Below are positions 1 through 64,000 of a stretch of DNA of 64,000 nt, one piece after another. The position numbers and the translations under genes were made by a program. Within the stretch, counting starts at the first letter, position 1; each line of letters begins with the position of its first letter. Source of the stretch: Nanohaloarchaea archaeon SW_7_43_1 (GTDB lineage: Archaea > Nanohalarchaeota > Nanosalinia > Nanosalinales > Nanosalinaceae); NCBI GenBank assembly GCA_003009795.1, contig PXPE01000001.1, forward strand, positions 1 to 64,000, written 5' to 3'. The notes under the pieces were generated by a model. That model saw nothing but the letters and a program-made list of their open reading frames with translations, was not told where the DNA came from and did not search any database.

Positions 1-3000
1 GCGACTTCGTGATCTGTTTCGACAGATCAATGCGAGAGCATGGGCATACGCGGTGAACTGAAACATCTAAGTAGCCGCAGGACTAGAAATCAATCGAGAT
101 TCCCTTAGTAGAGGCGATCGGAAGGGGAATTATGCACAAACTGAACGAAGCTCCGAGAGGATCTTTGGATGTGGGTTTTGGCCGTCTTTGGAACCGATTC
201 TCCTAGGTAAAGTTTGCTGGAAAGCAACACCATAGAGAGTGATAGTCTCGTAGTCAATGGAGAAAACGTTCTTGGACGTGCCGAGAGTAGCATGGGTTGG
301 AAATCCTGTGTGAATATGGGAGGCACTATGTCTTCCAATGCTGAATACTTCTCGAGTCCGATAGCGCACTAAGTACTGTGAAGGAAAGCTGAAAAGCACC
401 CCTAGAAAGGGGTTGAAAAGAGCCTAAAACTATCTGGTGGTAGGTTAGATACGGCATTAAAGCATCGAAACTCTTTAACGAACTTGGCGAGAGCCTCTAG
501 TAGGACAGAATGGAGCAGTGTCGTATCATCCGTTTTGAAAAACGGGGCAGGGAGTTTGTTGCCGTGGCAAGGCTAACCACCTTTCGGTGGGGAGTCACAG
601 GGAAACCAAGAAGTCCGCAATGCTTTGCATGAGGGACCGCGTTATAATCAGCGTGAAGTCACCGCAACATGATCCGAAACCGGTCGATCCTGGTCTGGCT
701 AGGTTGAAGCGGCGCGAAAGCTCCGTGGAGGACCGAACCGCTGCTGCGATGCAAGCGCTCGGATAAGCTGGATCAAGGGGTGAAATGTCAATCGAGATCG
801 GTGATGGCTGGTTCCTTTCGAAATAGATCGAAGTCTAGCCTCAGGCGAGACGGCTCACGAGGTAAAGCTACTGATTCTGGGTTCCTGAGTTCGCGCTCAG
901 GCCCGGAGTCAAACTCTGAACTCTTGAGCGTTGCAGACCCTGGGAGCGAGGGGCGGTGCGTAAGGTACCGTTCCGAGAGGGAAACAACCCAGAGCAAGGT
1001 TAAGGCCCCCAATTCCTGACTAAGTGTCTTTTGAAGGGAGTCACGGTTCTCAGACAGCGGGGAGGTTAGCTTAGAAGCAGCTACCCTTTAAAGATAGCGT
1101 AACAGCTCACCCGTTGAGAGCTGTGGCACCTAAAATGGACGGGGCTCAAGTCAGGAGCCGAGACCTTGCCATCGTCTCTGACGATGGATAGAAAGGCGAT
1201 CTGTGTGGACAGAAGCACGGCCGTGAGGTCGCGTGGACCGCATAGATACGAAAATCCTGCCGGCAGTACCAGCGACAGACAGGTGAGAATCCTGTCCACC
1301 GTAAGAGGAAGGGTTCCTCAGCAATGATTATCAGCTGAGGGTTAGTCGATCCTAATCCAGTCCGTAATTCGAGACTGGAGAACAGGTAATCAGGTTAATA
1401 CTCCTGAACCAATCTGTATCATCTTCGTCTCGGGATATCGGAAGCTGCGTCTTCGCGCAGTCCAAGCAGTTAATGTGTGCAAGCGTAATGCATCGACCAC
1501 ATGAAACTGTGATGGGTCTGGGAATAATCCCGGATCTCCGAGATTCCTGGGACCTTTGAAAAGATACAGACGGCCGTACCAAGAACCAGCACAGGTCCTC
1601 TGGCTGAGTAGGCTAAGGTGTCTCGGGTATAAACTCGGCTTAGGGAATTCGGCAAGTTAGCTCCGTACGTTCGCAAGATGGAGTACCTATCCACTCGCTT
1701 GGATAGGTTTCAATAACTAGGCCGGCTCGACTGTTTACTAAAAACATAGCCGACTGCTAGTCCGAAAGGATTTGTATAGTCGGCGACTCTTGCCCAGTGC
1801 CAGCACCTGAAACCTCCGTTCAGGGAGAAGAAGGGCTGGTAAACGGCGGCAGTAACTATGACTGTCTTAAGGTTACTTTTAGTTGCCTTAATAAAATCTG
1901 GCTATATGCTGGAACGTCTCTACGATGTAGAAACAGACTACTGTTCTCTAAAGAGAGCAGCGACCTCTAAAAGTGTTCTACAAAGAGATAACCAGCAGGA
2001 AAGACTTCCAAGTTTGGAAGAATCCTCAGAGACTGTACGTCAGACCCGTTAGATCGGGAAGATACAGTCCGACCTTCACGGCGACGTGAAGAGGTTGCCT
2101 CGCAGCGACACGCCTTTCTCAAGATTGAGAGGTCAGTATCGGTCTTTTTCCGAGAAAGTAACAGATGTGAGCGTAGTCCCTTGCCAACTAATTGTTGGCC
2201 CGCATCAATAGAGGAACGAGGTCGGCACTGTCCCAAGCCGTGGCCCGGTGAACCCACCATACCGGCGCATAGGCCGGTGACTTCTAGTGGGAAGCGAAGA
2301 CCCTGTGAACCTTTACTGCAGTCTGTCGTTGCTGCGGGGGTCCGAGTGTGAAGTGTAGTTAGGAGACGTTACAGAGATGCATGCGCTAGCATGTCGCCCA
2401 GTCGCCCATTGGACACTAACCTCTCGGAACCCCGCGGCTTACCTCTACGGAGGGACAGCCACAGCTGGGCAGTTTAACTGGGGCGGTATCCATCTGATAA
2501 TAAATCAGATGGGTCCAAAGGTAGGCTCAGTCCGGTCAGAAATCGGACGTAGAGTACAAGGATAAAAGCCTGCCTGACTGGTTCCTTATCAATACGAGAA
2601 CCAGGCGCGAAAGCGTGGCCTAGCGAACCCCTGTGGCCAACTAGTGAGGCCCAGGTATGACAGAAAAGGTACTCCAGGGATAACTGGATTGTCTAGGGCG
2701 CGAGCTCACATCGACCCCTAGGCTTGTTACTTCGATGTCGGCTCTCCGTATCCTGGCTGTGCAACAGCAGCCAAGGGTGGGGGTGTTCACCCATTAAAAC
2801 GGATCGTGAGCTGGGTTTAGATCGTCGTGAGACAGATCTGTTGCTATCTGCTAGAAGTGTTTTTGTGGTCTGAGAGGAAAGTCCGGACAGTACGAAAGGA
2901 ACCCTGGACTGAGGCCTCTGGTGTATCTGTCGTCCGGAAGGGCGGTGCAGAGTAGCCACGCCTCATAGTCGTAAGAGCTGAAAGCATCTAAGCTCGAAAG

Positions 3001-3222
3001 ATTCCTCAAAAAGAGACCGCTTCCGTTCTTGTAGAAGACAAGTTTGATAGAGTGGCGGTGTAAGAACCAAGGCAACGAGGTTCTCAGCCGACCACTACTA
3101 AACACGGGTTCCAACTCGGCGGACGGTGTCACCAGCTTGAGCTCTAACATTGAACTTGCTCCGCAAGGAGTTGGTTCATTGAAAAGATCGTTGAGCTCGG
3201 TTGGCTTATAGGTGGTCAAACC
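1..3222 (+). rRNA. 23S ribosomal RNA, 5'-truncated by the window edge, interrupted by an intron
   Basis: The sequence follows large-subunit rRNA from about E. coli position 165 onward. Conserved blocks include the helix around 58-90 (GAACTGAAACATCTAAGTA), the GGAGGACCGAACC block near 727, the TAACTATGACTGTCTTAAGG helix 69 block at 1854-1872, the peptidyl-transferase segments near 2670-2860 and the sarcin-ricin loop (AGTACGAAAGGA) at 2889-2900. The 3' end is estimated at about 3222, after the CGTTGAGCT block; the exact processing site is not visible. The gene is continuous except for a 296-nt insertion at 1874-2169. No 5S rRNA gene follows in the next kilobase. Several long open frames cross this gene on both strands and are not coding. 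Confidence 0.97.
1874..2169 (+). ncRNA. Group I self-splicing intron in 23S rRNA (site equivalent to E. coli 1931)
   Basis: A 296-nt insertion splits the universally conserved CTTAAGGT / AGCGTAGT junction after helix 69. P1 is clear: exon TAAGGT (1868-1873) pairs with the internal guide GCCTTA (1885-1890), ending in the diagnostic U.G pair at the 5' splice site. P3 is TCTGGC (from 1897) with GTCAGA (from 2039). P4 is TGCTGG (from 1908) with CCAGCA. Q-like ATAACCAGCAGGAAAG lies near 1989-2002. R-like CTCAGAGACTGTACG (2025-2039) and S-like GAAGATACAGTCC (2058-2070) form P7 by GACTGT/ACAGTC. P8 is a CCCG/CGGG hairpin, and a GCGA tetraloop caps P9 near 2082. The last intron base is G. The TATATGCTGG...CCAGCAGGAAA core resembles subgroup IB. 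No homing endonuclease is encoded, so it is a minimal ribozyme. Group I introns in archaeal rRNA are known but were recognised only recently. Confidence 0.93.
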
Positions 3223-3354
3223 TTCAACTTTCTGTACACAATTACTTTTCTACTATATCAAGCAATTCTTCTCCAAATGTGAGTGTTTACCTAAAGTGAA
3301 CAGTGATTAATTCCTGGTAACAAGCTTAAATCGTTTAGCCAATATATAGGTATT

Positions 3355-3816
3355 AGAGGAGGTGGAGTGGACACCACCGCTGGCATTCAGGGTATAAGTG
3401 TATCGGACGTAACAGGAAGATCGCTGCTGAATGTTGAGTGAGGAAAGTCCTGACACCCTACCCCCGACTCTCTGAGTTGCGGGTTTGAGAAAGCTGTAAG
3501 GCTTTCGAGTCCGTGAAGCAGGTGCTAAGACCTGTGTGCCGAGAGGCATCGGGATCAACCACAACCCGTGTAATAGCAGGGTAGCGAGATCCAAGGTCCG
3601 CAGAAACGCCACGGCTCCTATAATTTAGGAGAATCGCTGAAACGTGTTCCATCTCACGGTGCAAGCTTAGTACAGTGCAAGTGCGGATTGGAGGTAGGTC
3701 TCTGATCTTCGCCAAGTGAAATGTGTTCCACGGTCTTTCCCGTCCGGAAAGACTGTTGAGGAAGGATTTTTCATCCTTCGACATAGAACAGAATCGGGCT
3801 TACTCCCACCACCTCT
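3355..3816 (+). ncRNA. rnpB: RNase P RNA
   Basis: This is the catalytic RNA of RNase P, which matures tRNA 5' ends. The ends pair to form P1: AGAGGAGGTGG (3355-3365) with CCACCACCTCT (3806-3816), ten of eleven positions complementary. The CR-I signature GAGGAAAGTCC is at 3440-3450, and the CR-V signature ACAGAATCGGGCTTAC is at 3788-3803; in the family these two form P4. About 460 nt is at the long end for archaeal type A RNAs, partly because of extended internal hairpins such as the CCTTCCTCAAC region near 3760. A TATA-like CTTAAAT lies about 30 nt upstream, so it probably has its own promoter. The boundaries are inferred from P1. Confidence 0.93.
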
Positions 3817-3855
3817 ACATTCATCTTTTTGAAGTTTCACATCCAACTTTATAGT

Positions 3856-4017
3856 ATGGCTAAAGACAACGAAGTTCAGATGCCCTCCAGCCAGGGAGGA
3901 CTTGTACAGTACTTCGATGCGGATTCAGGAGTACAGATAGATCCTAAGATGGTCATAGCATTTACAGTAGGTGTAGTAATTTTAGAACTCGCACTTCACA
4001 TGAGGATTCTGGCTTAA
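3856..4017 (+). CDS. secG: Preprotein translocase subunit SecG (Sec61 beta)
   Basis: A 53-residue tail-anchored protein, the small third subunit of the archaeal SecYE-Sec61beta channel. It has the family's N-terminal MPSSQGGLVQYFDAD stretch followed by a conserved I-D-P-K and one C-terminal membrane segment (about residues 33-50). Length is typical for the family. The ATG at 3856 (MAKDNEV) is chosen over an upstream in-frame codon because archaeal homologues begin with M-A-K. It sits between RNase P RNA and tRNA-Arg and is probably monocistronic. Confidence 0.95.
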   Translation: MAKDNEVQMPSSQGGLVQYFDADSGVQIDPKMVIAFTVGVVILELALHMRILA

Positions 4018-4065
4018 CTGGAAACTTTATTTAATACTTTACAAAGAACCTGTTTCTATACAGAA

Positions 4066-4229
4066 GGGCCCGTAGCTCAGCTTGGACAGAGCAACCGGCT
4101 TCTAGAGTCCGCTTGGCTCAAAGTTTTCTGGATTTGAGAGCTGCACCACTGAACAGCAGTTAAACCAGGAGTTGGAGCGAACTGGCTTAGGTTACCGGTA
4201 GGTCGAGGGTTCAAATCCCCCCGGGTCCG
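4066..4229 (+). tRNA. tRNA-Arg (UCU) with an 89-nt intron
   Basis: The exons are 4066-4104 and 4194-4229 (75 nt mature). The acceptor stem is GGGCCCG/CGGGTCC with discriminator G; CCA is not encoded. The D arm, an ACCGG/CCGGT anticodon stem and a TTCAAAT T loop are present. The spliced loop reads C-T-TCT-A-A, giving anticodon UCU. The intron (4105-4193) sits between positions 37 and 38, the canonical archaeal site. A TTTAATA box lies about 30 nt upstream. The T stem contains one A-C mismatch, which is slightly unusual. Confidence 0.93.
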
Positions 4230-4323
4230 TTCAAAATTTGATACCAGCAGAAATTCTGCGACTTTTGTGAGACCTATCAGATGAAAAAGAAGCAACCAAT
4301 CTCAAACAGATCGGTTCAGTAAA

Positions 4324-5097
4324 ATGCCAGAGACAAATAGCTTGGAGGAAGCAGAAATAATTATACAGAAAATTCCCTCAGACATAGGGATACACAGAAA
4401 CCCGAGGAAAGGAGCTCTTAATGCACCCGAAATCCTGGTAGAAAATACTGAGTTCAGCCAGGAAATTCTGATAGATGAAATTTTTCCAGACGAATTCGAT
4501 CTGGAAGAAACCCAAAAAAGAATCAAAGATGATACCAAGGATTTGTTACAGTATCAAAAACCGATTCTGTCCATAGGCGGAGATCACTCAGTCTCCTTTC
4601 CGGTGATAAAAACACTGAAAGAGAAGCATCCCGATCTTAAACTTGTCTGGCTTGACTCTCACCTTGATCTAAAAAAGAAAGTCGACGACCACGTTTCACA
4701 CGATGTAGTTGTCCGTGAACTTCTGAAATGGGGATTTACTGAAAATGAGATCTGGTTTGTAGGAGTAACTGAAGTAGATCACGACGAGGAAGAGTTTACC
4801 AGAGACTCCGGATTTCACATATATCAAGCTGATGAAGTAGAAAAATTCGTCCGTGAGTTTAGGAAAGACGGTTCTCCTGTATATCTTTCCGTTGATATTG
4901 ATGTTCTGAAGGAAGAGATAGCGCCTGGAACCGGATACCCTGACGGAGAACTTACGGTAGAAAATGCAGAAAAAGTTATTGAAGCCGTCAAACCTGATTC
5001 TGCAGACCTTGTAGAAGTTGCGCCGCCATTTGATGAAGACGGGAAAACAGTAAGTAATGCAGGAAGAATACTGGAGAAACTTCAGAGGTGTTTTTGA
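4324..5097 (+). CDS. Agmatinase / arginase family hydrolase
   Basis: A 257-residue ureohydrolase. It would hydrolyse a guanidino group (agmatine to putrescine plus urea, or a related substrate) using two Mn ions. Metal-ligand motifs are visible: GGDHS with H88, DSHLD with D111/H113/D115, and SVDIDV with D191/D193 followed by APGTGYP. DSH instead of the usual DAH is a mild variation. Length is slightly below the 280-300 typical of the family. Substrate cannot be decided from sequence. A deoxyhypusine synthase is encoded 13 kb away, and in haloarchaea an agmatinase-like enzyme has been implicated in hypusine formation, so a role in that route is possible but is inference. A trehalase gene follows on the same strand after 49 nt. 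Confidence 0.88.
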   Translation: MPETNSLEEAEIIIQKIPSDIGIHRNPRKGALNAPEILVENTEFSQEILIDEIFPDEFDLEETQKRIKDDTKDLLQYQKPILSIGGDHSVSFPVIKTLKEKHPDLKLVWLDSHLDLKKKVDDHVSHDVVVRELLKWGFTENEIWFVGVTEVDHDEEEFTRDSGFHIYQADEVEKFVREFRKDGSPVYLSVDIDVLKEEIAPGTGYPDGELTVENAEKVIEAVKPDSADLVEVAPPFDEDGKTVSNAGRILEKLQRCF

Positions 5098-5146
5098 CTC
5101 CTACATTATTTTGGTTTTTTCAAAATACAGTTTCAATTGGCATTCG

Positions 5147-6568
5147 ATGGATGAAAAGGCGCTCCAGGTAGAGGGAGATTTATTTGAGGCTGTACAGAAT
5201 TCGGAAATATTTGATGACTCGAAGACCTTTCCAGATGCCATTCTAACCACCAACAAAGAAACAGCTCTGGAAGATTTCAAAAATAAAGACATCAAGACTG
5301 CAGTAAACAGAAACTTTGAGATACCGGAAAGTCCAAACATCTCGATAGATAATAGAAGCTCCATGAGAGCCTATATAGAATCTTCATGGGATTCTCTCTT
5401 ACAGAGTTCATCAGACAAAAGCACGCTCATACCTCTGGAAAACAAATACGTGGCTCCCGGAGGTCGTTTCCGCGAACAGTATTACTGGGATTCCTACTTC
5501 TCAATGCTGGGACTGAAAGCTTCTGGAAGAACAAAAATACTTAGAGGAATGGTTGAAAACTTCTCCTCACTGATAGAAAGATTCGGCTTCATACCTAATG
5601 GAAACAGAATTTACTTCCTTGACAGATCACAACCGCCATTCTTTGCCTACATGATCAATCTTTTGCCAGAAAACGAAAAAACAAAATATCAGGGAAATCT
5701 GGAGGAAGAATACCGTTTCTGGATGGATAGAAGAACAGTTAAGACAGAGAAAGGAGATAAGTTGAACCGTTACTGGAGCGAAAAAACAGTTCCGAGACCG
5801 GAGTCTTACGCGGAAGACTTTGAAACCGGTGGAAGTGAGAATTTTAGAGGTATAAGAGCCGCGTGTGAATCTGGCTGGGATTTCAGCAGCAGATGGGCGA
5901 ACAACGGACTTGAATCAATCAGGATAACTGACATAGCTCCTGTTGATCTAAACTGTTTCCTGTATGAAAACGAAAGAACACTTTCAGAACTGTCCTCAGA
6001 GCCTGAGAAGTCAGAAAAATACAGGGAAAAAATGTCTAGAAGAAAGAAATTGATAGACAAGTATTTCTGGAACGAGGGAGAAGGTTTTTACTTCGACTAC
6101 GATCTTGAGAACCAGAGGCAAACCGATACTTGGAGCTTGGCCGGAGCTGTACCTTTGTATGTGGAAGCTGCTTCGCAGAGACAGGCAGAGCAAGTCGCTG
6201 AAAACTTGGAGGAAAAGTTCTTGGAAAAAGGCGGATTTGTTACCAGCCTCACTAGATCAGGACATCAGTGGGACTATCCAAATGGGTGGGCTCCTCTACA
6301 GTGGATAGTCTATCAAGGACTGAGAAATTATGGTTTCGACCAGTTAGCAGAGATGGCTGCAAAGAAATGGATTGAAATGAATCGGGAGATATTCCGGGAG
6401 ACCGGTAAGATGTATGAAAAATACAATATTGTCGATCCTATGTCCGAAGTTGAGGACGGCGAATACCCCGTACAAGAAGGATTTGGCTGGACGAATGGTG
6501 TGACACTCATGATGTTGAAAAAACTGGGAGAAACATCTGGTTCCGTTAGCAGTGACGGAATTACCTAG
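5147..6568 (+). CDS. Trehalase, glycoside hydrolase family 37
   Basis: A 473-residue hydrolase splitting alpha,alpha-trehalose to glucose. Both GH37 signatures are present: PGGRFREQYYWDSYF at residues 104-118 and QWDYPNGWAP at 374-383, with a GWDFSSRW catalytic-loop segment in between. No signal peptide is seen, so it is probably cytoplasmic, where it could use trehalose taken up as a compatible solute. The ATG at 5147 is preferred; an earlier in-frame ATG lies inside the upstream gene and would add 30 unrelated residues. It is co-directional with agmatinase and ArgRS and may share their transcript. GH37 enzymes are uncommon in archaea, so acquisition by transfer is plausible. Confidence 0.92.
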   Translation: MDEKALQVEGDLFEAVQNSEIFDDSKTFPDAILTTNKETALEDFKNKDIKTAVNRNFEIPESPNISIDNRSSMRAYIESSWDSLLQSSSDKSTLIPLENKYVAPGGRFREQYYWDSYFSMLGLKASGRTKILRGMVENFSSLIERFGFIPNGNRIYFLDRSQPPFFAYMINLLPENEKTKYQGNLEEEYRFWMDRRTVKTEKGDKLNRYWSEKTVPRPESYAEDFETGGSENFRGIRAACESGWDFSSRWANNGLESIRITDIAPVDLNCFLYENERTLSELSSEPEKSEKYREKMSRRKKLIDKYFWNEGEGFYFDYDLENQRQTDTWSLAGAVPLYVEAASQRQAEQVAENLEEKFLEKGGFVTSLTRSGHQWDYPNGWAPLQWIVYQGLRNYGFDQLAEMAAKKWIEMNREIFRETGKMYEKYNIVDPMSEVEDGEYPVQEGFGWTNGVTLMMLKKLGETSGSVSSDGIT

Positions 6569-6606
6569 AATAACTGTTTTGAATCTTCTCCGAACAATTG
6601 AATTTT

Positions 6607-8262
6607 ATGATAGCAGTGAAAGAGGAACTGGCAGAGAAACTGGAAGAAATATTGGAAGTAGAAGTAAAAGAGGATGACATTGAAATTCCCGAAGACGAAC
6701 ATGGAGACTTTGCCTATCCAGCTATGAAGGCAGCATCACAGAAGGAGGAGAATCCTCGGAAACTTGCTGAAGAAGCTTCAGAAAAGCTTGGGGCACTTGA
6801 CATTGTTGAACGAGTAGAAGTTGCCGGACCCGGATACCTTAACTTTCATCTTGATAGAGAAAAATATGCAAAGATCATAGAGGACATATTGGAATCAGAA
6901 AATATGGGTGTCAAGCAGAAAGAAGGCAGTATCCTTCTAGAGTTCTCCTCTCCAAACATTGCAAAACCGATGAACATAGGACATCTCAGAAACAATGCTT
7001 TAGGAGATTCTCTGAGAAGAACTCTCTCTTTTGTCGGATATGATGTCACCGCAGAAAACTACATAGGCGATCTCGGAACACAGTTTGGAAAGGTTATTTA
7101 CGGGCATAAAAACATTGAATCCGAGAAAGACTTCGAGGAAGAACCTATAGAGTACATGCTCGATATCTATGTCAAGTTTCACGACCTCGCAGAGGAAAAC
7201 ACAGAAATAGAGCACCAAGCCCAGGAATGGGCGAAAAAGATAGAGAAAAGAGATGATGAAGCAATCAGATTATGGAAAAAATTCCGCAGCGCAACACTGG
7301 AATATCACAGAGACGAATACGAAAGACTTGGAATCAAGTTCGACAGGATAACCGGTGAATCAACGGTATACGAGGACGCCAGAGAACTGGTAAAGCAAAT
7401 GGTTGAGGAAGGAAAGCTTGAACACGACGAAGACGGCTCGATTTTCTATGAGTTTAAAGAGGATGAATTACCTGGAGCAGTTGTTCTCAAGGCAGATGGA
7501 TCCACATTATACATTACCCGGGATCTCTACAACCTGAAGAAGAGGAATGAGGAAGGGTTTGACCACAACCTGTATGTTGTAGCCTCCGAGCAGGAGCTCC
7601 ACTTCAAACAGCTTTTCCAGATTGCAGAAGAATCAGGGATTGAAGCCGAGGGATCAGAGCATTTATCTTACGGAATGTTGAATCTTCCGGAAGGAAGTAT
7701 GTCGACCCGTAAAGGGCTTATAATAGAGCAGTCAGAGATATTTGACCGGGCGATTGAAATCGCTGAAGAAAAGGCTGAGGAGGAAATAAACCGCAGCCTG
7801 GAAAACGCTGAGGCAATCGGAATCGGTGCGGTGAAGTACAGTAATCTTTCAGTTTCGAGAAAAAAAGACATGGAGTTTGACTGGGATACTGCTCTATCCT
7901 TCCAGGGAGACTCCGGGCCTTACCTTCAATACTCCAATACCCGGGCTAAAAGCATCCTCGGAAAAACCGAGAGAGAACCAGAGTTATCAGGAGCTCTAAC
8001 TAGAGAAGAATATAGACTTGTGAAAAAACTGGGCGAGTTCCCGGAAAAGGTCGGGGAAACAGCTGAAAACAGAGAGCCAGCGAAAATCGCCAACTATCTC
8101 TCAAATCTGTGTGAAGAATTTAACAGCTTCTATCATTCCAGCCGAGTGATAGGCGAAAACGAGGAAACAGAGAAGAGAAGACTGAAAATAGTAAAACTTT
8201 TCTCAGATGTAACTGATCAAGGCATGAAACTACTCGGAATAGAGCCTTTAGAGGAGATGTAA
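6607..8262 (+). CDS. argS: Arginyl-tRNA synthetase
   Basis: A 551-residue class I synthetase charging tRNA-Arg. The N-terminal Add-1 domain occupies about residues 1-85. The HIGH motif appears as NIGHLRN near residue 125, within the family-typical FSSPNIAKPMNIGHLRN context. The KMSKS equivalent appears as SMSTRKG near 363. The C-terminal DALR anticodon-binding domain ends in GIEPLEEM. The ATG at 6607 was chosen; a TTG three codons upstream is possible. It stands next in line after trehalase. The tRNA-Arg(UCU) gene is 2.4 kb upstream, which is probably coincidence. Confidence 0.96.
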   Translation: MIAVKEELAEKLEEILEVEVKEDDIEIPEDEHGDFAYPAMKAASQKEENPRKLAEEASEKLGALDIVERVEVAGPGYLNFHLDREKYAKIIEDILESENMGVKQKEGSILLEFSSPNIAKPMNIGHLRNNALGDSLRRTLSFVGYDVTAENYIGDLGTQFGKVIYGHKNIESEKDFEEEPIEYMLDIYVKFHDLAEENTEIEHQAQEWAKKIEKRDDEAIRLWKKFRSATLEYHRDEYERLGIKFDRITGESTVYEDARELVKQMVEEGKLEHDEDGSIFYEFKEDELPGAVVLKADGSTLYITRDLYNLKKRNEEGFDHNLYVVASEQELHFKQLFQIAEESGIEAEGSEHLSYGMLNLPEGSMSTRKGLIIEQSEIFDRAIEIAEEKAEEEINRSLENAEAIGIGAVKYSNLSVSRKKDMEFDWDTALSFQGDSGPYLQYSNTRAKSILGKTEREPELSGALTREEYRLVKKLGEFPEKVGETAENREPAKIANYLSNLCEEFNSFYHSSRVIGENEETEKRRLKIVKLFSDVTDQGMKLLGIEPLEEM

Positions 8263-8320
8263 CGCAGTAATTCTGGAATCGTTGAACTTATTAACAACCG
8301 AAGCCAATTTTTCGTTGTAT

Positions 8321-11300
8321 ATGTCCATTTTTGAATCAATCAAAGAGATGGTCTCCGACAGCCAGGAAGAAGGAGATTCCAGAGATCTATCATTTGAAAT
8401 GGACGACGAAAGCCTTGACTTCACCCTAAGCGATAAACAAGACATAAAGATCACAGGAAAGATCGAGAAAATGGCGGACGTGGATGTAAAATATGCTTTA
8501 ATCAAGCCCTTTGCCTACGCACACGTCAAATGGAACGAAGAACAGAAAGAGGTAATATATCGCATTATCGAACCAGAACTCGATGATGAAAGCGAGGAAC
8601 TATTAGAGATAGTCAAGGATAATCTTTCCGAAAAAATCGATGTCTCCCTGAGCTCTATGGGAGGAAGAGAGAAAATTATCGGTTACCTACAGGACCAGAT
8701 CAACGACCTGCTGATAGAACTCGGTATCAGTATGACCGATGAACAGCACAAGAAGATACTGTATTATATTTACAGAGATTTCGTAGGACTAGGAAAAGTA
8801 GAGCCATTTATGCACGATCCATACATTGAAGACGTTGGATGTGACGGAACCGGAACACCTATCTTCGCAGTCCACTCCGAATTTGGATCAGTAAAATCAG
8901 GCGTACATTACAACGACCAAGAGGACCTGGAAAATCTTGTAATTAAACTGGCAGAAAGAGCCGGACGATACGTTTCATACGCCAATCCATTGCTTGACGG
9001 AGCCTTACCTGATGGCTCCAGAGTTAACGCATCACTTACAGAAGATGTAACAGCCCACGGGCCGACATTTTCAATAAGAAAATTCCAGGAAACTCCGTTC
9101 TCCGCAGTAGATATGATGGATCTAGGAACAGCAAATGCCGAAATCATGGCGTACATATGGATACTTCAGCAGTACCAGCAATCAATACTTATCTGTGGAG
9201 GAACTTCAACCGGTAAAACGTCTTATCTAAACGCTACAGTTTCATTCATACCTCCAGAAGACAAAATCGTCTCTATCGAGGACAGTATTACCGGCGACAC
9301 AGAAATTGAGCTGGTAGAAAACGGAACCAAAGTCCGTAAACCTATCTCGGAAATAGTGGATCCTCTAATAGAGAAAAGAGGAGAAAAATTAGTTGATGGC
9401 GCAGAAAAGGCTGAGTTAAGTTCAGAGATCAGGACCGCGACAATAGATGAAAATTTGAAGACAAGTTATCAACAGCCTTCAGCTTTCTACAGGCACAAAG
9501 TCGATAAAGATATTTACCGGGTGAAAACGGCTTCCGGCAGAGAGCTTAAAATAACAGAGGATCACTCAATCTTTGGCTTAGATAATTCAGATCTAAAGGA
9601 GATCAAACCTCAAGAATCAGAAGGAGAAAGAATCGCTGTACCAAGAGAACTTCCGACAGGACACGGCGTGAATTCATTAAATATAATTCAAAATGCCGAA
9701 AATAAAGAAAGATTATTTGCCGAAGGGAAAGCCATAGAGGAACTATATAATCAGGCAAGCTGGACCAAAATAAATGAGGTAAGCGATATCTCAAACAGCG
9801 GATTTAAATACTGGAAAAGAAACCAGATGATGAGAGGTAAAGAAATCCATAACTTAACCGGTCAAGATATCAAGATAGATGAAGATTACATTGTAAGATC
9901 TAAATCTAAATCAATAGAATTCCAGCCCGAATTAGATATAACATCAGAACTTCTTGAAATATTCGGACTATGGTTAGGCGACGGCAGTTACGATCGCCAC
10001 AACGATAACTGTGTTCTAATTACCACAAGCGAACAGGAAATCGAAGATGTAATTAGAAAAGGCATCGGCCAGCTTGATATCAATATAACTAAAAAGAGCG
10101 ATGGAACTCTGAGCATCAACTCTGTCGTTTTACTTGAACTAATGAAGGGTATAGGCTTCAAGGGAAAATCCAAAACCAAAACGGTACCGGAATTCTGTAT
10201 TAACCTAAATGAACGACAGATTGGCGCAGTTCTGAAAGGATACTTCAGCGCAGACGGTTCAGTCAAAAACCATGAAGTTACATGTAGTTCACAAAGTAGG
10301 GAATTGTTGGAAGGAATTCAAGATCTCCTGCTGAGATTAGGAATAGTCGGCTCAATAAATGATTATGACAGAGAAGACGATTGCAAGGAGCTATCAATCT
10401 CATCTCAAAAGTTCCTCAGGAAATATGAGGAAAAAGCCGGATTCGTACAGAAGAGGAAAAATGATTCTCTTAAACAAATGCTTGAACGAGACAAAGCACA
10501 TCACGAGAAGAACGACGTCATCCCTACAAGCGAGGAATTTGCGGAAAGAATTCACAGAGAGACAAAGATACAATGGAATTACAGAAATAATGCCAACAAT
10601 CTTGGCAGAAACTATCTAAAGGAACTTACAGAGGACGAAGAAATACTGAAACTGGCAAATTCAGATATTTACTGGGATAAAGTAATTGAGGTAGAAAAAA
10701 TAGATCAAGAAGAAACATATGTCTACGATATCAGTGTTCCAGAATCAGAAAGATTCATAGCTAACAACATACTCGCACATAATACCCGAGAGCTCCAACT
10801 ACCTCACGAGAACTGGATACCCTCCGTTACCCGTGAAATGTTTGGAACTTCTAGCCAAGGCGATGTAGACATGGATCAACTCTTGAAAGAATCTTTCAGG
10901 CAGAATCCAGATTACGTTGTGGTTGGAGAGGTCAGAGGAGAGGAAGCATCAGTGCTTTTCCAAGGTATGAGCTCTCTTCCAGGAAGCGAAAGAGTGTTAG
11001 TAAAGGAAAATGGAAAGCTAAAGAAAAAACCTATAGAAGAAATAGGAAAACCTCAAACAGTCCCATCTATAGATCCTGAAACAGGTGAGGTAGAGCTTAA
11101 AAACGGTTCCGCAAAAATAGAGCATCCTGAGAGAGAGGAACTGCTTAAGATTAAGACTTCATCCGGAAAGACTGTGAAAGTTACCAAGGACCACTCTGTA
11201 TTCGGTTGGGAAAAAGGAAAGTGTGAAGCTTTACAGGCAGGAGAACTGGAAGAAGGAGATAGAATTGTTACTCCAGCAAAACTACCATGTGGTTTCAATG

Positions 11301-13072
11301 ATAAAGACAACCTCAATCTCTTGGAACTCCTTGATAATCCAAGAGTTAGAGCACCACAATATTTCAGGCGTTCAGTCGAAAAGCTTAGTTATCGAGAAGC
11401 AGGAGACGTAACTAATGTCCAGACAATAACTGACTACTATGGAAATCATCAGGAATCAAAGCCCTCCAGTATGGAACTGGACAAGTTCCAAAAACTTATG
11501 GACGAGGCAAAGATAGATTACAATCCAAAAGAATTAGAGTTGAAATATTTAAGGAAAAGCGGCTCACTACCCGCATTACTGCCTTTAACGGATGAATTCC
11601 TTCGCTTGATTGGTTACTATATTTCGGAGGGTTCGATAAACAAAGGTAATATCCAGCTCTATGCCTCGGATGAAAAAGTCATAGAGGACATGAAAAAATG
11701 TTTTGAGTCACTTGGAGAAAATCCTGCAATCAGAGAATCTAACACTGGATATGGGGAGTCGAAAGAAGTTCAAGTTGCGAATTTGACCTTAGCCAAGACA
11801 TTGAAACAACTTTGCGGGCATGGTTCAAGTGAAAAGAAGATTCCCGGCTTTATCTACGGTCTCTCGAAGCAGAGGATAGGTGAAGTCCTTACAGGTCTTT
11901 GGAACGGAGATGGGAGCTTTACAGAAAACAAGTTCTCATACTTCACAATCTCAAAAGAGCTCGCAGAAGACGTAACACACCTTTTACAATGTCTTGAAAT
12001 ATTTTCCCTAAAAAGAAATAGAAATCGAGATGGAAGGGATACCACCGATTACGAAATACATCTAGGCAGAAAGAATGACCAAGAAAGGATGCTAAAATAC
12101 ATAGAAACTCTTAAAGCAAAAGTTGAATTAGATTATGATGGTAGAGATAATAAGTACAGACATGGAGAAATCGTAGCAGACAAAATTAAACATATAGAGA
12201 AGATAGAACTGGAAGAACCAGAACCAGTGTATGATATCTCAGTTCCCGGCAATGAAAGTTTCATAGGCGGCTCAGGCGGGATAATGCTACACAACTCCGG
12301 CCATCCTTCAATGGGTACGATGCACGCTTCTTCGCCTAACGCGGTTGTAAAAAGACTTACAACGCCTCCAATATCTTTATCGCCAGCCTTGATTGAAGCA
12401 ATTGATGTCATGGTGGTTATGACACATGCGAAGGGTGTAGAGAATTCAGCTAGAAGAGTGAAAAACATCCACGAGCTTCAGAAAGTTGTCGGAGAATCAG
12501 CTTCAGCCAGAACCAATCAAGCATTCTCCTGGACCGCAGTTGACGATTCATTCAGTCGGAGAGGAGAGCCATACCTATTCGACCAGATCAGTAAGGATTA
12601 CGGTGTTGCCAAGCAGAAACTAATGAAGGAAATGGATAGAAGAACAAATCTATTGAAATGGCTTCAGGAAAAGGGTGTAAGCGATTTCGACGAGGTATCG
12701 GACATAGTGGCGGAGTACTACAAGAATAAAGATCAAATCCTGAAAATGATAAACTCAGAGGATGAAAAGTACACTCTACAGGATGTAATTGATGCCGAGG
12801 AAAAAGTCGATCTTTCAAGACCTGACCAGCTGGACAACGCTGTTGAAGACGATGAAGGGGAAACACTGGAAAAAGAGATAAATGATATTGATAGTGACGC
12901 CGATGTAGAGACTAAGAAGAAAATCGAGAGCAACCCTGTTGCAGATTTAGAGAAAAAACTGAAATCTGAAAGGGAAAAAATCGAGAAAGTAAGATCACGG
13001 ACTCCTGAGGAAAGACACGAAAACCCTTTCAGCGATTCCAAAAATGCAGAAGAAGATCCCTTCGAGGCCTGA
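8321..13072 (+). CDS. Type II/IV secretion (pilus/archaellum-type) ATPase carrying two inteins
   Basis: A 1583-residue precursor; removing two inteins leaves a 642-residue hexameric ATPase of the PilB/ArlI/TadA group, which powers assembly of pilin-like filaments. The extein shows Walker A GGTSTGKTS near residue 305, the Asp box VSIED-TRELQLPHENW rejoined after splicing, Walker B VVVGEVRGEEA near 865, and the His box SGHPSMGTMHA. A C-terminal acidic, coiled-coil extension of about 120 residues is unusual. The ATG at 8321 (MSIFESI) is preferred over an upstream in-frame TTG. It heads an operon with a KaiC-like ATPase, two F-type membrane proteins and two pilins. Without splicing, the ATPase would be split in its active site. 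Confidence 0.94.
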   Translation: MSIFESIKEMVSDSQEEGDSRDLSFEMDDESLDFTLSDKQDIKITGKIEKMADVDVKYALIKPFAYAHVKWNEEQKEVIYRIIEPELDDESEELLEIVKDNLSEKIDVSLSSMGGREKIIGYLQDQINDLLIELGISMTDEQHKKILYYIYRDFVGLGKVEPFMHDPYIEDVGCDGTGTPIFAVHSEFGSVKSGVHYNDQEDLENLVIKLAERAGRYVSYANPLLDGALPDGSRVNASLTEDVTAHGPTFSIRKFQETPFSAVDMMDLGTANAEIMAYIWILQQYQQSILICGGTSTGKTSYLNATVSFIPPEDKIVSIEDSITGDTEIELVENGTKVRKPISEIVDPLIEKRGEKLVDGAEKAELSSEIRTATIDENLKTSYQQPSAFYRHKVDKDIYRVKTASGRELKITEDHSIFGLDNSDLKEIKPQESEGERIAVPRELPTGHGVNSLNIIQNAENKERLFAEGKAIEELYNQASWTKINEVSDISNSGFKYWKRNQMMRGKEIHNLTGQDIKIDEDYIVRSKSKSIEFQPELDITSELLEIFGLWLGDGSYDRHNDNCVLITTSEQEIEDVIRKGIGQLDINITKKSDGTLSINSVVLLELMKGIGFKGKSKTKTVPEFCINLNERQIGAVLKGYFSADGSVKNHEVTCSSQSRELLEGIQDLLLRLGIVGSINDYDREDDCKELSISSQKFLRKYEEKAGFVQKRKNDSLKQMLERDKAHHEKNDVIPTSEEFAERIHRETKIQWNYRNNANNLGRNYLKELTEDEEILKLANSDIYWDKVIEVEKIDQEETYVYDISVPESERFIANNILAHNTRELQLPHENWIPSVTREMFGTSSQGDVDMDQLLKESFRQNPDYVVVGEVRGEEASVLFQGMSSLPGSERVLVKENGKLKKKPIEEIGKPQTVPSIDPETGEVELKNGSAKIEHPEREELLKIKTSSGKTVKVTKDHSVFGWEKGKCEALQAGELEEGDRIVTPAKLPCGFNDKDNLNLLELLDNPRVRAPQYFRRSVEKLSYREAGDVTNVQTITDYYGNHQESKPSSMELDKFQKLMDEAKIDYNPKELELKYLRKSGSLPALLPLTDEFLRLIGYYISEGSINKGNIQLYASDEKVIEDMKKCFESLGENPAIRESNTGYGESKEVQVANLTLAKTLKQLCGHGSSEKKIPGFIYGLSKQRIGEVLTGLWNGDGSFTENKFSYFTISKELAEDVTHLLQCLEIFSLKRNRNRDGRDTTDYEIHLGRKNDQERMLKYIETLKAKVELDYDGRDNKYRHGEIVADKIKHIEKIELEEPEPVYDISVPGNESFIGGSGGIMLHNSGHPSMGTMHASSPNAVVKRLTTPPISLSPALIEAIDVMVVMTHAKGVENSARRVKNIHELQKVVGESASARTNQAFSWTAVDDSFSRRGEPYLFDQISKDYGVAKQKLMKEMDRRTNLLKWLQEKGVSDFDEVSDIVAEYYKNKDQILKMINSEDEKYTLQDVIDAEEKVDLSRPDQLDNAVEDDEGETLEKEINDIDSDADVETKKKIESNPVADLEKKLKSEREKIEKVRSRTPEERHENPFSDSKNAEEDPFEA
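9284..10783 (+). mobile_element. Intein 1 of the secretion ATPase, LAGLIDADG endonuclease type
   Basis: A 500-residue in-frame insertion (residues 322-821 of the precursor). It starts with Ser (SITGDTEIEL) and ends NNILAHN before Thr+1, so splicing would use Ser1, a C-terminal His-Asn and Thr+1. Hint-domain blocks are visible: the B-block-like ITEDHSIFG and the F-block-like TYVYDISVPESERFIAN. Two dodecapeptide motifs (GLWLGDGSYD and LKGYFSADGS) mark a LAGLIDADG homing endonuclease. It interrupts the conserved IED-TRE Asp box between Walker A and Walker B. The intein boundary is well defined by comparison with uninterrupted family members. Endonuclease activity is inferred from the intact acidic residues. 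Confidence 0.95.
10973..12295 (+). mobile_element. Intein 2 of the secretion ATPase, LAGLIDADG endonuclease type
   Basis: A 441-residue in-frame insertion (residues 885-1325). It starts with Ser (SLPGSERVLV) and ends GIMLHN before Ser+1. The A block LPGSERVLV, B block VTKDHSVFG and F block VYDISVPGNESFIGG are visible. Dodecapeptide-like motifs are GYYISEGSIN and LTGLWNGDGS. It sits between Walker B and the His box, joining FQGMS to SGHPSM after splicing. Its sequence differs substantially from intein 1, so the two look like independent acquisitions rather than a tandem copy. Confidence 0.95.
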
Positions 13073-13075
13073 ATC

Positions 13076-13714
13076 ATGAAACGTGTCAAAACCCGGATAG
13101 ATAACATGGACAGACTTCTAGGAGGAGGGATACCGGAAAAAGAAACAGTGCTTGTGAAGGGTGAGCCAGGAGCAGGGAAGACCAATCTCGGGTTAGAGTT
13201 CCTCTACAGAGGTGCAAAAAACGGTGAGAAAGGATTGTTTGTATCATTCCAAGACACCGAAGACGATATACTCCGAGCCAATACCTTTGACTGGAAATTT
13301 GATCAACACGTAGAACAGGGAAACATCAATGTAAGGAAAATGGATCCGTACAGATACGAACAGGTTCCTGACATGATAAGAGGAATGATCAAAGAGAACA
13401 ACGCATCTCGTGTAATAGTGGATCCAATCACGGACCTCGATCTCTATATAGACTCAAGAAAAGATATTAGAAAAAACCTGTTATCCATAAAGAGAGAGGT
13501 CAGGAACCTAGGAGCCACATCCCTGCTTCTGGCAGAGAGCGGAGAGGCTACAGAGATTGAAGATGAAGTAGCGGACGGGATAGTTAACATGGAAGTAGTA
13601 AGGGAAAACGGAAAAGTGAAGAGAGAAATTTATGTAAAAAAGCTGAGAGGTTCAGATTACAACCACAGCGTCCATAACTACGTCTTCAATAGTGACGGCC
13701 TGAAGGTCCAATGA
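13076..13714 (+). CDS. KaiC-like RecA-family ATPase of the pilus operon
   Basis: A 212-residue single KaiC/RadA-type domain with Walker A GEPGAGKTN (residues about 32-40), Walker B VIVDP near 120, and the opening TRIDNMDRLLGGGIPE typical of KaiC and ArlH. Size and neighbourhood match ArlH, the nucleotide-binding partner of ArlI in archaellum motors, although KaiC proteins of other function look alike. It begins 3 nt after the ATPase stop and its own stop overlaps the next start (ATGA), so translation is probably coupled. The likely role is regulation or assembly of the filament machine on the cytoplasmic side. Confidence 0.85.
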   Translation: MKRVKTRIDNMDRLLGGGIPEKETVLVKGEPGAGKTNLGLEFLYRGAKNGEKGLFVSFQDTEDDILRANTFDWKFDQHVEQGNINVRKMDPYRYEQVPDMIRGMIKENNASRVIVDPITDLDLYIDSRKDIRKNLLSIKREVRNLGATSLLLAESGEATEIEDEVADGIVNMEVVRENGKVKREIYVKKLRGSDYNHSVHNYVFNSDGLKVQ

Positions 13715-14634
13715 GCTCAGACCCATTCAACTCCGGGATTCTAGAAAGAATAAAACAGGCATCGGAAACAGACAATCTTGATGCCGCGGCAAACGCAATC
13801 TTTGGCCCTACAGTTGACAAATACGGAGAGGAATTTGAAGACCTGAAAAATGATTTACAGAAAGCTGATATGGATATTCTTTATAGGACATATGTTTCCA
13901 AAATGTTTCTGTACAGCTCATTTGCATTCATCCTAGGATCAGTTGCAGGAATAGGTGTAACAGTATACGGAAGTATGTCCTTACCTGAAGCGGTTAGATA
14001 TCTTTTCGGAGTACCTCTCGCCTTTTCACTTGTCACATTTGGCTTTATGTATCTGTATCCATCTCAGAAAGCCAAGAGAAGAAAGAAAAATATTGATGAT
14101 AACCTACCCTTCGCTCTCAACCATCTTGGAGCTATTGCAACTTCCGGAATACCTCCTAAGTCAATGTTTGAACTTCTTAATACGTTCGATGAATACGAAG
14201 GAATCTCAGATGAAGCAGGAGAAATATCCCGCAGAGTCAACGTGTTCGGAGAAGATCTTACAACAGCATTGAAACAGGTAGCGGAGAAATCCCCGAGCGA
14301 GGACTGGGCCGAAGTCTTGTTCGGTATAGTCTCAACTGTGGAAACCGGAGGAGATCTCAAATCATACTTACAGGAAAAATCAGACGAAGCATTGTTCGAA
14401 TACAACCAACAAAGGAAAAAAGAGATCCAGAAACTAAGTACATACGCTTCCTTCTACACAGCAATTTTAATCGCCGCACCGGTCTTCCTTGTAGTGGTGC
14501 TCGCAGTCATGAACCTTTTGGGCGGAACCATTGGAGGATTTGCTATAAGAGACCTGATGTGGCTAGGGGTACACGTGATAATACCTGCTATAAACGCTTT
14601 GTTCGTGGTATTTTTGGCGCTAACGGTGGACTAA
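13711..14634 (+). CDS. Type II secretion F-domain membrane protein (TadC/ArlJ-like), first copy
   Basis: A 307-residue polytopic protein with a short N-terminal cytoplasmic part. Membrane segments lie near residues 68-88, 95-115, 245-270 and 280-305. The GspF/TadC cytoplasmic core includes DDNLPFALNHLGAIATSGIPP and ETGGDLKSYL. This is the membrane platform on which the secretion ATPase acts during filament assembly. The start overlaps the KaiC stop by 4 nt. A second F-domain protein follows after 1 nt, giving a two-platform arrangement like TadB/TadC. Confidence 0.9.
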   Translation: MSSDPFNSGILERIKQASETDNLDAAANAIFGPTVDKYGEEFEDLKNDLQKADMDILYRTYVSKMFLYSSFAFILGSVAGIGVTVYGSMSLPEAVRYLFGVPLAFSLVTFGFMYLYPSQKAKRRKKNIDDNLPFALNHLGAIATSGIPPKSMFELLNTFDEYEGISDEAGEISRRVNVFGEDLTTALKQVAEKSPSEDWAEVLFGIVSTVETGGDLKSYLQEKSDEALFEYNQQRKKEIQKLSTYASFYTAILIAAPVFLVVVLAVMNLLGGTIGGFAIRDLMWLGVHVIIPAINALFVVFLALTVD

Positions 14635-14635
14635 A

Positions 14636-15844
14636 ATGAACTCGAAAATACTGCAACTGAAAATCAAGAACTACTGGAGAAAGAACGAGAAGCTCATACT
14701 AGCTATTACAGGGGCCTTTATCCTAGGAATGACAATAGCGGGTCTGAACTTTCTCAACCATGAGAACTCCATCAACAAGTACAAAAGCTCTGATACACAG
14801 GTTATAGATGCTCAGAGAAACGCGAACTTTAGCTTCCAAGTAGATGACCCATCGGTTGCACAGGCACAGATAGAACTCAGATTAGAGAACATGGATGGGA
14901 CCCCTCCTGTCAGGGTTCTGGTGAACGGGCAAGAACTGACAGAGGTAAGTGCTAACACCGATCTAATCAATATTCCTTCTGAACAATTACAGGCAGAAAA
15001 CAATGTAGTAATAGAAACAACGGGTTTAGGGATAGACGAACAAAGATTAATCTATGCCAATGTAACATCAACCAACAATATTCAGGAATTAATGTTTGTC
15101 ATATTGAACCTGACATCTCTCCTTCTCATGGCTGCTCCAGTGATGTATATCAAGTACGAGCAGTACAAAACCAGGAAAAATATGCAGAAAAAGTTCCCGG
15201 AATTCCTGAGGGATGTAGTTGAAGGAACCCGGGCAGGAATGTCATTACCTCAAGCCATCAAAAACACTGAAACCGGGAGCTACGGTCCCTTGGACGAAAA
15301 AATTGAGAAGATGAACGCCCAACTCGACTGGGGAATTCCCTTTGAAAAAGTTCTCAGAAACTTCGGGAAAGATACAGGATCTCCGGTCATCAGAAGAAGC
15401 GTCGATACAATTATACAGGCATATTCATCAGGGGGAAATATCCAGGATGTACTGGAATCAGTGGGAGACAACATCAGATCAATCAAAAAACTAAAGGAAA
15501 AGAGGGAATCCCAGCTCTACGGAGAAATGATAACCGGATACGTGGTATTCTTCATCTTCATAGGTATCCTGGTTGCATTAACCGAATTCCTGTTACCTAA
15601 TCTGGCCTCAGCACAGCAATCGCTTGGAGGAGGTGGAAACTTCCAGGTAATCGGTGGTGGAGGAGCCAACCTTCAGGAAAACATCTCGCTATACAATGAC
15701 TGGTTCGCAAGATTGGTATACATACAGGCATTCTTTTCAGGGCTGATCATCGGAAAACTATCCGAGGGAGAGTTGAAGGCAGGGTTCAAACATATGTCGA
15801 TTCTGTTCGCAGCCGGTTACCTAGCGGTCACATTCTTCCTCTAG
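14636..15844 (+). CDS. Second F-domain platform protein with an extracytoplasmic insert
   Basis: A 402-residue protein. One membrane segment (about residues 18-38) is followed by some 110 residues of polar, beta-rich sequence (about 45-150), a second segment (about 155-175), then the GspF/TadC core (FPEFLRDVVEGTRAGMSLPQAI, SSGGNIQDVLESV) and three C-terminal membrane segments. The segment between the first two helices should face outside the membrane. Such a domain is not part of the usual TadC/GspF fold, so this looks like a lineage-specific addition. It follows the first F protein after a single base and precedes the pilin genes, so it belongs to the same filament machine. Confidence 0.88.
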   Translation: MNSKILQLKIKNYWRKNEKLILAITGAFILGMTIAGLNFLNHENSINKYKSSDTQVIDAQRNANFSFQVDDPSVAQAQIELRLENMDGTPPVRVLVNGQELTEVSANTDLINIPSEQLQAENNVVIETTGLGIDEQRLIYANVTSTNNIQELMFVILNLTSLLLMAAPVMYIKYEQYKTRKNMQKKFPEFLRDVVEGTRAGMSLPQAIKNTETGSYGPLDEKIEKMNAQLDWGIPFEKVLRNFGKDTGSPVIRRSVDTIIQAYSSGGNIQDVLESVGDNIRSIKKLKEKRESQLYGEMITGYVVFFIFIGILVALTEFLLPNLASAQQSLGGGGNFQVIGGGGANLQENISLYNDWFARLVYIQAFFSGLIIGKLSEGELKAGFKHMSILFAAGYLAVTFFL

Positions 15845-15882
15845 GAACAAACCAATTTAAACCGACAGAACATATCAGTAAT

Positions 15883-16314
15883 ATGGAGAGGAAAGGAATA
15901 TCACCGATTATAGCCTCAGTACTTCTGCTTGCGGTAAGTCTATCAGTTGTCGGAATTTTCTCGGGCTGGGCGCCAGAACTTGCACAGGATGTAACAGAGT
16001 CAACAACAAACAGTACTTTTGAGACAATCGCGTGTAATGAGGCATCTGTAGAAATTAGATCAGCTTACTATGATTCAAACAACAACGTAACATCATCGGT
16101 AAGAAACAATGGAGATGAGAACCTTTCCAGTCTGTCTCTAGTTGCATTCGCCGACAACCAAACAATACTAAACAAGACCACAGACGTAAGCATAGAGAGA
16201 GGAGAGATTAAACAGACAACTATTACCGGAGTAGATATTGAACCTGCTTACATAGAAGCACTTTCAACAAACTGTGGATCGGTGACAGATAGAGAAGATA
16301 ACGTAAACACTTAG
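15883..16314 (+). CDS. Type IV pilin-like protein with class III signal peptide
   Basis: A 143-residue pilin. The N terminus MERKGISPIIASVLLLAVSL has the short positive stretch and cleavage context (after G) of archaeal prepilin peptidase substrates, followed by the hydrophobic helix that forms the filament core. The rest is Asn/Thr/Ser-rich with many N-x-S/T sites, and two Cys (residues about 51 and 130) could form a disulfide. It has its own TATA-like AATTTAAAC about 25 nt upstream of a nearly leaderless ATG, which would allow higher expression than the machinery genes. It pairs with a second pilin 4 nt downstream. Confidence 0.88.
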   Translation: MERKGISPIIASVLLLAVSLSVVGIFSGWAPELAQDVTESTTNSTFETIACNEASVEIRSAYYDSNNNVTSSVRNNGDENLSSLSLVAFADNQTILNKTTDVSIERGEIKQTTITGVDIEPAYIEALSTNCGSVTDREDNVNT

Positions 16315-16318
16315 AGAG

Positions 16319-16744
16319 ATGAAAGGAGTTTCACAGGTCATAACCTCAGCACTGATTCTAGCCGTAGGGGTAGCAGTAGCAAGTGTTTACGCGGGGTGGG
16401 CGCCTGATTTCGCAGAAGATTTAACAAATGAAGTTGCTGGACAGCAGGAACAGAATCTGAAATGCGACAACGTTGGATTAAGAATAGACAAAGCGGAATA
16501 CAAATTCTCTGGAAACTATACAGAAGTAGTTGTTATCAACACAGGTACAATAAATCTGAGGAAAGGGTTAACCGCTGCATCCATTAACCAGTCAAGAATA
16601 AAATCGACAGAGATCAGTAAAATAGAAGCTAATTCGACTAGAGTAGTCCGTATAGATGGCGATGAAGTACCTGAGGAAGTCATTGTTACAAGTGATGAAT
16701 GCAGGGAATTAGAGGCATCCACTCAAAACATTGAAACCAGCTAA
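16319..16744 (+). CDS. Second type IV pilin-like protein
   Basis: A 141-residue paralogue of the preceding pilin. The N terminus MKGVSQVITSALILAVGVAVASVYAGWAPDFAEDL matches the first pilin in layout (G-x-S near the cleavage site, hydrophobic helix, then a shared GWAP motif). Two Cys lie near residues 50 and 129. An isolated short signal (MKG) with only one positive residue is less canonical, but the shared GWAP and Cys spacing argue that both are filament subunits. It starts 4 nt after the first pilin stop, so the two are co-translated. Confidence 0.83.
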   Translation: MKGVSQVITSALILAVGVAVASVYAGWAPDFAEDLTNEVAGQQEQNLKCDNVGLRIDKAEYKFSGNYTEVVVINTGTINLRKGLTAASINQSRIKSTEISKIEANSTRVVRIDGDEVPEEVIVTSDECRELEASTQNIETS

Positions 16745-16824
16745 ATCGTTGTAAAGAAGCAACAAATCAAAGCAGGAAATTCCTGTGTACAGACTTTTTA
16801 TTGACGAAAGCGAATTACTACTTA

Positions 16825-17373
16825 ATGAAGACGGTTAAAACAGCGGTCACCATCTTAGCTGTCCTGGCACTCTCATCGGCTGCAACGGCACAGGAAGTTG
16901 AAAATGTATCGCTACAGATGAATCTCTCTCCCAGTACAGATATCTACGTGGATGGAGATCTAGCGCAGGAGAAAACCTACAGTTCAAACGAAATAGACTT
17001 CCCGTATATAACCAATGATGAACCGGTTGGAATTATCGGACTGGGAGAACTCAAAAACATCAACTACTCAAATAACGGCAAAGAGGTTTTAGAAGTAACT
17101 CAGAAAGAAGGAAACTTTATAATACCGAATACTCAAGGCGGTTATACAGCCATTGAGGACGACAAAGACGATATCCGGTCTCAGAGATTTCTGGAAAGAG
17201 TGAATCCAAGCTTTGGATTTCCCCCGGTAGAAACACCGAATGTAAGGGTGATTTACCGGTCGGACGTAAAAATTGAGGGTTTTGAGGGAAGAGCAGAAAA
17301 TTCAGTTGAAATATACTCAAGACACAAACTCAACAGCAGCACCAAACCTGAAGTAAAGTTAGGACTAAATTAA
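16825..17373 (+). CDS. Secreted protein of unknown function at the end of the pilus operon
   Basis: A 182-residue protein starting at ATG 16825 (MKTVKTAVTILAVLALSSAATA), a clear Sec-type signal peptide with probable cleavage after ATA. The mature part is beta-rich and polar with several N-x-S/T sites, and no membrane anchor is seen. An upstream in-frame TTG at 16801 would put eight extra residues before the signal and is less likely. I do not recognise a family. Its position 80 nt after the pilins suggests a pilus-associated or surface protein. Confidence 0.75.
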   Translation: MKTVKTAVTILAVLALSSAATAQEVENVSLQMNLSPSTDIYVDGDLAQEKTYSSNEIDFPYITNDEPVGIIGLGELKNINYSNNGKEVLEVTQKEGNFIIPNTQGGYTAIEDDKDDIRSQRFLERVNPSFGFPPVETPNVRVIYRSDVKIEGFEGRAENSVEIYSRHKLNSSTKPEVKLGLN

Positions 17374-17390
17374 AATAATTGGAGGAAAGA

Positions 17391-17603
17391 ATGATTGCTA
17401 TGGAACCAGAAAACTATTGGATAATCGAGGTCTACAGCGACGAAACAGCCAACATCTCCATAATGTCAAAAGAAGAGGCGGAAGCAGTCAAAGGCATGAA
17501 CGACGATTTCAAAGAATGGCAGATGGCTCCATGCAGCGAGACATCGGAAGAAGAGATGATAGAGGTAGCTGAAGACCACGGACTCGAACACGATCCCTGG
17601 TAA
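17391..17603 (+). CDS. Small acidic protein of unknown function
   Basis: A 70-residue acidic protein (MIAMEPENYW...EHDPW). The ATG at 17391 is chosen because a strong Shine-Dalgarno sequence GGAGG (17381-17385) sits five bases before it. This excludes the in-frame TTG at 17379, which overlaps that site. No membrane segment or known motif is seen. The protein is dominated by Glu/Asp and contains two Trp, in keeping with a salt-adapted cytoplasm. It follows the secreted protein by 17 nt and converges with a membrane protein gene on the other strand. Confidence 0.7.
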   Translation: MIAMEPENYWIIEVYSDETANISIMSKEEAEAVKGMNDDFKEWQMAPCSETSEEEMIEVAEDHGLEHDPW

Positions 17604-17606
17604 AAC

Positions 17607-18104
17607 TCAATTGACCTCTGGGCGAGTCTCTCTATCGAAAAATCTACAATATTTATCACCAGGATTTCTATCACAATAATCTTCGATTTTATTCTGCCTC
17701 AAACTGTCATTTTTTACATCACTATAATTCTGGGGAAGCAAATCAGCACAGTCAGGATCCCCAATATACGTCTTCACCTTTACTTCACCAGTCAAATCAT
17801 TTTTCCCTACATCAACACCAGGAATTGCATGTTGATTGCAGACAGCGGTTTGCAAAAATAAAGCATATACCAGGACCGGGATGATAAGAATCAAACTAGC
17901 TAAAGAAGCTCTCAAAGGCCTGAGATTTTCACTCATAAAACCTATGACGCCCAAAATATATCCCGAAAAAAGAGCTGCTGTCAAAAGGCTAGAGACTTTT
18001 CCACTTTTGAGAAATATTATGAGGCCGATTGAAAAACCTGTTAAAGTCAAAGTCAGGGCTCTCTTAAAGTCAATGGCTCTCCCCCTAATTTTGAAGGATC
18101 TCAT
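17607..18104 (-). CDS. Small membrane protein of unknown function
   Basis: A 165-residue protein. Three hydrophobic segments (about residues 14-32, 38-56 and 65-85) are followed by a polar C-terminal half with six Cys, including CNQ, DPDC and YCRFF. The Cys-rich region may be disulfide-bonded outside the cell if the topology places it there. I do not recognise the family. The gene converges on the small acidic protein with 3 nt between stops and lies about 100 nt beyond tRNA-Phe on the same strand. Confidence 0.7.
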   Translation of the reverse strand: MRSFKIRGRAIDFKRALTLTLTGFSIGLIIFLKSGKVSSLLTAALFSGYILGVIGFMSENLRPLRASLASLILIIPVLVYALFLQTAVCNQHAIPGVDVGKNDLTGEVKVKTYIGDPDCADLLPQNYSDVKNDSLRQNKIEDYCDRNPGDKYCRFFDRETRPEVN

Positions 18105-18203
18105 TATGGGAATTTTTTCTATTTATTGGATAAAAAACCCTTATTTAGAAACCGGTAGGGGAGATGAGGTCTATAAGATAGTCTAATGAACTTGTTAGGT
18201 CTA

Positions 18204-18277
18204 TGGCCGAGCCCGGATTTGAACCGGGAACCTATGCATCTTCAGTGCATCGCTCTCCCAGATTGAGCTACTCAGCC
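18204..18277 (-). tRNA. tRNA-Phe (GAA)
   Basis: A complete 74-nt cloverleaf on the minus strand: acceptor GGCTGAG/CTCGGCC with discriminator A, D stem GCTC/GAGC, anticodon stem ATGCA/TGCAT with loop CTGAAGA, T arm CCCGG-TTCAAAT-CCGGG. CCA is not encoded and there is no intron. Confidence 0.96.
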
Positions 18278-18416
18278 AACTCGCTACGTCAAACTGATAC
18301 GAAACAACTCATCAAACCTATGTACTTCAACATTTTTCAGTTGATAGGTGAATTTTTAAGAATAGAACCTCCCGAGCTTCAGTCAGTACATAAAATTTTA
18401 GTCAAACTGTATTCTT

Positions 18417-19427
18417 GTGACAAAAGAGAACGAAGACACACGCAAACACGTAATTCCAGGGACGGATCAATCTCATAAAGGAGAAAGAGTTGAGGGATAC
18501 GATTTTAGAGGCGAATTCGATCTAGAAGAAATGCTTGAAAGTTACGGGTCAACAGGTTTTCAGGCATCACACCTGAAAGAAGCGATTGATCTGATAAAAG
18601 AGATGAGGGATAAGAATGCCAAGATATTCTTGACCTATACTTCCAACATTATTTCAAGCGGTCTAAGAGAAGCAGTTGCATACCTTGCGAAGGAAGACTT
18701 TATTGATGTAATAATAACCAGTTCTGGCTCTCATACAGAAGACGTCATCAAGACAGCTAAGCCGTTCAAAATGGGAGAATGGGATGCCGACGAAGCAGAT
18801 TTAAGGGAAAAAGGTATCAATAGGCTGGGCAATATCTATGTCGAGTCAGATAACTATGTTTGGCTTGAGAGCTGGCTGAATGAGAACTTCTTCCCTGAAT
18901 TCTTCGATGAGAAAAAGCTGAGAGAGCCGACAGAAGTTGCCAGGGAACTCGGGAGAAAGATCAGTGAAGATGATGAACTTAAAGAAGAAAACTCTTTCCT
19001 ATACCACTCATATAAAAACAACATCCCGGTTTTCTGTCCCGCATTGATTGATGCAGAGATCGGTGACTACATGTTCTACTACCGTCAAGAAGTGGATTCG
19101 GATATAGGTATTGAAATACTGGATGACTGGGATAAACTGATACACGAAGCTATTGAAGCAGAGAAAACTGGTATTATAGCGGTAGGGGATGGTGTTCCAA
19201 AACATCAGGCAATCATGTCCAACCTTTTCAGAGGCGGAACAGATTATGCAGTATATATCTCTACAGGAATGGAGGGTGATGGATCGCTTTCAGGCGCCCC
19301 ACCTAAAGAAGCAGTTTCCTGGGGGAAGATAAAAGAGAAAACAAGAAATTATACGCAGATAGAGGCCGAGGCAACACTTGTATTGCCGCTGCTGGTTGCC
19401 TCCGCATTCAAGAACTATGAAGTTTAG
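18417..19427 (+). CDS. dys: Deoxyhypusine synthase
   Basis: A 336-residue enzyme that transfers an aminobutyl group from spermidine (via NAD) to the conserved lysine of aIF5A, the first step of hypusine formation. Family signatures are STGFQASHLKEAI, FLTYTSNIISSGLREAV, IITSSGS-HTEDV and the C-terminal EAVSWGKI, whose Lys (residue 304) corresponds to the covalent enzyme-intermediate lysine. Length matches the family. The GTG at 18417 is used because no suitable ATG precedes the conserved region; an AT-rich box ACATAAAATTTT lies about 25 nt upstream, consistent with a leaderless message. Confidence 0.95.
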   Translation: MTKENEDTRKHVIPGTDQSHKGERVEGYDFRGEFDLEEMLESYGSTGFQASHLKEAIDLIKEMRDKNAKIFLTYTSNIISSGLREAVAYLAKEDFIDVIITSSGSHTEDVIKTAKPFKMGEWDADEADLREKGINRLGNIYVESDNYVWLESWLNENFFPEFFDEKKLREPTEVARELGRKISEDDELKEENSFLYHSYKNNIPVFCPALIDAEIGDYMFYYRQEVDSDIGIEILDDWDKLIHEAIEAEKTGIIAVGDGVPKHQAIMSNLFRGGTDYAVYISTGMEGDGSLSGAPPKEAVSWGKIKEKTRNYTQIEAEATLVLPLLVASAFKNYEV

Positions 19428-19789
19428 AGCTTGTTTTTCAGTTTCTCGAAGATGCCCTGGAGCGGTTCCGCCACTTGATCTTCATTGATTTCTCCAAGAT
19501 TAACCCATTCGGCTTTCTCCGGCTCCCCTTCAATCTCCACCATGTAGGGTTGCCATGTAATCTCTTCGCCTTCTGCCTCAAAGCTTGTCTTCAGCTTGCT
19601 CATATACCTTGTTGCATCCGATGAGCATCCTGTATGTTCCTCTGCAATCCTCTCAGCAGTATCAGCCGAGAGTTCTCCTCTCTGTCCTCTGCCGTTGGGA
19701 ACATTCCACTGATCGGATTCCTCGTTATAGATCATTAGAAGGTTTTTATCTCGTACAATTAGACTTCCAGAAAGTTGGGTTGCTACCAT
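19424..19789 (-). CDS. Nudix-fold protein with a degenerate catalytic box
   Basis: A 121-residue protein with the Nudix layout: a first beta strand near LIVRDKNLLMIYNEESDQWNVPNG, then the box region GRGQRGE-x7-RIAEEHTGC. Against the consensus G-x5-E-x7-R-E-U-x-E-E-x-G-U, the first Glu, Arg and final Gly fit. However, the residues expected to be Glu after Arg and the second Glu of the EE pair read Ile and His. Those residues bind catalytic metal, so activity may be altered or lost. The start is the ATG at 19789. It overlaps the end of the convergent deoxyhypusine synthase gene by 4 nt. Confidence 0.75.
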   Translation of the reverse strand: MVATQLSGSLIVRDKNLLMIYNEESDQWNVPNGRGQRGELSADTAERIAEEHTGCSSDATRYMSKLKTSFEAEGEEITWQPYMVEIEGEPEKAEWVNLGEINEDQVAEPLQGIFEKLKNKL

Positions 19790-19865
19790 ACACAAAATTG
19801 TATCCGCTTGTTTAAAACGATAGTTTATTCAAAATCAGGTTCAAGGCTTAGACAGGTGACAGAAA

Positions 19866-20684
19866 ATGGAATACATCAAGATTCAAGGTGAGAAAATACC
19901 GGCTCTTGGACTCGGAACATGGCAGTTAAAAGGACAAGAGTGTGTGAAAGGAGATAAGACAGCCCTGGAAAACGGTTACAGGCACATTGATACAGCCCAG
20001 ATATACGGGAACGAAGCTCAGGTAGGGAAAGGAATCAAGGAATCGAATGTTGATAGAAATGATATCTGGGTTACCACAAAGGTCTGGCGGAACAACCTGA
20101 ATAAACAAGGACTGAAAGATTCAGTCAATGAAAGCCTGGAAAAGCTGAGAACCGAGTATGTTGATCTTTTGCTGATACACTGGCCTTTCGAAGAAATGGA
20201 TCTCGAGACAGTTCTTTCTGAAATGAATGAGATGGAGGAAGAAGGAAAAGTGAGGAACATCGGGATAAGCAATTTTACACCGGAACAGATGAAGCAAGCT
20301 GATCGATATTCGGACAGCGAACTTCTAACCAACCAAGTTGAGTACCATCCTTTCCTATCGCAGGATGAGGTACTAGAGAAATGTGAGGAGAAAGATGTGA
20401 TGCTGACAGCATACTCTCCACTAGCCAGAGGAGAAGTACTTGGAAACAAGAACCTTCAGGAAATAGGTGAAAAATACGGAAAGTCACCTGCTCAGGTCTC
20501 ACTTGCATGGCTGATACAGCAGAACAATGTCGCAGCGATACCCAAGGCCAGTTCAAAGAAACACATACAGCAGAACATAGAAATCTTCGACTTCAAACTT
20601 ACTGAACAGGAGATGGAAACGATCTCAGAGCTTGCACGAGAGGAAAGAAAAGTAGATCCTGACTTCGGGCCGTGGACTGATTGA
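19866..20684 (+). CDS. Aldo/keto reductase
   Basis: A 272-residue NADPH-dependent oxidoreductase with an AKR (beta/alpha)8 barrel. The catalytic tetrad is visible as D42, Y47, K72 and H105 in their usual contexts (YRHIDTAQIYGNE, VTTKVW, LLIHWP). The cofactor-binding IPKASSKKHIQQN is near residue 222. Full length for the family. It reduces aldehydes or ketones; the substrate cannot be read from sequence. It is transcribed away from the Nudix gene. Confidence 0.94.
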   Translation: MEYIKIQGEKIPALGLGTWQLKGQECVKGDKTALENGYRHIDTAQIYGNEAQVGKGIKESNVDRNDIWVTTKVWRNNLNKQGLKDSVNESLEKLRTEYVDLLLIHWPFEEMDLETVLSEMNEMEEEGKVRNIGISNFTPEQMKQADRYSDSELLTNQVEYHPFLSQDEVLEKCEEKDVMLTAYSPLARGEVLGNKNLQEIGEKYGKSPAQVSLAWLIQQNNVAAIPKASSKKHIQQNIEIFDFKLTEQEMETISELAREERKVDPDFGPWTD

Positions 20685-20718
20685 GTTAAAAATCTAAGAA
20701 ATTAATTGTACATTGCTG

Positions 20719-21063
20719 ATGTTAGAAGACGTAGAAAGGATAATAAATGCTATTTACAAGTTCCAGGATTCAAAACAGATAGAGAAGGAAAATCTCTATA
20801 TTGACATGCAAATTGATTCTAGCCCGAATGAAGAAAGTTACTTTGTAGAATATGGTATAACAGATCTCGATTCAAGATCCTGTACAGGCTTGAATCCTAA
20901 AATATACTACAATTCAATGGAAGAAGCATGGGACAGCTATACCGAACAGTTAGAAGAAATCACGGAAGAATTCACGGAAGCACATAAACTTGTAGCAGAA
21001 CCAGAAGAGTATCAAGCTACGGCGGGAGGAGGCAACCCTGCCAAACAAATCAAAAAGGTGTAG
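20719..21063 (+). CDS. Small acidic protein of unknown function
   Basis: A 114-residue acidic protein (MLEDVERIINAIYKFQDS...). It has an alpha/beta-looking first half and a charged helix near residues 75-95, with a Gly-rich then Lys-containing tail. I do not recognise a family. An in-frame TTG two codons earlier is possible, but the ATG at 20719 is preferred. An AT-rich stretch AAAATCTAAGAAATTAATTG precedes it. It ends 7 nt before the convergent tRNA-Asn gene. Confidence 0.65.
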   Translation: MLEDVERIINAIYKFQDSKQIEKENLYIDMQIDSSPNEESYFVEYGITDLDSRSCTGLNPKIYYNSMEEAWDSYTEQLEEITEEFTEAHKLVAEPEEYQATAGGGNPAKQIKKV

Positions 21064-21070
21064 AATGAAT

Positions 21071-21208
21071 CGCCCAGACCAGGATTCGAACCTGGGACCG
21101 CCACGTATACTGCGACTTCACGGAAGTTAACTTGGCTTCCGAGACCATGCAGAACATGGATCTTTGAAGTTTAACAGCGTGGCGCTCTACCTACTGAGCT
21201 ACCTGGGC
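21071..21208 (-). tRNA. tRNA-Asn (GUU) with a 65-nt intron
   Basis: The mature tRNA (73 nt) is made from 21172-21208 and 21071-21106 on the minus strand. The acceptor is GCCCAGG/TCTGGGC with discriminator G; CCA is not encoded. The anticodon stem is CCACG/CGTGG with loop C-T-GTT-A-A. The intron 21107-21171 lies at position 37/38, the standard archaeal site, and can fold into a hairpin around its CGGAAG/CTTCCG elements. Confidence 0.94.
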
Positions 21209-21419
21209 TTTATCATTATCTGTATAGATGAGATTTTTAAACCAATCCTACTGAAATCCCTGCTGAAGTATAAATTGTGAGTTGCGATATACCAAATTAT
21301 AGCTCTAGCCTCACCAATATTGGTAGATTCAGAAAAGTAAAAAAAAGCTTAGGGAGATGCTTTCCAATTCTCTTCAATAAAAAAAGAAGAAAAAATGATT
21401 TCTGGCTTGAACGCTACAG

Positions 21420-22091
21420 CTATTCCTCTACCTGATGAATCATGTACATATCGAGGAATCCGTATACCTGCTTGCAGAAGAACGGTAGGATGACAAACGC
21501 TACTGATGTCTCGAATGCGTTAAGCACTTCCATAGGTCCTGGAACTCCAAGATACCATACCGCCGGGTAGAGCAGGAAGAACACTGTGATATAAGCTGCC
21601 AGTGTCTTATAACTCTTTCCAAGCGTATCGGAAGTCTCCTCCGCCATCTGTTTGAAAGGCCCCCAAATCAGGTAGAATACTCCAAGTAGGAGTGCGTTAC
21701 CAATCCAGTAAGCCCATGTCATGCCTGATTCCTGAGAAATAATTCCTGTTACAACAAGCATGAACTGTAGACCCATTAATGCACCGAGTAGATCCCATCT
21801 GGTATCTCTTCCATGCATAGCTGTGAGCCCGAGAGCAAGCAAGATTAACGGCGTAGACACCATCCAATCCATGTACCATCCGAAATCACTCAACGGGGTT
21901 CCATTGAGAAAGTTCAGATACATGATTCCCGACCAAGTCACTATAAAGAAGTGTATAATCGGGAACTTCGAAGGTACATTATCCCATTTCCTACTGAGGA
22001 AAAGGTATCCTAGGCCGCTTAGAAATGCGGTAGCGATATAAGCCATGATAAATGACGTGCTGCCAGAGGCAGTTATGGCTTCATATACCAT
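21420..22091 (-). CDS. Xenorhodopsin (inward proton-pumping microbial rhodopsin)
   Basis: A 223-residue seven-helix retinal protein. Helix C reads WYMDWMVSTPLILLAL: D75 is the Schiff-base counter-ion (bacteriorhodopsin D85), T89 is Ser79, the proton donor D96 is Ala86, and R82 is Trp72. In helix G, K207 carries retinal (PFFCKQVYGFLDM), and Pro203 replaces bacteriorhodopsin D212. The Trp/Asp/Pro combination plus His47 and Asp214 matches the xenorhodopsin NsXeR from Nanosalina, an established light-driven inward proton pump in which an equivalent His/Asp pair is important. The ATG at 22091 gives the family start MVYEAITA; another ATG lies two codons upstream. A TTTATATG TATA box is about 30 nt upstream. 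No retinal biosynthesis gene is nearby. Confidence 0.95.
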   Translation of the reverse strand: MVYEAITASGSTSFIMAYIATAFLSGLGYLFLSRKWDNVPSKFPIIHFFIVTWSGIMYLNFLNGTPLSDFGWYMDWMVSTPLILLALGLTAMHGRDTRWDLLGALMGLQFMLVVTGIISQESGMTWAYWIGNALLLGVFYLIWGPFKQMAEETSDTLGKSYKTLAAYITVFFLLYPAVWYLGVPGPMEVLNAFETSVAFVILPFFCKQVYGFLDMYMIHQVEE

Positions 22092-22123
22092 AAACATACT
22101 GTTTATACTTTATACATATAAAA

Positions 22124-22143
22124 CAACCGGTTTGAGCCGGTTG
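22124..22143 (-). terminator. Hairpin between the ZIP-like gene and xenorhodopsin
   Basis: A perfect 7-bp stem CAACCGG/CCGGTTG with a 6-nt loop, followed on the minus strand by TTTTATATG. It could terminate the upstream minus-strand transcript. Its T-run is also the TATA element of the xenorhodopsin promoter, so the two functions overlap. Confidence 0.55.
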
Positions 22144-22227
22144 CTGTATCTTTAGAAAGCTGTGAAACAGTTTTCATAGCTACCAGACAGTTTGTCGGTT
22201 CATATTTATTCCAACCAATTTTGAAGT

Positions 22228-22908
22228 TTACTGGATCAAAGCCAGCAACATTATGAAACACAGGAGACCTGTGAGAAACCCTATCGGCCTCTCCTTTCTA
22301 GGATCCATCGAGTCATGGACAACCAAATAGATGAAACATCCTCCTAAAACTCCGAGACCTGAGTAAATGAACTGAGGTGAAGGCTTCAAACCTGCCGCAA
22401 TAAATACCCCTACCAGTGTTAATGAGGATACCAGTAACTTTACCGGGAAACTATCTACAATCTCTTCATGCATCTCCTTGATTGCAAGGGAATTCACCAT
22501 TGTATGGATCAAAACAGGGAAGAAAAACAGAAGTAACTGACCGTCACCCGTAGAGGAAAGAAAGTAAAGCATCATACCTATCGTCAAATGATACAAACCA
22601 ATGAAAACAGAGTGTACCTCCTTTAACTCATATTTTATCTCCCCGAAGTTTTCCTCCCGCTCGTAAAGAACCTCCTCTATAACATAGAAAAGCGCTATAC
22701 CTCCCAAAACCGGAAGATTCCTGACAGTAAATACAGTATTAATCATGGTTTCAGGGAGAAGCACCGAGAAGAAATAGGTCAGAGTAAATCCTGCGGAAAA
22801 TGATGCAAAAAAGAAGTTATACCTTGAAGTATAACTATCCAGTTCCTCACCGAAGAAATGGACCAGGCCTATTATTCCTCCCATCGCAACGGCCGGTAAT
22901 AATGACAT
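22228..22908 (-). CDS. Polytopic membrane protein, ZIP metal-transporter-like
   Basis: A 226-residue protein with seven or eight hydrophobic segments. The second segment FFFASFSAGFTLTYFFSVLLPE resembles the ZIP signature region, and HDSMDPRKERPIGFLTGLL near the C terminus resembles the last ZIP helices. However, the His-rich metal motifs typical of active ZIP transporters are sparse (H17, H99, H107, H135). Assignment to that superfamily is tentative and transport is inference. It is transcribed toward xenorhodopsin, with a hairpin between them. Confidence 0.6.
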   Translation of the reverse strand: MSLLPAVAMGGIIGLVHFFGEELDSYTSRYNFFFASFSAGFTLTYFFSVLLPETMINTVFTVRNLPVLGGIALFYVIEEVLYEREENFGEIKYELKEVHSVFIGLYHLTIGMMLYFLSSTGDGQLLLFFFPVLIHTMVNSLAIKEMHEEIVDSFPVKLLVSSLTLVGVFIAAGLKPSPQFIYSGLGVLGGCFIYLVVHDSMDPRKERPIGFLTGLLCFIMLLALIQ

Positions 22909-23059
22909 TACTAATTACTTAATAGAGATCTTATTTAGAATCATGGGATAGCCAGCAAAAAATTACTGAAAGCAATCAGTATCTTACAGATTTGATAGCT
23001 GTTTAGGAAAAGACATTTAAGTATTGTTACTACTTTAGGATAACAAGAGGTTATCAAAA

Positions 23060-23623
23060 ATGAGTGCAGGAGATTATCTGGAAAGAGCCGATAATGGAGA
23101 ATATGTCGAATTCGGAGAACTACTTGAAAACGAACCGGAAGAGGCACTGGAAGTATTCCAAAACTCAAGAATAGAAAGAGGAAGCGTCGTTGTGGATGAA
23201 GACTATGCCCTCGACAAAATATATGATGATTCGGAGATTGATCCTTGGGAAATTATCGAGGCTCCGATCAGAGGCGCATTATCTAGCAAGTATGAATCAG
23301 GAAGAGGAGCGGGCGAGAAAAAAGCCGAGGAAATAAACAGGCGGCACAACAACCAGGCCAATATCCTGGACATGCTGACAGAAAAAACAGGAACCAATAG
23401 CGTCAAGGCAAAGATGGCTGACGCCGGAGCTCTTGCCGGATTAGCCGGTTTCAGCGGATCTGCTGCGGCAGGATCTGTTCACGGTATGGGAGCTTCAGCC
23501 ACCCTTGGCATAGTATCCTCCGCCAAGAGTTCTGAGTATCAGGGCGTGAGAGACAGTGAACAGAGAGCAGCTGTAGAAGGACTAGAAGACGCATACGGAA
23601 GCAAGTGGCTGGAAATAGAATAA
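23060..23623 (+). CDS. Protein of unknown function with a Gly/Ala-rich hydrophobic stretch
   Basis: A 187-residue protein. The first 95 residues are acidic and helical, followed by a polar linker. A Gly/Ala/Ser-rich, moderately hydrophobic region (about residues 124-155) resembles a glycine-zipper membrane segment, and a short acidic tail follows. No signal peptide is seen. The ATG at 23060 has an AGAGGTTA purine stretch about 10 nt upstream. I do not recognise the family. Glycine-zipper segments occur in pore-forming and membrane-tethered proteins, but function here is unknown. It is convergent with topoisomerase VI subunit A. Confidence 0.7.
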   Translation: MSAGDYLERADNGEYVEFGELLENEPEEALEVFQNSRIERGSVVVDEDYALDKIYDDSEIDPWEIIEAPIRGALSSKYESGRGAGEKKAEEINRRHNNQANILDMLTEKTGTNSVKAKMADAGALAGLAGFSGSAAAGSVHGMGASATLGIVSSAKSSEYQGVRDSEQRAAVEGLEDAYGSKWLEIE

Positions 23624-23653
23624 AAAAGGAGGTTTTAGACCTCCATAAGCTCT

Positions 23654-24784
23654 TTAATCCAGGAGTTCCTCGTTCTCTATCTTGTTTGGAAGGTACTCAT
23701 TTGCCACGAACTCAAGGCTCTGTGATGCAAGGGCCTGTTGCTCGACTCTGACTCCTTTGTCCAGCATCTTCTGGAACTGTGCTTGCCATTCATCTTTCTG
23801 CATCCAGTCATACTCCATCACGTCATGAATCCTTTTGTAATCCTTTGTCGGGCCTCCTGAATCCTTCGGTTTCCCTTTCAGATCCTCTGTTACATGTTCT
23901 AGGCCGTACTTATCAATATCTTCCATTGTCATACCGATAAGTCTTGCACTAGGTGTAGCCAGTCGGTCTGACTGGAAGGCAAGACTCATTGATCCTGATT
24001 TGAGAACTGAGTAGATGTAGTATCCCCATGGGTCGCCGTCACAGAATACGTAGACCGGCAGGTCAAGCCTGTTATGCATTATATTGATGAGTCTTCTTGC
24101 TCCTCTAGCCGGTTGACCTCCTGTACCTATCAGGATAGCGTTGTGATCTTCGTGGAAATCCTCTTCAACCAAACGGTTGACCATAGCGGAGGTCTCGACT
24201 ACCATGATGAAGTCAGCGGAATGTTGTTCAAACTCGTAATGATCAACAATAGATGGGATCGCAAGTCCAGAGGTTCCCATAGCCATGCAGTCAATCGAGT
24301 CACCTGAATCATTGATTGTGATAGGGCCGAACAATCTTCCTTTCGGTTCTGCAAAAAGATGTAGATCCTCTCTAATTGCTCCTGTCGCTGTCTCAATATC
24401 GACTACGACATTGTTGGATTCGTCCTGATCCTCGAAAGTGTTTTCATCCAAACCGGGAACCGAGTGTTTCAACTGGTAGTAGACCTCTCTGATTGATGCA
24501 GTCCTACCTGATTCCACAAGTTCTTTGGCTTTGTTCGCGACCAATGTTGTCTGCATAAACTTCCTGGCATGACTGATGTTCAGGAACTTTCTTGTCGAGT
24601 AACTGTCTCCAAGGGAGAGTCTTCCTTCTTCCTCATCGTAGTGAACATTTGACTTGGATCTTACCTGTGTATCGATTGTAAGATTTTCCTCGTTGTTGTC
24701 ATTTAACTGGTTAACCAGTTTCTTACCGAGATGTGTTAACCTATCTAATGTCTTCTCGTCGTTTGCTAAATCTTTCTTTGGCAT
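23654..24784 (-). CDS. top6A: DNA topoisomerase VI subunit A
   Basis: A 376-residue Spo11-like subunit that makes the transient double-strand break. The 5Y-CAP domain contains IREVYYQLKH, whose Tyr102/103 supply the DNA-linking tyrosine. The Toprim domain has the VFCDGDPWGYYIYSVL acidic cluster (D-x-D) and a conserved upstream Glu in MVVETSAM. Length is family-typical. It is the last gene of a minus-strand operon and lies 14 nt after top6B, the usual archaeal gene order. With subunit B it forms the A2B2 enzyme that relaxes and decatenates DNA. Confidence 0.96.
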   Translation of the reverse strand: MPKKDLANDEKTLDRLTHLGKKLVNQLNDNNEENLTIDTQVRSKSNVHYDEEEGRLSLGDSYSTRKFLNISHARKFMQTTLVANKAKELVESGRTASIREVYYQLKHSVPGLDENTFEDQDESNNVVVDIETATGAIREDLHLFAEPKGRLFGPITINDSGDSIDCMAMGTSGLAIPSIVDHYEFEQHSADFIMVVETSAMVNRLVEEDFHEDHNAILIGTGGQPARGARRLINIMHNRLDLPVYVFCDGDPWGYYIYSVLKSGSMSLAFQSDRLATPSARLIGMTMEDIDKYGLEHVTEDLKGKPKDSGGPTKDYKRIHDVMEYDWMQKDEWQAQFQKMLDKGVRVEQQALASQSLEFVANEYLPNKIENEELLD

Positions 24785-24798
24785 TCAAAAATCACCCT

Positions 24799-27700
24799 CT
24801 AAAGCTGTTCAGGGTTATAGTCTTCCTGAACCATTTTCTGTATCTGGTTTTCGATTTCATCAGGGTCACCTTTTGCTGCAAGTTCTGCAATCGCAGGCCC
24901 CATCTCTTCTGCGTAGGATGTTAACTGTCTTCTCTTTTTCTCCTGGATTTCTTTTTTCTCTTTTCTGCCAATGTATCTTCCCAGTTTTCTTCCTGCTTCC
25001 TGAAGAGCAAGCTTCATTTCCTTCCTGATAGGATCGTAGTTAGCGATCGCCTCCTTACCCTCAGATGTGAAAGGTACCCAGACAGATGCAATATGGACCA
25101 GAATATATAGCTCTCCCTGAGGCCGGTTTCCTGTCTGTGAAATATTATAACGGTTCCAGGAGACTTCCTCTATAGCCTTCGTGGTAACACAGGCTGATTT
25201 CTTGTACAGAAGCGGAACCTTGTTAGCATATCTCAACTCATCAAAGCTTCCTTCTTCATCAATATCTCCTCCCCAGGCCAAACCACAGTTGTGCATTATC
25301 AGGTTGTCAGCCACGAAGTTTCCTGCCTCAGTTTTAAGGTCATAGACATATTCATCGTCCCTGTCAAGTTTCTCTACCGACTCCACGCGCACTGATCTGA
25401 AGTCCGATTTAACCATCTTTTCAAGTTGTTGCCTGTGACTGGATTCGGAGAGTTTCTCACATATATCAGCCAGGTTTTCTCTCCTCACTGCAGCTCTACC
25501 TTTCTCAATAGATCTGATGCTGTTGGCCGCCAGACCCAGTTCTGTCTGGCTTAGTCCGGAAGCCTCACGTGCCTTCCTTAATTTCTCACCTACGTTGAGT
25601 CTGTCCTGAGACCGAACAGGTTTTTCAACGTCCACCAGCTTTCTTCTCCTGCTTTCCTTTTCAGGATGGTTAAGTTCTATTCTCTCGAACAGTTCTTGGG
25701 CTTCGTTAAGTGAGTAAACCATCACGTCATGCTTATGTTTCTGCGTCACTATCGTCCTGCCATTTAGTTCTGCTTCTTGGCCTTTTCCTGAAATCGATAT
25801 TCTGCTTGCGATTCCGATCTGCATCAAAACGTTTTGAACCTTTCTTGCCTTCTTGGGTTCGGCAGTACAGAAGCTGAGTGATTTGAACTCACCGGATTCT
25901 CTTGTTGAGATGCAGCCGTCTCCTTCTATAAATCCTGCGAGCCATGCTTCCAGAATTTGCTCTCGTGAAGAGGTAATCCGCTGCTTGAGCTCCCCTAGAA
26001 GACGGTTTACGGTTTTTGAGTCGACCTTGACGTAATCTTCCCCTGCTTCCTTAGTTTCGACTCCGAACAGTTGCTTCATGAGTCTTGAGAACTCATCGAG
26101 TAGCTCCTCACTTGTATTAGTGAAACCTACTGAGTATTCATCTCCAAGGTAGCCGTCCGACTCAACCATACCCAACAGATAACCAAGATCTGTTCCGAGT
26201 TCTGGTATCTTCACGCTCTTGGGATTGACCATTCCGCGCTCCGCCAGTGAGTATTTTCCAATTCTTTGCCGGTAGTCCTCGAATGATTTATCTGTATGTG
26301 CGACCATCTCCTTGAAATTCTTCAACGAAGGCCTTGTAGTACATTTTTCCTTCCTAAAGGATCTGAAGCAGCCACATTTTATTCCTATCTTTCCCGAAGC
26401 TGTTTTCAGGCTACCATAACGTTCAGATAAAAGATTGGTGACTTCCTCCACCACCTCTCTATCTACAACCTGTACATCCTCCTGCGCTAAAAGGTTTAAA
26501 GGATCTAACTCTGTTGATTCCGTACATAGGCTTGCAGGTTCAGCCAAGCGATCATCCCCTGATATCTCATCGGTTCTCTTCCATTCTATCTCTCCTTGCT
26601 TCACAACAGGAAGCTCATTGTTTCCTGTCACCTTGAGTCTTCTACCCGATGAAGTCTCCACTTCGTAAATGTCGTGATCCCGAGGTATTCTCATCTTGGC
26701 CTCGACATCCAATGGCCGTAGCTTCCCGTTCTCAGTCAAACCCATAACCTTCCGTTGATCTCCGGATTCAACATACTGCTCTATCGTTTTCTTATCTCCG
26801 TCCTCTAAAATTATTTCAGTCTCCCCCACCGTACATTCCACAACGTAAGGCTTCCCGTTGTAAACAGCCGGCTTCCTCGTGATAGCTGTGGAGAACTCTG
26901 GGTTGAGCTCTTTTTCCATTCCTTCAAGAATTAGATCCTCTCCTATCGGTGAAAGACAGTCGGTTGGAGGTGACTGCAGTTTCACTCTTTCCGCTGCATT
27001 AAGTAATTCCTCGATCTCATCTTTATCCAGTGTGTTCGGTCTCCTACCGTCATCTATGTCTGCTTCATCGCATACTTCCTGGGCGCTTGTTCTACCTACT
27101 CTTGTGAATTCTTCCTGGAGGAAACTGGATACTGTTCGTGCAGAGGAATTATCCACCATCCTCATCACAACTCCAAGCTCTACTCCATGCAGATGCGGCT
27201 TGATCTCTTGCGGTTTCTCCGGAAGTTCGTTTGAAACTCTTGGGTATTCAATTTTGTTTCCGCTTGGTTCTCTGAGTACTACCCTGGCATAAGGATTCAT
27301 GATAGCTGTATGTTTCAGGTAGTTCCTAACGGAGTGATGGCCTTTTGTGTACTGGGCCTCAATATTCATTTCTATGGTTGTTCCGTGTTCAAAGTAATAA
27401 TCCTTATCTCCTGGGAACTGATCTGAGTCTTCGGGAATAACTTCATCTTCTATGATTTCAGGTTCGTTTTCTTCAGTGTCAATCCTGACCACGAACTTGT
27501 GACATGGCTCTCCTTCCTGTTTGGAGTAAACCGTTACAGGTTCACCTGCTGTAAGCTGTGCGTACATAGCGGAGGCTGAGATCCCGATACCCTGTTGTCC
27601 ACGGCTCTGTGATAGAGAATGGAACTTGGAGCCGTATAGAAGCTTTCCGAATACTTTCGGAATTGTCTCTCTGTCAAGTCCTACAGCGTTGTCTCTGATC

Positions 27701-29508
27701 TCAACCCGGCACTTCTTATCACCGACCTCATCTATCAGAACATGTACTTCCGGCAGAATCTCATCTCCTTCACATGAGTCGAGAGAGTTATGACACGCTA
27801 TAGGATGGTCTCCGGCCATAAAGTTTTCATGACCTGGAACGGAGATATCATAGACCCATTTCTTGTCGTAATTTATTTTCTCGATGGATTTGACAGGTAC
27901 AGCTGTTAGATCGCTTTCAGCTATCTTCAGTCCGTCACCTTTGAAAGTGATACTGTTTTCTTCCTGAAGCTTCAATGTTGTAGCAGTCTCTACTCTGGAC
28001 TGTCTTCCTTCATCCAGGTTGTACTCCAGTTTAGGTGCCGATACCGACTCTATAATTTCTTCAGCTGGAAGTCTGTTCAGGTAGGCGGTTTCACCAGTTC
28101 TCACGTGTAACAGATTCGAACTCCCAAATTCTGTCTCAACTCCGTCTACTGTCCTTTTTTCGGCCTCAGCAACTTCGTGAGTGCTGTCTATTCCTATTGA
28201 GGAGAGTAGGTACCGCATACCCGATGAGAGCATGTCGGAAGCCGTCGCGACTGTTATGCTTTTCTTCTCTATCTCGGATAATGGCTTTCTTTCGACTAAT
28301 GCCTCAATAATCTTTTCAGTAGGGTAACCATCTCCTGCAGCGTACCCGATGAAGAAACGTTCTCTTAACTCCGGGGACACATCAAAAAGGTGTCTAGGAA
28401 CTTCTTTCTCCGCGGCCTTGCTATCCATTCCAAATATTTCTTCAAACACTAGGCCTGCAATCTTAGCGTTTATAGTCACATTTTTTGCTGTTTTGTGGGC
28501 GTCCACTGTAGAAGGTTCTAGATGGAAAACTCTTCTTACCAACTCTTCAGTCCTGCTTATCAAGCGTTTTTCATGGCTCCCCAAGGAGAAATAGACTTTT
28601 TCGTGTCCATCTCTGTCTCCAGTGACTGATCCCTCTGCTGTAAATATACCGAGGAGTTCTGCTAGGTCAGAGTCAAACGATAGAACTGCTGGAATGTTAT
28701 TTGATCCCAGTCTATATCCCAGCTTGCAGCCTTCTATCTCCGAGCGATTAAGATCCAGTTCCCTGACCAAATTAAAAGGCAGTCTGTCACATTTGCGGAA
28801 GTCCTGAACCCTGTAATTTTCATCTACATACTTCTCTATCTCCGTCCTGTACTTGCCGATCAATGGCTTAACATTATGCAGTCCAATTTTCTCTGTCTTT
28901 TCTTTGGGTAGTTGCTCCAGTTCCTCCACCAGATTTATGTCTCTGATAGAGCCTTCAGCCCAGTCAGTGTTAGGTAATACAATGTGATCATCCTCAGTAA
29001 GCGAGCTTGTCTCAACTGACTTAATCTCTCCGTCTCTCAATACGAAGACGCTGTGGTAGTCGGTGAGTTCAACAGTTCTGTTGCCCTCCAGATCAACTTC
29101 AAAAATGTCGCTGTTGACTTTGTGTCGGAAAACCGAGCTAACTTCCTTAAAATCTACATCATAGCTCTGAGTATCGAAACCAAGTGATTCCAGATCATTG
29201 TCTTTTACTCTAAGTTTTTCAAGCTCTCCATCCCGTTTAACCTCAACGTTCTCTCTGTTATCCTCGATTAAATCATCTACAAACTCTCCTATCTTTTCAT
29301 GCCTGGTCTCTCCGTTCTCTTTCACGAGGAAAGGCGTCTTCCATGTAAGAGAGTTATCAACTGCCTCCTTTACTACTGTAATTATTGATTTCTGCGGATT
29401 TTCGAATCCCAGTAGGTGCTTGTTCTTCTCGAAGAACTCCGCCACTGATATTTCTTGGTGGTCTTCACCTGTTTCATCAATTGTTTGTTCATCTATTCCG
29501 TTTGCCAT
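24799..29508 (-). CDS. top6B: DNA topoisomerase VI subunit B carrying two inteins
   Basis: A 1569-residue precursor; the extein is 531 residues after removal of two inteins (522 and 516). It is the GHKL ATPase subunit. The N box KEAVDN-SLDSCEGD is rejoined after the first intein, followed by IRDNAVGL (G1 box), KLLYGSKFHSLSQSRGQQGIG (ATP lid) and an H2TH/transducer region with FTRVGRTSAQEVCDEA. The second intein separates PYVVE from CGLAWGGD near the end of the transducer domain. The ATG at 29508 fits the usual N terminus. Splicing of both inteins is needed for a working enzyme. It lies between a KH protein and top6A on one transcript. Confidence 0.95.
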   Translation of the reverse strand: MANGIDEQTIDETGEDHQEISVAEFFEKNKHLLGFENPQKSIITVVKEAVDNSLTWKTPFLVKENGETRHEKIGEFVDDLIEDNRENVEVKRDGELEKLRVKDNDLESLGFDTQSYDVDFKEVSSVFRHKVNSDIFEVDLEGNRTVELTDYHSVFVLRDGEIKSVETSSLTEDDHIVLPNTDWAEGSIRDINLVEELEQLPKEKTEKIGLHNVKPLIGKYRTEIEKYVDENYRVQDFRKCDRLPFNLVRELDLNRSEIEGCKLGYRLGSNNIPAVLSFDSDLAELLGIFTAEGSVTGDRDGHEKVYFSLGSHEKRLISRTEELVRRVFHLEPSTVDAHKTAKNVTINAKIAGLVFEEIFGMDSKAAEKEVPRHLFDVSPELRERFFIGYAAGDGYPTEKIIEALVERKPLSEIEKKSITVATASDMLSSGMRYLLSSIGIDSTHEVAEAEKRTVDGVETEFGSSNLLHVRTGETAYLNRLPAEEIIESVSAPKLEYNLDEGRQSRVETATTLKLQEENSITFKGDGLKIAESDLTAVPVKSIEKINYDKKWVYDISVPGHENFMAGDHPIACHNSLDSCEGDEILPEVHVLIDEVGDKKCRVEIRDNAVGLDRETIPKVFGKLLYGSKFHSLSQSRGQQGIGISASAMYAQLTAGEPVTVYSKQEGEPCHKFVVRIDTEENEPEIIEDEVIPEDSDQFPGDKDYYFEHGTTIEMNIEAQYTKGHHSVRNYLKHTAIMNPYARVVLREPSGNKIEYPRVSNELPEKPQEIKPHLHGVELGVVMRMVDNSSARTVSSFLQEEFTRVGRTSAQEVCDEADIDDGRRPNTLDKDEIEELLNAAERVKLQSPPTDCLSPIGEDLILEGMEKELNPEFSTAITRKPAVYNGKPYVVECTVGETEIILEDGDKKTIEQYVESGDQRKVMGLTENGKLRPLDVEAKMRIPRDHDIYEVETSSGRRLKVTGNNELPVVKQGEIEWKRTDEISGDDRLAEPASLCTESTELDPLNLLAQEDVQVVDREVVEEVTNLLSERYGSLKTASGKIGIKCGCFRSFRKEKCTTRPSLKNFKEMVAHTDKSFEDYRQRIGKYSLAERGMVNPKSVKIPELGTDLGYLLGMVESDGYLGDEYSVGFTNTSEELLDEFSRLMKQLFGVETKEAGEDYVKVDSKTVNRLLGELKQRITSSREQILEAWLAGFIEGDGCISTRESGEFKSLSFCTAEPKKARKVQNVLMQIGIASRISISGKGQEAELNGRTIVTQKHKHDVMVYSLNEAQELFERIELNHPEKESRRRKLVDVEKPVRSQDRLNVGEKLRKAREASGLSQTELGLAANSIRSIEKGRAAVRRENLADICEKLSESSHRQQLEKMVKSDFRSVRVESVEKLDRDDEYVYDLKTEAGNFVADNLIMHNCGLAWGGDIDEEGSFDELRYANKVPLLYKKSACVTTKAIEEVSWNRYNISQTGNRPQGELYILVHIASVWVPFTSEGKEAIANYDPIRKEMKLALQEAGRKLGRYIGRKEKKEIQEKKRRQLTSYAEEMGPAIAELAAKGDPDEIENQIQKMVQEDYNPEQL
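25288..26835 (-). mobile_element. Intein 2 of Top6B with an internal helix-turn-helix domain
   Basis: A 516-residue intein (precursor residues 892-1407). It starts Cys (CTVGETEIILEDG), ends LIMHN and is followed by Cys+1. LAGLIDADG motifs are GMVESDGYLG and AGFIEGDGCI. After the endonuclease and before the C-terminal splicing blocks lies an XRE/Cro-type helix-turn-helix of about 60 residues (LRKAREASGLSQTELGLAAN, then IRSIEKGRAAVR). The C-terminal F block is YVYDLKTEAGNFVADN. The HTH is an added DNA-binding module that could extend target recognition by the homing endonuclease. Confidence 0.94.
27787..29352 (-). mobile_element. Intein 1 of Top6B (in the ATP-binding N box)
   Basis: A 522-residue intein (precursor residues 53-574). 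It starts Ser (SLTWKTPFLVKENG), ends PIACHN and is followed by Ser+1. B-block-like LTDYHSVFV and F-block-like WVYDISVPGHENFMAGD are present. LAGLIDADG dodecapeptides GIFTAEGSVT and IGYAAGDGYP lie about 110 residues apart. It splits the GHKL N box directly after EAVDN, the Mg-ATP-binding Asn, so no ATPase can form before splicing. The A block TWKTPFLV differs from the usual gxTxv pattern by carrying Lys-Thr-Pro. Confidence 0.94.
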
Positions 29509-29553
29509 CTAATTACACCTTTGATTACGTCTAATATCTAACTTGTTTTTACC

Positions 29554-30057
29554 TTACCGTTTTATGCTGCCCTGGTTCTTTTCCAAGTAACCGTAAGCTG
29601 ATGAGTGTGATCTGCCGTTCAGAAGCTGTTTGAGTACCTCTGAAACAATTTCAATATTGTGTGCAAAACCTATTACTCCAATGGTCTTGCCGTATATTGA
29701 AATATCCACGTTTCCTTCTTTTTCAAGGTGTCTCCTTGTCTCACCATCCCTACCTATAACCCGGCCCTTCAATCTGTCACGGGAATTCTTAGTCGAGGCA
29801 AAGTTACTTATATCAATTATATGCAGCATTTTGTCTTTCTCAGCTATCTTTAATGCTTTTTCAGGGTTAAATCCTCTTCCAACAGCTTTCACTATATTTG
29901 ATCCATCCATCTCATCTATTGGATCTCCATCAATAGATACAAGATTGTCTTTTATTTCAAGATCTAACTCGGTTCGTTCCTCGATTCTTTCCTTTGTCTT
30001 ACCGCCTTCTCCTATCAGCACGGCAACCCTGTCTTCCGGTATTCTTACTTCCCTCAT
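29554..30057 (-). CDS. KH-domain RNA-binding protein (Dim2/Pno1-like)
   Basis: A 167-residue protein with two KH modules: the first contains VLIGEGGKTKERIEERT (a GxxG loop as GEGG), the second contains RLKGRVIGRDGETRRHLEK (GRDG). This matches the archaeal relatives of eukaryotic Pno1/Dim2, a small-subunit ribosome assembly factor that contacts the 3' end of 16S rRNA. It sits directly after RIO1 kinase, which acts in the same pathway, and before top6B. This gene order is widespread in archaea. Confidence 0.92.
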   Translation of the reverse strand: MREVRIPEDRVAVLIGEGGKTKERIEERTELDLEIKDNLVSIDGDPIDEMDGSNIVKAVGRGFNPEKALKIAEKDKMLHIIDISNFASTKNSRDRLKGRVIGRDGETRRHLEKEGNVDISIYGKTIGVIGFAHNIEIVSEVLKQLLNGRSHSSAYGYLEKNQGSIKR

Positions 30058-30124
30058 TCTATCACTGTAGAATTATTAAGTCTCTACAACTTTTTTATAA
30101 CCTAGATCTTTATTTTAGGGCCTC

Positions 30125-30886
30125 TTAGCCCGAAATAATTGACTTAAACCGTTTCTGTGTTTCGGTCTCTGCTCCCTGTCTCTCAAAGAAATCTGCCGCG
30201 TTCTCTACATCCCTTCTCAGCAGTTCCTCGGCTTCGGGATGGGATTTATGGACACCCTGTGAGAAATCTATCCAGACCTTCCTCCCATCTCCATCCACTA
30301 TTATGTTGTACTCGGATAGATCTCCGTGAGTTAGTTCTCCTTCCCTCCAGAGACGTTCAATCGCATCCATTGTATCTTCATATGATTCCTGCGGATTCTT
30401 CACTTCAACATTCTTCATCTTAGGGTAAGGTGAGAAATTTTCACCTTTGAACTCCATGACTAGGATGTTTTCATGGACATTAACCGGTTCCGGGCAGTTA
30501 ACATAATCACGGGCTATCTTCAGGTTCCTGTACTCCTTTTTACACCACTGATTGATAACTGATCGTCTGTCGTCCTTGACATTCCTGAACCTCTTGTCGC
30601 CTCTGAGATACCTCTTCATCTCCCGAAAGCTTCCCGCCCGCCTCATGTAAATCTTGAGAATAACTCTTTCGCCTTCAGGTGTATCAGCAAGAAATATTAC
30701 GGACTCCTTTCCGGACTCTATAACACCATAAACTTTGTCTAGTACCTCTCTTTCACTCAGTTTCATTAAAGCTTTAGAGGTTTCATGGTCGAAGACGTTT
30801 TGGAAAACTTTTCTGGCCTCAGAGGTATCGAACATTGTCCTCGAGGCTTCTTTCCATCTTTCTCGCCAGTCACGGTCTTCTCTCAT
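30125..30886 (-). CDS. rio1: RIO1-type serine/threonine protein kinase
   Basis: A 253-residue atypical kinase of small ribosomal subunit maturation. The flexible-loop and ATP region reads GVIESGKESVIFLAD, with the ATP-binding Lys in ERVILKIYMRR. The catalytic loop is LTHGDLSEYNIIVD and the metal-binding loop is VWIDFSQGV. These are diagnostic of the RIO family, and the SQGV form points to RIO1. The ATG at 30886 (MREDRDW) is chosen; a further upstream in-frame start would lie deeper inside the preceding gene. The start overlaps the upstream membrane protein gene by 17 nt. Confidence 0.93.
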   Translation of the reverse strand: MREDRDWRERWKEASRTMFDTSEARKVFQNVFDHETSKALMKLSEREVLDKVYGVIESGKESVIFLADTPEGERVILKIYMRRAGSFREMKRYLRGDKRFRNVKDDRRSVINQWCKKEYRNLKIARDYVNCPEPVNVHENILVMEFKGENFSPYPKMKNVEVKNPQESYEDTMDAIERLWREGELTHGDLSEYNIIVDGDGRKVWIDFSQGVHKSHPEAEELLRRDVENAADFFERQGAETETQKRFKSIISG

Positions 30887-31232
30887 TCCAGTTCTGCACC
30901 CCTTTACTGTGGAATTCGGATTCAAGAACACGGTAATATACCAGTGGTAGGGTTGCTATAATACCTGCTATAAACGGTAAAATATGGTATTTCAGTTTTA
31001 CAGGAGGTTCTACAATATGTTTCCATGCCTTTTCGATAGAATCACATGATTTCTGGTAGTATTCTTGGGTGTGAGTAAAGTTTCCTTCTGAGAAGTTACC
31101 TGAGCCTATATTATTGCATATCTCTGTCTGGTAATGGATAGTGTACTGGCTGTTTACGAAAAATAATAGATTAACTAGGAGAAAGGTTCCAATCAAAAGA
31201 ATAAAGCCCTCAATCAAAGTATCTGCTTTCAT
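30870..31232 (-). CDS. Small membrane protein in the translation-factor operon
   Basis: A 120-residue protein with hydrophobic segments at about residues 8-27 and 83-101, separated by a polar, probably external loop with N-x-S/T sites and two Cys. I do not recognise the family. It is inserted between aIF1A (6 nt upstream) and RIO1 (17-nt overlap), so it is co-transcribed with ribosome assembly and translation genes, but nothing in it suggests a ribosomal role. It may be a hitch-hiker specific to this lineage. Confidence 0.7.
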   Translation of the reverse strand: MKADTLIEGFILLIGTFLLVNLLFFVNSQYTIHYQTEICNNIGSGNFSEGNFTHTQEYYQKSCDSIEKAWKHIVEPPVKLKYHILPFIAGIIATLPLVYYRVLESEFHSKGVQNWNERRP

Positions 31233-31237
31233 ATTTT

Positions 31238-31552
31238 TTAGAGGAACTCTGAAATTTCCCCTAGGTAACCGTTGTCTTCAAGCCATTCGTTTTCAGCCTG
31301 TGAATAGCTCTGGACGATATCACCTTTTTCATCTCCCTGAATATCCCATGGACTTACAAGTACTACAGAATCTCTTTTCACCCATATACCTCTTTTCTTT
31401 GAACCCGGGATACGGCAGATTCTTTCTCTATCATCTGTACAGTAAACCCTGTATTTTCCGCCTCCTTCTTTCCTGAGTACGATTCCCAGTAATTCATCTC
31501 CTTCCGGTTCACGTACACGTCCTACTCCTTGATCCTCTTCATCTTCTGGCAT
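31238..31552 (-). CDS. Translation initiation factor aIF1A
   Basis: A 104-residue S1/OB-fold initiation factor. Family motifs are EGDELLGIVLRKEGGGKYRVYCTDDRERICRIPGSKKRGIWVKRDSVVLVSPW read in pieces: a G-x-Y-x-V-x-C/D strand, R-x-x-R-I-P-G, and the W-V-x-x-x-D turn. The ATG at 31552 begins MPEDEED; the longer in-frame extension is upstream noncoding sequence. A TTTAAAAAG TATA element is about 30 nt before the start. It heads the minus-strand operon running to top6A. Confidence 0.93.
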   Translation of the reverse strand: MPEDEEDQGVGRVREPEGDELLGIVLRKEGGGKYRVYCTDDRERICRIPGSKKRGIWVKRDSVVLVSPWDIQGDEKGDIVQSYSQAENEWLEDNGYLGEISEFL

Positions 31553-31586
31553 AGAAATGCATTGACACTTCAGCTTTTTAAACCAA

Positions 31587-31745
31587 CTATAGGCTGTTCC
31601 TGATCTCTCTGAACTCTTCACGGCTATCGTAAAGGACCCACTCAGAATCAAGCGTACGCTGCATTAACTGACCTTCTAATTCCGGATCTGTATAAATCTC
31701 TACAAGATCTGCCTCGCATCTTACCCACTTTTCCCAGAATCTTGC
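31587..31745 (-). pseudogene. Possible gene remnant (about 51 codons, no start)
   Basis: A minus-strand open frame reads protein-like sequence (WEKWVRCEADLVEIYT, then SEWVLYDSREEFREI) ending at a TAG. It has a stop immediately before its first codon and no ATG, GTG or TTG except an internal ATG that would leave 25 residues. The composition is typical of coding DNA in this genome, so it may be a truncated gene or one with a frameshift near its start. It could also be chance. Confidence 0.35.
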
Positions 31746-32003
31746 TCAGTCACAAAATTAAATCACGACCAAAGATACTTTTCACCCGTTTATAAAACAC
31801 CACGCATAGAACCCTTTACTAAGCACCTATAGAGGATAAACGTATTTTTGCACAAGAAGAAGTATTATTCTGAAAGAGGGGGGGGAAAAAGATTCCATCT
31901 GGAGTCTTTGAATCTATGATCCAAGCTTCTGATACACTTATTATTTTGAATCTCCTTATTATGATCTAATTGTGGAGAGCATGGACTTAAATAATGAAAG
32001 AAG
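31746..32003. other. Non-coding interval before the nucleotidyltransferase gene
   Basis: AT-rich sequence with no convincing open frame. It contains a run of eight or nine G at about 31878-31885 next to AAAAA, and short TATA-like stretches (TTTATAAAAC near 31788). I see no RNA gene in it. Confidence 0.6.
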
Positions 32004-32018
32004 AAAGGAGGTGTTAGA

Positions 32019-32375
32019 ATGGATAGAAAACAGGTAGAAAAAGATCTCAAATTTCTAAAAAACGACAAAAAGGTTCTAGCCGTTCTACTTTTCGGTTCAC
32101 AGGTTACAGGTAAAACCCATGAAAGAAGTGACACAGATATTTGTATAGTAGCTCCTGATACGAAACCGATTAAAATAATGAGAAAAGTATGGAGAAGGCT
32201 CAAAACCGAGAAATACGATATACATACTTTCGAAGAGTTCAGTCTGAAGATGAAAAACCAGGTAATGAAAGATCATGAGATAATCCGCTGTGAGGATGAA
32301 CAGGAACTAGAAGAATACTTCTACCGATACAGAAAAATCTGGAACGACCAAGCAATTGCCAGAGGAGTAACATAA
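32019..32375 (+). CDS. Minimal nucleotidyltransferase (MNT/MntA-like)
   Basis: A 118-residue protein of the DNA polymerase beta-like nucleotidyltransferase fold, with the signature LLFGSQVTGKTHERSDTDICIV (GS, then D-x-D). A third acidic residue is plausibly in YDIHTFEEF. Proteins of this size often act with a HEPN partner as toxin-antitoxin pairs in which the transferase modifies the HEPN toxin, but no HEPN gene lies next to it. A very strong Shine-Dalgarno sequence AAGGAGGTG (32005-32013) precedes the ATG, unusual in this window where most genes lack one. An orphan antitoxin is possible. Confidence 0.85.
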   Translation: MDRKQVEKDLKFLKNDKKVLAVLLFGSQVTGKTHERSDTDICIVAPDTKPIKIMRKVWRRLKTEKYDIHTFEEFSLKMKNQVMKDHEIIRCEDEQELEEYFYRYRKIWNDQAIARGVT

Positions 32376-32496
32376 ATTAAAACCCCCTCTTCTCCCCCTT
32401 TCTTTCTGAAGTCTTTTCAGCCTTTAGTTAAGCCACAACCAGAAAGATACTGTTCACTCAGTTACATTCAGCTTTGTCCAGTGAAAATACTTTCCT

Positions 32497-33174
32497 CTAA
32501 AGCCGGACCGAGATAACATTCCTGTAGACTTTCTGACCATCTCTCTCGGTTAACAGTTCGTACGACCTCTTAACATCAGGATTGTGCTGAGCTTTCAGCA
32601 TTGAAAGAATCTCTCCGGCAATCTTTTCCGTAGACAGGTAAAAGTCGAAACCATTATCGTTTTTCTCAATGTTGGAGAGAAAGCTTCCTCTATCCTCGTT
32701 TGTTATTTCAGCGGCTTTATCCGCCATTCTGTTTGAGACTCCTTCAAGATCTTTTTCTCCTCTAAGCTGCATCTTGACTTTAAAGAAACCGCCGTGGAAC
32801 TTCGAACAGTTCTCACACTGGTGTTTCTTGACTCTCAACTCTGTATCGTAATCATCTTTCATCTCATCTTGGAATGCATGAACTCTAACAAACATCTTGT
32901 TATCTTCCTCCCAGTACTGCAGCTCCATCTGTACATCTTCTTCAGCAAAATCCTGGAACTTAACCCCTAACTGTTCCTCTAACGTGTATTCTTCGATCCA
33001 TTCCCCGTTTTTCCTCATTCTTCCGCATGTAGAACAGATATCTAACTCTATCACTTCCGGTATCTCAAGCAGATCATTCTTATCAGGATAGCAACCTGGA
33101 CAGAGCTTTTTCTCACCGCCGTAAAGCTCTTCTGTTTCTCTTCCACATCTGGGGCAGAACTTTGAAAGCTCCAT
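32497..33174 (-). CDS. Nmd3-family protein (short archaeal form)
   Basis: A 225-residue protein with an N-terminal zinc-ribbon pair: CPRCG and CPGC near residues 8-29, then CSTCG near 47. Next comes the Nmd3 core, with a further CENC at about 120. The family includes eukaryotic Nmd3, a large-subunit assembly and export adaptor; the archaeal form is thought to bind the large ribosomal subunit. It is shorter than many archaeal Nmd3 proteins because the C-terminal domains are reduced. The ATG at 33174 is the only good start. It is followed upstream on the same strand by a DUF192 gene. Confidence 0.82.
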   Translation of the reverse strand: MELSKFCPRCGRETEELYGGEKKLCPGCYPDKNDLLEIPEVIELDICSTCGRMRKNGEWIEEYTLEEQLGVKFQDFAEEDVQMELQYWEEDNKMFVRVHAFQDEMKDDYDTELRVKKHQCENCSKFHGGFFKVKMQLRGEKDLEGVSNRMADKAAEITNEDRGSFLSNIEKNDNGFDFYLSTEKIAGEILSMLKAQHNPDVKRSYELLTERDGQKVYRNVISVRL

Positions 33175-33204
33175 AGCTTCAGTTTAGGCGGAAAAACTTA
33201 TATT

Positions 33205-33546
33205 CTAAAACTCAATTTGATCGCCTTCCTCAATCCCCAGATTCTCGAAACTCTCCAGGAGATAGGAATACTTTTGACCCGGATAGTAGAGGCTCCAAGT
33301 TCTGGGATTCCAGCTCCATGGCTTGGCTCTCTGGACCTCAATTACCTTCTTATCCGAGTTCATGAAGTAGAGGTTGAGAGGTTTAGAGAGAAACATCATA
33401 TCAATCCTCGATCTAGTAGATCCGGAAAAACTAAACAATATTTTACCCTCCGAGCTGAAGCTCAAACCTTTTACCCGGGAAAGAAAACTATCCGCAAGAT
33501 CAGCCTCAAACACTTTTCCACCGGCTTCTACCCTTACAGTTTCCAT
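33205..33546 (-). CDS. DUF192 family protein
   Basis: A 113-residue beta-barrel protein. Family pattern: FEADLADSFLSRVKGLSF (usual ARTxxERxxGLM region), the KILFSFSGSTRSRIDMMFLSKPLNLYFMNSDKKVIEV strand pair, and YSYLLESFENLGIEEGD (usual YVLELPAGxxxxxGIxxGD). No signal peptide is present, unlike many bacterial members, so it is presumably cytoplasmic. Function of the family is not established. It stands 30 nt before the Nmd3 gene and may share its transcript. Confidence 0.83.
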   Translation of the reverse strand: METVRVEAGGKVFEADLADSFLSRVKGLSFSSEGKILFSFSGSTRSRIDMMFLSKPLNLYFMNSDKKVIEVQRAKPWSWNPRTWSLYYPGQKYSYLLESFENLGIEEGDQIEF

Positions 33547-33579
33547 ATCAAGTACTAATTGAGGAAGAATTTTTTTTGT

Positions 33580-33852
33580 TTATCGGGATAGTTCAATTGC
33601 TTGAGACTTTGATCTTCCGAATAACTTGCTTTTCACTATTCTAATGGCTTTGCCTACTATTGTTTCATTTCTCCGTTTCTTTGAATATTCTTCATTCTTT
33701 AGCCTTATCAGGCCTTCTTTGCTCTCCTCAAGTACATCTGCCATCGCGTTCCGTACTTTGGGGTCGTCAAGCGCTTCGAATTCTTTTTCTGTTTCAGGGC
33801 TCATATCAATACATAGTATAGCCATCATTATATCATGTACGGTTTTTTGCAT
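33580..33852 (-). CDS. Small protein of unknown function
   Basis: A 90-residue protein (MQKTVHDIMMAILC...). The first 20 residues are mildly hydrophobic and the rest is charged and helical, ending basic (KSKLFGRSKSQAIELSR). The minus frame is coding-like down to its TAG, whereas the opposite frame is low-complexity Ser/Phe-rich and looks like a shadow. The upstream in-frame ATG at 34029 would run through the promoter of the divergent membrane protein gene, so the ATG at 33852 is preferred. No family is recognised. Confidence 0.6.
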   Translation of the reverse strand: MQKTVHDIMMAILCIDMSPETEKEFEALDDPKVRNAMADVLEESKEGLIRLKNEEYSKKRRNETIVGKAIRIVKSKLFGRSKSQAIELSR

Positions 33853-33949
33853 CGGAATTGGCGGAGATGTCATTAATATTAACACGTTGCTAAGAACTCC
33901 AGCTGTCAATTTAATTAAGATTAAAAAACACGATTTGCATGTTAAATAT

Positions 33950-34447
33950 GTGCAAAGGGATATTAGAGGATTTTTGAAAAGAATCTCAGCCTCTTCAGCC
34001 ATCGCCTTAACTATTCTAACTATATTCACATTTGCTTTTGATTCCGGATATCCAGGATCAATAAACCGATTAGCAGGTTTAGTTGGAATTACGAGACCTG
34101 CTTTACTTTCAGCCGCTTATTTAGTATCGGTTATCGTTATTTTCCTAATAGACAATAATTTCAGAAAAGACTCTGAGAAACCTGATTACTACACTGACAG
34201 GGAATTGAGACTTAATTACGTTTTCATAAATCCGATACTTGCAGGTTGGTTCTTTGTTGCAACGGCGTTTATGTTGAATAATGTTTTATTATCAGTTGGC
34301 GGATTTGTCCTGATACTGTATTCCGGCTTTAAATTAAGCCAAGATGAATTTCGAAAACCAGGCAGAATAGCGTTTTGTATTTTAAGCGCAGTTTCACTTT
34401 TCATAGCGTTTTATGTAGTCTTATTTAGTCTTATTATGATGACATGA
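33950..34447 (+). CDS. Membrane protein of unknown function
   Basis: About 165 residues with four or five membrane segments (AIALTILTIFTFAF, PALLSAAYLVSVIVIFLI, FVATAFMLNNVLL, IAFCILSAVSLFIAFYVVLF). The start is uncertain: GTG at 33950 or TTG at 33935, both close downstream of an AT-rich TTTAATTAAG that could be a TATA box. The open frame extends further upstream, but that part is the antisense of the small minus-strand gene. No family is recognised. Its 3' end overlaps the convergent HTH gene by 14 nt. Confidence 0.6.
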   Translation: MQRDIRGFLKRISASSAIALTILTIFTFAFDSGYPGSINRLAGLVGITRPALLSAAYLVSVIVIFLIDNNFRKDSEKPDYYTDRELRLNYVFINPILAGWFFVATAFMLNNVLLSVGGFVLILYSGFKLSQDEFRKPGRIAFCILSAVSLFIAFYVVLFSLIMMT

Positions 34448-34778
34448 ATATTGGCTCTACGAAAACATTCTCATGTATCATCTTTGGTTTCTTTCTATCG
34501 CCTTCTCCATTTTTGAAAGTTACTATGCTGCTTTCGGAGAGCAGTTTCAAGTCTTTTGATACTCCGCTGACGTCTCTGTCTACTTTTCTGGATAGTTCTC
34601 TAACTGATTCTATTTCTCCCTCTTTGATTATTTCTATTAGCTCCATTCTTTTCTCGGTGAAAACCTTTTGAGCGGTTTCTATGTTAAGCATTAGCACGTC
34701 TTCGTAACCTTGTTCTGCCAGGTCTTTTGCGAGCTGCATCTTCTTAGGTAGTTTTTCCTCCTCAGACAACTTTACCAC
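34434..34778 (-). CDS. Winged-helix transcriptional regulator (HVO_A0114-like)
   Basis: A 114-residue DNA-binding protein. After a helical N-terminal third comes a winged helix: MELIEIIKEGEIESVRELSRKVDRDVSGVSKDLKLLSESSIVTFKNGEGDRKKPKMIHENVFV, with recognition helix near DVSGVSKDLKLL. This arrangement matches the small halobacterial regulators related to HVO_A0114. It is transcribed away from the S-layer promoter region, which lies some 200 nt beyond its start, and could in principle regulate it; that is speculation. Confidence 0.78.
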   Translation of the reverse strand: MVKLSEEEKLPKKMQLAKDLAEQGYEDVLMLNIETAQKVFTEKRMELIEIIKEGEIESVRELSRKVDRDVSGVSKDLKLLSESSIVTFKNGEGDRKKPKMIHENVFVEPIFMSS

Positions 34779-34799
34779 CTACCGTTGTATTTAGACGTC

Positions 34800-34989
34800 A
34801 ACACTTATTACAATATTTCCATACACCACTAAAATCAGGAAATCCATTCGATAAACATTCTAACCCGGTTTTGTTCGGTTTGACACTAACAAACACTAAT
34901 TAAGAGATCGCTGCAGATAGTTCATAAAAGTTCTAAAATGCTTCTATAGTCGGATAAAACCGAGAGATCAGGTTTCAGGTTATTTCAGC
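34800..34989. other. AT-rich intergenic DNA
   Basis: No open frame or RNA signature is recognised. It contains short repeated TTCATAAAAGTTCTAAAATG-like pieces that resemble the repeats of the adjacent S-layer promoter region. Confidence 0.6.
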
Positions 34990-35180
34990 GACCCAGAAAA
35001 GTTTTTGTATATAAACCATTTTTAACGGGTTAAAAGCAGTTTTGAAGGATTAAAAACCCTTTTTTGTCGCAATGGGATATTTTAAACAGTTCTAAACTGT
35101 CAAAGACGATTGGAAAACCGTTAGAATCCGTTCATAAACGGTTAAACACCGGTTTTGACCAAACCCTTTAAAAGGGTGAA
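34990..35180 (+). promoter_or_regulatory. Inverted-repeat-rich promoter region of the S-layer gene
   Basis: This AT-rich interval contains several inverted repeats: ACAGTT-CTA-AACTGT (35086-35100, perfect), an AACCGT...AACGGTT pair within 35116-35143, an AAAACCG...CGGTTTT pair over about 35113-35157, and ACCCTTT-A-AAAGGGT (35163-35177, perfect). The last overlaps the likely TATA box CTTTAAAAG. Many short TTAAA/TTTAAA blocks recur. The spacing predicts transcription start near 35195. The repeats look like regulator-binding sites; no protein can be named. Confidence 0.65.
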
Positions 35181-35194
35181 TGATGAGTGTATGT

Positions 35195-35472
35195 GTAAGG
35201 AACAGCGAAAAGTAATGCTGGGATCCACGACCCATTAATTAGTAATCCACGTACGTGTGGAAATGGCTTTTTTCGGGAATCGGGATCCCGCGGAGGAATG
35301 AAGCCTCCTCCGATAACGCACACTATATTATAATGTGTGCTCCGACAGGACTCTCCGATCGGAGACCCTGTGACCCGAAAGAAGGCTTCAGTGAGGCACG
35401 CATCTTGAGTGCCGCACTCAAAAAACAAGACGAAGCACCAAGAATACTCACCACACAGGTGAACACACAATT
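35195..35472 (+). ncRNA. Highly structured 5' leader of the S-layer mRNA
   Basis: About 275 nt separate the predicted transcription start from the S-layer ATG, with no open frame of merit. At least six hairpins can be drawn: CCAC-GTACGT-GTGG (35247-35260), the palindrome CGGGATCCCG (35281-35290), GGAGG/CCTCC (35292-35308), GCACAC/GTGTGC (35318-35340), ACAGG enclosing the palindrome CTCCGATCGGAG and closing with CCTGT (35345-35371), and TTGAGTG/CACTCAA (35405-35421). GC content is higher than in the flanking intergenic DNA. An AGGTGA ribosome-binding site lies about 10 nt before the ATG. It may stabilise or regulate a very abundant message. A separate ncRNA gene is the alternative. Confidence 0.7.
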
Positions 35473-38400
35473 ATGAAATCAATCAAAAAACTGAAATCAA
35501 CAGGTAAAGCTGTAGCAGGCTCTGCACTTCTTGTAGGAGCAACTCTTACAGGAGCGGCCGGTCTAGCTTCAGCTTCATCACATAACATGGATGACTCCGG
35601 ATCAATGGATCTCGGGGACTATCCGATGCCATTTGTAAACGAAGATGGCGAAGTCGATACAACAGTTGTAGTCGGCGAACAAGCAGCAACAGCAGACGTT
35701 GTTGGAGCAATTAACGTTGCCGGATCACTCGGTAACGCAGCCTTCATGGAAGAAGAAGTAGACGTAGACGTATCGGGAGCAACAGCTACTTACAGCGCAG
35801 AAGACGGAGAAACACTGAACAGAAGAAACTCAGATCTCTTCTTCGGACAAGGAACAGCAGCAGAGCAAGTAAGATTTGATGGACAGGACATCAATGCACT
35901 AGAAACAACAACTGTAAGCTCTGTAAGCAATGAAGAAGTAGAACTAGAACACGATCTTATGATTGGAGATCAGCCACAATCGTTCAATTCAGAACGTGGA
36001 GACGTTGACGATCCTGTACTACACATAAAAAATCCATCATCTGACCTCGATGTCAACAGCGACTATCTTCTACAAGGAGAAGTAGAGTTCGACGAAACAA
36101 TGGACTTTACAACCAATGAAGGAGATCCAAGTGATGGTGCAGATCAAATCCTTGAAGATGGAGAGACATTAGAACTATTCGGACAGGAGTACACATACTC
36201 CGACGAATCAGAAGCAGATGAACTTGTTCTTTACGGATCTAGCACAAGATTCGAAGCAGACACAGGAGAAACAACCACTGTAGAAGTTGATGGAGAAGAA
36301 CAAGAGCTTGGAGTTGAGTATGTACAAGAAGGAGAAAACTCAGCAACAATCACAGTCAACGGAGACACACAGTCAGTAGATGACGGAGAAACAATTACAG
36401 TAAACGGAGAAGACATTAGAGTATCCGACATCTTCAGAACCGGACCTGACGGAGAAGGAACAGTTAAGTTCTCAATCGGATCAGAAGAACTAGTAGTTAC
36501 AAACTCCGATGTAGAAGTTGACGGAGAATCCGTAGACGGAGTAGACGTAGCACTTGACGCAGAAAACGATGACTTCACAGCTGTAGACGGAATCTCATTT
36601 GCATTCGGAGCACAAGACTCTGATGAAAACCTAGTACAGGCAGGAGAAACCTACGAAACACCTGTATTCGGTCTAGAATTCCACTACGCAGGTCTAGCAC
36701 CGAACGCTGCAGAAGAACCAGCAGGAGAAATCGAAGTTGATGCAACAGAAGACGACGATGTATCACTGGACTACACAGCAGACTCAGGAGAAGACGTATC
36801 CCTAACACTGGGAGAACCTGATGATTCCGGAAACTTTGATCCCGGACCAGGCGATGAAGATGAACAAATCGCACAGTACGAAGGCCAACAAATCTCAGAA
36901 GACGATTACACAGTCCTCAACAGTAACGAAGAAGCAGTAATGGTCGAAGTTACAAACGTTGACGACTCAGACCTACAAAGCGGAGAAGATGATGGAGAAC
37001 TATCCGTATCACTTAGCAACGCAGCAACAGACGAATCAATGACAGTCGAAGAAGACGGACTGAACCTATCATCAGGAAGCGACGACCTCGAAGACGACGG
37101 AAGCTACGAGCTACAGTCAGAATCCATTGAAGGAATGGACTACGACGTCACATGGCATGGAAACGAACAAGTCAGCTTCGTTAGAAGTACAAGAGATGAC
37201 GGTCACGTACAACTGCATCCACACATGTACACAAACACAGGCGCAGCAGTAGCTGTAGACGCACCAGGAGCACTCGACGCAAGCGAAGCATTCGCCGTCA
37301 CAACAGAAGACTTCACATCTCCAGCAGAATCTCAGTCTATGACTGAAGATGGATCGGCAGGACAAGCAGACTTCCAGCTTGATTTGGGATCTATCTCAGG
37401 AACCGATTCCGATGATGTAGAGTTAAGGGTTGCAGGAACTACTGACGGTTCAAACACCTACGATGAAACAGTGACCCTCGATGACTCAGGTGATTCTGCA
37501 AGCTTCGGAACATCTCCATCAAATGTAGATGTATCAAGAAATGGAGAGGACACAATCGAGTTCACGCTATCAGCCAATTCAGGGGCACAGGTCACAGAGC
37601 TTGAAGTACAGGGAGCTGGAGCATCAGGAGACGTTGGTTACACACCTGGATCTGAAACTGAAGCTGGAGACTACACAACACTCACAGTAAGCCCAGCAAC
37701 AAGAACAGCTGATCTTCCGAGTGGAGTTGCATCAAATGATGCAACAGCAGATGTAGAGTTCCAAACTACGGAAGAACTTGGTAAAAGTGTAGACACGAAT
37801 GAGGACTTCGTTCAGTACACACTGGACGGAGCTCAAGGTGATGAGACAGTCAACCTTAGCCGAGGAAACACACAGGTTAACCACACAGCAGTTCTTGTAA
37901 CTGAGCCTGAAGACGACGAAGACGACGAACAGGCATACGTTGTTGAAGGTCGTACAACTGATTCCAGCCAGAATGTCGACGTGACATACACTGGTGGAGA
38001 AGATCTCAGAGATACTGAGAGCTTGGATGATGAAAGTGTAGAAGTTGGTTACGACTTTTACGGAGCTCACACCATGTTTGACACTGAGAACTCCGATACG
38101 GACAACTTCAAGCTACACCTTCCGGAAGCACAGTCAACAGCAGGTATGGCTGTAACTGGAGCTGATGGATCACTGTCAGCATCAGGAGCATCCTCAGGAT
38201 CAGCGATGACGATGAGTCCTACAGGATTCCCTGATTCAGCAGCTCTTGACTCAGAGGTTTCAGGATCTGACAGAGATCAGAACATGATCCTTGTCGGGGG
38301 ACCTGCGGTCAACTCATTGACTGAAGAGCTTGCACAGGAGAACAAGACCTGGACAAGAGACAACTACGATGAAGACACATGGGTACTTGACCTGGTAGAC

Positions 38401-38553
38401 GGATTCAGAGAAGGAACTCATGCACTGGTAGTCGCAGGACATTCAGCTGACGACACTCGAGCAGCTTCATCCTACATCAGCAACTACGCTGATAACGCAG
38501 ATGAACTAGCTGGCGAGACAACAGTCAACATGACAACTTCCGCTTCCCAGTAG
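35473..38553 (+). CDS. S-layer protein
   Basis: A 1026-residue, very acidic surface protein. A signal peptide (MKSIKKLKSTGKAVAGSALLVGATLTGAAGLASA) is followed by the N-terminal S-layer block DYPMPFVNEDGEVDTTVVVGEQAATADVVGAINVAGSLG. Long Thr/Asp/Glu-rich beta domains follow. The C-terminal half of the S-layer fold then resumes: NMILVGGPAVNSLTEEL, and ALVVAGHSADDTRAASSYISNY. This split N/C pattern is that of archaeal (methanococcal-type) S-layer proteins, with internal beta domains inserted. No C-terminal membrane anchor is visible. Codon use seems to change near 37330, from almost uniformly A-ending to mixed. It should be among the most expressed genes. It ends at a TAG followed by a hairpin terminator. 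Confidence 0.93.
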   Translation: MKSIKKLKSTGKAVAGSALLVGATLTGAAGLASASSHNMDDSGSMDLGDYPMPFVNEDGEVDTTVVVGEQAATADVVGAINVAGSLGNAAFMEEEVDVDVSGATATYSAEDGETLNRRNSDLFFGQGTAAEQVRFDGQDINALETTTVSSVSNEEVELEHDLMIGDQPQSFNSERGDVDDPVLHIKNPSSDLDVNSDYLLQGEVEFDETMDFTTNEGDPSDGADQILEDGETLELFGQEYTYSDESEADELVLYGSSTRFEADTGETTTVEVDGEEQELGVEYVQEGENSATITVNGDTQSVDDGETITVNGEDIRVSDIFRTGPDGEGTVKFSIGSEELVVTNSDVEVDGESVDGVDVALDAENDDFTAVDGISFAFGAQDSDENLVQAGETYETPVFGLEFHYAGLAPNAAEEPAGEIEVDATEDDDVSLDYTADSGEDVSLTLGEPDDSGNFDPGPGDEDEQIAQYEGQQISEDDYTVLNSNEEAVMVEVTNVDDSDLQSGEDDGELSVSLSNAATDESMTVEEDGLNLSSGSDDLEDDGSYELQSESIEGMDYDVTWHGNEQVSFVRSTRDDGHVQLHPHMYTNTGAAVAVDAPGALDASEAFAVTTEDFTSPAESQSMTEDGSAGQADFQLDLGSISGTDSDDVELRVAGTTDGSNTYDETVTLDDSGDSASFGTSPSNVDVSRNGEDTIEFTLSANSGAQVTELEVQGAGASGDVGYTPGSETEAGDYTTLTVSPATRTADLPSGVASNDATADVEFQTTEELGKSVDTNEDFVQYTLDGAQGDETVNLSRGNTQVNHTAVLVTEPEDDEDDEQAYVVEGRTTDSSQNVDVTYTGGEDLRDTESLDDESVEVGYDFYGAHTMFDTENSDTDNFKLHLPEAQSTAGMAVTGADGSLSASGASSGSAMTMSPTGFPDSAALDSEVSGSDRDQNMILVGGPAVNSLTEELAQENKTWTRDNYDEDTWVLDLVDGFREGTHALVVAGHSADDTRAASSYISNYADNADELAGETTVNMTTSASQ

Positions 38554-38625
38554 AGGAAGAAAAGTTGTAGAGTAACGGGCTCAACCCGTCATTTTTCCTT
38601 TTCTATTTTTCTCTCAAATAAGTTC
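38554..38625 (+). terminator. S-layer terminator, copy R0 of a dispersed repeat
   Basis: After the stop, AGGAAGAAAAGTTGTAGA leads to the hairpin ACGGGCTCAACCCGT (5-bp stem ACGGG/CCCGT, 38574-38588) and T-rich tails (ATTTTTCCTTTTCTATTTTT). The same block recurs at 39512, 40218, 41216 and 42121. Confidence 0.8.
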
Positions 38626-38689
38626 AATCTGACTTTTCCATGACTAGCGCACCGATATTTTTAAGATATTCAAGACGAAGACAAAAGTT

Positions 38690-38938
38690 ATGTCAGAAGT
38701 GGATATTCCTCAAGATGTTTTCGATTCGATAAAGATACCGGAGCGAGAGAAAGAGAGAGAAATACGGCAGGAACTAGCTTTATCTCTTTACAACCGAGGA
38801 GCTCTTTCTTTTGGTAAGGCTAGACAACTTGCGGGAATGTCAAAAGAAGAATTTCACAGAGAACTTGGTGAAAGAGGGATAGAAAGACATTATACTGAGG
38901 AAGAGCTTGAAGAGGATCTGGAATATGGCCAGAAATAA
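38690..38938 (+). CDS. UPF0175 family antitoxin (cassette 1)
   Basis: An 82-residue protein of the UPF0175 (VapB-like) family: EIRQELALSLYNRGALSFGKARQLAGMSKEEFHRELGERGIERHYTEEELEEDL, a small helix-turn-helix followed by a toxin-neutralising tail. It is leaderless or nearly so, after a GATATTTTTAAGATATT promoter box. It overlaps the toxin gene by 14 nt, typical of an antitoxin-toxin pair with coupled translation and autoregulation. Confidence 0.88.
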   Translation: MSEVDIPQDVFDSIKIPEREKEREIRQELALSLYNRGALSFGKARQLAGMSKEEFHRELGERGIERHYTEEELEEDLEYGQK

Positions 38939-39398
38939 TATAGTTGTCTCGGACACTTCTCCATTGCTGAATCTTGCTTTCATTGATAGACTTGAACTTC
39001 TTGAAGCGCAGTTCGGAAAGATAAGGGTTCCAGAGCAAGTATGGGAAGAGATACAAGAAGGAGAAAAAGGTAAAGATCTCCTTGATAACAGAAAAGGTAT
39101 TCTTATTGAAATAGTTAAAGTAGAAGAAGAAAGTCTCTACACAGAGCTAAGACAAAAACTAGACAAAGGCGAATCAGCAGCCATCACTCATGCAATAAAG
39201 TCAAATGCCGATCTTGTATTATTAGATGAAAAAGAGGGAAGGCAAACAGCCCGGAAACACAATCTTGAAGCAACAGGAGTAATAGGAGTATTAATTAAAG
39301 CCAGCAAAAACGAAAAAATAGACTTAAAGCAAGATCTGGACAATCTCAAAGATGAAGGATTCTGGATTTCGGAAGAACTTTATAGGAATATTATCTAA
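38925..39398 (+). CDS. DUF3368 PIN-like toxin (cassette 1)
   Basis: A 157-residue PIN-fold ribonuclease. Acidic residues are seen in VVSDTSPLLNL (D), VPEQVWEEI (E), LDKGESAAITHAI (E) and LVLLDEKEGRQTA (D). The DUF3368-specific ATGVIGVLIKA follows. The ATG at 38925 (MARNNIV) is preferred to one six codons earlier because the conserved region begins directly after it. It is the established partner type of UPF0175 antitoxins. The gene looks intact. Downstream sequence leads to repeat R1. Confidence 0.88.
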   Translation: MARNNIVVSDTSPLLNLAFIDRLELLEAQFGKIRVPEQVWEEIQEGEKGKDLLDNRKGILIEIVKVEEESLYTELRQKLDKGESAAITHAIKSNADLVLLDEKEGRQTARKHNLEATGVIGVLIKASKNEKIDLKQDLDNLKDEGFWISEELYRNII

Positions 39399-39511
39399 AA
39401 GGAATTTCCTCTCGCTACCTTAATTCTTTGCGGAATTGAGAAAAAGCTTCCAAACCCTATTCGCACAACCCGCATCCGAGATTAGTGCTTTGTTACATGG
39501 TTGATCTAACT
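39399..39511. other. Intergenic DNA after cassette 1
   Basis: No gene seen. It ends where the S-layer terminator-like repeat R1 begins. Confidence 0.6.
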
Positions 39512-39583
39512 CGAGGAAGAAAAGAAGTTGTAGATTAACGGGCTCAACCCGTCATTTTTCCTTTTCTATTTTCTCTTTCTCCA
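39512..39583 (+). repeat. Repeat R1: copy of the S-layer 3' flank and terminator
   Basis: It repeats the S-layer 3' flank almost exactly: CGAGGAAGAAAAGAAGTTGTAGA, then TTAACGGGCTCAACCCGTCA and TTTTTCCTTTTCTATTTT. The main difference is one short insertion (AAG). It separates TA cassettes 1 and 2. Confidence 0.9.
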
Positions 39584-39627
39584 GCACTACCGAAACTGAT
39601 TTATGGATGATAGCTCATTATATATTC

Positions 39628-39873
39628 ATGAACGAGAGAATAGAGATAGACCCAGAAGTGATGACCGGTAAACCGGTTATCAGGGGCACCCGGATACCAG
39701 TACACAAGATTGTGGAGCTCCTCTCCCAAGGAATGACGGCAGAGGATCTACTTGAGGAATACCCTGCAATTGAAAAAGAGGATGTCAACGCTGCACTAGA
39801 TTACGCCGCAGAAACCCTGGAGGAGGAATCCGTCTTCAAGACAGGGGGAGACGACCTTGAAATTCATAGTTGA
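39628..39873 (+). CDS. DUF433 antitoxin (cassette 2)
   Basis: An 81-residue DUF433 protein: ERIEIDPEVMTGKPVIRGTRIPVHKIVELLSQGMTAEDLLEEYPAIEKEDVNAALDYAAETL read as the classic PxxxxGKPxIxGTRIxV start plus helix-turn-helix. Such proteins are antitoxins to DUF5615 PIN-like toxins. The ATG at 39628 (MNERIEI) is chosen; a TATA box CTGATTTATGG lies about 25 nt upstream. It overlaps the toxin by 17 nt. Confidence 0.9.
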   Translation: MNERIEIDPEVMTGKPVIRGTRIPVHKIVELLSQGMTAEDLLEEYPAIEKEDVNAALDYAAETLEEESVFKTGGDDLEIHS

Positions 39874-40204
39874 TGAAAGCACAGGTAAGAAGGTTGCAGA
39901 TTTCCTAAATGAAGATTACGACACCGTTTTCGTGGGCGAAGAGATGTTGGGCGCCTCCGACAGCGAAATAATTAAGAAAGCGAGGCGAGAAGACAGGATT
40001 ATAGTAACCAACGACAAAGACTTCGGACAGCTAGCGGTCAAAGACGGTCGGGAAGCCAAAGGAATACTCCTGCTAAGACTCAAACTAGAAACACCGCAGA
40101 ACAAGATAAAGATTACAGAACAAGTACTAGCCGATCACAGAGAAAAACTGGAAGATAATCTAGTAGTAGCGAAAGAAGACAGCACAAAGGTAAGACCGAT
40201 CTAA
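39857..40204 (+). CDS. DUF5615 PIN-like toxin (cassette 2)
   Basis: A 115-residue PIN-like protein: MKFIVDESTGKKVADFLNEDYDTVFVGE (first Asp), GASDSEIIKKARREDRIIVTNDKDFGQL (second acidic cluster), and the GILLLRL strand. The start is a TTG inside the antitoxin gene; coding similarity to the family begins at that residue. Probable ribonuclease toxin neutralised by the upstream DUF433 protein. Complete and intact. Confidence 0.88.
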   Translation: MKFIVDESTGKKVADFLNEDYDTVFVGEEMLGASDSEIIKKARREDRIIVTNDKDFGQLAVKDGREAKGILLLRLKLETPQNKIKITEQVLADHREKLEDNLVVAKEDSTKVRPI

Positions 40205-40217
40205 ACAAGTAATGGCA

Positions 40218-40297
40218 TCCGCTTCCCAGTAGGGAAGCAAAAGCCTTAGATTCGTGTGCTTGACCCGTTATTTCTCTTGTATTTTTCTCTCTAAACC
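40218..40297 (+). repeat. Repeat R2: degenerate copy of the S-layer 3' end
   Basis: TCCGCTTCCCAGTAG repeats the last S-layer codons and stop, followed by GGAAGCAAAAGCCTTAGA, a decayed hairpin (GTGCTTGACCCGT) and TTCTCTTGTATTTTTCTCTC. It is more diverged than R1, suggesting a greater age. Confidence 0.85.
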
Positions 40298-40370
40298 TGA
40301 CCGAAAAATGCAGAAAACACTTACCCAGAGATCGAAAAGTTATTAAATATTGCTAACTATTGTTAAGAAT

Positions 40371-40691
40371 ATGTCAAGTGCAAGCACATCCTTCAGCATA
40401 CCTGAAACTATGAGGGACGAAATAGATGTTTTGGTTGAATCAGGGGAATACAGTTCTCGGAGCGACGTCATGAGAGACGCGTTTAGAACCTTCCTGAGAA
40501 AGAATCCTGAAAAACGTATACGTACAACCGTAGAACTCTACAAAAACGGAAAAGTATCCCTCATGAGAGCTGCAGAACTCGCAGAAATGAATCTAGAAAA
40601 CTACAAGGAAGAACTCAACGAAAGAGGTATCACGGTCAAGACCAACAAAGGAGACGAGGAAGAAAAGGAAGCAGTTGAAGAGAGGCTTTAA
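40371..40691 (+). CDS. Antitoxin with ribbon-helix-helix and UPF0175-like parts (cassette 3)
   Basis: A 106-residue protein. N-terminal ribbon-helix-helix (SFSIPETMRDEIDVLVESGEYSSRSDVMRDAFRTFL, DNA-binding strand at SFSIP) is joined to a UPF0175-like helical segment (TTVELYKNGKVSLMRAAELAEMNLENYKEELNERGI) and an acidic tail. The combination gives an operator-binding and a toxin-binding half. The ATG at 40371 follows an AATATTGCTAAC region with a TATTAAATATT TATA box 25 nt upstream. It precedes the PIN toxin by 5 nt. Confidence 0.85.
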   Translation: MSSASTSFSIPETMRDEIDVLVESGEYSSRSDVMRDAFRTFLRKNPEKRIRTTVELYKNGKVSLMRAAELAEMNLENYKEELNERGITVKTNKGDEEEKEAVEERL

Positions 40692-40696
40692 CCCCG

Positions 40697-41178
40697 ATGT
40701 TGATAATGGACACAGATGCAGCTAGTGTTCTGGCCAAAGGCAAACTACTGGATGAAACACTGAAACTTTTCAAAAACCATAAAGTGGTAATAACTCCAAA
40801 GATTAAGGAAGAGCTAGGAAAACCGATAGAGCACGGCTACGGATACCCGAGTAGAATATTCGACAAAATCAATACTGAAACTCCTAATAAAAAAGAAAGG
40901 AAACAGTACCGAGAATGGTTCAACGAACAAACAGTAGACAAAGGAGAACTGGAAGCCATAGCAATGGCAAAATCAAGAGACGCAATCTTCTTCACAATGG
41001 ACCAAAAAGCATCCAGATACGCAGAAAAACAAATGTTCAAACACAAGCCTTCAACAACCTAGCAAAACTACTACACAAAAAAGAAATAACATCCAAGGAA
41101 GAACTCAAAAACTCTATCAAACTAATAGAGCAAAAAGACAACCGAAAAATTAACTTCAAACTCAAAAATCTATAAACA
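40697..41178 (+). pseudogene. PIN toxin broken by a frameshift (cassette 3)
   Basis: The reading frame from 40697 gives a PIN domain (MDTDAASVLAKGKLL, VVITPKIKEEL, DKGELEAIAMAKSRDAIFFTMDQKASRYAEK) but ends early at 41062 with an unrelated tail. The expected C-terminal helix region (AFNNLAKLLHKKEITSKEEL, then KLIEQKDNR) continues in another frame from about 41040 to 41178. A single-base shift near 41035-41045 would restore a full-length toxin. It may be inactivated, an assembly error, or, less likely, programmed frameshifting. Confidence 0.75.
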
Positions 41179-41215
41179 CCAAGGAAAATAAGCTGGGAGA
41201 CAAAAATAAAAAAAA

Positions 41216-41270
41216 ACAGATTAACGGGCTCAACCCGTCAATTTTCTTTCATATTTTTCTGACCAAAACT
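41216..41270 (+). repeat. Repeat R3: terminator part of the S-layer 3' flank
   Basis: AACAGATTAACGGGCTCAAC, CCGTCAATTTTCTTTCATAT and TTTTCTGACC repeat the S-layer terminator hairpin and the following T-rich tail. The coding-end portion is reduced to AGCTGGGAGA about 25 nt upstream. Confidence 0.85.
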
Positions 41271-41299
41271 GATTTATTATTCTAGAGGAAATTTTTTCC

Positions 41300-41593
41300 A
41301 TGACTACAGATACTAGGGAAAGAGCGACTGAAATGGCAGACGAACTTGGTTTCAGTGACGAGGGAGAGCTTATGGACGTTGCTGTCGATACATTATTAGC
41401 TGCAAGACCTGATATTAGAAAGGATTTAGCCATCGCACTTTACAGGGATAACAGGATCTCATTAGATAGAGCTGTAGAGATTGCAGGTATGGAACGGAAA
41501 GAGTTCAAAGAAATACTTAAAGAGGAAAACATTGAGAGAGAATCAGGTTCTCTAGATCAATCGGTCAAGAATATTGCCGATTACAGCGGTTGA
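41300..41593 (+). CDS. UPF0175-like antitoxin (cassette 4)
   Basis: A 97-residue protein. N-terminal part TRERATEMADELGFSDEGELMDVAVDTLLAARP, then the UPF0175-like IRKDLAIALYRDNRISLDRAVEIAGMERKEFKEILKEENIERE, close in layout to cassettes 1 and 3. The TATA box ACTGATTTATTATTC precedes it by about 25 nt, part of the repeated R3 module. It ends 6 nt before the toxin gene. Confidence 0.85.
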   Translation: MTTDTRERATEMADELGFSDEGELMDVAVDTLLAARPDIRKDLAIALYRDNRISLDRAVEIAGMERKEFKEILKEENIERESGSLDQSVKNIADYSG

Positions 41594-41599
41594 GGCATT

Positions 41600-42007
41600 A
41601 TGCTAGTAGCAGATACAGATTTTCTAGGTGCTTTTCTGAAAGCAAAATCAGTTGATATTATTCTTGATATCTTTGATGAGAATAAAATTGTGATACCGAA
41701 ACAGGTAGAAGAAGAGATTCTAGAAGAACTAGGCAGAAGATTCGACAATAGAATAGAAGTAAGAAATACCAAGCCGATACAGGATTTAAATCTAGGGGAA
41801 GGAGAAAGAGCAGTAATATCTCTGGCAACAAAAGAAGATCTGATTCTCATGAACGATCGAAAAGCTTGTGGAAAAGCCGAAGAATTGAATTTGAAACCAG
41901 TTACGGTACCCGGATTTCCAAAATTTGTAGAAAAAGAAGTAGGCTCTGAGAAAACACGGGAAATAGCAGATAAAATACGGGTTAAAGATAATTACATTTT
42001 TTCTTAG
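41600..42007 (+). CDS. PIN-domain toxin (cassette 4)
   Basis: A 135-residue PIN-type protein (MLVADTDFLGAFLKAKSVDIILDIFDENKIVIPKQVEEEIL, then LNLGEGERAVISLATKEDLILMNDRKACGKAEELNLKPVTVPGFPKFV). Acidic residues D5/D7, E38, E76 and D91 fit a PIN nuclease. It is intact and paired with the preceding antitoxin. It resembles the cassette 3 toxin in its first half. Confidence 0.85.
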   Translation: MLVADTDFLGAFLKAKSVDIILDIFDENKIVIPKQVEEEILEELGRRFDNRIEVRNTKPIQDLNLGEGERAVISLATKEDLILMNDRKACGKAEELNLKPVTVPGFPKFVEKEVGSEKTREIADKIRVKDNYIFS

Positions 42008-42050
42008 AAAGAAAGAGAGGAATTAGGATTAAATGATCAATAAATCTGTC

Positions 42051-42196
42051 AAGCTTTATCAGCAATTACGCTGATGACGAAAAAGACCTAGCTGGGAAGT
42101 CAACACACCGTGACAACTTCCGCTTCCCAAGAAAAGCTGCAGGGTAACAGACCCAACCCCTCAATTTTTCCTTATATTTTCTCTAAAACTGGCCGA
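42051..42196 (+). repeat. Repeat R4: about 80 nt of S-layer coding end plus terminator
   Basis: The first part (TTATCAGCAATTACGCTGAT...GACAACTTCCGCTTCCCA, 42055-42128) is clearly homologous to 38473-38549, the last 25 or so codons of the S-layer gene. It is interrupted by small indels and has no function as a frame. It continues with GAAAAGCTGCAGGGTAACAG, ACCCAACCCCTCAATTTTTC, a decayed version of the terminator. This is the strongest evidence that the repeats descend from the S-layer 3' end. Confidence 0.92.
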
Positions 42197-42230
42197 AAAG
42201 AGTTTAAGTCTGAACCTCAATAAAAATCTT

Positions 42231-42380
42231 ATGATTGAAACTGTAGAAAGAGAGGACAAAAGTATTGAGGAACTAATGGAAGAGATGAAAGAAGGCGCTC
42301 AAGATATGATTGAAGGAAATACTGAGTCAGATAAATCTTCTATCAGAGCCCGGATCGAAAAATTGAAAGAGGATCTCTAA
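42231..42380 (+). CDS. Small candidate antitoxin (cassette 5)
   Basis: A 49-residue acidic helical protein (MIETVEREDKSIEELMEEMK...IRARIEKLKEDL). The same length and pattern recur at 44798 (SxEELxExxKE...SIRxRIEx), so these form a family. A leaderless ATG follows an AGTTTAAGTC box. It is convergent with, and overlaps by 38 nt, the RelE-like gene on the other strand. Antitoxin function is inferred from that position, from size and from charge. Confidence 0.65.
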   Translation: MIETVEREDKSIEELMEEMKEGAQDMIEGNTESDKSSIRARIEKLKEDL

Positions 42381-42681
42381 TCTTCCCTGTCAGCTTTTTG
42401 GCTTCTTTCTTGGTTAATACTCTCCAACCGTAGATAGTATCGTCTTCAAGTTCCTCAACATAACCTCCTTCTACAAACCAGGCTCTATAATCTCTACCTA
42501 AGTTTATCTGGAGAACAGGATTCATATTCACTGAGAGAAACTTATCGAAAGCCTGTCTAGGAGAGGCCCCCAAACTAAGATTCTTCTCAATAGCGTCTTT
42601 CTTACTGAGATAGGTATCTCCTACTTCATCCGGAAGTTCAACAAGATCCTTCATAGCTCTCTCAGTAACTTCTATCTCCAT
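42343..42681 (-). CDS. RelE/ParE-fold toxin-like protein (cassette 5)
   Basis: A 112-residue protein with RelE-type layout: MEIEVTERAMKDLVELPDEVGDTYLSKKDAIEKNL, then NPVLQINLGRDYRAWFVEG (the central R-x-W strand) and GWRVLTKKEAKKL. It would be a ribosome-dependent or mRNA-cleaving toxin. Unlike standard relBE pairs it lies on the strand opposite to its neighbouring small ORF, with 3' ends overlapping by 38 nt. The ATG at 42681 is preceded by an AACTTAAGTACTTTATA TATA region. Confidence 0.72.
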   Translation of the reverse strand: MEIEVTERAMKDLVELPDEVGDTYLSKKDAIEKNLSLGASPRQAFDKFLSVNMNPVLQINLGRDYRAWFVEGGYVEELEDDTIYGWRVLTKKEAKKLTGKIRDPLSIFRSGL

Positions 42682-42826
42682 ATAAAGTACTTAAGTTGAT
42701 CTCATTAATAACAGTAAAAAACGAATATCTGCTAAATAGGTCTCTTCAAAGATTAATAGAGCTAAAATCATTCTTTCTTGCTTTCTGGCCGAAATTATTT
42801 ATAGCTCAAGCAAGTCACTGAATAGT

Positions 42827-42973
42827 ATGAATGCAGAAAACCATGATATTGGCAGATCGTTAAAGAATCGATCGGGGATTAAAGAAGCAGTGGCCACACA
42901 GGATAAACTAAGAAGTAAAAATAGTGACTGGAATGGAGAGGAAGAGATTCAGAAACGGCGGAAAAAGAGATAG
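42827..42973 (+). CDS. Small candidate antitoxin (cassette 6)
   Basis: A 48-residue basic protein (MNAENHDIGRSLKNRSGIKEAV...QKRRKKR) that overlaps the start of the PIN frame by about 4 nt. It has a TTATTTATAGC TATA box about 25 nt upstream, next to CTTTCTGGCCGAAA, the promoter motif shared by other cassettes. A VapB-like antitoxin role is inferred from the overlap only. Confidence 0.55.
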   Translation: MNAENHDIGRSLKNRSGIKEAVATQDKLRSKNSDWNGEEEIQKRRKKR

Positions 42974-43323
42974 TTGTACTTGATGCATCAGTCGTTGTAA
43001 AATGGTTTTCTGAAGAGGATTTAACAGACAAATCTCTTGAAATAAGAGAAATGTATCTGGAAGATGAAATAGACATAGTACTTCCCGATCTTATTTTAAC
43101 TGAGTTAGTCAATGCATTAAGATATAGTTCAGAGTTTGATTCAGAGGATGTAAAAACAGCAATACAGATTTATCTTCGACAGAGCTTGAGGAGAAAGCAA
43201 ATGAGTGGAGATCGTAGTTATCTGATTAATACCAACATTTTTGTCGAATATGTTCTATCTAATTTTTTCACTACCAATGTACCGATATTTTTAACATATT
43301 CAAGAAACATATTATGGTTATAG
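42970..43323 (+). pseudogene. Truncated PIN toxin (cassette 6)
   Basis: From about 42970 the frame reads a good VapC-type PIN start (VVLDASVVVKWFSEEDL, then LPDLILTELVNALRYSSEFDSEDV) but has no standard start codon at its head. After about residue 75 the sequence no longer looks like PIN and runs into DNA resembling a cassette promoter (43281-43305). The second half, with the last catalytic Asp residues, is missing. A probable deletion joined the toxin to the next cassette. Confidence 0.7.
43281..43305 (+). repeat. Second copy of the cassette 1 promoter
   Basis: ACCGATATTTTTAACATATTCAAG repeats 38651-38675 (ACCGATATTTTTAAGATATTCAAG in pieces) with one change. In both cases it lies about 25-35 nt before a small antitoxin-like ORF. 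Confidence 0.85.
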
Positions 43324-43475
43324 AAATGGGTATTTACGCTGATGATGTTGCGGAGTTCACCAGAAAAGGTGAGAACAAGAGAAAACTGGGAGATGTACTG
43401 GCCGGAAGATTCTCAGACCTAGAGATAGACTCGGTAGAAGAAATAAGAAAACTCAAGGAGCGAGAATATGAATAG
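43314..43475 (+). CDS. Small acidic/basic protein, candidate antitoxin (cassette 7a)
   Basis: A 53-residue protein (MVIEMGIYADDVAEFTRKGENKRKLGDVLAGRFSDLEI...KEREYE). It begins directly after the duplicated promoter and overlaps the following ORF by 8 nt. The helical, charged sequence is typical of small antitoxins, but no family is recognised. Confidence 0.55.
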   Translation: MVIEMGIYADDVAEFTRKGENKRKLGDVLAGRFSDLEIDSVEEIRKLKEREYE

Positions 43476-43587
43476 ACTTGAACTAGCAGACTCAATAGCA
43501 TCTAAAAGTAAGCTCACAGCAGATGATGCACAAGAGATCAGCGAAAAGATAAAAGAAGGAATAGCAGAGAAACACGGTTTAGAGTAG
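43468..43587 (+). CDS. Very small protein, candidate antitoxin component (cassette 7b)
   Basis: A 39-residue protein (MNRLELADSIASKSKLTADDAQEISEKIKEGIAEKHGLE). The LADSIASKSKLTADDA segment resembles the end of VapB-type antitoxins in which Leu/Asp pairs alternate. It overlaps the previous ORF and ends immediately before the next ATG (TAGATG), so three small ORFs are tightly packed. Confidence 0.5.
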   Translation: MNRLELADSIASKSKLTADDAQEISEKIKEGIAEKHGLE

Positions 43588-43764
43588 ATGAAATTAATGA
43601 ATCCCAAAAATTTGGACTCTGATGATACAGGTAATTTTGTGAGAGAGGTAGCTTTATCACGGATTGAGAAAGGCAGCATTTCACCAGAACTTCTAAATCT
43701 GGTTGTAGATGAAGAGGGTTCTAGTTTAGATGATGAAAAAGAGGTTTTCAAGTCCTTGAGGTAA
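43588..43764 (+). CDS. Small protein of unknown function (cassette 7c)
   Basis: A 58-residue acidic protein (MKLMNPKNLDSDDTGNFVREVALSRIEKGSISPELLNLV...). It starts at the base after the preceding stop and ends 18 nt before a truncated PIN start, so it occupies the antitoxin position relative to that remnant. No family is recognised. Confidence 0.5.
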   Translation: MKLMNPKNLDSDDTGNFVREVALSRIEKGSISPELLNLVVDEEGSSLDDEKEVFKSLR

Positions 43765-43782
43765 AAACTTAAGGAAACAAGA

Positions 43783-43845
43783 ATGAAAATCATCGTGGAC
43801 GCAAACGTTCTAGTGACAATCCCAACAGAAGAAGAAAATAGGTAA
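43783..43845 (+). pseudogene. PIN toxin remnant (cassette 7)
   Basis: Twenty codons (MKIIVDANVLVTIPTEEENR) show the standard beginning of a PIN domain (IVDANVL) followed by an early TAA. The rest of the toxin is absent. Confidence 0.6.
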
Positions 43846-43854
43846 TGTGAAGAA

Positions 43855-43886
43855 GATAGGGCTTAATGTAGAAAAATGTATTAGTT
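43855..43886 (+). repeat. Imperfect direct repeat, copy 1
   Basis: GATAGGGCTTAATGTAGAAA is followed by AATGTATTA. It matches 44734-44760 (GACTAGGGCTTAATGTGGAA, ACCTGTATT). Each copy lies just after the end of a small gene or remnant, and may mark another recombination junction. Confidence 0.65.
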
Positions 43887-43920
43887 GTCACTTCTCATAA
43901 CATTTATGTAATCTAGTATC

Positions 43921-44049
43921 ATGCCAGAAAAGGCCACTAATGACCCATCAGAGGACTTCTCTCTTGAATACCTGATGCATAGATTTGAGAGAGACCTGAA
44001 GGGATTCAAGAAGAACGTTGATGGAGTTTTTTGCGAACATTCCGATTAA
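43921..44049 (+). CDS. Small hypothetical protein
   Basis: A 42-residue ORF (MPEKATNDPSEDFSLEYLMHRFERDLKGFKKNVDGVFCEHSD). An AT-rich TTTATGTAATC lies about 25 nt upstream, compatible with a leaderless message. The codon pattern is plausible, but a real gene is not certain. Confidence 0.4.
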   Translation: MPEKATNDPSEDFSLEYLMHRFERDLKGFKKNVDGVFCEHSD

Positions 44050-44078
44050 TTCTGCCGCCATTTTCCTCATTAAAAATA

Positions 44079-44363
44079 TTAAGCCTCAATCTTCTCCTTT
44101 TCTACTTTAATATCTGCGTCTATTATTCTGCCTAAGTGATTAACAAGATCTGAATCAGGGTTTAGGCGATAAAGGGTTGTTCCGCCGTATTTCTTTTTCT
44201 TCTTAACTATTTTGTTTTCTTCTAATGTATCCCACGAGTTGTAAAGAGCTGATCTGGATATTCCTGCTGCTTCTGCTAGCTCTTTCTTTGAATACCCTAC
44301 ATTTGGATGGTCTAAAAGGACATCCATAATCTTCTCGATGGTCGGATTCAAGATTTGGTTCAT
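44079..44363 (-). CDS. Winged-helix DNA-binding protein
   Basis: A 94-residue regulator: IMDVLLDHPNVGYSKKELAEAAGISRSALYNSWDTLEENKIVKKKKKYGGTTLYRLNPDSDLV read as helix, turn, recognition helix (ISRSALYNSWDTL) and wing (KKKKYGGTTLYRL). It is divergent from another small wHTH-like protein gene with 86 nt of shared promoter, so mutual regulation is possible. It is likely a local regulator of the island. Confidence 0.78.
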   Translation of the reverse strand: MNQILNPTIEKIMDVLLDHPNVGYSKKELAEAAGISRSALYNSWDTLEENKIVKKKKKYGGTTLYRLNPDSDLVNHLGRIIDADIKVEKEKIEA

Positions 44364-44449
44364 GGATGTGTATCAACGAACGAACTTTTTATAACTGTGG
44401 TTAACTTGACACATTCAATGTATGGTAAGAAAAACGCTGGTAAGATGTC

Positions 44450-44737
44450 ATGAATGATTCTCTAGACAGAGAAGGCAAGAAGATAGCTATACTGGCCAAA
44501 TTAGGCAGAAAAACAAAAATAGGGATGGACTACATACCTAAAGAAAAAGCTTACAGCAGAATACCCGGACATGCAAGAGGAGAACTTGAAGGTATTCTAG
44601 ATGAAATGCATAAAGACGGGCTAATAGAATATCATAAAGGGAAAAACTGTATTTCAATCAATCCTAACTCTATCTCCGAAGTAGTAGATTTAATCGAGGA
44701 CGAAGTGCCAAGCTATGTAATCAACATGCTAGACTAG
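44450..44737 (+). CDS. Small winged-helix-like protein
   Basis: A 95-residue protein. GKKIAILAKLGRKTKIGMDYIPKEKAYSRIPGHARGELEGILDEMHKDGLIEYHKGKNCISINPNSISEVVDLIE is consistent with a winged helix whose wing is EYHKGKNCISINP. It is divergent from the preceding regulator. The ATG at 44450 is chosen. The stop coincides with the second copy of the GGGCTTAATGT repeat. Confidence 0.68.
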   Translation: MNDSLDREGKKIAILAKLGRKTKIGMDYIPKEKAYSRIPGHARGELEGILDEMHKDGLIEYHKGKNCISINPNSISEVVDLIEDEVPSYVINMLD

Positions 44738-44760
44738 GGCTTAATGTGGAAACCTGTATT
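44734..44760 (+). repeat. Imperfect direct repeat, copy 2
   Basis: GACTAGGGCTTAATGTGGAA followed by ACCTGTATT matches 43855-43886. Confidence 0.65.
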
Positions 44761-44797
44761 AAAGCTGGCATCTAAATTTGAAATCAGGTGAGTAAAT

Positions 44798-44947
44798 GTG
44801 CCAGAAGTTACTGAACAAATGGATTTAAGTTTGGAGGAACTAATTGAAGGAACAAAGGAGTCTCTTAGACAGGCCAGAGACGGTGAAACTCTTAGTGATG
44901 AAGAATCTATCCGAGAGCGGATTGAACAATATCGTCAAAAGTCTTAG
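44798..44947 (+). CDS. Small candidate antitoxin, paralogue of 42231-42380, without a visible toxin
   Basis: A 49-residue protein starting at GTG 44798 (PEVTEQMDLSLEELIEGTKESLRQA...IRERIEQYRQKS). It is the same length as the cassette 5 small ORF, with conserved S-x-EEL and S-I-R-x-R-I-E positions. No toxin gene overlaps or follows it, so it is an orphan antitoxin candidate. Confidence 0.6.
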   Translation: MPEVTEQMDLSLEELIEGTKESLRQARDGETLSDEESIRERIEQYRQKS

Positions 44948-45067
44948 AACTATCCTCAATTCTATGTGCTTCTTTAGCGGTAGAACCCTGATATAAGGAA
45001 AATGAACTATAAATTGTGGAGACTTATACCCACCTCAAATAAATAATTTGGACACAATAAAAGTGAA

Positions 45068-45463
45068 GTGCCACAACAAACTAATCGGTTTAATTGGTTG
45101 AGGATGAAGAACAAGGATAGGTATGATACTTTGGTGGAGACCTGTGAAGACCTGGGAAAAGCACTTGTAGAAATTGATCTGTACCAGAGCAGTATTGACG
45201 GCGTATGCAGGGAATTGGAAAACAATGAGGAAACCAACAGTTACAATAGATCAAAGGTAAAGGAAAGCCTTGAAACACTGGAGAGCTTCAACTACCTGAG
45301 CACTTACAGTGCCAGCCTGAAAGAGGAATACGAGTTAGAGCAGTTCAATGAAGAGGATTACAAACAGTTAATGGAAGAAGTAGAGGAAGCTGAAAGCAAA
45401 GACACACTACAGGCAACATTACCGGCCGAAGATATTATACCTGGAATCTATAACGTCAGTTAG
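45068..45463 (+). CDS. Protein of unknown function, paralogue of 46297-46683
   Basis: A 131-residue acidic protein starting at GTG 45068. Shared features with the gene at 46297: a YDTLVETCEDLGKALVEIDL-like segment, a central region with alternating Leu, and an ending of the form D-x-x-P-G-I-x-N-x-x (DIIPGIYNVS). The order suggests a small helical domain, perhaps with a winged helix in the middle (RSKVKESLETLESFNYLSTY). No family is recognised. A TATA-like AAATAATTTGG lies about 20 nt before the start. Confidence 0.65.
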   Translation: MPQQTNRFNWLRMKNKDRYDTLVETCEDLGKALVEIDLYQSSIDGVCRELENNEETNSYNRSKVKESLETLESFNYLSTYSASLKEEYELEQFNEEDYKQLMEEVEEAESKDTLQATLPAEDIIPGIYNVS

Positions 45464-45556
45464 AAAAATTTTGGCAGTTACCGGAGAGTATAGTCCTCAA
45501 TTCGGGAAGAGCTTATTTCGGGAAAAATATATTAAGTATGTGCTGTGATATAGTCC

Positions 45557-45673
45557 ATGTGGTGTGACCTTATGGAGAGAAGAGACAGAAAGTCGGTTCA
45601 GCTATCTGAAGAATATGAGGATCTATCCACCAGAGAAATCCTAGAAAAGGTTAGGGAAAGAAGAACAGTCTAA
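45557..45673 (+). CDS. Small candidate antitoxin, convergent with a PIN gene
   Basis: A 38-residue ORF (MWCDLMERRDRKSVQLSEEYEDLSTREILEKVRERRTV); an internal ATG at 45572 would give 33 residues. The first ATG fits a leaderless start about 25 nt after the AATATATTAAG TATA box. It ends 4 nt inside the convergent PIN-like gene. The basic/acidic helical nature fits an antitoxin. Confidence 0.5.
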   Translation: MWCDLMERRDRKSVQLSEEYEDLSTREILEKVRERRTV

Positions 45674-46125
45674 ACTCTTTCTACATCTGTTAAATCTTTC
45701 AAACTCCAGTCAAATTCTCCTATAGTATGAATTACATCTGCATCTTCGCATACTGCCTTGCTGACTATGTAAAAGTCGGTTCTGTCGTCATCAACCCTAT
45801 TATCAATTTTCAAAACTTCTTTCATAGACTCTATAAGATTTGGAGGTTTTGGAGTCAATAAAAATAGTTCATTTTGCCCATAAGCCCTTTTAAAGTTTAA
45901 TAAAGCTTGTTCCCTTTCATTAATACTATCAAAGAGTTCCTCGTCATGTAAAGCATCGTTAACCTCTCCTAAAACATCATGTGTGGTAGCGGGTAACCTA
46001 TTGGAATTATTTTTTACCTCATAAAGTTTAGAGCGAGCCTCCGAAGCTTTTTCTTTATCTAAAGCTATTTCTAAAAAGATAGCACTATCAAATACCTCTA
46101 AAGTATCAAAATCTGATTTCTCCAT
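45670..46125 (-). CDS. PIN-like domain protein
   Basis: A 151-residue protein with PIN-type spacing: VFDSAIFLEIALDKEKASEA (first Asp), TTHDVLGEVNDAL (Glu), DDDRTDFYIVSKAVCEDADVIHTIGEFDWSL (later Asp). It could be a nuclease toxin. It lies opposite to the small ORF at 45557, with stops overlapping by 4 nt, the second tail-to-tail pair in this island. Confidence 0.65.
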   Translation of the reverse strand: MEKSDFDTLEVFDSAIFLEIALDKEKASEARSKLYEVKNNSNRLPATTHDVLGEVNDALHDEELFDSINEREQALLNFKRAYGQNELFLLTPKPPNLIESMKEVLKIDNRVDDDRTDFYIVSKAVCEDADVIHTIGEFDWSLKDLTDVERV

Positions 46126-46296
46126 ATTTCCTATTTAGGTCAACTCATTGATATACTAACATGCAGATTAGAGCATTCTTGATACTTATTGCTGGAGACG
46201 GGAAGATACCCTCAGAAACAACATTGATTCATTAAATATTCAAAACTGATCCAATATCGGAGAAAGAGATAAATAATTTGTAGGTAATAATTTTCT

Positions 46297-46683
46297 GTGA
46301 CAGAATCGAGTTTCTATAATGCCGCGTTGAATGAACTAACGGAAGAAGAGTATAATAAGCTGAATGATACGTTCAATGATGTACGTGAGTATTTAGTGGA
46401 AATTGATTTGAGGGAATGTAAGCCTACAGGTTTCTACAGGACACTCAAAGACAGAGATACAGATCTAGGGTACGACCTGGATTATGCTGAAGCTATTTTA
46501 TCTGGCATGGGGAAACTTGGTTTCATCAGGAAACAAGGTAGTGAAGTAGATGCGTATGATCTCACTGAATTTGACAGAGATAAAGCAGATGAACTGGAAG
46601 AAGAACTAAAGATTGAATGGAAAGCCAGAAATGTGGAGAATTTTCCTGATGCTGCTCCGGGCATAATAAATTATGTAGACTGA
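46297..46683 (+). CDS. Protein of unknown function, paralogue of 45068-45463
   Basis: A 128-residue acidic protein starting at GTG 46297. It shares EYLVEIDL, a central helical region (YDLDYAEAILSGMGKLGFIRKQG, which reads like a winged helix), and the ending APGIINYVD with the gene at 45068. The paralogues flank the convergent PIN pair. No family is recognised. Confidence 0.65.
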   Translation: MTESSFYNAALNELTEEEYNKLNDTFNDVREYLVEIDLRECKPTGFYRTLKDRDTDLGYDLDYAEAILSGMGKLGFIRKQGSEVDAYDLTEFDRDKADELEEELKIEWKARNVENFPDAAPGIINYVD

Positions 46684-46756
46684 TATTCAACTCCTCATAA
46701 GCGAGAAACGTTTAACCTTACTTCGAGGCCTACGTTAACCTGTATCAAAAGAATAC

Positions 46757-47911
46757 TTACTTTTCTTCACCTGAGATTCTGTTACCTGCCATCATAAGTA
46801 AAGCGCTTAACCCGGAAAGTACAAAAACCGCGTTAAAAGCCATTCTTTCAGTTGAAACCATGAATGCAGTTATGAATGTAGTGGCTGCTATAATCTTTCC
46901 AAACGAGTTAAACATTTTTTTGGAGGCATAGAAGCTTCTTACCTCATTATCTTCAGCTCCATCAGCGTATTTAGAGAACAACGGTATATCGTATAACTTG
47001 AACGCGAGGCCTCCTGCTATTGATAGTATGAATGCCTCTGAAGGACTTGAAACCACTATCCTGAAAAGATAGATTATTCCGGCTAGAAATGCTCCTGTGA
47101 GTATGATTTTGCTTCTACTGTATTTTGAGGAGATGTAACCTGAGAGGTAAGCCATTATCATAAATCCTACGGTATCAAAAGACCTTACTAGACCTGAGGA
47201 GATACTTCCTGCAACAAATATGTATGTAAACAAAGAGAAAATTGCTACCGCTGCATATCCCTGTATTCCTCTGGAAACAAAGATTGGTGAAAACTTGAGG
47301 TACTCTCTATCCAGTAAAGACCTCCATTTCAGATCTGCTGTCTCCTTCTTAATGGTGATTGATCCTGCCGGAACTACGGAAATAGCAACTGATACGAAAG
47401 CAACCGCCAGCATCGTCTGGAAACCTCCGAAAGCTGATACAATGCCTCCCACCACTGGGCCTAGAAGCCTCCCGATATTAGGAAGTGACATTAAATGGGC
47501 TGCCTCCACTTCTCTATCCTCTCTTGATGAGTCCTCCACGAACTCAAGGTTCATGCTTTCAACATGTAAAGCTGCTCCGATCGAATAGAGAAACGCAACT
47601 GTCAAAGTCACATAGATACCGGGGTCCAGGAAGTATATCAGCAGGATCGCAGGAAGAAGAAATAGATAGGAGGTATATAGGCCTGATCGGAAACCATACT
47701 TGTTAATCATCTTCATGATAGGGAAAGCGGCTATGAAACCTGTCAAGCCTTTAGCTACCAGATAAAGAGCCGGCATCAACAAACTCCCGGTCTCGGAGTA
47801 TATCAGTATTGGAATGAAGATACCTAGCATTGAAAGAGCAAAGTTCTTGAAAAACTCATAGGCTATCAAATCTTCAAAGTCGGTACCTTTGTTGGCGAGA
47901 GTCTTTATCAT
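46757..47911 (-). CDS. Major facilitator superfamily transporter
   Basis: A 384-residue membrane protein with about eleven or twelve hydrophobic segments and the loop motif between segments 2 and 3 typical of MFS (MIKTLANKGTDFEDLIAYEFF start, INKYGFRSGLY as the G-x-x-x-D/R-R-x-G-equivalent). The central cytoplasmic loop contains KKETADLKWRSLLDREYLKFS. Substrate is unknown. Its start overlaps the end of the upstream membrane protein by 4 nt, so they are co-expressed. Confidence 0.82.
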   Translation of the reverse strand: MIKTLANKGTDFEDLIAYEFFKNFALSMLGIFIPILIYSETGSLLMPALYLVAKGLTGFIAAFPIMKMINKYGFRSGLYTSYLFLLPAILLIYFLDPGIYVTLTVAFLYSIGAALHVESMNLEFVEDSSREDREVEAAHLMSLPNIGRLLGPVVGGIVSAFGGFQTMLAVAFVSVAISVVPAGSITIKKETADLKWRSLLDREYLKFSPIFVSRGIQGYAAVAIFSLFTYIFVAGSISSGLVRSFDTVGFMIMAYLSGYISSKYSRSKIILTGAFLAGIIYLFRIVVSSPSEAFILSIAGGLAFKLYDIPLFSKYADGAEDNEVRSFYASKKMFNSFGKIIAATTFITAFMVSTERMAFNAVFVLSGLSALLMMAGNRISGEEK

Positions 47912-48426
47912 GATTGTTCCTGTTCATCAAGTCTCGAAGCTGTCGTGATGCTGGCTGCCTGGACAACTGCAATTCCAGCGAATGAAATCACTTGGAGAGA
48001 CGTCACTTCAGTATAGAGACCTAAAACCAGGATTACATAACTTATCGCTGACTTCCCTGCTAACCACTGGTAAAGCTTCGAATACTTATCCATGTGTCTT
48101 GAGGAAAAATAAAGTGCTGTCCCCGGCGCAAGGAACCAGTAACTAAGTGAAAGAAAACCTAGAACAGAGCTGTAAGATGTAAAAACGAATGAAAGGGCTC
48201 CAAGACCTGTAAATATAATTCCGGCTGCAATCACATTCCTCCAAATACCGAGTACCGGCGAGTCCATCTCTTTCCAGGATAGAGCTGTAAACCCTGAGAG
48301 AAAGAAAATCACAAAGTAATGCATATGCTGGATCCAGTAAGTATCTAGACCCGGATAGATAATGGTCCCAAAAGTCATCGCCCACGCCGCAGGAATCAAA
48401 CCTACAGGCGCATATTCTCTGATCAT
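47908..48426 (-). CDS. Membrane protein of unknown function
   Basis: A 172-residue protein with six hydrophobic segments and very short loops. It has no recognised motif. It overlaps the MFS transporter gene (ATGA). It could be an auxiliary component, but nothing proves it. Confidence 0.72.
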   Translation of the reverse strand: MIREYAPVGLIPAAWAMTFGTIIYPGLDTYWIQHMHYFVIFFLSGFTALSWKEMDSPVLGIWRNVIAAGIIFTGLGALSFVFTSYSSVLGFLSLSYWFLAPGTALYFSSRHMDKYSKLYQWLAGKSAISYVILVLGLYTEVTSLQVISFAGIAVVQAASITTASRLDEQEQS

Positions 48427-48583
48427 GTTAACTATTTAGCCAGATATACATGTAAAATTTTCGAGACCGGTTTGGGCAATCTGTTACAAGTAATAAGAAA
48501 GGTTTGTCACAGTCAGAAAATTCGTGAAAACGGCAGCAGTCAGGAAAGAGCACTCAAACTGATGAATAAAAATAATTCAGAGA
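48427..48583. other. Intergenic DNA
   Basis: About 160 nt with no gene seen. It carries the probable promoter of the minus-strand membrane operon (TGTAAAATTTTCG region). Confidence 0.5.
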
Positions 48584-48712
48584 TTAAGAATCAATTTCAG
48601 TAATGTATAGTTCAACTTTTTTCTTCAAACGCTCCAAATTCTTTTTCTCTCTTCTTTGAAGCTCCTCTTCTGAAAGATTAAGATCCTTTCTATCCCTAGA
48701 GAACTTATTCAT
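48584..48712 (-). CDS. Small basic protein of unknown function
   Basis: A 42-residue, highly charged helical protein (MNKFSRDRKDLNLSEEELQRREKKNLERLKKKVELYITEIDS). The regular E/K/R pattern suggests a single long amphipathic helix or coiled coil. The frame is clean and composition protein-like. It is too short to identify. Confidence 0.5.
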   Translation of the reverse strand: MNKFSRDRKDLNLSEEELQRREKKNLERLKKKVELYITEIDS

Positions 48713-48843
48713 GCCATAATATGCCGAAGAGAAGTTTGTAAATCTGACGACACCATGGGGTTAAATTTTCTTCCGGACAACTATTTTATTGTTCACAGTT
48801 GTGTTTCTATTTATGAAAGTACTTTCTGATGGAGGAGTAAAAA

Positions 48844-49557
48844 TTGGAGATAAATAACTCAGAACAACGGATTAGAGATATTCACCAAGACTTAGTTGAT
48901 GTCTATGGGAAACAGGACTGGCAAAGCGAAGACGGCGTCAGACAGTTACTCATAACTATTCTATCACAGAACGTAGCGGATGAAAACACTGCGAGAGCAG
49001 CGGAAAATCTTTTCAACGATTTCAAAAATTATGAGGAGATCGAGGAAACGTCCATAGAATCGCTCGCAGATTCAATCAATCCCGCCGGACTACCGGAAAC
49101 TAAAGCAGAGAGGATTCAAAGAACCTTGAAAGCACTGCGAGAGCAGGAAAGTTCGGAAAGTTACTCAGTTAAGTTCCTCGGAAGCATGAAAGACTCGGAA
49201 GCACAGGCATGGCTGGAAGAGATCAAAGGTATCGGGCCTAAAACCGCCAGCATATTACTCAATTTTCACTTTGATGCCGATGTTATACCTGTCGACACCC
49301 ATGTTGAAAGACTGGCAAAACGTTTCAGACTGATTCCTTTCTCAACATCCAATAAAAAAGCTCACGAGCTGCTTAACGAATCGGTTCCACATGAAATCAA
49401 AAACAGTTTCCATATGGTTCTAATAGAGCATGGAAAAAACAACTGTACAGCCAGAAAACCAACATGTGAGGACACGAAATTGAAAAAATACTGCAGCTAC
49501 TATCAGAAAGTCAAAACCGGGGACCTAGATCCTGAAGAATATCCCGAAAAAGCCTGA
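48844..49557 (+). CDS. Endonuclease III-like HhH-GPD DNA repair protein
   Basis: A 237-residue base-excision repair glycosylase. It shows the LLITILSQNVADENT start, helix-hairpin-helix IKGIGPKTASILL with catalytic Lys, and PVDTHVERLAKRF with catalytic Asp. The C-terminal Fe-S region normally reads C-x6-C-x2-C-x5-C. Here only C-TARKPT-C and a later YC remain, so the 4Fe-4S cluster is probably lost or changed. The start is TTG 48844, supported by a GGAGG site about 8 nt upstream. It is followed after 2 nt by a nitroreductase gene. Confidence 0.88.
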   Translation: MEINNSEQRIRDIHQDLVDVYGKQDWQSEDGVRQLLITILSQNVADENTARAAENLFNDFKNYEEIEETSIESLADSINPAGLPETKAERIQRTLKALREQESSESYSVKFLGSMKDSEAQAWLEEIKGIGPKTASILLNFHFDADVIPVDTHVERLAKRFRLIPFSTSNKKAHELLNESVPHEIKNSFHMVLIEHGKNNCTARKPTCEDTKLKKYCSYYQKVKTGDLDPEEYPEKA

Positions 49558-49559
49558 AA

Positions 49560-50168
49560 ATGAATACTGAAGACGCGATAGAGAACTGGTTCTCGGTCAA
49601 GAAATTCACAGATAAAGAAGTAGAGGAGGAGAAACTGGAGAAAATCTTCAGACTGACGACGAATGCACCGACAGCGTTCAATCTTCAGCCTTACAGGTTT
49701 ATCGTTCTTGGCTCCGAACAAGCAAAAGATAAAGCCGTCAGTTCTGCGATACCGATCAACCGCTGGATACAGTATGCGGAAAACATTGTCATACTTATCG
49801 GAGATGAAGAAATAGATGTGAATGCAGACCAAGTACTGAAACAAAAGTTAGAGGAAGGAAAGATAGATGATGAGAAAGCAGGAAATCTTAGGCAAATGTA
49901 TGAGAGATACAAAAATAGAGACGAGGAATTCATAACTGGCTGGCTGACCAGAAATACTATGATACCGGCCACATTCTTCATGCTCGCTTGTAAGACTCAG
50001 GGAATCGGATCGTGCCCTGTAAGAGGCTTCAGCCAGGAAAAACTATCCGAGAAGCTGGACCTCAAAGACTCCGAAAGACCTGTACTTCTGATACCGATTG
50101 GTTACCCTAAGGAAGATGGAGATAGAGAATGGCGTAGACCCGGAAAAAACGTATTCGAAGTAAGATGA
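49560..50168 (+). CDS. Nitroreductase family protein
   Basis: A 202-residue FMN-dependent oxidoreductase. Family features are the RxSxKxF-like SVKKFTDKEV start, TTNAPTAFNLQPYRFIVLG (FMN phosphate site), ACKTQGIGSCPVRGF and the ending LLIPIGYPKED-WRRPGK. It uses NAD(P)H to reduce nitro compounds or quinones; its substrate is unknown. It is translationally coupled to the endonuclease III-like gene (2-nt gap). Confidence 0.9.
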   Translation: MNTEDAIENWFSVKKFTDKEVEEEKLEKIFRLTTNAPTAFNLQPYRFIVLGSEQAKDKAVSSAIPINRWIQYAENIVILIGDEEIDVNADQVLKQKLEEGKIDDEKAGNLRQMYERYKNRDEEFITGWLTRNTMIPATFFMLACKTQGIGSCPVRGFSQEKLSEKLDLKDSERPVLLIPIGYPKEDGDREWRRPGKNVFEVR

Positions 50169-50202
50169 AGGATAAAATCTATAAATCGGTAAAGAAAAAA
50201 TT

Positions 50203-50394
50203 ATGGATATGGACAAATTATACGATTTGAAAGGTGAGTTTATCAGCGGAGTTGCCAGCCTTGTGATATCACTAGCCATAACTTATGGGGTAGCTTGGGT
50301 GTACCCGACATTCGAACTTGACTGGGCTTTGACCGCTGTAGGATTCGCCAGCTTCTTCTCAGGATTCTTCAGCCATTACTACGCTGAAAAATGA
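50203..50394 (+). CDS. Small two-helix membrane protein
   Basis: A 63-residue protein with two hydrophobic segments (SGVASLVISLAITYGVAWV and LTAVGFASFFSGFFSHYYA). It starts at ATG 50203 with an AAAATCTATAAATCG TATA region upstream. No family is recognised. It is convergent with the photolyase-like gene. Confidence 0.65.
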   Translation: MDMDKLYDLKGEFISGVASLVISLAITYGVAWVYPTFELDWALTAVGFASFFSGFFSHYYAEK

Positions 50395-50416
50395 GAACCA
50401 ATTCTTTCTTCTTAAA

Positions 50417-51826
50417 TTACATGTCCAGATCCTGCCTAAATGCTTCAGCGTTTTCCTTATGTTCTTCAACTGTTTCTTCATTCATTCTTTCGAGTGTTGA
50501 GGTCATGAAACCCATCCGGTTGATCTCTGATACTTTTTCTTTGTGTTCTGAGATGAAGTTCCAGTAGAGGCCGTCCCATGTTTCCTCCCAGTCACCGGAG
50601 TAATGGCTCATCTTTTTGATATAGTTGCTTGAGGAAATGTATGGTTTTGTCATGATTTCAGGATCAGAGTACTGACTCATTCCGTATATATTTGGAACCA
50701 TAACCCATTCATATGAGTCGATAAACATCTCCATAAACCAACGGTATACCTCATCAGGATCAATCTCCAGTAACAGCATCATGTTACCGAGAACCATCAA
50801 ACGCTCGATATGATGGCAGTATGCATTATTTACAGCATTCATAACTGAGTCATCTACCGGCGTTATACCTGTTTCACCTGTGTAAAACTCTTCCGGGATT
50901 TGGTCTTCATTGTTCCAGTAATCCCTATCCGGCATCTCCGGTTTCAAATGGTAAACCGCTCTCAAATATTCTCTCCATCCTATTATCTGCCTTACAAAGC
51001 CTTCTAGCGAGTTCATAGGATAATCCTTTTCCTCGTGTTTCTCCAGTGTTTTCTCAACTACCTCTTCCGGAGTAATGAGTCCAATGTTTAGTGATGAGGA
51101 TAGAAGCGAATGATAACCGAATTTGAGATCTGAGTCGAAGGCATCCTGGTACTTTCCAAACTTCTCCAGTCTGTTTTCAAGAAAGTCATTAAGATTCTCA
51201 ACTGCCTGTTCTCGAGTCACCGGCCAGAAAAAGTTCTCGGTCTTTCCGGGATTGTCCGGGAAGTTTTCCTCAACATAATCCTGAGCTTCTTCAATATGGT
51301 GTGAATCGAACTGCGGTATTTCAGGAGGTTCTTCATCTTCCGGCATTTTCTCCCTGTTTTCAGGATCGAAACTCCATTTACCGCCTTCCGGTTTGCCTTC
51401 TTCATCAACTAGTATGTCCAGTCTTTTTCTCTGTTTCTTATAGTAATCTAGCTGGAAGAATCTGTTATCCGAGAAGTAATCCCGGTTCCAGTCCATAGAA
51501 GTTACAAACATCGGTGATTCCTGTATCTCCAGCTTTACATCATGTTTTCCAGCCATTTTCTGCAACCAGTTCCTGATTTCTCTATCCTCTGGTCTGTAAA
51601 CTTCTACTTCATCGTTTTCTTTGAAAGGTTTCTCAAGGTCTTGATCAAATTCTATGTAGTTATCAATCGAGTTTTCCTCACTGTATGATTTCATGGAGGC
51701 TCTGTGAAGCATCAGTTTCTGTTTATGGAAATCAAAATTTGTGAAATACTTTGGATGCTCCAATAGATAACTTTCCTCATCGATTTTCTCACCGAAAAGC
51801 TGGTTTGGGAGAATTATTCTAACCAT
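50417..51826 (-). CDS. Photolyase-like protein of the FeS-BCP (PhrB) type, without Fe-S cysteines
   Basis: A 469-residue flavoprotein of the prokaryotic (6-4) photolyase group. An N-terminal Rossmann-like domain is followed by the FAD-binding helical domain, with FVRQIIGWREYLRAVYH, YCHHIERLMVLGNMMLLLEI, WVMVPNIYGMSQYSD and TKPYISSSNYIKKMSHYS. In characterised members this last region continues with a Cys-rich loop that, with one earlier Cys, holds a 4Fe-4S cluster. Here the loop reads SHYSGDWEETWDGLYW, shorter and free of Cys. The cluster is therefore probably absent. The C terminus ends with a charged helix. Light-driven DNA repair remains the best guess for a sunlit halophile. Confidence 0.88.
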   Translation of the reverse strand: MVRIILPNQLFGEKIDEESYLLEHPKYFTNFDFHKQKLMLHRASMKSYSEENSIDNYIEFDQDLEKPFKENDEVEVYRPEDREIRNWLQKMAGKHDVKLEIQESPMFVTSMDWNRDYFSDNRFFQLDYYKKQRKRLDILVDEEGKPEGGKWSFDPENREKMPEDEEPPEIPQFDSHHIEEAQDYVEENFPDNPGKTENFFWPVTREQAVENLNDFLENRLEKFGKYQDAFDSDLKFGYHSLLSSSLNIGLITPEEVVEKTLEKHEEKDYPMNSLEGFVRQIIGWREYLRAVYHLKPEMPDRDYWNNEDQIPEEFYTGETGITPVDDSVMNAVNNAYCHHIERLMVLGNMMLLLEIDPDEVYRWFMEMFIDSYEWVMVPNIYGMSQYSDPEIMTKPYISSSNYIKKMSHYSGDWEETWDGLYWNFISEHKEKVSEINRMGFMTSTLERMNEETVEEHKENAEAFRQDLDM

Positions 51827-51861
51827 ATGTCAAACAGGTTTGTACAGAGTTAAGAATGTAA

Positions 51862-53022
51862 TTACTCGTATCTCAAAGCGTCGGCTGGCTCCAGTTTTGA
51901 AGCTTTTCGAGAGGGGACATAACCGGATATCAAACCTATCAAAGTGGAGAAAAACAGAGAGCCGATAATAAGAGTTGGGCCGTAGCCTCTGGCAATCCTC
52001 AGATTTCCAAGGTCTGCTGTGTAGAAAACAGTTATTTCACTCATCAGAACGCCTATACCGACACCTATTAGACCGCCTACAAGACCTATCAAACCGGCTT
52101 CCAGAAGGAAAAGTGTCTGTATCTGTCGCTTCGAAGCCCCTACAGCTTTAAGCACTCCGATTTCCCGGGTTCTTTCATTGATTGACATATACATCGTATT
52201 CATTATACCGATTCCACCGACCAGTAAAGCAACTGATGCCAGACCGACAACTATTCCCTGGACGATACCGACTGTATTTGTCAGGGATTCCCGGATATCC
52301 TGAGGTGTCCGGATATCAAAATCTTCGTTTCCTTCTCTAAGGTCTTTCTGCTGCCTCAGATTTTCCTCAATATCGGAGATAACCTCCTGCCTGTCGAAAC
52401 CTGGCTGAACCTTTACAATTATCCTTGAAAGCTCGTCTTCTGCTCCAACTAAACCACGGGCAGTATCCAAACCTGTAACTGCAGAGCTCTGGAACTGCGG
52501 ATCCCCGGCTGAAAAGAAACCTATAACCCTGAACCTTGTATCCTCTATATCCAGCTGGCTTCTTATCTCTGGATCGGTTTCAAAACTGTCACGGACATTC
52601 GATCCCAGTATGATACTGTTCCTATCGACCGATTTAAGCATTCTTCCCTCTTCAACGGTCCAGCCCTGAGAGTTTACAATCATGTCTACATGGGAAAGCT
52701 CCAGACCTGCAAAAGTCAGGGAAGTAGTTTTCCCTCTGAACTCTATCTTTTCAGTCTCCAGATATATTCCACCTGCCTCGTCAACGCCTCTAGTTCTCCG
52801 AACTGTCTCCAGGTTGGAATCATCCAAATTCCCGCTTATATACACATTGTCAGCACCAAGGCCTTTGAACTCCTGGGAGATAGCAGCCTCCAGTCCCTGT
52901 CCGAGAGAGACAAGTGATACTACCGCAGCTATACCGATAAATACTCCTATCACTGTTATCCAGGATTTCTTCCCTCTCCGGAGGGTATTTCTCAACGCCA
53001 GTTTGAACAATCCCAGTATCAT
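51862..53022 (-). CDS. ABC transporter permease, MacB/FtsX type, second copy
   Basis: A 386-residue permease. N-terminal membrane segment (RGKKSWITVIGVFIGIAAVVSLVSLGQGLEAAI), a large external MacB_PCD domain (about residues 45-245), then three C-terminal segments with the FtsX core NTMYMSINERTREIGVLKAVGASKRQI. The ending PSRKASKLEPADALRYE is typical. It overlaps the upstream permease by 4 nt (ATGA) and is a clear paralogue of it. With the ATPase encoded upstream it forms an export or outer-surface mechanotransmission complex. Confidence 0.92.
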   Translation of the reverse strand: MILGLFKLALRNTLRRGKKSWITVIGVFIGIAAVVSLVSLGQGLEAAISQEFKGLGADNVYISGNLDDSNLETVRRTRGVDEAGGIYLETEKIEFRGKTTSLTFAGLELSHVDMIVNSQGWTVEEGRMLKSVDRNSIILGSNVRDSFETDPEIRSQLDIEDTRFRVIGFFSAGDPQFQSSAVTGLDTARGLVGAEDELSRIIVKVQPGFDRQEVISDIEENLRQQKDLREGNEDFDIRTPQDIRESLTNTVGIVQGIVVGLASVALLVGGIGIMNTMYMSINERTREIGVLKAVGASKRQIQTLFLLEAGLIGLVGGLIGVGIGVLMSEITVFYTADLGNLRIARGYGPTLIIGSLFFSTLIGLISGYVPSRKASKLEPADALRYE

Positions 53023-54236
53023 TCCTGTCTTATAGCCTCCACAGGTTCAAGTTTCGCAGCTTTTCTAGCAGGAAGATAACCGGAAAGTACTCCGAGAACA
53101 AACGATATTCCGAGAGCGCTTATGACAAGAGATAATGATCTAGCCGGGTAGATCGGTATCCCGGAAAGGTTTCTAACCAGGTAAAAAGCAACCTCGCTTA
53201 ACCCTAGGCCGACCAGAGTACCTATTAAGCCTCCGATAAGGCCTATAATACCGGATTCTATGAGATAGATTGTAAGTATCTGTTTTTCGGTAGCGCCTAT
53301 CGACTTCATAATGCCGATCTCCTTTGTTCTCTCACTTACCGACATGTACATAGTATTCATTATTCCCAGTCCACCGACAAGAAGAGCGATTGATACAATA
53401 CCGATTACAACTGTCTGAACTACTCCAAGTATACTGAAGAACGACTCCAGAAGATCATCAGCAGTCGAGACAGTAAACTCCTCTTCCCCCTCCTGTATAC
53501 CTCTTTCCTGTCTTAATCTTTCCTCAATATTTTCCGATACCTCAGACGGTTCCTGACCGTTCTGTGGCTCTACGACTATGAAATCAATTCTGTCATCTGC
53601 TTCAAGAATATCCCTGGCTGTCTCAATAGGTACGACTACTCCCTGATCATTGGTCGGATTGCCTGTCTGTTCCAGAAGACCTACAACCCTTATATCCGAT
53701 TCCCTGAGTCTTACCTGATCTCTAAGCCCTACTTCATCCTCGAATGTATCAGCGTTCCTGAGTGATGATCCGGCTAATCCTGAGAACGTATCAGTCTGTC
53801 TTAGTTCACGGCCTCTCTCTACGTTGAAGTTGTTTGATCTCATCACCAGTTCCTGAGAGGAATCAGTTGGAATACCAATAATTGAGACTGTTCCCTGATC
53901 TCCACTGAACTCTCCAGGGTAAGGCTGGAATATTGTCGGACCTGCCTCGCTCACTCCTCTACTGTTTCGAACTGTCTCGAGGTCAGAGTTATCAAGGCTG
54001 CCAGATTGTTCAGGAGAGGGAGTGAAACCTCCGAGACCGGATCCGGGAAATACATAGATAACGTTAGCTCCCAGGCTGTCAAACTCCTGGTTGATAGATT
54101 GTTCCAAGCCCTGGCTCAGGGAGAAAAGTGTTACGATAGCGGTTATGCCTACAACTATACCGATAACAGTGAGCCACGATCTCTTACCTCTTCTAAGAAG
54201 GTTTTTACCGGATAGCTCGAACAGGTCGAGGATCAA
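53019..54236 (-). CDS. ABC transporter permease, MacB/FtsX type, first copy
   Basis: A 405-residue permease with the same layout as its neighbour: first membrane segment near residues 18-40, an external domain to about 270, then the FtsX core NTMYMSVSERTKEIGIMKSIGATEKQI and the C-terminal PARKAAKLEPVEAIRQE. Two different permeases suggest a heterodimer. It begins 7 nt after the COG1361-type protein gene. Confidence 0.92.
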   Translation of the reverse strand: MILDLFELSGKNLLRRGKRSWLTVIGIVVGITAIVTLFSLSQGLEQSINQEFDSLGANVIYVFPGSGLGGFTPSPEQSGSLDNSDLETVRNSRGVSEAGPTIFQPYPGEFSGDQGTVSIIGIPTDSSQELVMRSNNFNVERGRELRQTDTFSGLAGSSLRNADTFEDEVGLRDQVRLRESDIRVVGLLEQTGNPTNDQGVVVPIETARDILEADDRIDFIVVEPQNGQEPSEVSENIEERLRQERGIQEGEEEFTVSTADDLLESFFSILGVVQTVVIGIVSIALLVGGLGIMNTMYMSVSERTKEIGIMKSIGATEKQILTIYLIESGIIGLIGGLIGTLVGLGLSEVAFYLVRNLSGIPIYPARSLSLVISALGISFVLGVLSGYLPARKAAKLEPVEAIRQE

Positions 54237-54242
54237 CTTTAA

Positions 54243-55427
54243 TCACTTCTCTCTCCTTCTTCTCCATACATAAACTGCGCAGCCCAGAACCACGAGAACC
54301 ACGGGGATAATAATCCAAGATGAACCGTTTTTACTCATGCCGTACCTATCAAGCTGTGAGCTTGAGTAAAGCTCGTTCTCCACCTCAAACTCCCTATTCT
54401 GATCGCCTTCCCCGCTACGGTAGTCGACGGTTACAGGGAACACAATATTTCCTTCTCCCTCATTTACGTACACGTCGAACTCCGCTGTCTGGTAGTCATC
54501 GGCGATCATTGAGCCAAGGTATATCGAGTCCTGTGAGATAATATCGTATCTATCCGTTTCCTCAAGATTTATTTCGGCGAAACGTGCCTGTCCCTGGCCT
54601 CTGTTTATCACTCTGAATGTCACAGTTCCTGTACCCGATGTTCTAACCTCTGAGGAGTCTATATCGACATCAATGTTCGGGTGCCCGCCAACGTTTACAC
54701 CAGTATTTTCAGTTACCGTGAACTCCTGTCCTGCCTGGTTCTGATAGTTTATCTCGATTGGAAGTTTGTGAAGCTGGTTTTCTGCATCACTATCGATATT
54801 AAGTGTATAGCTGATGTTCTCGGAGCTTTTAGGACCCAGGGACCTTATTCTCTTCCGGTTTGTCTCTCTTGTAGCTACGGGAATATCCGATGCATGCAGT
54901 GATACGTCTATATTCCGGAACCGAGAGTTTGCAAGATTCTCCAGCGTCAAATTCATTTCTGAGGAGCTTCCAGGCTCAACTCTCTCCGGGTAATCCAGTT
55001 CAGATATTATAAGTGATCTATCATCCGTTCTGACCTCCAGAGGTATTGTTTCCGTGTATGAGGTATTCTGGTTTCCCGATGAGACTCTGAACTTCAGATC
55101 ATTCTCTCCAAAAACAGCATTTTCATCAACTCTCACCTTCGCTCTAAACTGGTATCTTTCACCAGAATTTATTTCGCCGAATTTCCAGTTTTTCTTCCGA
55201 TCGTCCATGTGAAACGGGAACTCATCAACTATTTCTACTTCTGCATCTTCTGCATCAGAATTTCCCGTATTGGTCACTCTTATCCATAAATCGGCATATT
55301 CTCCGGCCTGAAGAGGTACAGGCTCCGTCTGTGTAATGTTCAACTCGAGATTTGTTGACGAGCCCTGAGCAGAGCTCAGTGACGGAACGGCAAAAAATAT
55401 TACCAGAAACAGAACGATTTTCTTCAT
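54243..55427 (-). CDS. Membrane-anchored surface protein with COG1361-type beta domains
   Basis: A 394-residue protein. Signal peptide ([20 protein letters not shown]), three beta-sandwich repeats of CARDB/NEW3 type (for example LWIRVTNTGNSDAEDAEVEIVDEF, MNLTLENLANSRFRNIDVSL, VTFRVINRGQGQARFAEINL), then a C-terminal membrane anchor (WIIIPVVLVVLGCAVYVW) and basic tail. COG1361 proteins with this organisation are often encoded in the same operon as MacB-like exporters. Its start overlaps the ATPase stop (TAATG). It probably acts as the extracellular partner of the transporter. Confidence 0.88.
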   Translation of the reverse strand: MKKIVLFLVIFFAVPSLSSAQGSSTNLELNITQTEPVPLQAGEYADLWIRVTNTGNSDAEDAEVEIVDEFPFHMDDRKKNWKFGEINSGERYQFRAKVRVDENAVFGENDLKFRVSSGNQNTSYTETIPLEVRTDDRSLIISELDYPERVEPGSSSEMNLTLENLANSRFRNIDVSLHASDIPVATRETNRKRIRSLGPKSSENISYTLNIDSDAENQLHKLPIEINYQNQAGQEFTVTENTGVNVGGHPNIDVDIDSSEVRTSGTGTVTFRVINRGQGQARFAEINLEETDRYDIISQDSIYLGSMIADDYQTAEFDVYVNEGEGNIVFPVTVDYRSGEGDQNREFEVENELYSSSQLDRYGMSKNGSSWIIIPVVLVVLGCAVYVWRRRREK

Positions 55428-56095
55428 TACTCTACACCTACTCCTCCGTCTACGATATTTATTATCCTGTCGGCATACTCCGCATCTTTCTCGTCGTGAG
55501 TAACCATTACAATCGTTTTTCCTTCTTCATTCAAATCGGTCAACAGAGCCATGATCTTCTCGCCTGTCTCAGTATCAAGATTGCCTGTCGGTTCATCCGC
55601 GAGAATAACATCAGGATCATTAGCTAGAGATCGGGCGATTGATACTCTCTGTCTCTGACCGCCAGAGAGTTCCGAAGGCATGAAACCTGTTCTATCCCCG
55701 AGCCCCACTCTTTCAAGAAGATTCTCAGCTCTCCCGATCCTCTCTTTCTTTCCTATTCCACGGAAAAGCATCGGCAACGCCACATTCTCTGCTGCGTTCA
55801 TGCTTGGGATAAGGTTGAACTGCTGGAACACGAAACCTATCTTCTTACTTCTCAACAAGGCGAGTTCATCGCTACCAAAACCCGATATTTTCTCTCCGTC
55901 TATCATTACTTCTCCTGATGTAGGAGTATCCAGTGCTCCTATCATGTTCATAAGGGTTGACTTCCCGGATCCTGAAGGCCCCATGACAGCGACAAACTCT
56001 TCCTTTTCTATCTCTACATCGGCTTCAGAGACCGCTTCTACAGTTGTATCTCCCATCTCGTATATCTTCGCGACTTCTTGAAGTGATATTATCAT
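55427..56095 (-). CDS. ABC transporter ATP-binding protein, MacB/LolD type
   Basis: A 222-residue ATPase with Walker [11 protein letters not shown]-loop [12 protein letters not shown], signature LSGGQRQR, Walker [13 protein letters not shown] and H-loop VTHDE. It belongs to the MacB/LolD/FtsE group, matching the two permeases downstream. The ATG at 56095 ([16 protein letters not shown]) is preferred; the longer in-frame extension is the antisense of the regulator gene. It overlaps that gene by 4 nt. Confidence 0.95.
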
Positions 56096-56298
56096 CTTTT
56101 CACACCAACCATTCTCATCTTGTTGCCAAACACTTCTTTTGAGTAGGTTTCTACCTCTTTCTCCTTCTCCAATGCGTTCAGGCATCTGTGGACGCTTCCG
56201 GGATCGAAATCAAGTTCCGAGGATATCACCTCGACAGATGGCTTTCTCCCATCCTCAATAATTTCTTGAGCGGTCTCCAGGACTTTCTGTTTCCTCAT
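56092..56298 (-). CDS. Small HTH protein at the head of the ABC operon
   Basis: A 68-residue winged-helix-like protein: [67 protein letters not shown] with recognition helix FDPGSVHRCLNALEKE. It is the first gene of the HTH - ATPase - COG1361 - permease - permease operon and could be its local regulator. Confidence 0.8.
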   Translation of the reverse strand: MRKQKVLETAQEIIEDGRKPSVEVISSELDFDPGSVHRCLNALEKEKEVETYSKEVFGNKMRMVGVKR

Positions 56299-56335
56299 GT
56301 AACTGTTTTAATTGCTTGAGAAGAAAAAGCTTGTT

Positions 56336-56536
56336 ATGGAAGACGAAACTCCTGAACAGGAAATAGTTGATGAACTGGAAGGTGAAATCAATTTTCTTGA
56401 ACAAGAGTTTGAATCAGTGAAAGACGAAAACGATCCAACCACACGGGAGAAACAGGAGAAGGTCGAGGAAATTCTTAACGAGGTCCACGAACAGATAGAC
56501 TTTCTGAAGGAAGTCTCGGACAAACAGCAAAAATAA
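56336..56536 (+). CDS. Small coiled-coil protein
   Basis: A 66-residue acidic protein (MEDETPEQEIVDELEGEINFLEQEFESVKDEND...) that is nearly all heptad-like helix. The ATG at 56336 is preferred to an upstream TTG. No family is recognised. It lies 38 nt before the Hsp20 gene on the same strand. Confidence 0.65.
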   Translation: MEDETPEQEIVDELEGEINFLEQEFESVKDENDPTTREKQEKVEEILNEVHEQIDFLKEVSDKQQK

Positions 56537-56574
56537 AAAATTTTACTGACACACTGTGAAATAGGTAAATTGAG

Positions 56575-56988
56575 ATGAGAAGACTTGATCGACGTGACGG
56601 TATTGACGATGTTGTTGGCCATATGCAGAAGATGTTCAACCAGTTCCAGGATATCACCGATATCGGAGGAAAGATGCCAATCAACATGAAAGAAGAGGAT
56701 GGAAAAGTAATTATCAGCGCAGATATACCCGGCGTCCAGAAAGAAAACATCAACCTAAAAGCGGACAGAAATGGGCTAGAAATCTCAGCCGAATCAAAGG
56801 AAGAAATTAAGGAGGAAAACGAGAAATATATCAGGAAAGAAAGAACCTCCAGAAGGTACAGGAGAAAAGTTGCATGGCCGAAAGAAGTAGACCCCAAATC
56901 GGTTTCCGCCGACTATTCTGACGGGGTTCTGAAAGTTGAGGCAGAGAAGGAATCTGAAAACGAGAACTGGGATGTCGAAATAGATTAA
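56575..56988 (+). CDS. Small heat shock protein Hsp20 (alpha-crystallin family)
   Basis: A 137-residue chaperone. The alpha-crystallin domain includes INMKEEDGKVIISADIPGVQKENINLKADRNGLEISAES and the signature SADYSDGVLKVEAEK (A-x-x-x-D-G-V-L). The N-terminal region is short, and the final I-x-I/V-type tail reads WDVEID. It would bind unfolding proteins as an oligomer. It is convergent with the nuclease-like gene, whose end lies 2 nt away. Confidence 0.93.
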   Translation: MRRLDRRDGIDDVVGHMQKMFNQFQDITDIGGKMPINMKEEDGKVIISADIPGVQKENINLKADRNGLEISAESKEEIKEENEKYIRKERTSRRYRRKVAWPKEVDPKSVSADYSDGVLKVEAEKESENENWDVEID

Positions 56989-56990
56989 AA

Positions 56991-57845
56991 TCAGCTATCA
57001 AGAAACTCTGCTATAAACTCGCCATCATCAATTTCCTTTCTTTCAAACTCATTTTCCGGAGCAAATATCATCGGATTCTCCGGCAACACAAACTCTGAGA
57101 TAAAGCTTAGGGCGGCCTCTGACTCGAGAGTTTTGTCTTTAGCTTCATCAGTCCAGTAATAACTTCCCTCCCATCTATCAGGTATCTCCATCCGGGGATC
57201 AAGCTCGGTCTCATAAATATCATCTTCAGGCACATAATGCATCTCAAAATCCTCCAGCTCCTCATTCAGAAGATCGAACGCGAAGGACTGACGTCTGAAC
57301 TGCTCTTCAGCTTTTTCCTCATGTGTCGGTGCCTCGTAAACCAGTCGACCATTATGATCCTGTGGTCTTCCACGGTGAGGCTTGGCCTCATATGCTCTAA
57401 CCCATTGCTCATCCAGATCAACCAGCATAAGATCTATCTCGCCGTAATACCATTTATTGGAACGGTTCTCGAAATCGCTTTTCTCCGAAATATCTCTTAT
57501 ATCATAATCAACGTTAGAAAGCACTATATCCCACGATCTATCATCATATAGCTCTATAGCTTCCTGGATAGCAGCATCCAACACCCTTCCATGATCACGT
57601 CTATCATCAGATTTTTCCAGGGAGTTCTCTATCTCCCAGTAACGGACATCCGTGCCTTCGGGTAAGTACTCACTTTTCAGGTTTCTCCGCCTTGCTATAT
57701 CTTCCATCAAATCGGAGGGAACCTCCTCTATAGGGATAGCGAAATCATCAGCTTGATTTGAACCAGAAATAAGATGCTCAGAAAGCATCCTCAGGCACAT
57801 CATTTGATAAGTAGATCGGGTTTTGACAGCCTTCGGATGCATCAA
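56991..57845 (-). CDS. PD-(D/E)XK nuclease-like protein of unknown function
   Basis: A 284-residue protein. The central part has a possible restriction-endonuclease-fold core: NKWYYGEIDLMLVDLDEQWVRAYEAKPHRG, that is, E/D near GEIDLM and then E-A-K. Helices upstream (DHGRVLDAAIQEAIELY) and downstream (EEKAEEQFRRQSFAFDLLNEEL) fit that fold. It is not a known defence gene by context. The family is not recognised beyond this motif, so nuclease activity is inference. Confidence 0.6.
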   Translation of the reverse strand: MMHPKAVKTRSTYQMMCLRMLSEHLISGSNQADDFAIPIEEVPSDLMEDIARRRNLKSEYLPEGTDVRYWEIENSLEKSDDRRDHGRVLDAAIQEAIELYDDRSWDIVLSNVDYDIRDISEKSDFENRSNKWYYGEIDLMLVDLDEQWVRAYEAKPHRGRPQDHNGRLVYEAPTHEEKAEEQFRRQSFAFDLLNEELEDFEMHYVPEDDIYETELDPRMEIPDRWEGSYYWTDEAKDKTLESEAALSFISEFVLPENPMIFAPENEFERKEIDDGEFIAEFLDS

Positions 57846-57883
57846 ACATTATATCAAACAATTCTGACCGGGCATTAATTAAT

Positions 57884-58369
57884 TTAACTGAAGACGTTCT
57901 CGCCTTCTACCCAGATGGTTTCATAGTTCTGTGAAGAGGATAAAATTGGATTGAAAACTCCTTCAGAAAAGTTCTCAAGCTTCTCATCTATGTCTCTCTG
58001 GTCGTCTTTCAAGACTTTTCCTCCTACATATGGCGCCGTATCCATCACACTGTAGGAAACCTGCATATCATCCGTAAGCCGGGTCTTGTGCTTCCATCCT
58101 TCTCTTTCTTCCAAAAAGTTTTGATCCAAGAGATGTGAAAACACATTTTTGGCCTCTTCAGCTTCTTCCTTCTCTTTTGGGTTGGTGTAGAACCACTCAG
58201 ATACAATCTCTTTGTTCTTGAAATCAACCTTTCCCATATCTACAGGATAGTCCTCCACGTTACAAACATCCTTGAAGAGAACGCCATAACTGTTATCCTT
58301 GAAAGACTTGTACTCAAGCCATACACGGCCATTCTCCAGCTTATCATTTAGGCTTTGGTTTTTATGCAT
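57884..58369 (-). CDS. Protein of unknown function
   Basis: A 161-residue acidic protein (MHKNQSLNDKLENGRVWLEYKSFKDNSYGV...). It contains no membrane segment and no recognisable motif. A promoter AATTTATTTC box (antisense TATA) lies about 25 nt upstream on the minus strand. It lies 39 nt before the nuclease-like gene on the same strand and may be co-expressed. Confidence 0.65.
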   Translation of the reverse strand: MHKNQSLNDKLENGRVWLEYKSFKDNSYGVLFKDVCNVEDYPVDMGKVDFKNKEIVSEWFYTNPKEKEEAEEAKNVFSHLLDQNFLEEREGWKHKTRLTDDMQVSYSVMDTAPYVGGKVLKDDQRDIDEKLENFSEGVFNPILSSSQNYETIWVEGENVFS

Positions 58370-58454
58370 GGTTTAGAATGTGATTTGATCTCAACTAATT
58401 TATTTCAGAGGGAAATACAAACCGGATTTAACTTTTCAGGTCGAGTCAATTCTT

Positions 58455-58793
58455 GTGTCAAGGCTTCAGAACCTCGAGTATATGATAGAAGATCTAGAGA
58501 AGACCATTAAGTCAAAGAGGAAAGAGAGGATAAATCTTGAGAGAACCTCTTACATGCTTAATAAAGAGGAAGACGGCCGGAGCTTCGCCTTTCAGATATG
58601 GCGGTATGGTGACGGAAAACATGTAGATAACCATTTCAGGGAACTAGGCTATGAGAACCCTGACGACCTGATAGAATCACTTAGAAATATGAATGGTGAA
58701 AAACCGGAGAGAAACTTCCGACACGAGATGAAGGGTTTGAAACATTCGATGGAAGAAATTTACGAAGAATTAGAATCTGATTACTGTTTTTGA
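58455..58793 (+). CDS. Coiled-coil protein of unknown function
   Basis: A 112-residue protein starting at GTG 58455. It has an N-terminal helix with heptads (LQNLEYMIEDLEKTIKSKRKERINLERTSYML), a globular centre with Trp and Gly (FQIWRYGDGKHVDNHFRELGY), and a C-terminal helix. The 3' end overlaps the convergent RNA cyclase gene by 24 nt. No family is recognised. Confidence 0.65.
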   Translation: MSRLQNLEYMIEDLEKTIKSKRKERINLERTSYMLNKEEDGRSFAFQIWRYGDGKHVDNHFRELGYENPDDLIESLRNMNGEKPERNFRHEMKGLKHSMEEIYEELESDYCF

Positions 58794-59777
58794 TCCTTCT
58801 TCAAACTCAACCTGGTAGCCAAACTTCTTGATAACCTCCAGATTCGTTTCTACATGAGAACTGATCTCGGGAATCTTTATCTCTCCTCCAACTATCGCCA
58901 TGAAAACGAGAAGCTGATCAGCCATGAATTCATCGACAGCTGCCCCCGAGGAATGAAACTTCTTAAACTCCCGGACTGCCTCTCCAGCAACTCCTTCAGA
59001 TCTCTTTCCTTTTTCACCAATAGCATCAAAACCCGCTACAGAGTTCTCATACACTGCTTTCACCAGCAGCGAAGAACCTGTTGAATCTGTTTCCTCATAG
59101 TTAACTTGTTTGCCTATGGGCACGGAGACATGAGAGTTTTTCAGTTTTCTAGCGGCTTCATCTGCCTGGCGATCTGCCACTTGCTGTTCCCCCAGCTCCC
59201 TGGACGCCTTCGAATATATCTCAAACCTCTCTAGTTTTCCCCTCTCAGTCAATTCTATCTGCTCTAAAGAATGTTTTTCTGTCTCAAGTTCTGCCTCACC
59301 GCCCCCAGAAGGATAATAGCCTGTACTTTTCAAACCTAAGTCGCCCGAAAAGCCAAATTTCCGTAAAAGCGGAAGCTTAACATGTTTCAGATATGCAAAG
59401 GTCGGGGACCATTTCACATCAGTTCCTCCTTTAGCAGTTAAACGAAAACCGGAGTCAAGCTGTGAGGTTAACGGGAGAACAGTATCATATAACAGTGTTA
59501 TACTACCTGCAGTTCCAATGTTTGAGGTAAATGGGTTAGCGTCTAACTCCTGAGGCTGAAAAATAAGCTCTTCCGAGCCAATCTCACCGCCCTTAACCTC
59601 TGCACCCGATATTCTCGCAGCGGATCTGACACATTCAAGGTGCTGGTTTTTCAGCCCCGGATCTGACCTATTACCTCTGATATTTTTCATGCGGAAATCC
59701 TCTCCTCTTATCACGGAGAGTGCAAGGGCTGTTCTCATCATCTGTCCTCCGCCTTTCCTCCCATCTATCTCGATCAT
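58770..59777 (-). CDS. rtcA: RNA 3'-terminal phosphate cyclase
   Basis: A 335-residue enzyme converting RNA 3'-phosphate to a 2',3'-cyclic phosphate with ATP. Conserved starts DGRKGGGQMMRTALALS and DPGLKNQHLECVRSAARIS, the KGGTDVKWSPTFAYLKHVKLPLLRKFG block, EFMADQLLVFMAI and a late ISSHVETN segment carrying the presumed nucleophilic His are visible. The ATG at 59777 (MIEIDGR) is chosen. The gene is divergent from the YbaK-domain gene, with 35 nt between starts. Confidence 0.93.
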   Translation of the reverse strand: MIEIDGRKGGGQMMRTALALSVIRGEDFRMKNIRGNRSDPGLKNQHLECVRSAARISGAEVKGGEIGSEELIFQPQELDANPFTSNIGTAGSITLLYDTVLPLTSQLDSGFRLTAKGGTDVKWSPTFAYLKHVKLPLLRKFGFSGDLGLKSTGYYPSGGGEAELETEKHSLEQIELTERGKLERFEIYSKASRELGEQQVADRQADEAARKLKNSHVSVPIGKQVNYEETDSTGSSLLVKAVYENSVAGFDAIGEKGKRSEGVAGEAVREFKKFHSSGAAVDEFMADQLLVFMAIVGGEIKIPEISSHVETNLEVIKKFGYQVEFEEGSKTVIRF

Positions 59778-59812
59778 GGATAAAAAAGTGGAAGCGGAAT
59801 GATTTAACATCA

Positions 59813-60334
59813 ATGACCGACGCATTCACACAGTCTCCGAAAGAACTAGAACAGTTCCTAAAATTCATAGAGGAAGATCTGGAAAATGTGAGAAGAGTAA
59901 TCAATTTCTGCAGAGAGAAAGATCTGGACAACGAGTTTATGGTTCACGCCAAATCCGAGACTGTAGAAGAATCAGCTGAAAATGTAGGAATAGAGGAGGA
60001 GAAGATTGTAAAGACCCTTATATTCAAAGCAGGAGAAGAATTTGTAGCAGTTCTCTGTCCAGGCGACAAACGTGTCTCAGAGCAGAAACTTGAGGAAATA
60101 ACTGGAGAAAATGTCAGGATGGCTAATCCTGATGAAGTAAAGGAGAATACAGGATATATAATCGGGGGAGTTTCACCTTTCGATCTTGATATATCTACTT
60201 TCATGGAGAGATCGATCCTTGAACATGAAGAAGTGAAACCGGCTGCTGGCTCTAGAGTAGTAGGAGTTACCGTAGACCCTGAAGAACTCAAACATGCTTT
60301 AAGTGCTGATGTAGCCGAACTAAGCTCACCTTAG
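59813..60334 (+). CDS. YbaK/ProX-type aminoacyl-tRNA deacylase domain protein
   Basis: A 173-residue protein with a helical N terminus (about residues 1-30) followed by the YbaK fold: MVHAKSETVEESAENVGIEEEKIVKTLIFKAGEEFVAVLCPGDKRVS (conserved Lys in VKTLIF), then IIGGVSPFD and ILEHEEVKPAAGSRVVGV. Members hydrolyse mischarged tRNAs such as Cys- or Ala-tRNA-Pro. Its place before two TyrRS-like genes and SerRS suits a role in translation quality control. Confidence 0.88.
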   Translation: MTDAFTQSPKELEQFLKFIEEDLENVRRVINFCREKDLDNEFMVHAKSETVEESAENVGIEEEKIVKTLIFKAGEEFVAVLCPGDKRVSEQKLEEITGENVRMANPDEVKENTGYIIGGVSPFDLDISTFMERSILEHEEVKPAAGSRVVGVTVDPEELKHALSADVAELSSP

Positions 60335-60430
60335 AGTTCTTTACAACATACCTTCAAGGTAAAGCCGCTGAGAACTATCAGAGACTGTCAAAAATAACAA
60401 GCGTTTTAACTCTTAGAGCCTTATTCTTCC

Positions 60431-61459
60431 ATGATGAACAAGGAAGAGCGGAAACAAGTAGTTCTACGGAACACATCTGAAATCGTACAGGAGGAAGAAC
60501 TTGACCAAATTCTTGAGGAGAAAGACGAACCAAATACATACGTGGGCTACGAAACATCCGGACCTGTACATCTCGGACACTGGGCTTCCATCAGAAAGCT
60601 CAGCGACCTCCAGAAGGCCGGTTTTAACCTTAAGGTTCTTTTCGCCGACCTTCATACATACCTAAACAAGAAGGGAGAGGAGCAATGGATTCAGGCCATG
60701 ACAGAGTACTGGGAGGCCACCTTCAAAGCATTAGGCCTTGACGCAGAATTCCATAGAGGTAGAGGTTTCCAGGAGAAGACAGAGTACTTCCACGACGTCC
60801 TTGAAATGTCACTGAATACTACTATCAACCGCGGACAGCGATCAATGAGCGAAGTCGCATCAGGAGACGACGACTCAAGAGCGGTCAGCCAGATAATCTA
60901 CCCATTAATGCAAGCACTCGACATCGAGTATCTTGACGTTGACCTGGCTATGGGAGCGACAGACCAACGGAAAATACATATGCTGGCCCGTGAGGCCCTG
61001 CCAAAGATCGGATACAGGAAGCCAACATGCCTCCACCATCCGCTGGTTGTCTCACTTACAGGCGGAGATAAGATGTCTTCCTCACAGCCGGAGACCATGT
61101 TCCCGTTACACGCATCAGAGGAGACCATAAAAGAAAGAATCAAAGACGCTTACTGTCCTCAGGGGGAAACTGAGGAAAACCCTATTATCCAGGTAGCAAG
61201 GTTCCATATCTTCGGGGATGATGAAGAACTAGATATCGAAAGACCTGACGAGTACGGAGGAGACCATACATATGACAGTCTTGAGACATTGAAAGAAGAC
61301 TTCAAGTCAGAAGATCTCCACCCACAGGATCTGAAAAATTCAGTAGCAGATCATATAGCTGGAAAACTGGAACCTGTTAGAGAAAGATTCAAACAGGATC
61401 CAGAATTACTTGAATGCTTGGAAGAGATCGGGCATGAGAAGCCGGAATATCAGCAGTAA
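60431..61459 (+). CDS. tyrS: Tyrosyl-tRNA synthetase, first of two tandem paralogues
   Basis: A 342-residue class Ic synthetase. It shows YVGYETSGPVHLGHWAS (HIGH as HLGH), FADLHTYLN, the tyrosine-binding YPLMQALDIEYLDVDLAMGATDQRKIHMLARE (Tyr, Gln and Asp as in archaeal TyrRS), and KMSSSQPE. The last 80 residues form the archaeal anticodon-binding region (DDAYCPQGETEENPIIQ, LHPQDLKNSVADHIAGKLEPVRERF). It starts at ATG 60431, with a second ATG directly after. The close match of active-site residues makes it the likely housekeeping enzyme. Confidence 0.92.
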   Translation: MMNKEERKQVVLRNTSEIVQEEELDQILEEKDEPNTYVGYETSGPVHLGHWASIRKLSDLQKAGFNLKVLFADLHTYLNKKGEEQWIQAMTEYWEATFKALGLDAEFHRGRGFQEKTEYFHDVLEMSLNTTINRGQRSMSEVASGDDDSRAVSQIIYPLMQALDIEYLDVDLAMGATDQRKIHMLAREALPKIGYRKPTCLHHPLVVSLTGGDKMSSSQPETMFPLHASEETIKERIKDAYCPQGETEENPIIQVARFHIFGDDEELDIERPDEYGGDHTYDSLETLKEDFKSEDLHPQDLKNSVADHIAGKLEPVRERFKQDPELLECLEEIGHEKPEYQQ

Positions 61460-61513
61460 CCAGAACAGAGATTTAACTCTTTATCCCCAATAATTTATCG
61501 GGAGGGAATTCTG

Positions 61514-62593
61514 TTGGAAGATAGAATAGATCTAGTTAATCGAAACACTGACGAAGTTGTAAAACTTGAAGAGGTCCGGAATCAGCTGGAAAATGCTGAG
61601 GCTTCCGGAGAAAAAGATCCTAGAGCCTATGTAGGATATGAGACTTCAGGACCTGTACATCTAGGCCACATGACTTCTGTACAAAAACTTCTTGATGTGC
61701 AGAAAGCCGGATACGAACCTGTTGTACTCTGGGCGGACAGACACACAGAGTTAAACAACAAAGGAAAAAATGAATGGAACGATGAGGAAACCCGGGAATG
61801 GATAGACGGAATGACCGAATACTGGCAGGCAACATTCGAATCACTAGGTCTTGATGCAGAGTTTGTAAAGGGAACAGATTTCCAGAAAGACCCGGACTAC
61901 CTCAACGACGTTATAGAGTTCGGAAACAAAGTAAAAATGAACAGAGCCTCCGATTCAATGGGAGATATAGCTGACGATGCCTCTCTAACAGTAGCACAGA
62001 ATGCTCTTTACCCGTTGATGCAGGCACTTGATGTTCCACATCTTGATGTTGACCTGGCGATGGGAGGCACCGATCAAAGAGGAATACATATGAAACTGGC
62101 ACGGGACAAGCTACCGGAAATAGGATACAGCAAACCGGCGGTCCTACATTATCCGCTATTGACTTCTCTAAAAGGTGAGGGAACAAAGATGAGCTCTTCC
62201 AAACCTGAGACAATGTTTCCTCTTCATGCAACAGAAGAAACGATCAAAGACAGGATTTCAGGCGCCTACTTCGATACTGAAGCTCTAGATGAATATCCAG
62301 AGGGAATAGATGAAAACCCTGTGATGCAGATAGCGGATAGATTTATCTTCGGCGCTGACCGAGATCTCCATGTTCTTACTGAGGAGTATGATGTGGATGA
62401 ACAGTATTCAAGCATGGAAGAACTTTACGGCGATATTAGAGAAGACGAACTTCACCCTCAGGACGCCAAAAACGCTGTCGGAGAGGAGATAGCAGGAAAG
62501 CTTGAACCTGTAAGAGAAAGATTCAAGGATGAACCTAGGCTTCTCGAACCGGTTTCCGAAATGGGATATGACCTGCCGGAGTATGTCGAATAA
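61514..62593 (+). CDS. Second tyrosyl-tRNA synthetase paralogue
   Basis: A 359-residue paralogue of the preceding gene. HLGH (YVGYETSGPVHLGHMTS), the substrate pocket YPLMQALDVPHLDVDLAMGGTDQRGIHMKLARD and KMSSSKPE are intact. Differences are WADRHTELN instead of FADLHTYLN, a longer insert with acidic residues (FDTEALDEYPEGIDENPV), and DQRGIH instead of DQRKIH. The start is TTG 61514, supported by a GGAGGG site 9-13 nt upstream. Both copies look functional. It may charge the same tRNA, be a stress or antibiotic-resistant version, or have changed specificity. Confidence 0.88.
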   Translation: MEDRIDLVNRNTDEVVKLEEVRNQLENAEASGEKDPRAYVGYETSGPVHLGHMTSVQKLLDVQKAGYEPVVLWADRHTELNNKGKNEWNDEETREWIDGMTEYWQATFESLGLDAEFVKGTDFQKDPDYLNDVIEFGNKVKMNRASDSMGDIADDASLTVAQNALYPLMQALDVPHLDVDLAMGGTDQRGIHMKLARDKLPEIGYSKPAVLHYPLLTSLKGEGTKMSSSKPETMFPLHATEETIKDRISGAYFDTEALDEYPEGIDENPVMQIADRFIFGADRDLHVLTEEYDVDEQYSSMEELYGDIREDELHPQDAKNAVGEEIAGKLEPVRERFKDEPRLLEPVSEMGYDLPEYVE

Positions 62594-62663
62594 ACAAAGG
62601 TAGATCAAATTCAGAGAAACTATGACCGTTCTAGTTAAAAATTTCCTTACTTAAAGAGTTTCT

Positions 62664-63929
62664 ATGCTGAACATAGACCTTTTCCGGGAAAAGCCTGAAA
62701 GAATCAAGGAATGTGAGATAAAAAGAGGTAATGATCCGGAAAATGTTGACAAGGTAAATGAACTTGATACAGAATGGAGAAACAAACTTCAGAAACTGGA
62801 ATCTCTGCAACAGGAGAGAAATACAGTAGGTGATGAGATTGCGGATCTGAAACAAACCGGTAAGGATGCATCGGACAAGATTGAGAGAATGCAGGAGGTC
62901 AAGGAGAGAATATCAAAACTTGAAGATGAAGTCGATGAACTAAAGGAGAAGAGAGATACTGTAAGGTACAAGGTCGCCAATCTCCTGCATGAAGACGTTC
63001 CGGAAGGAGAAGGCGAGGAAGACAATATTGAGTTAAGAAACTGGGAGCCTGAGAATGGAAGAGACAAAGATTCGAAACTCGCTGCGGACATAATGCAGGA
63101 AGAGAATCTGTTGATGAGTGAGAAAGCTGCCGAAGTCAGCGGAGAAAGGGCATACTACCTGACTACAGAATTACTCAGACTGAACCAGGCGTTAACCAAC
63201 TTCGCCCTTGATTTCATGAGAGACAAAGGATTTGATCTGCATCAGACACCCTTCATGCTTGAAGAAGATGCAATCAGCGCAGCGGTCGACATGGAAGCAT
63301 TTGAAGACCAGCTATACCAGGTAAACGAAAACGGAAGGTACCTTATCGCGACCGCGGAACACGCTCTCGCAACTATTAAGAAAGATGAAGTGATTGATGA
63401 AGAACTCCCATTGAAACTTGGAGGTTTCTCAACCAACTTCAGAAGGGAGGCTGGAAAACATGGAAAACAGACGCGAGGACTCTGGAGGGTACACCAGTTC
63501 GAGAAAGTGGAACAGTTCATTTTCTCGAAACCGGAAAGCCATCTTGAGCATATGGAATTAATGACACAGAACGCTGAAGAAATTATGCAGGAACTAGGCC
63601 TTCCATACAGAGTAGTGGATATCTGTGACGGAGATATTGGGGATAAAACTTACAAGCAGTACGATATTGAGGTTTGGAGACCGCCTCTCGGAGAGTACGG
63701 CGAAGTCGGTTCATACGGTAGCTGTATAGATTACCAGACAAACAAACTGGGAACAAAGTTCTTTGATAACGGGGAGAGGAAAATACCGTATACTATATAC
63801 GCAACAGCCCTAGCCAACCCGAGAATTATCACAGCTATAATAGAGAACAACCAGACAGAGAATGGGATCAGGATTCCGGAACCGTTGAGAGATTACATGG
63901 GAGGAGAGGAGTATCTACGGCTGGAATAG
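62664..63929 (+). CDS. serS: Seryl-tRNA synthetase
   Basis: A 421-residue class II synthetase of the standard (not methanogenic) type. The N-terminal coiled-coil tRNA-binding arm spans about residues 1-110. Motif 2 has FRREAGKHGKQTRGLWRVHQFEKVEQF, followed by PYRVVDICDGDIGDKTYKQYDIEVW, and motif 3 reads NPRIITAIIENNQTENGIRIPEPLR with the ATP-binding Arg. Starts at ATG 62664, after an AAATTTCCTTACTTAAAG TATA region. It is the last complete gene in the window. Confidence 0.96.
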   Translation: MLNIDLFREKPERIKECEIKRGNDPENVDKVNELDTEWRNKLQKLESLQQERNTVGDEIADLKQTGKDASDKIERMQEVKERISKLEDEVDELKEKRDTVRYKVANLLHEDVPEGEGEEDNIELRNWEPENGRDKDSKLAADIMQEENLLMSEKAAEVSGERAYYLTTELLRLNQALTNFALDFMRDKGFDLHQTPFMLEEDAISAAVDMEAFEDQLYQVNENGRYLIATAEHALATIKKDEVIDEELPLKLGGFSTNFRREAGKHGKQTRGLWRVHQFEKVEQFIFSKPESHLEHMELMTQNAEEIMQELGLPYRVVDICDGDIGDKTYKQYDIEVWRPPLGEYGEVGSYGSCIDYQTNKLGTKFFDNGERKIPYTIYATALANPRIITAIIENNQTENGIRIPEPLRDYMGGEEYLRLE

Positions 63930-63978
63930 TTTACCACCTGCTAGTAACTATTTATTTTTTACGTTCGTTTATTAATAC

Positions 63979-64000
63979 ATGCCGTATGACCTCGACCCGA
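63979..64000 (+). CDS. Start of a further gene, cut by the window edge
   Basis: ATG at 63979 opens MPYDLDP. It is preceded by an AT-rich promoter with TTTATTAATAC close upstream. Product cannot be named. Confidence 0.4.

Follow-up and report, generated by a model that had tools for sequence, protein, structure and literature searches.

A covarying, lineage-specific leader RNA precedes the main S-layer gene in one family of nanohaloarchaea

The main S-layer mRNA of Nanohaloarchaea archaeon SW_7_43_1 begins with a cis-acting structured 5′ leader RNA, which comparative sequence analysis places at predicted positions 35196–35472 of a 64,000-nt window (the whole stretch of DNA that was analyzed, lying within a single-contig 957-kb genome; features are on the forward strand unless stated). 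The family core, as defined by comparison with relatives, consists of a long helix (P1), within which lie a hairpin (P2) and an uninterrupted tract of six or seven uridines (U6–7), together with a further hairpin (P3) and a pseudoknot that most genera possess. The leader is almost certainly a real, uncatalogued, lineage-specific RNA family—that is, the general category, a structured mRNA leader, is already known, whereas this RNA family is new. Because compensating mutations preserve the pairing, the leader, a predicted regulator, very probably sets the amount of coat protein made. Few proteins of archaeal cells are as abundant as those of the S-layer, and the RNA family described here, supported by covariation and absent from existing catalogues, belongs to the S-layer leader of ectosymbionts whose surface touches their hosts.

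The S-layer gene (35473–38553) encodes a protein of 1026 residues matching PF05124 S_layer_C (E 9.7e-20), with homologues in 35 of 60 genomes. Its ATG is backed by a Shine–Dalgarno (SD) sequence (GGTGA, 35458–35462) and by homologues with a common N-terminus, and its 3′ end carries U-rich runs. Among named relatives, Nanohaloarchaea archaeon SW_4_43_9 (L002) is the nearest, its S-layer protein being 88% identical over the first 184 residues; a protein search of the genome contigs with the S-layer protein returned one relative only. From the position of the TATA box (TTTAAAA, 35167–35173), transcription is predicted to start at about 35196, giving a leader of about 277 nt, in agreement with the approximately 275 nt proposed in an earlier, sequence-only reading of this DNA. 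Each of the 13 full-length leaders has a TATA box at the corresponding position, with predicted leader lengths of 195–339 nt. The accompanying claim that most genes here have short or no leaders was gauged only roughly, through the upstream gap, the median of which is 85 nt among 63 ORFs versus 694 nt for the S-layer gene.

A conserved upstream promoter element (CCGTTCATAAACGGTTA, 35128–35144) lies 22 nt ahead of the TATA box and has no second copy in the window; 12 of the 13 S-layer promoters of the family have such an element, 21–23 nt ahead of TATA. Inspection of 35117–35144 together with the relatives showed that the S-layer promoters of this nanohaloarchaeal family have a common element, NNGTTCRTGAACGGTTARA, ending 21–23 nt 5′ of TATA, which is probably an activator site. 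The divergent gene at 34434–34778 (reverse strand) encodes an HVO_A0114-type winged-helix regulator (PF25212), a candidate regulator of the S-layer promoter.

The minimum free energy (MFE) of the leader was calculated to be −93.5 kcal/mol, compared with −67.4 kcal/mol (sd 4.5) for dinucleotide shuffles (z −5.77, with none of 200 shuffles as low), and the MFE structure contains at least seven hairpins, consistent with the six or more claimed earlier. Twelve of the 13 full-length leaders, including that of the window, are more stable than their shuffles (z −2.1 to −5.9), the exception being G011 (z −0.5). A common order of parts was observed: a 5′-proximal hairpin (35203–35220), the P1 5′ strand (GGGATCCACGACCC, 35220–35233), the P2 hairpin (35247–35260), a spacer of 1–6 nt, the terminator-like U-tract (U6 here, 35268–35273), a spacer of 0–2 nt, the conserved core that forms the P1 3′ strand (GGGAAUCGGGAUCCCG, 35275–35290), and the P3 hairpin (CGGAGGA/UCCUCCG, 35291–35312), followed by variable hairpins, an A-rich stretch, the SD sequence (GGTGA in most leaders), and the ATG. 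The 5′ hairpin is clear in most leaders (none was seen in G017, and it is weak in G010 and G012), and the 5′ hairpins were jointly significant in a stability test (−7.3 versus −3.9 for shuffled sequences, sd 0.56; minimum of 500, −5.6), as were the P2 hairpins (−7.2 versus −3.9, sd 0.55; minimum of 500, −5.6). U6–7 occurs in all 13 leaders at +69 to +112, with U8 in one duplicate copy, and the remaining U-runs of these leaders are mostly of 2–3 residues.

P1 combines one nearly invariant strand, GGGAAUCGGGAUCCC, with a partner strand that drifts; across the leaders the core takes the form GGGA(A)(U)CGGGAUCCC. Since MAFFT failed to align either the P1 5′ strand or P3, duplex energy was used to assess P1, and an alignment with the two strands spliced together to assess P3. 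The P1 duplex has a mean energy of −22.0 kcal/mol over 12 leaders, versus −13.6 kcal/mol (sd 0.72) for shuffled upstream regions, and the best of 1000 joint shuffles reached −15.8 kcal/mol; the pairing in G011 is individually weak. Because the P1 3′ strand hardly varies, P1 yields little double-sided covariation, and for the same reason a swap control is uninformative for this helix. In the exact sequence of the window, the MFE structure contains a competing helix (35265–35277 with a stretch from 35374) rather than P1, which is better than the P1 state by about 1 kcal/mol with the pseudoknot left uncounted. This competitor is not conserved, since the MFE structure of G001, like G000 a member of the genus of the window's organism, is the P1 state.

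Covariation evidence for conserved pairing comes from P3, in which five of the seven pairs are altered on both sides (13 cells), with a covariation score of 0.447 versus 0.163 that was reached in none of 500 shuffles and was destroyed by sliding the partner strand. The 3′ partner of P3 was located by pairing, a slightly favorable choice, and the strands of the pseudoknot were likewise picked by complementarity; swap and shuffle controls are therefore quoted. When downstream halves were exchanged among species, the real P3 score was reached in none of 5000 trials. The scan for P3 left out short loops and so missed it in G008, G009, and G015, in which P3 is visible by eye and in the spliced alignment. 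In the pseudoknot, UGAAGCC in the P3 loop (35299–35305) pairs with GGCUUCA (35384–35390), with a duplex energy of −9.6 kcal/mol; the match between loop and downstream strand is species-specific, its observed mean being reached in 1 of 2000 permutations. The pseudoknot is present in most genera and absent in genus g9 (G009 and G015). Thus, pairing is conserved among relatives, the absence of which had been named as grounds for abandoning the structured-leader proposal, and the sequence-only reading had not described the most telling features, namely P3 covariation, the pseudoknot, and the conserved U-tract.

That reading had pointed to two perfect palindromes, CGGGATCCCG (35281–35290) and CTCCGATCGGAG (35353–35364), as potential sites of RNA dimerization. 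Both are present, and the dimerization role has been set aside as unsupported and unneeded, because the first, which is invariant and lies inside the core, is the 3′ strand of the long intramolecular helix P1 formed with 35220–35233, and the second is limited to G000 and G001, in which it is part of an extra, genus-specific hairpin (35345–35371). Another extra hairpin, GCACAC/GUGUGC (35318–35340), is also specific to this genus and absent in other genera.

A DNA search with the leader showed that many genera share a conserved block of 28–50 nt just 5′ of the S-layer gene. The pattern U5+ N0–4 GGGA N0–3 GGGAUCCC matched in 13 of the 28 genomes of the phylum, with one site each apart from G017, in which two sites accompany two S-layer gene copies; the reversed control gave no match. 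The element was thereby located at 14 loci in 13 genomes from 10 genera of a single nanohaloarchaeal family (f1, to which the relatives G001–G018 belong), and at every locus it lies between the promoter and the start codon of the same gene, always an S-layer gene. A covariance model recovered these 14 loci, all with E ≤ 9e-16, whereas the next match was at 0.018; since these loci trained the model, it is its specificity, not its scores, that counts. Of the family's six further genomes, most either are incomplete or carry the S-layer gene at the end of a contig. The S-layer paralogues read in G003, G005, and G007 have short leaders without the core, and the element is absent from the sister families and from about 380 other archaea. 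Among 394 archaeal genomes, the sole pattern site outside the family (in G343) was judged from its sequence to be a chance match, and viral spread was rejected, the 12 pattern matches in IMG/VR being judged chance from their context and none having a P3-like hairpin after it. Sister families were also noted to have S-layer leaders that are long and structured but unrelated to the element in sequence, at G020:C70 and G026:C43 (z −4.6 and −6.5, respectively, against mononucleotide shuffles); these possibly perform the same function via different RNA.

The expectation that the leader belongs to no recognized RNA family was borne out: no family in Rfam 15 covers it at the gathering score, the best matches at E ≤ 10 being weak chance ones, and a literature search of partial coverage found no report of a nanohaloarchaeal S-layer leader element. 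Archaeal RNase P RNA, considered on account of the pseudoknot, was rejected, as the best RF00373 match of the genome is at 3405–3813 and not in the leader. An antisense ORF at 35168–35470 (100 aa) was likewise dismissed, the antisense frames in relatives having no stable length (47–108 aa), as were upstream ORFs, the positions of leader ATGs varying among relatives.

With respect to function, the leader is tentatively read as a promoter-proximal switch setting S-layer output, a proposal held with somewhat less than even confidence. The decision on whether the transcript is completed would be made about 70–110 nt into it. As polymerase leaves the U-tract, the RNA would expose P2 and then the U-run, the combination that serves in archaea as a terminator signal recognized by aCPSF1; the invariant core would emerge over the following 15–17 nt and could pair back to form P1 and close the U-tract within an internal loop, with P3 and the pseudoknot forming afterwards. 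With P1 formed, read-through and a robustly folded 5′ end would be favored, whereas with P1 not formed, or with a factor on the core strand, the U-tract would be open to aCPSF1 and premature termination would follow. This switch is favored because of the invariance of one P1 strand, the lone U6–7, its spacing of 0–2 nt from that strand, the presence of an aCPSF1 gene (TIGR03675, 810.9 bits), and stepwise folding of the growing RNA, in which P2 and an open U-tract appear first and P1 closes once the core has been made. Furthermore, a terminator-like site, P2 plus U6–7, lies inside all 13 leaders, there is one element per genome across the 13 genomes and always at the S-layer leader, and the sense strand of the coding DNA of the window has few runs of T≥6 (10 versus 41 runs of A≥6). 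In Methanococcus, aCPSF1 binds U4–7 terminator tracts (PMC8716108), and in Saccharolobus promoter-proximal recruitment of aCPSF1 has been described and premature termination proposed (PMC8448881). Against the switch, the U-tract was predicted by folding to stay mostly unpaired within P1, so that enclosure by an internal loop may fail to keep aCPSF1 away; the spacing between P2 and the U-tract is variable, the window's own MFE is not the P1 state, and a terminator seems out of place in a gene with very high expression. If the model holds, leader folding would determine whether transcription stops early or runs through the whole S-layer gene, making an attenuator from archaeal termination parts, and the end of the U-tract, a single nucleotide, would be the predicted site of transcript 3′ ends. 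It is less likely than not, though conceivable, that the leader represents a previously undescribed kind of riboregulator in archaea, in which the invariant strand of a pseudoknotted leader folds back over an aCPSF1-type U-tract immediately after being transcribed.

Close behind the switch, and similarly tentative, is a role in mRNA stability or translation, in which the 5′ hairpin, P1, P3, and the pseudoknot would form a compact cap against 5′-end-dependent decay of an abundant mRNA and present an A-rich, weakly structured landing zone to the ribosome, with the U-tract serving, with no switching, as a structural part or as a binding site for an Lsm/SmAP-like protein. Such a role is consistent with the joint significance of the 5′ hairpins, with the composition of the last 40 nt before the ATG (33–50% A, with an SD sequence in most leaders), and with the long structured S-layer leaders of the sister families, which do without the core sequence; moreover, leaders that are long, structured, and conserved, with no assigned role, are found on the slmA1 S-layer mRNAs of Methanosarcina (PMC3361143), and bacterial S-layer mRNAs are unusually stable (PMC8056022). 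However, any sequence would suit a stability cap, and the near-invariance of one P1 strand and of U6–7, while the partner strand drifts, is left unexplained. A further reading is a riboswitch, the core and pseudoknot binding a metabolite or ion, or a thermometer that melts, either of which would alter expression: near-invariant nucleotides are typical of aptamers, and the compact pseudoknotted core lies beside a U-tract resembling an expression platform. This reading is nevertheless improbable, as the leader matches no Rfam riboswitch, serves a single gene whereas riboswitches usually serve several, and lacks the pseudoknot in genus g9. The suggestion that the leader senses temperature or salt by masking the ribosome site fares no better. 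In the window, the SD sequence is paired in a small hairpin (CACC-ACACA-GGUG, 35449–35462) that is not conserved; an SD-masking hairpin was found in only 4 of 13 leaders (pairing is strong in G000, G001, and G007 only, and G015 has a potential hairpin of CACC with GGUG), and this lack of conservation speaks against a simple thermometer or SD-sequestering switch.

A promoter, hairpins, and a U-tract also make up the anatomy of a small-RNA gene, and termination at the U-tract would release a separate trans-acting RNA of about 75–110 nt, linked to the S-layer gene merely through a shared promoter. This is quite unlikely, however, the best conserved parts (the core, P3, and the pseudoknot) lying 3′ of the U-tract, outside such an RNA, and the element being always attached to an S-layer gene. 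Very improbable is a DNA-level element, in which TTTTTTTCCGGGAATCGGGATCCCGCGG would be a protein-binding site within the transcribed region and the RNA pairing incidental: the palindromic character and near-invariance of the core speak for it, but both sides of P3 carry compensatory changes, each species keeps its two pseudoknot strands matched to one another although the distance between them varies, and complementarity has preserved the P1 partner strand.

The Lactobacillus slpA leader is a stabilizing leader of a bacterial S-layer mRNA. Such bacterial leaders share with the element an abundant surface-layer message, the output of which is aided by stability (PMC8056022), but the likeness lies in this message rather than in any demonstrated sequence or structure, and the conserved U-tract and pseudoknot are features of the nanohaloarchaeal leader. 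The Methanosarcina slmA1 5′ UTR is similar in being long (154 nt in M. barkeri), in belonging to the predominant S-layer paralogue, and in having predicted structures (PMC3361143); compared by description, conservation there consists of sequence identity between close species, whereas here it consists of covariation across 10 genera. Archaeal aCPSF1-dependent terminators have a comparable U4–7 tract (PMC8716108), though at gene ends rather than inside a leader and flanked by the strands of a conserved helix. Bacterial attenuators and archaeal riboswitch-like leaders (preQ1, crcB; PMC4247193) have in common with the element a structured leader, a terminator-like site, and a pseudoknot, whereas the element has no known aptamer, occurs at a single gene in a single archaeal family, and is a regulator by prediction. 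For attenuators and riboswitches in Archaea, a 2014 transcriptome study found no direct in vivo support (PMC4247193).

Several other features of the window were observed. The match to RNase P RNA at 3405–3813, just 3′ of the 23S gene, is a candidate that may be unusual, since it scores 36.8 bits, below the RF00373 cut-off of 84. A Group I intron is located inside the 23S rRNA gene (1841–2091), and tRNA matches at 4066–4229 and 21071–21208 greatly exceed the length of a tRNA, which suggests that they contain introns. Finally, 3′ of the S-layer gene (38690–42000), several tandem small gene pairs were seen by eye to resemble toxin–antitoxin modules.

Follow-up and report, generated by a model that had tools for sequence, protein, structure and literature searches.

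Toxin–antitoxin cassettes alternating with copies of an S-layer gene 3' end in a nanohaloarchaeon, and a displacement model for their origin

The 64,000-nucleotide window analysed here (the whole stretch at positions 1 to 64,000 of contig PXPE01000001.1, Nanohaloarchaea archaeon SW_7_43_1) contains an S-layer gene and, behind it, a series of toxin–antitoxin (TA) modules interspersed with copies of the gene's 3' end and terminator. These 3'-end sequences, R0 (the native end) to R4, were located at positions 38553-38609, 39516-39572, 40232-40288, 41202-41258 and 42125-42181. The features of the locus, with the cassettes numbered C1 to C6, are as follows.

35473..38553, + strand: S-layer protein gene, 1026 aa (Pfam S_layer_C, E=9.7e-20), the anchor whose 3' end is repeated
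38467..38625, + strand: R0, native S-layer 3' end with hairpin terminator (ACGGGCTCAACCCGT, T-rich tail)
38690..38938, + strand: C1 antitoxin, UPF0175 (Pfam UPF0175, E=9.9e-29)
38925..39398, + strand: C1 toxin, DUF3368/PIN (Pfam DUF3368, E=1.8e-11; PADLOC PDC-S70, E=8.9e-43)
39513..39576, + strand: R1, copy of the S-layer stop/terminator region, 92% (59/64) identical to R0, hairpin intact
39631..39873, + strand: C2 antitoxin, DUF433 (Pfam, E=4e-26)
39857..40204, + strand: C2 toxin, DUF5615, PIN-like (Pfam, E=1.4e-20)
40218..40294, + strand: R2, 47/65 identical to R0, last ~5 S-layer codons and stop kept, hairpin broken
40336..41182, + strand: C3 block, aligning as a whole to G010 (a genome of another genus), with no R sequence inside
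40371-40691, + strand: C3 antitoxin, RHH/UPF0175
40697-41062, + strand: C3 toxin, PIN-like, C-terminally truncated by a frameshift (compared with G010)
41218..41260, + strand: R3, terminator copy, 89% (39/44) identical to R0, hairpin intact
41300..41593, + strand: C4 antitoxin, UPF0175-like (Pfam UPF0175, E=6.8e-12)
41600..42007, + strand: C4 toxin, PIN-like (PADLOC PDC-S70, E=1.7e-8), PIN acidic residues conserved
42049..42188, + strand: R4, the longest fossil, with ~86 bp from the end of the S-layer coding sequence and the terminator, hairpin broken
42231..42681: C5, convergent gene pair (49 aa on +, 112 aa on -), no named family
42750..42802, + strand: candidate R5, degenerate and weak, 42/61 identical to R3
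42827..43323, + strand: C6, degraded cassette with a small ORF and a PIN-like fragment, matching the genome G008

C1 to C4 are predicted type II TA operons, in each of which an antitoxin gene adjoins a toxin gene and both belong to recognised families; the assignment was made through Pfam for C1 and C2, and through antitoxin families, PDC-S70 and conserved acidic residues for C3 and C4. C1, C3 and C4 are distantly related within a single antitoxin/toxin family, C2 is unrelated to them, and all three UPF0175 proteins of the genome sit in the array. The original prediction of at least five TA cassettes became four firm ones and one probable one, because a family search with C5 gave no match to a named toxin family. 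C5 is probably a TA-like module, with relatives in G010 (77% nucleotide identity) and partial ones in G002, G003 and G008, all at other loci. At its end the degraded C6 repeats the C1 leader (43238-43305, 78% identical to 38608-38675).

The copies of the S-layer end are specific to this locus. All pairwise scores among R0 to R4 lay above those of all shuffles, and with R0 as BLASTN query against the whole 956,550-bp genome the only matches were R0 to R4 themselves (E 6e-22 to 2e-8), the next-best match having E=0.48. The R copies are therefore not generic terminators, a reading ruled out by this search together with a genome-wide scan for the pattern ACGGGCTCAACCCGTCANTTTTC, which at up to 3 mismatches returned 3 matches, R0, R1 and R3. 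Alignment, shuffles and BLASTN thus bear out the prediction that S-layer 3'-end copies divide the cassettes and that R1 to R4 are closer to the S-layer 3' flank than to any other terminator of the genome. As also predicted, R2 and R4 retain the last S-layer codons, about five plus the stop in R2 and a ~86-bp remnant with a 2-nt frameshift in R4. R4 matches R0 at 50/63 positions in pairwise alignment (BLASTN 76% identity, E=5.8e-22), and its differences from the S-layer gene fall 5/3/5 on the three codon positions, with no third-position bias. The copies do not become steadily more divergent the further away they lie, R3 being nearer to R0 than R2 is. The score of the candidate R5 was equalled by 15/1714 background windows. 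A conserved CTGRCCRAAA stretch, probably a promoter sequence, lies 3' of R2 to R4.

The cassettes and the R sequences have separate histories, as C3 demonstrates. Its nucleotide identity is 79% to G010 and 82% to G002. The G010 relative lies reversed behind a 982-aa LamG surface-protein gene and is followed by a PIN-type TA pair, so that the same mobile operon is found at two loci that differ in the gene ahead of it and in its orientation. The C3 homology block (40336 to 41182) carries no R and in G010 starts 4 bp after the LamG stop, and cassette and repeated gene end are therefore separate things. Between the present genome (G000) and G010 the C3 proteins share 80-88% identity, as against 63% for the median orthologue (n=123), which suggests that C3 was gained horizontally. 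These values also bear on the idea that a TA-plus-terminator unit was duplicated in tandem in place and then diverged, or that a good terminator was convergently reused. The distant relationship of C1, C3 and C4, and the homology between two cassettes of a second S-layer array in G023 (see below), would agree with this. However, C3 shares at most ~35% amino acid identity with its array neighbours against 79-82% nucleotide identity with other genera, and C2 is unrelated to the other cassettes; the hairpins of R2 and R4 are broken, and the genome has no other terminator that resembles R. We regard this explanation as very improbable.

The same anatomy is found independently in two other genomes. 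S-layer homologues were present in 35/60 genomes searched, own genome counted, and a scan for downstream copies of gene 3' ends over 1.93 Mb of relatives, which covered sampled stretches rather than whole genomes, returned three clean loci alone: the present array, the S-layer gene of G023 and the LamG gene of G010. G023 belongs to another family of the same order. Behind its S-layer gene lie two mutually homologous TA cassettes of the TumE type and a three-gene cassette in reverse orientation; three degenerate copies of the S-layer 3' end separate and follow these cassettes. R1 of G023 looks mosaic, as its left part resembles R2 and its right part is 93% like R0. At the G010 locus three LamG 3' ends bracket the two TA modules, all in frame and each ending in a stop. 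No internal stop or frameshift was found in the LamG copies, and of the 30 sites that vary between the three, 18 are third codon positions (p=0.0025); for changes unique to the two fossils the signal is modest (12/22, p=0.033). Given this bias and the open frames, the copies were probably still functional gene ends while they diverged and were displaced only later, and they look like the 3' ends of distinct functional alleles. The G010 LamG gene resembles virion structural families, and a provirus setting is therefore possible there. The prediction of a recombination hotspot tied to S-layer variation holds insofar as the arrays are tied to a surface gene, but the design is not unique to the S-layer gene, because the LamG gene shows the same.

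Several other candidates from the survey were rejected. Apparent 3'-end duplications at loci L140 and L129 were tandem paralogues or antisense effects, those at L111 and L121, judged by eye from ORFs, were paralogues or an internal repeat read antisense, and inspection of L147 gave no positive finding. A contig scan matched only a same-genus contig that ends inside the S-layer gene. Downstream of G010's own S-layer gene several TA modules of other types were found and no S-layer 3' copies, so TA modules also gather there without fossils; a repeat among those cassettes, considered as an S-layer end, proved to be a cassette leader.

The flanks of S-layer genes in relatives vary as the original prediction anticipated. 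Cassette content differs between genomes, and a near-empty site exists in G005, where the S-layer stop and the photolyase gene are separated by 536 bp, as against 11.9 kb here. Among 27 genomes, 13/32 matches to three TA families were no further than ~6 kb from an S-layer gene, against ~0.5 expected by chance, although the matches cluster and are not independent. Repeated acquisition at the 3' end of one gene, as first proposed, is supported.

All nine copies across the three loci are 3'-terminal, all measure at most ~135 bp, and no 5' or internal gene fragment was found among them. Their left ends are ragged, lying at +16, 0, -14 and -86 here, at -18 and -104 in G023, and at -111 and -134 at the LamG gene. 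Raggedness matters for the view that an integrase, acting in trans or since lost, used the gene 3' end as an att site and that the cassettes carry att copies. Insertion at a 3' end with restoration of the reading frame is typical of integrases, and the cassettes do lie directly behind a stop or terminator, but the copies lack a fixed core and the C3 block carries no att-like sequence common to its two loci. Furthermore, no integrase was found among the array ORFs, in agreement with the prediction; the single tyrosine recombinase match (Phage_integrase) in the whole genome lies at 591 kb, 550 kb from the array, and none was found in the 78%-complete G023 genome. Site-specific integration is accordingly improbable in our assessment, and the target duplication proposed by analogy with att sites fits poorly, because the left ends are ragged and the LamG copies look like the ends of distinct functional alleles; displacement of 3' ends fits better. 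A plasmid origin was rejected, as neither the array DNA nor the S-layer protein had a plasmid match, and so was viral carriage, the viral contigs having neither a relative of the C3 antitoxin nor the R pattern.

Since tandem S-layer genes are common in relatives, the strongest rival is the decay of paralogues, by which complete tandem S-layer (or LamG) genes with TA modules between them would have lost their bodies by deletion, leaving 3' ends and terminators behind. The relatives G003, G004, G005, G006, G007, G013, G015 and G022 have tandem S-layer genes, and in G015 a C1-type (UPF0175) antitoxin homologue sits directly behind an S-layer gene, between two such genes. Fossils that diverged as coding sequence would also be in keeping with decay. 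It would nevertheless need about nine independent deletions, each ending no more than ~135 bp from a stop codon and none sparing a 5' or internal piece, and R1 is 92% identical to R0 where tandem paralogues differ far more in that stretch. We therefore consider decay unlikely.

The reading that we prefer, with a probability of roughly 0.6, is that the array arose by stepwise displacement of the gene 3' end through recombination. What we infer here is the path of recombination, the sequence of events and the part that the TA genes play in selection, and these would be as follows. Related cells would supply DNA that bears a TA operon together with the 3' end of a surface gene, and this DNA would recombine with the resident gene. 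The left crossover would be homologous, inside the gene or an existing 3'-end copy, and the right join could form by homology with a pre-existing copy or, at first, illegitimately. The resident gene would keep a working 3' end, possibly that of a new allele, and gain the TA operon, while the earlier 3' end and terminator would be pushed downstream and remain as a fossil. Each fossil would offer homology for the next gain or loss, and the array could therefore grow and shuffle in an integron-like manner by general recombination (RadA) alone. TA operons may be favoured as cargo, since they come with a promoter of their own and are not easily lost.

In line with displacement are the specificity of the R copies, their recurrence in G023 and G010, the ragged left ends and 3'-terminal nature of the fossils, the third-position bias at LamG, the mosaic-looking G023 R1, the near-empty G005 site, the differing cassette content among genomes, the occurrence of C3 at two loci with a horizontal-type identity, and the lone, distant tyrosine recombinase. 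Against it, the fossils of at most ~135 bp are shorter than expected for random right joins along a 3-kb gene, R4 is without codon-position bias and the LamG fossil signature is modest, R3 is closer to R0 than R2 is, and the G010 S-layer TA cluster has no S-layer copies.

These results point to a recurrent, integrase-free way to stack addiction genes at the ends of surface-protein genes. More tentatively, nanohaloarchaea may possess an integrase-free, integron-like capture system in which displaced S-layer/LamG 3' ends serve as recombination sites for TA/defence cassettes, coupling the exchange of surface-gene ends with the gain of addiction genes. Displacement arrays, known from bacterial toxin-delivery genes, would thereby be extended to genes for structural surface proteins in DPANN archaea and to cargo made up of whole TA modules. 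This would offer a concrete, testable explanation of why, in very small genomes, TA modules cluster next to S-layer genes. The fossils may be a record of earlier swaps of surface-gene ends, and saltern metagenomes allow a direct check of the displacement model's predictions.

Chromosomal integrons are directional arrays of small cassettes, many of them TA modules, split by a recurring sequence. The likeness to integron arrays noted in the original prediction extends to serial small cassettes divided by recurring sites, but here no IntI-type tyrosine integrase lies beside the array and there are no attC-type folded sites, the R hairpin being broken in R2 and R4; in addition, cassettes may lie in reverse orientation, and the repeat is part of the adjacent gene. 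Islands that integrases insert at gene 3' ends likewise lie directly behind a gene whose end is duplicated, whereas the present arrays have no linked integrase or constant att core and their copy boundaries vary. As members of the UPF0175/DUF3368 (PDC-S70 candidate defence), DUF433/DUF5615 and TumE families the cassettes are ordinary, and what differs is their serial placement between displaced surface-gene 3' ends.

The closest parallels are found in bacteria. At Rhs loci, fragments of variable length from a gene's own sequence are strung downstream of the intact gene, which has been explained by homologous recombination via circles that inserts new ends and pushes old ones downstream (Jackson et al. 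2009, PMC2935791). Here too, fragments of the upstream gene's end are repeated downstream; however, what is repeated is the extreme 3' end, with its terminator, of a gene for a structural protein (S-layer or LamG), the cargo consists of self-contained TA operons instead of a toxic C-terminus fused to the gene, and the hosts are DPANN archaea. In the orphan immunity arrays of the V. cholerae T6SS, successive insertions displace older modules and shift old 3' ends, for which homology-facilitated illegitimate recombination was proposed, with no integrase and with integron-like behaviour noted (Kirchberger et al. 2017, PMC5361080). The present arrays share the putatively displaced 3' ends and the lack of an integrase, but have no secretion system or effector-immunity logic, and they keep complete TA pairs instead of orphan immunity genes. 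Unlike both systems, the upstream gene is S-layer or LamG and not a polymorphic toxin/effector with a variable C-terminus. Our search of open-licence papers turned up no account of TA arrays interrupted by the 3' ends of surface genes. The class of mechanism is known; the anchor gene, the cargo and the lineage are new.

The region behind the window's S-layer gene holds a second copy of the leader of C1, the first toxin-antitoxin cassette behind that gene (a UPF0175 antitoxin with a DUF3368/PIN toxin). This copy (43238-43305) is 78% identical to 38608-38675 and is followed by small degraded ORFs, which suggests the remnant of a further C1-type cassette. A C1-type antitoxin also sits between two S-layer genes in the relative G015 (locus L057), with no toxin behind it; in the toxin's stead there is an ATPase gene preceded by repeated TTTTTACCCTACTAAATTACC sequence.

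Upstream of the S-layer gene, at a distance of ~3 kb, the window does not have the same content as G001, a second species of the genus:

Window 32019-32375: MNT-type nucleotidyltransferase
L048:2605-3359 (G001): UPF0175/PIN-type pair, at the corresponding place

Toxin-antitoxin families lie on both sides of the S-layer gene of G010, from another genus, because DUF433 and TumE matches were also found just upstream (G010:C1 873802-873969 and 874436-874666). The LamG surface-protein gene of G010 (L084:7108-10056) has PHROGs matches to families of virion structural proteins, and its locus may therefore be a provirus, a question on which little was gained from the adjoining genes.

Behind S-layer genes of two families, a three-gene cassette was found in opposite orientations:

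L062:2523-3619: three-gene cassette
L053, between 214 and 1251 bp past the stop of the S-layer gene: three-gene cassette

Its largest protein (206-218 aa) had no match in Pfam or PADLOC, and carries NGHG and RTC(N/R)SA motifs that are suggestive of a caspase-like fold.
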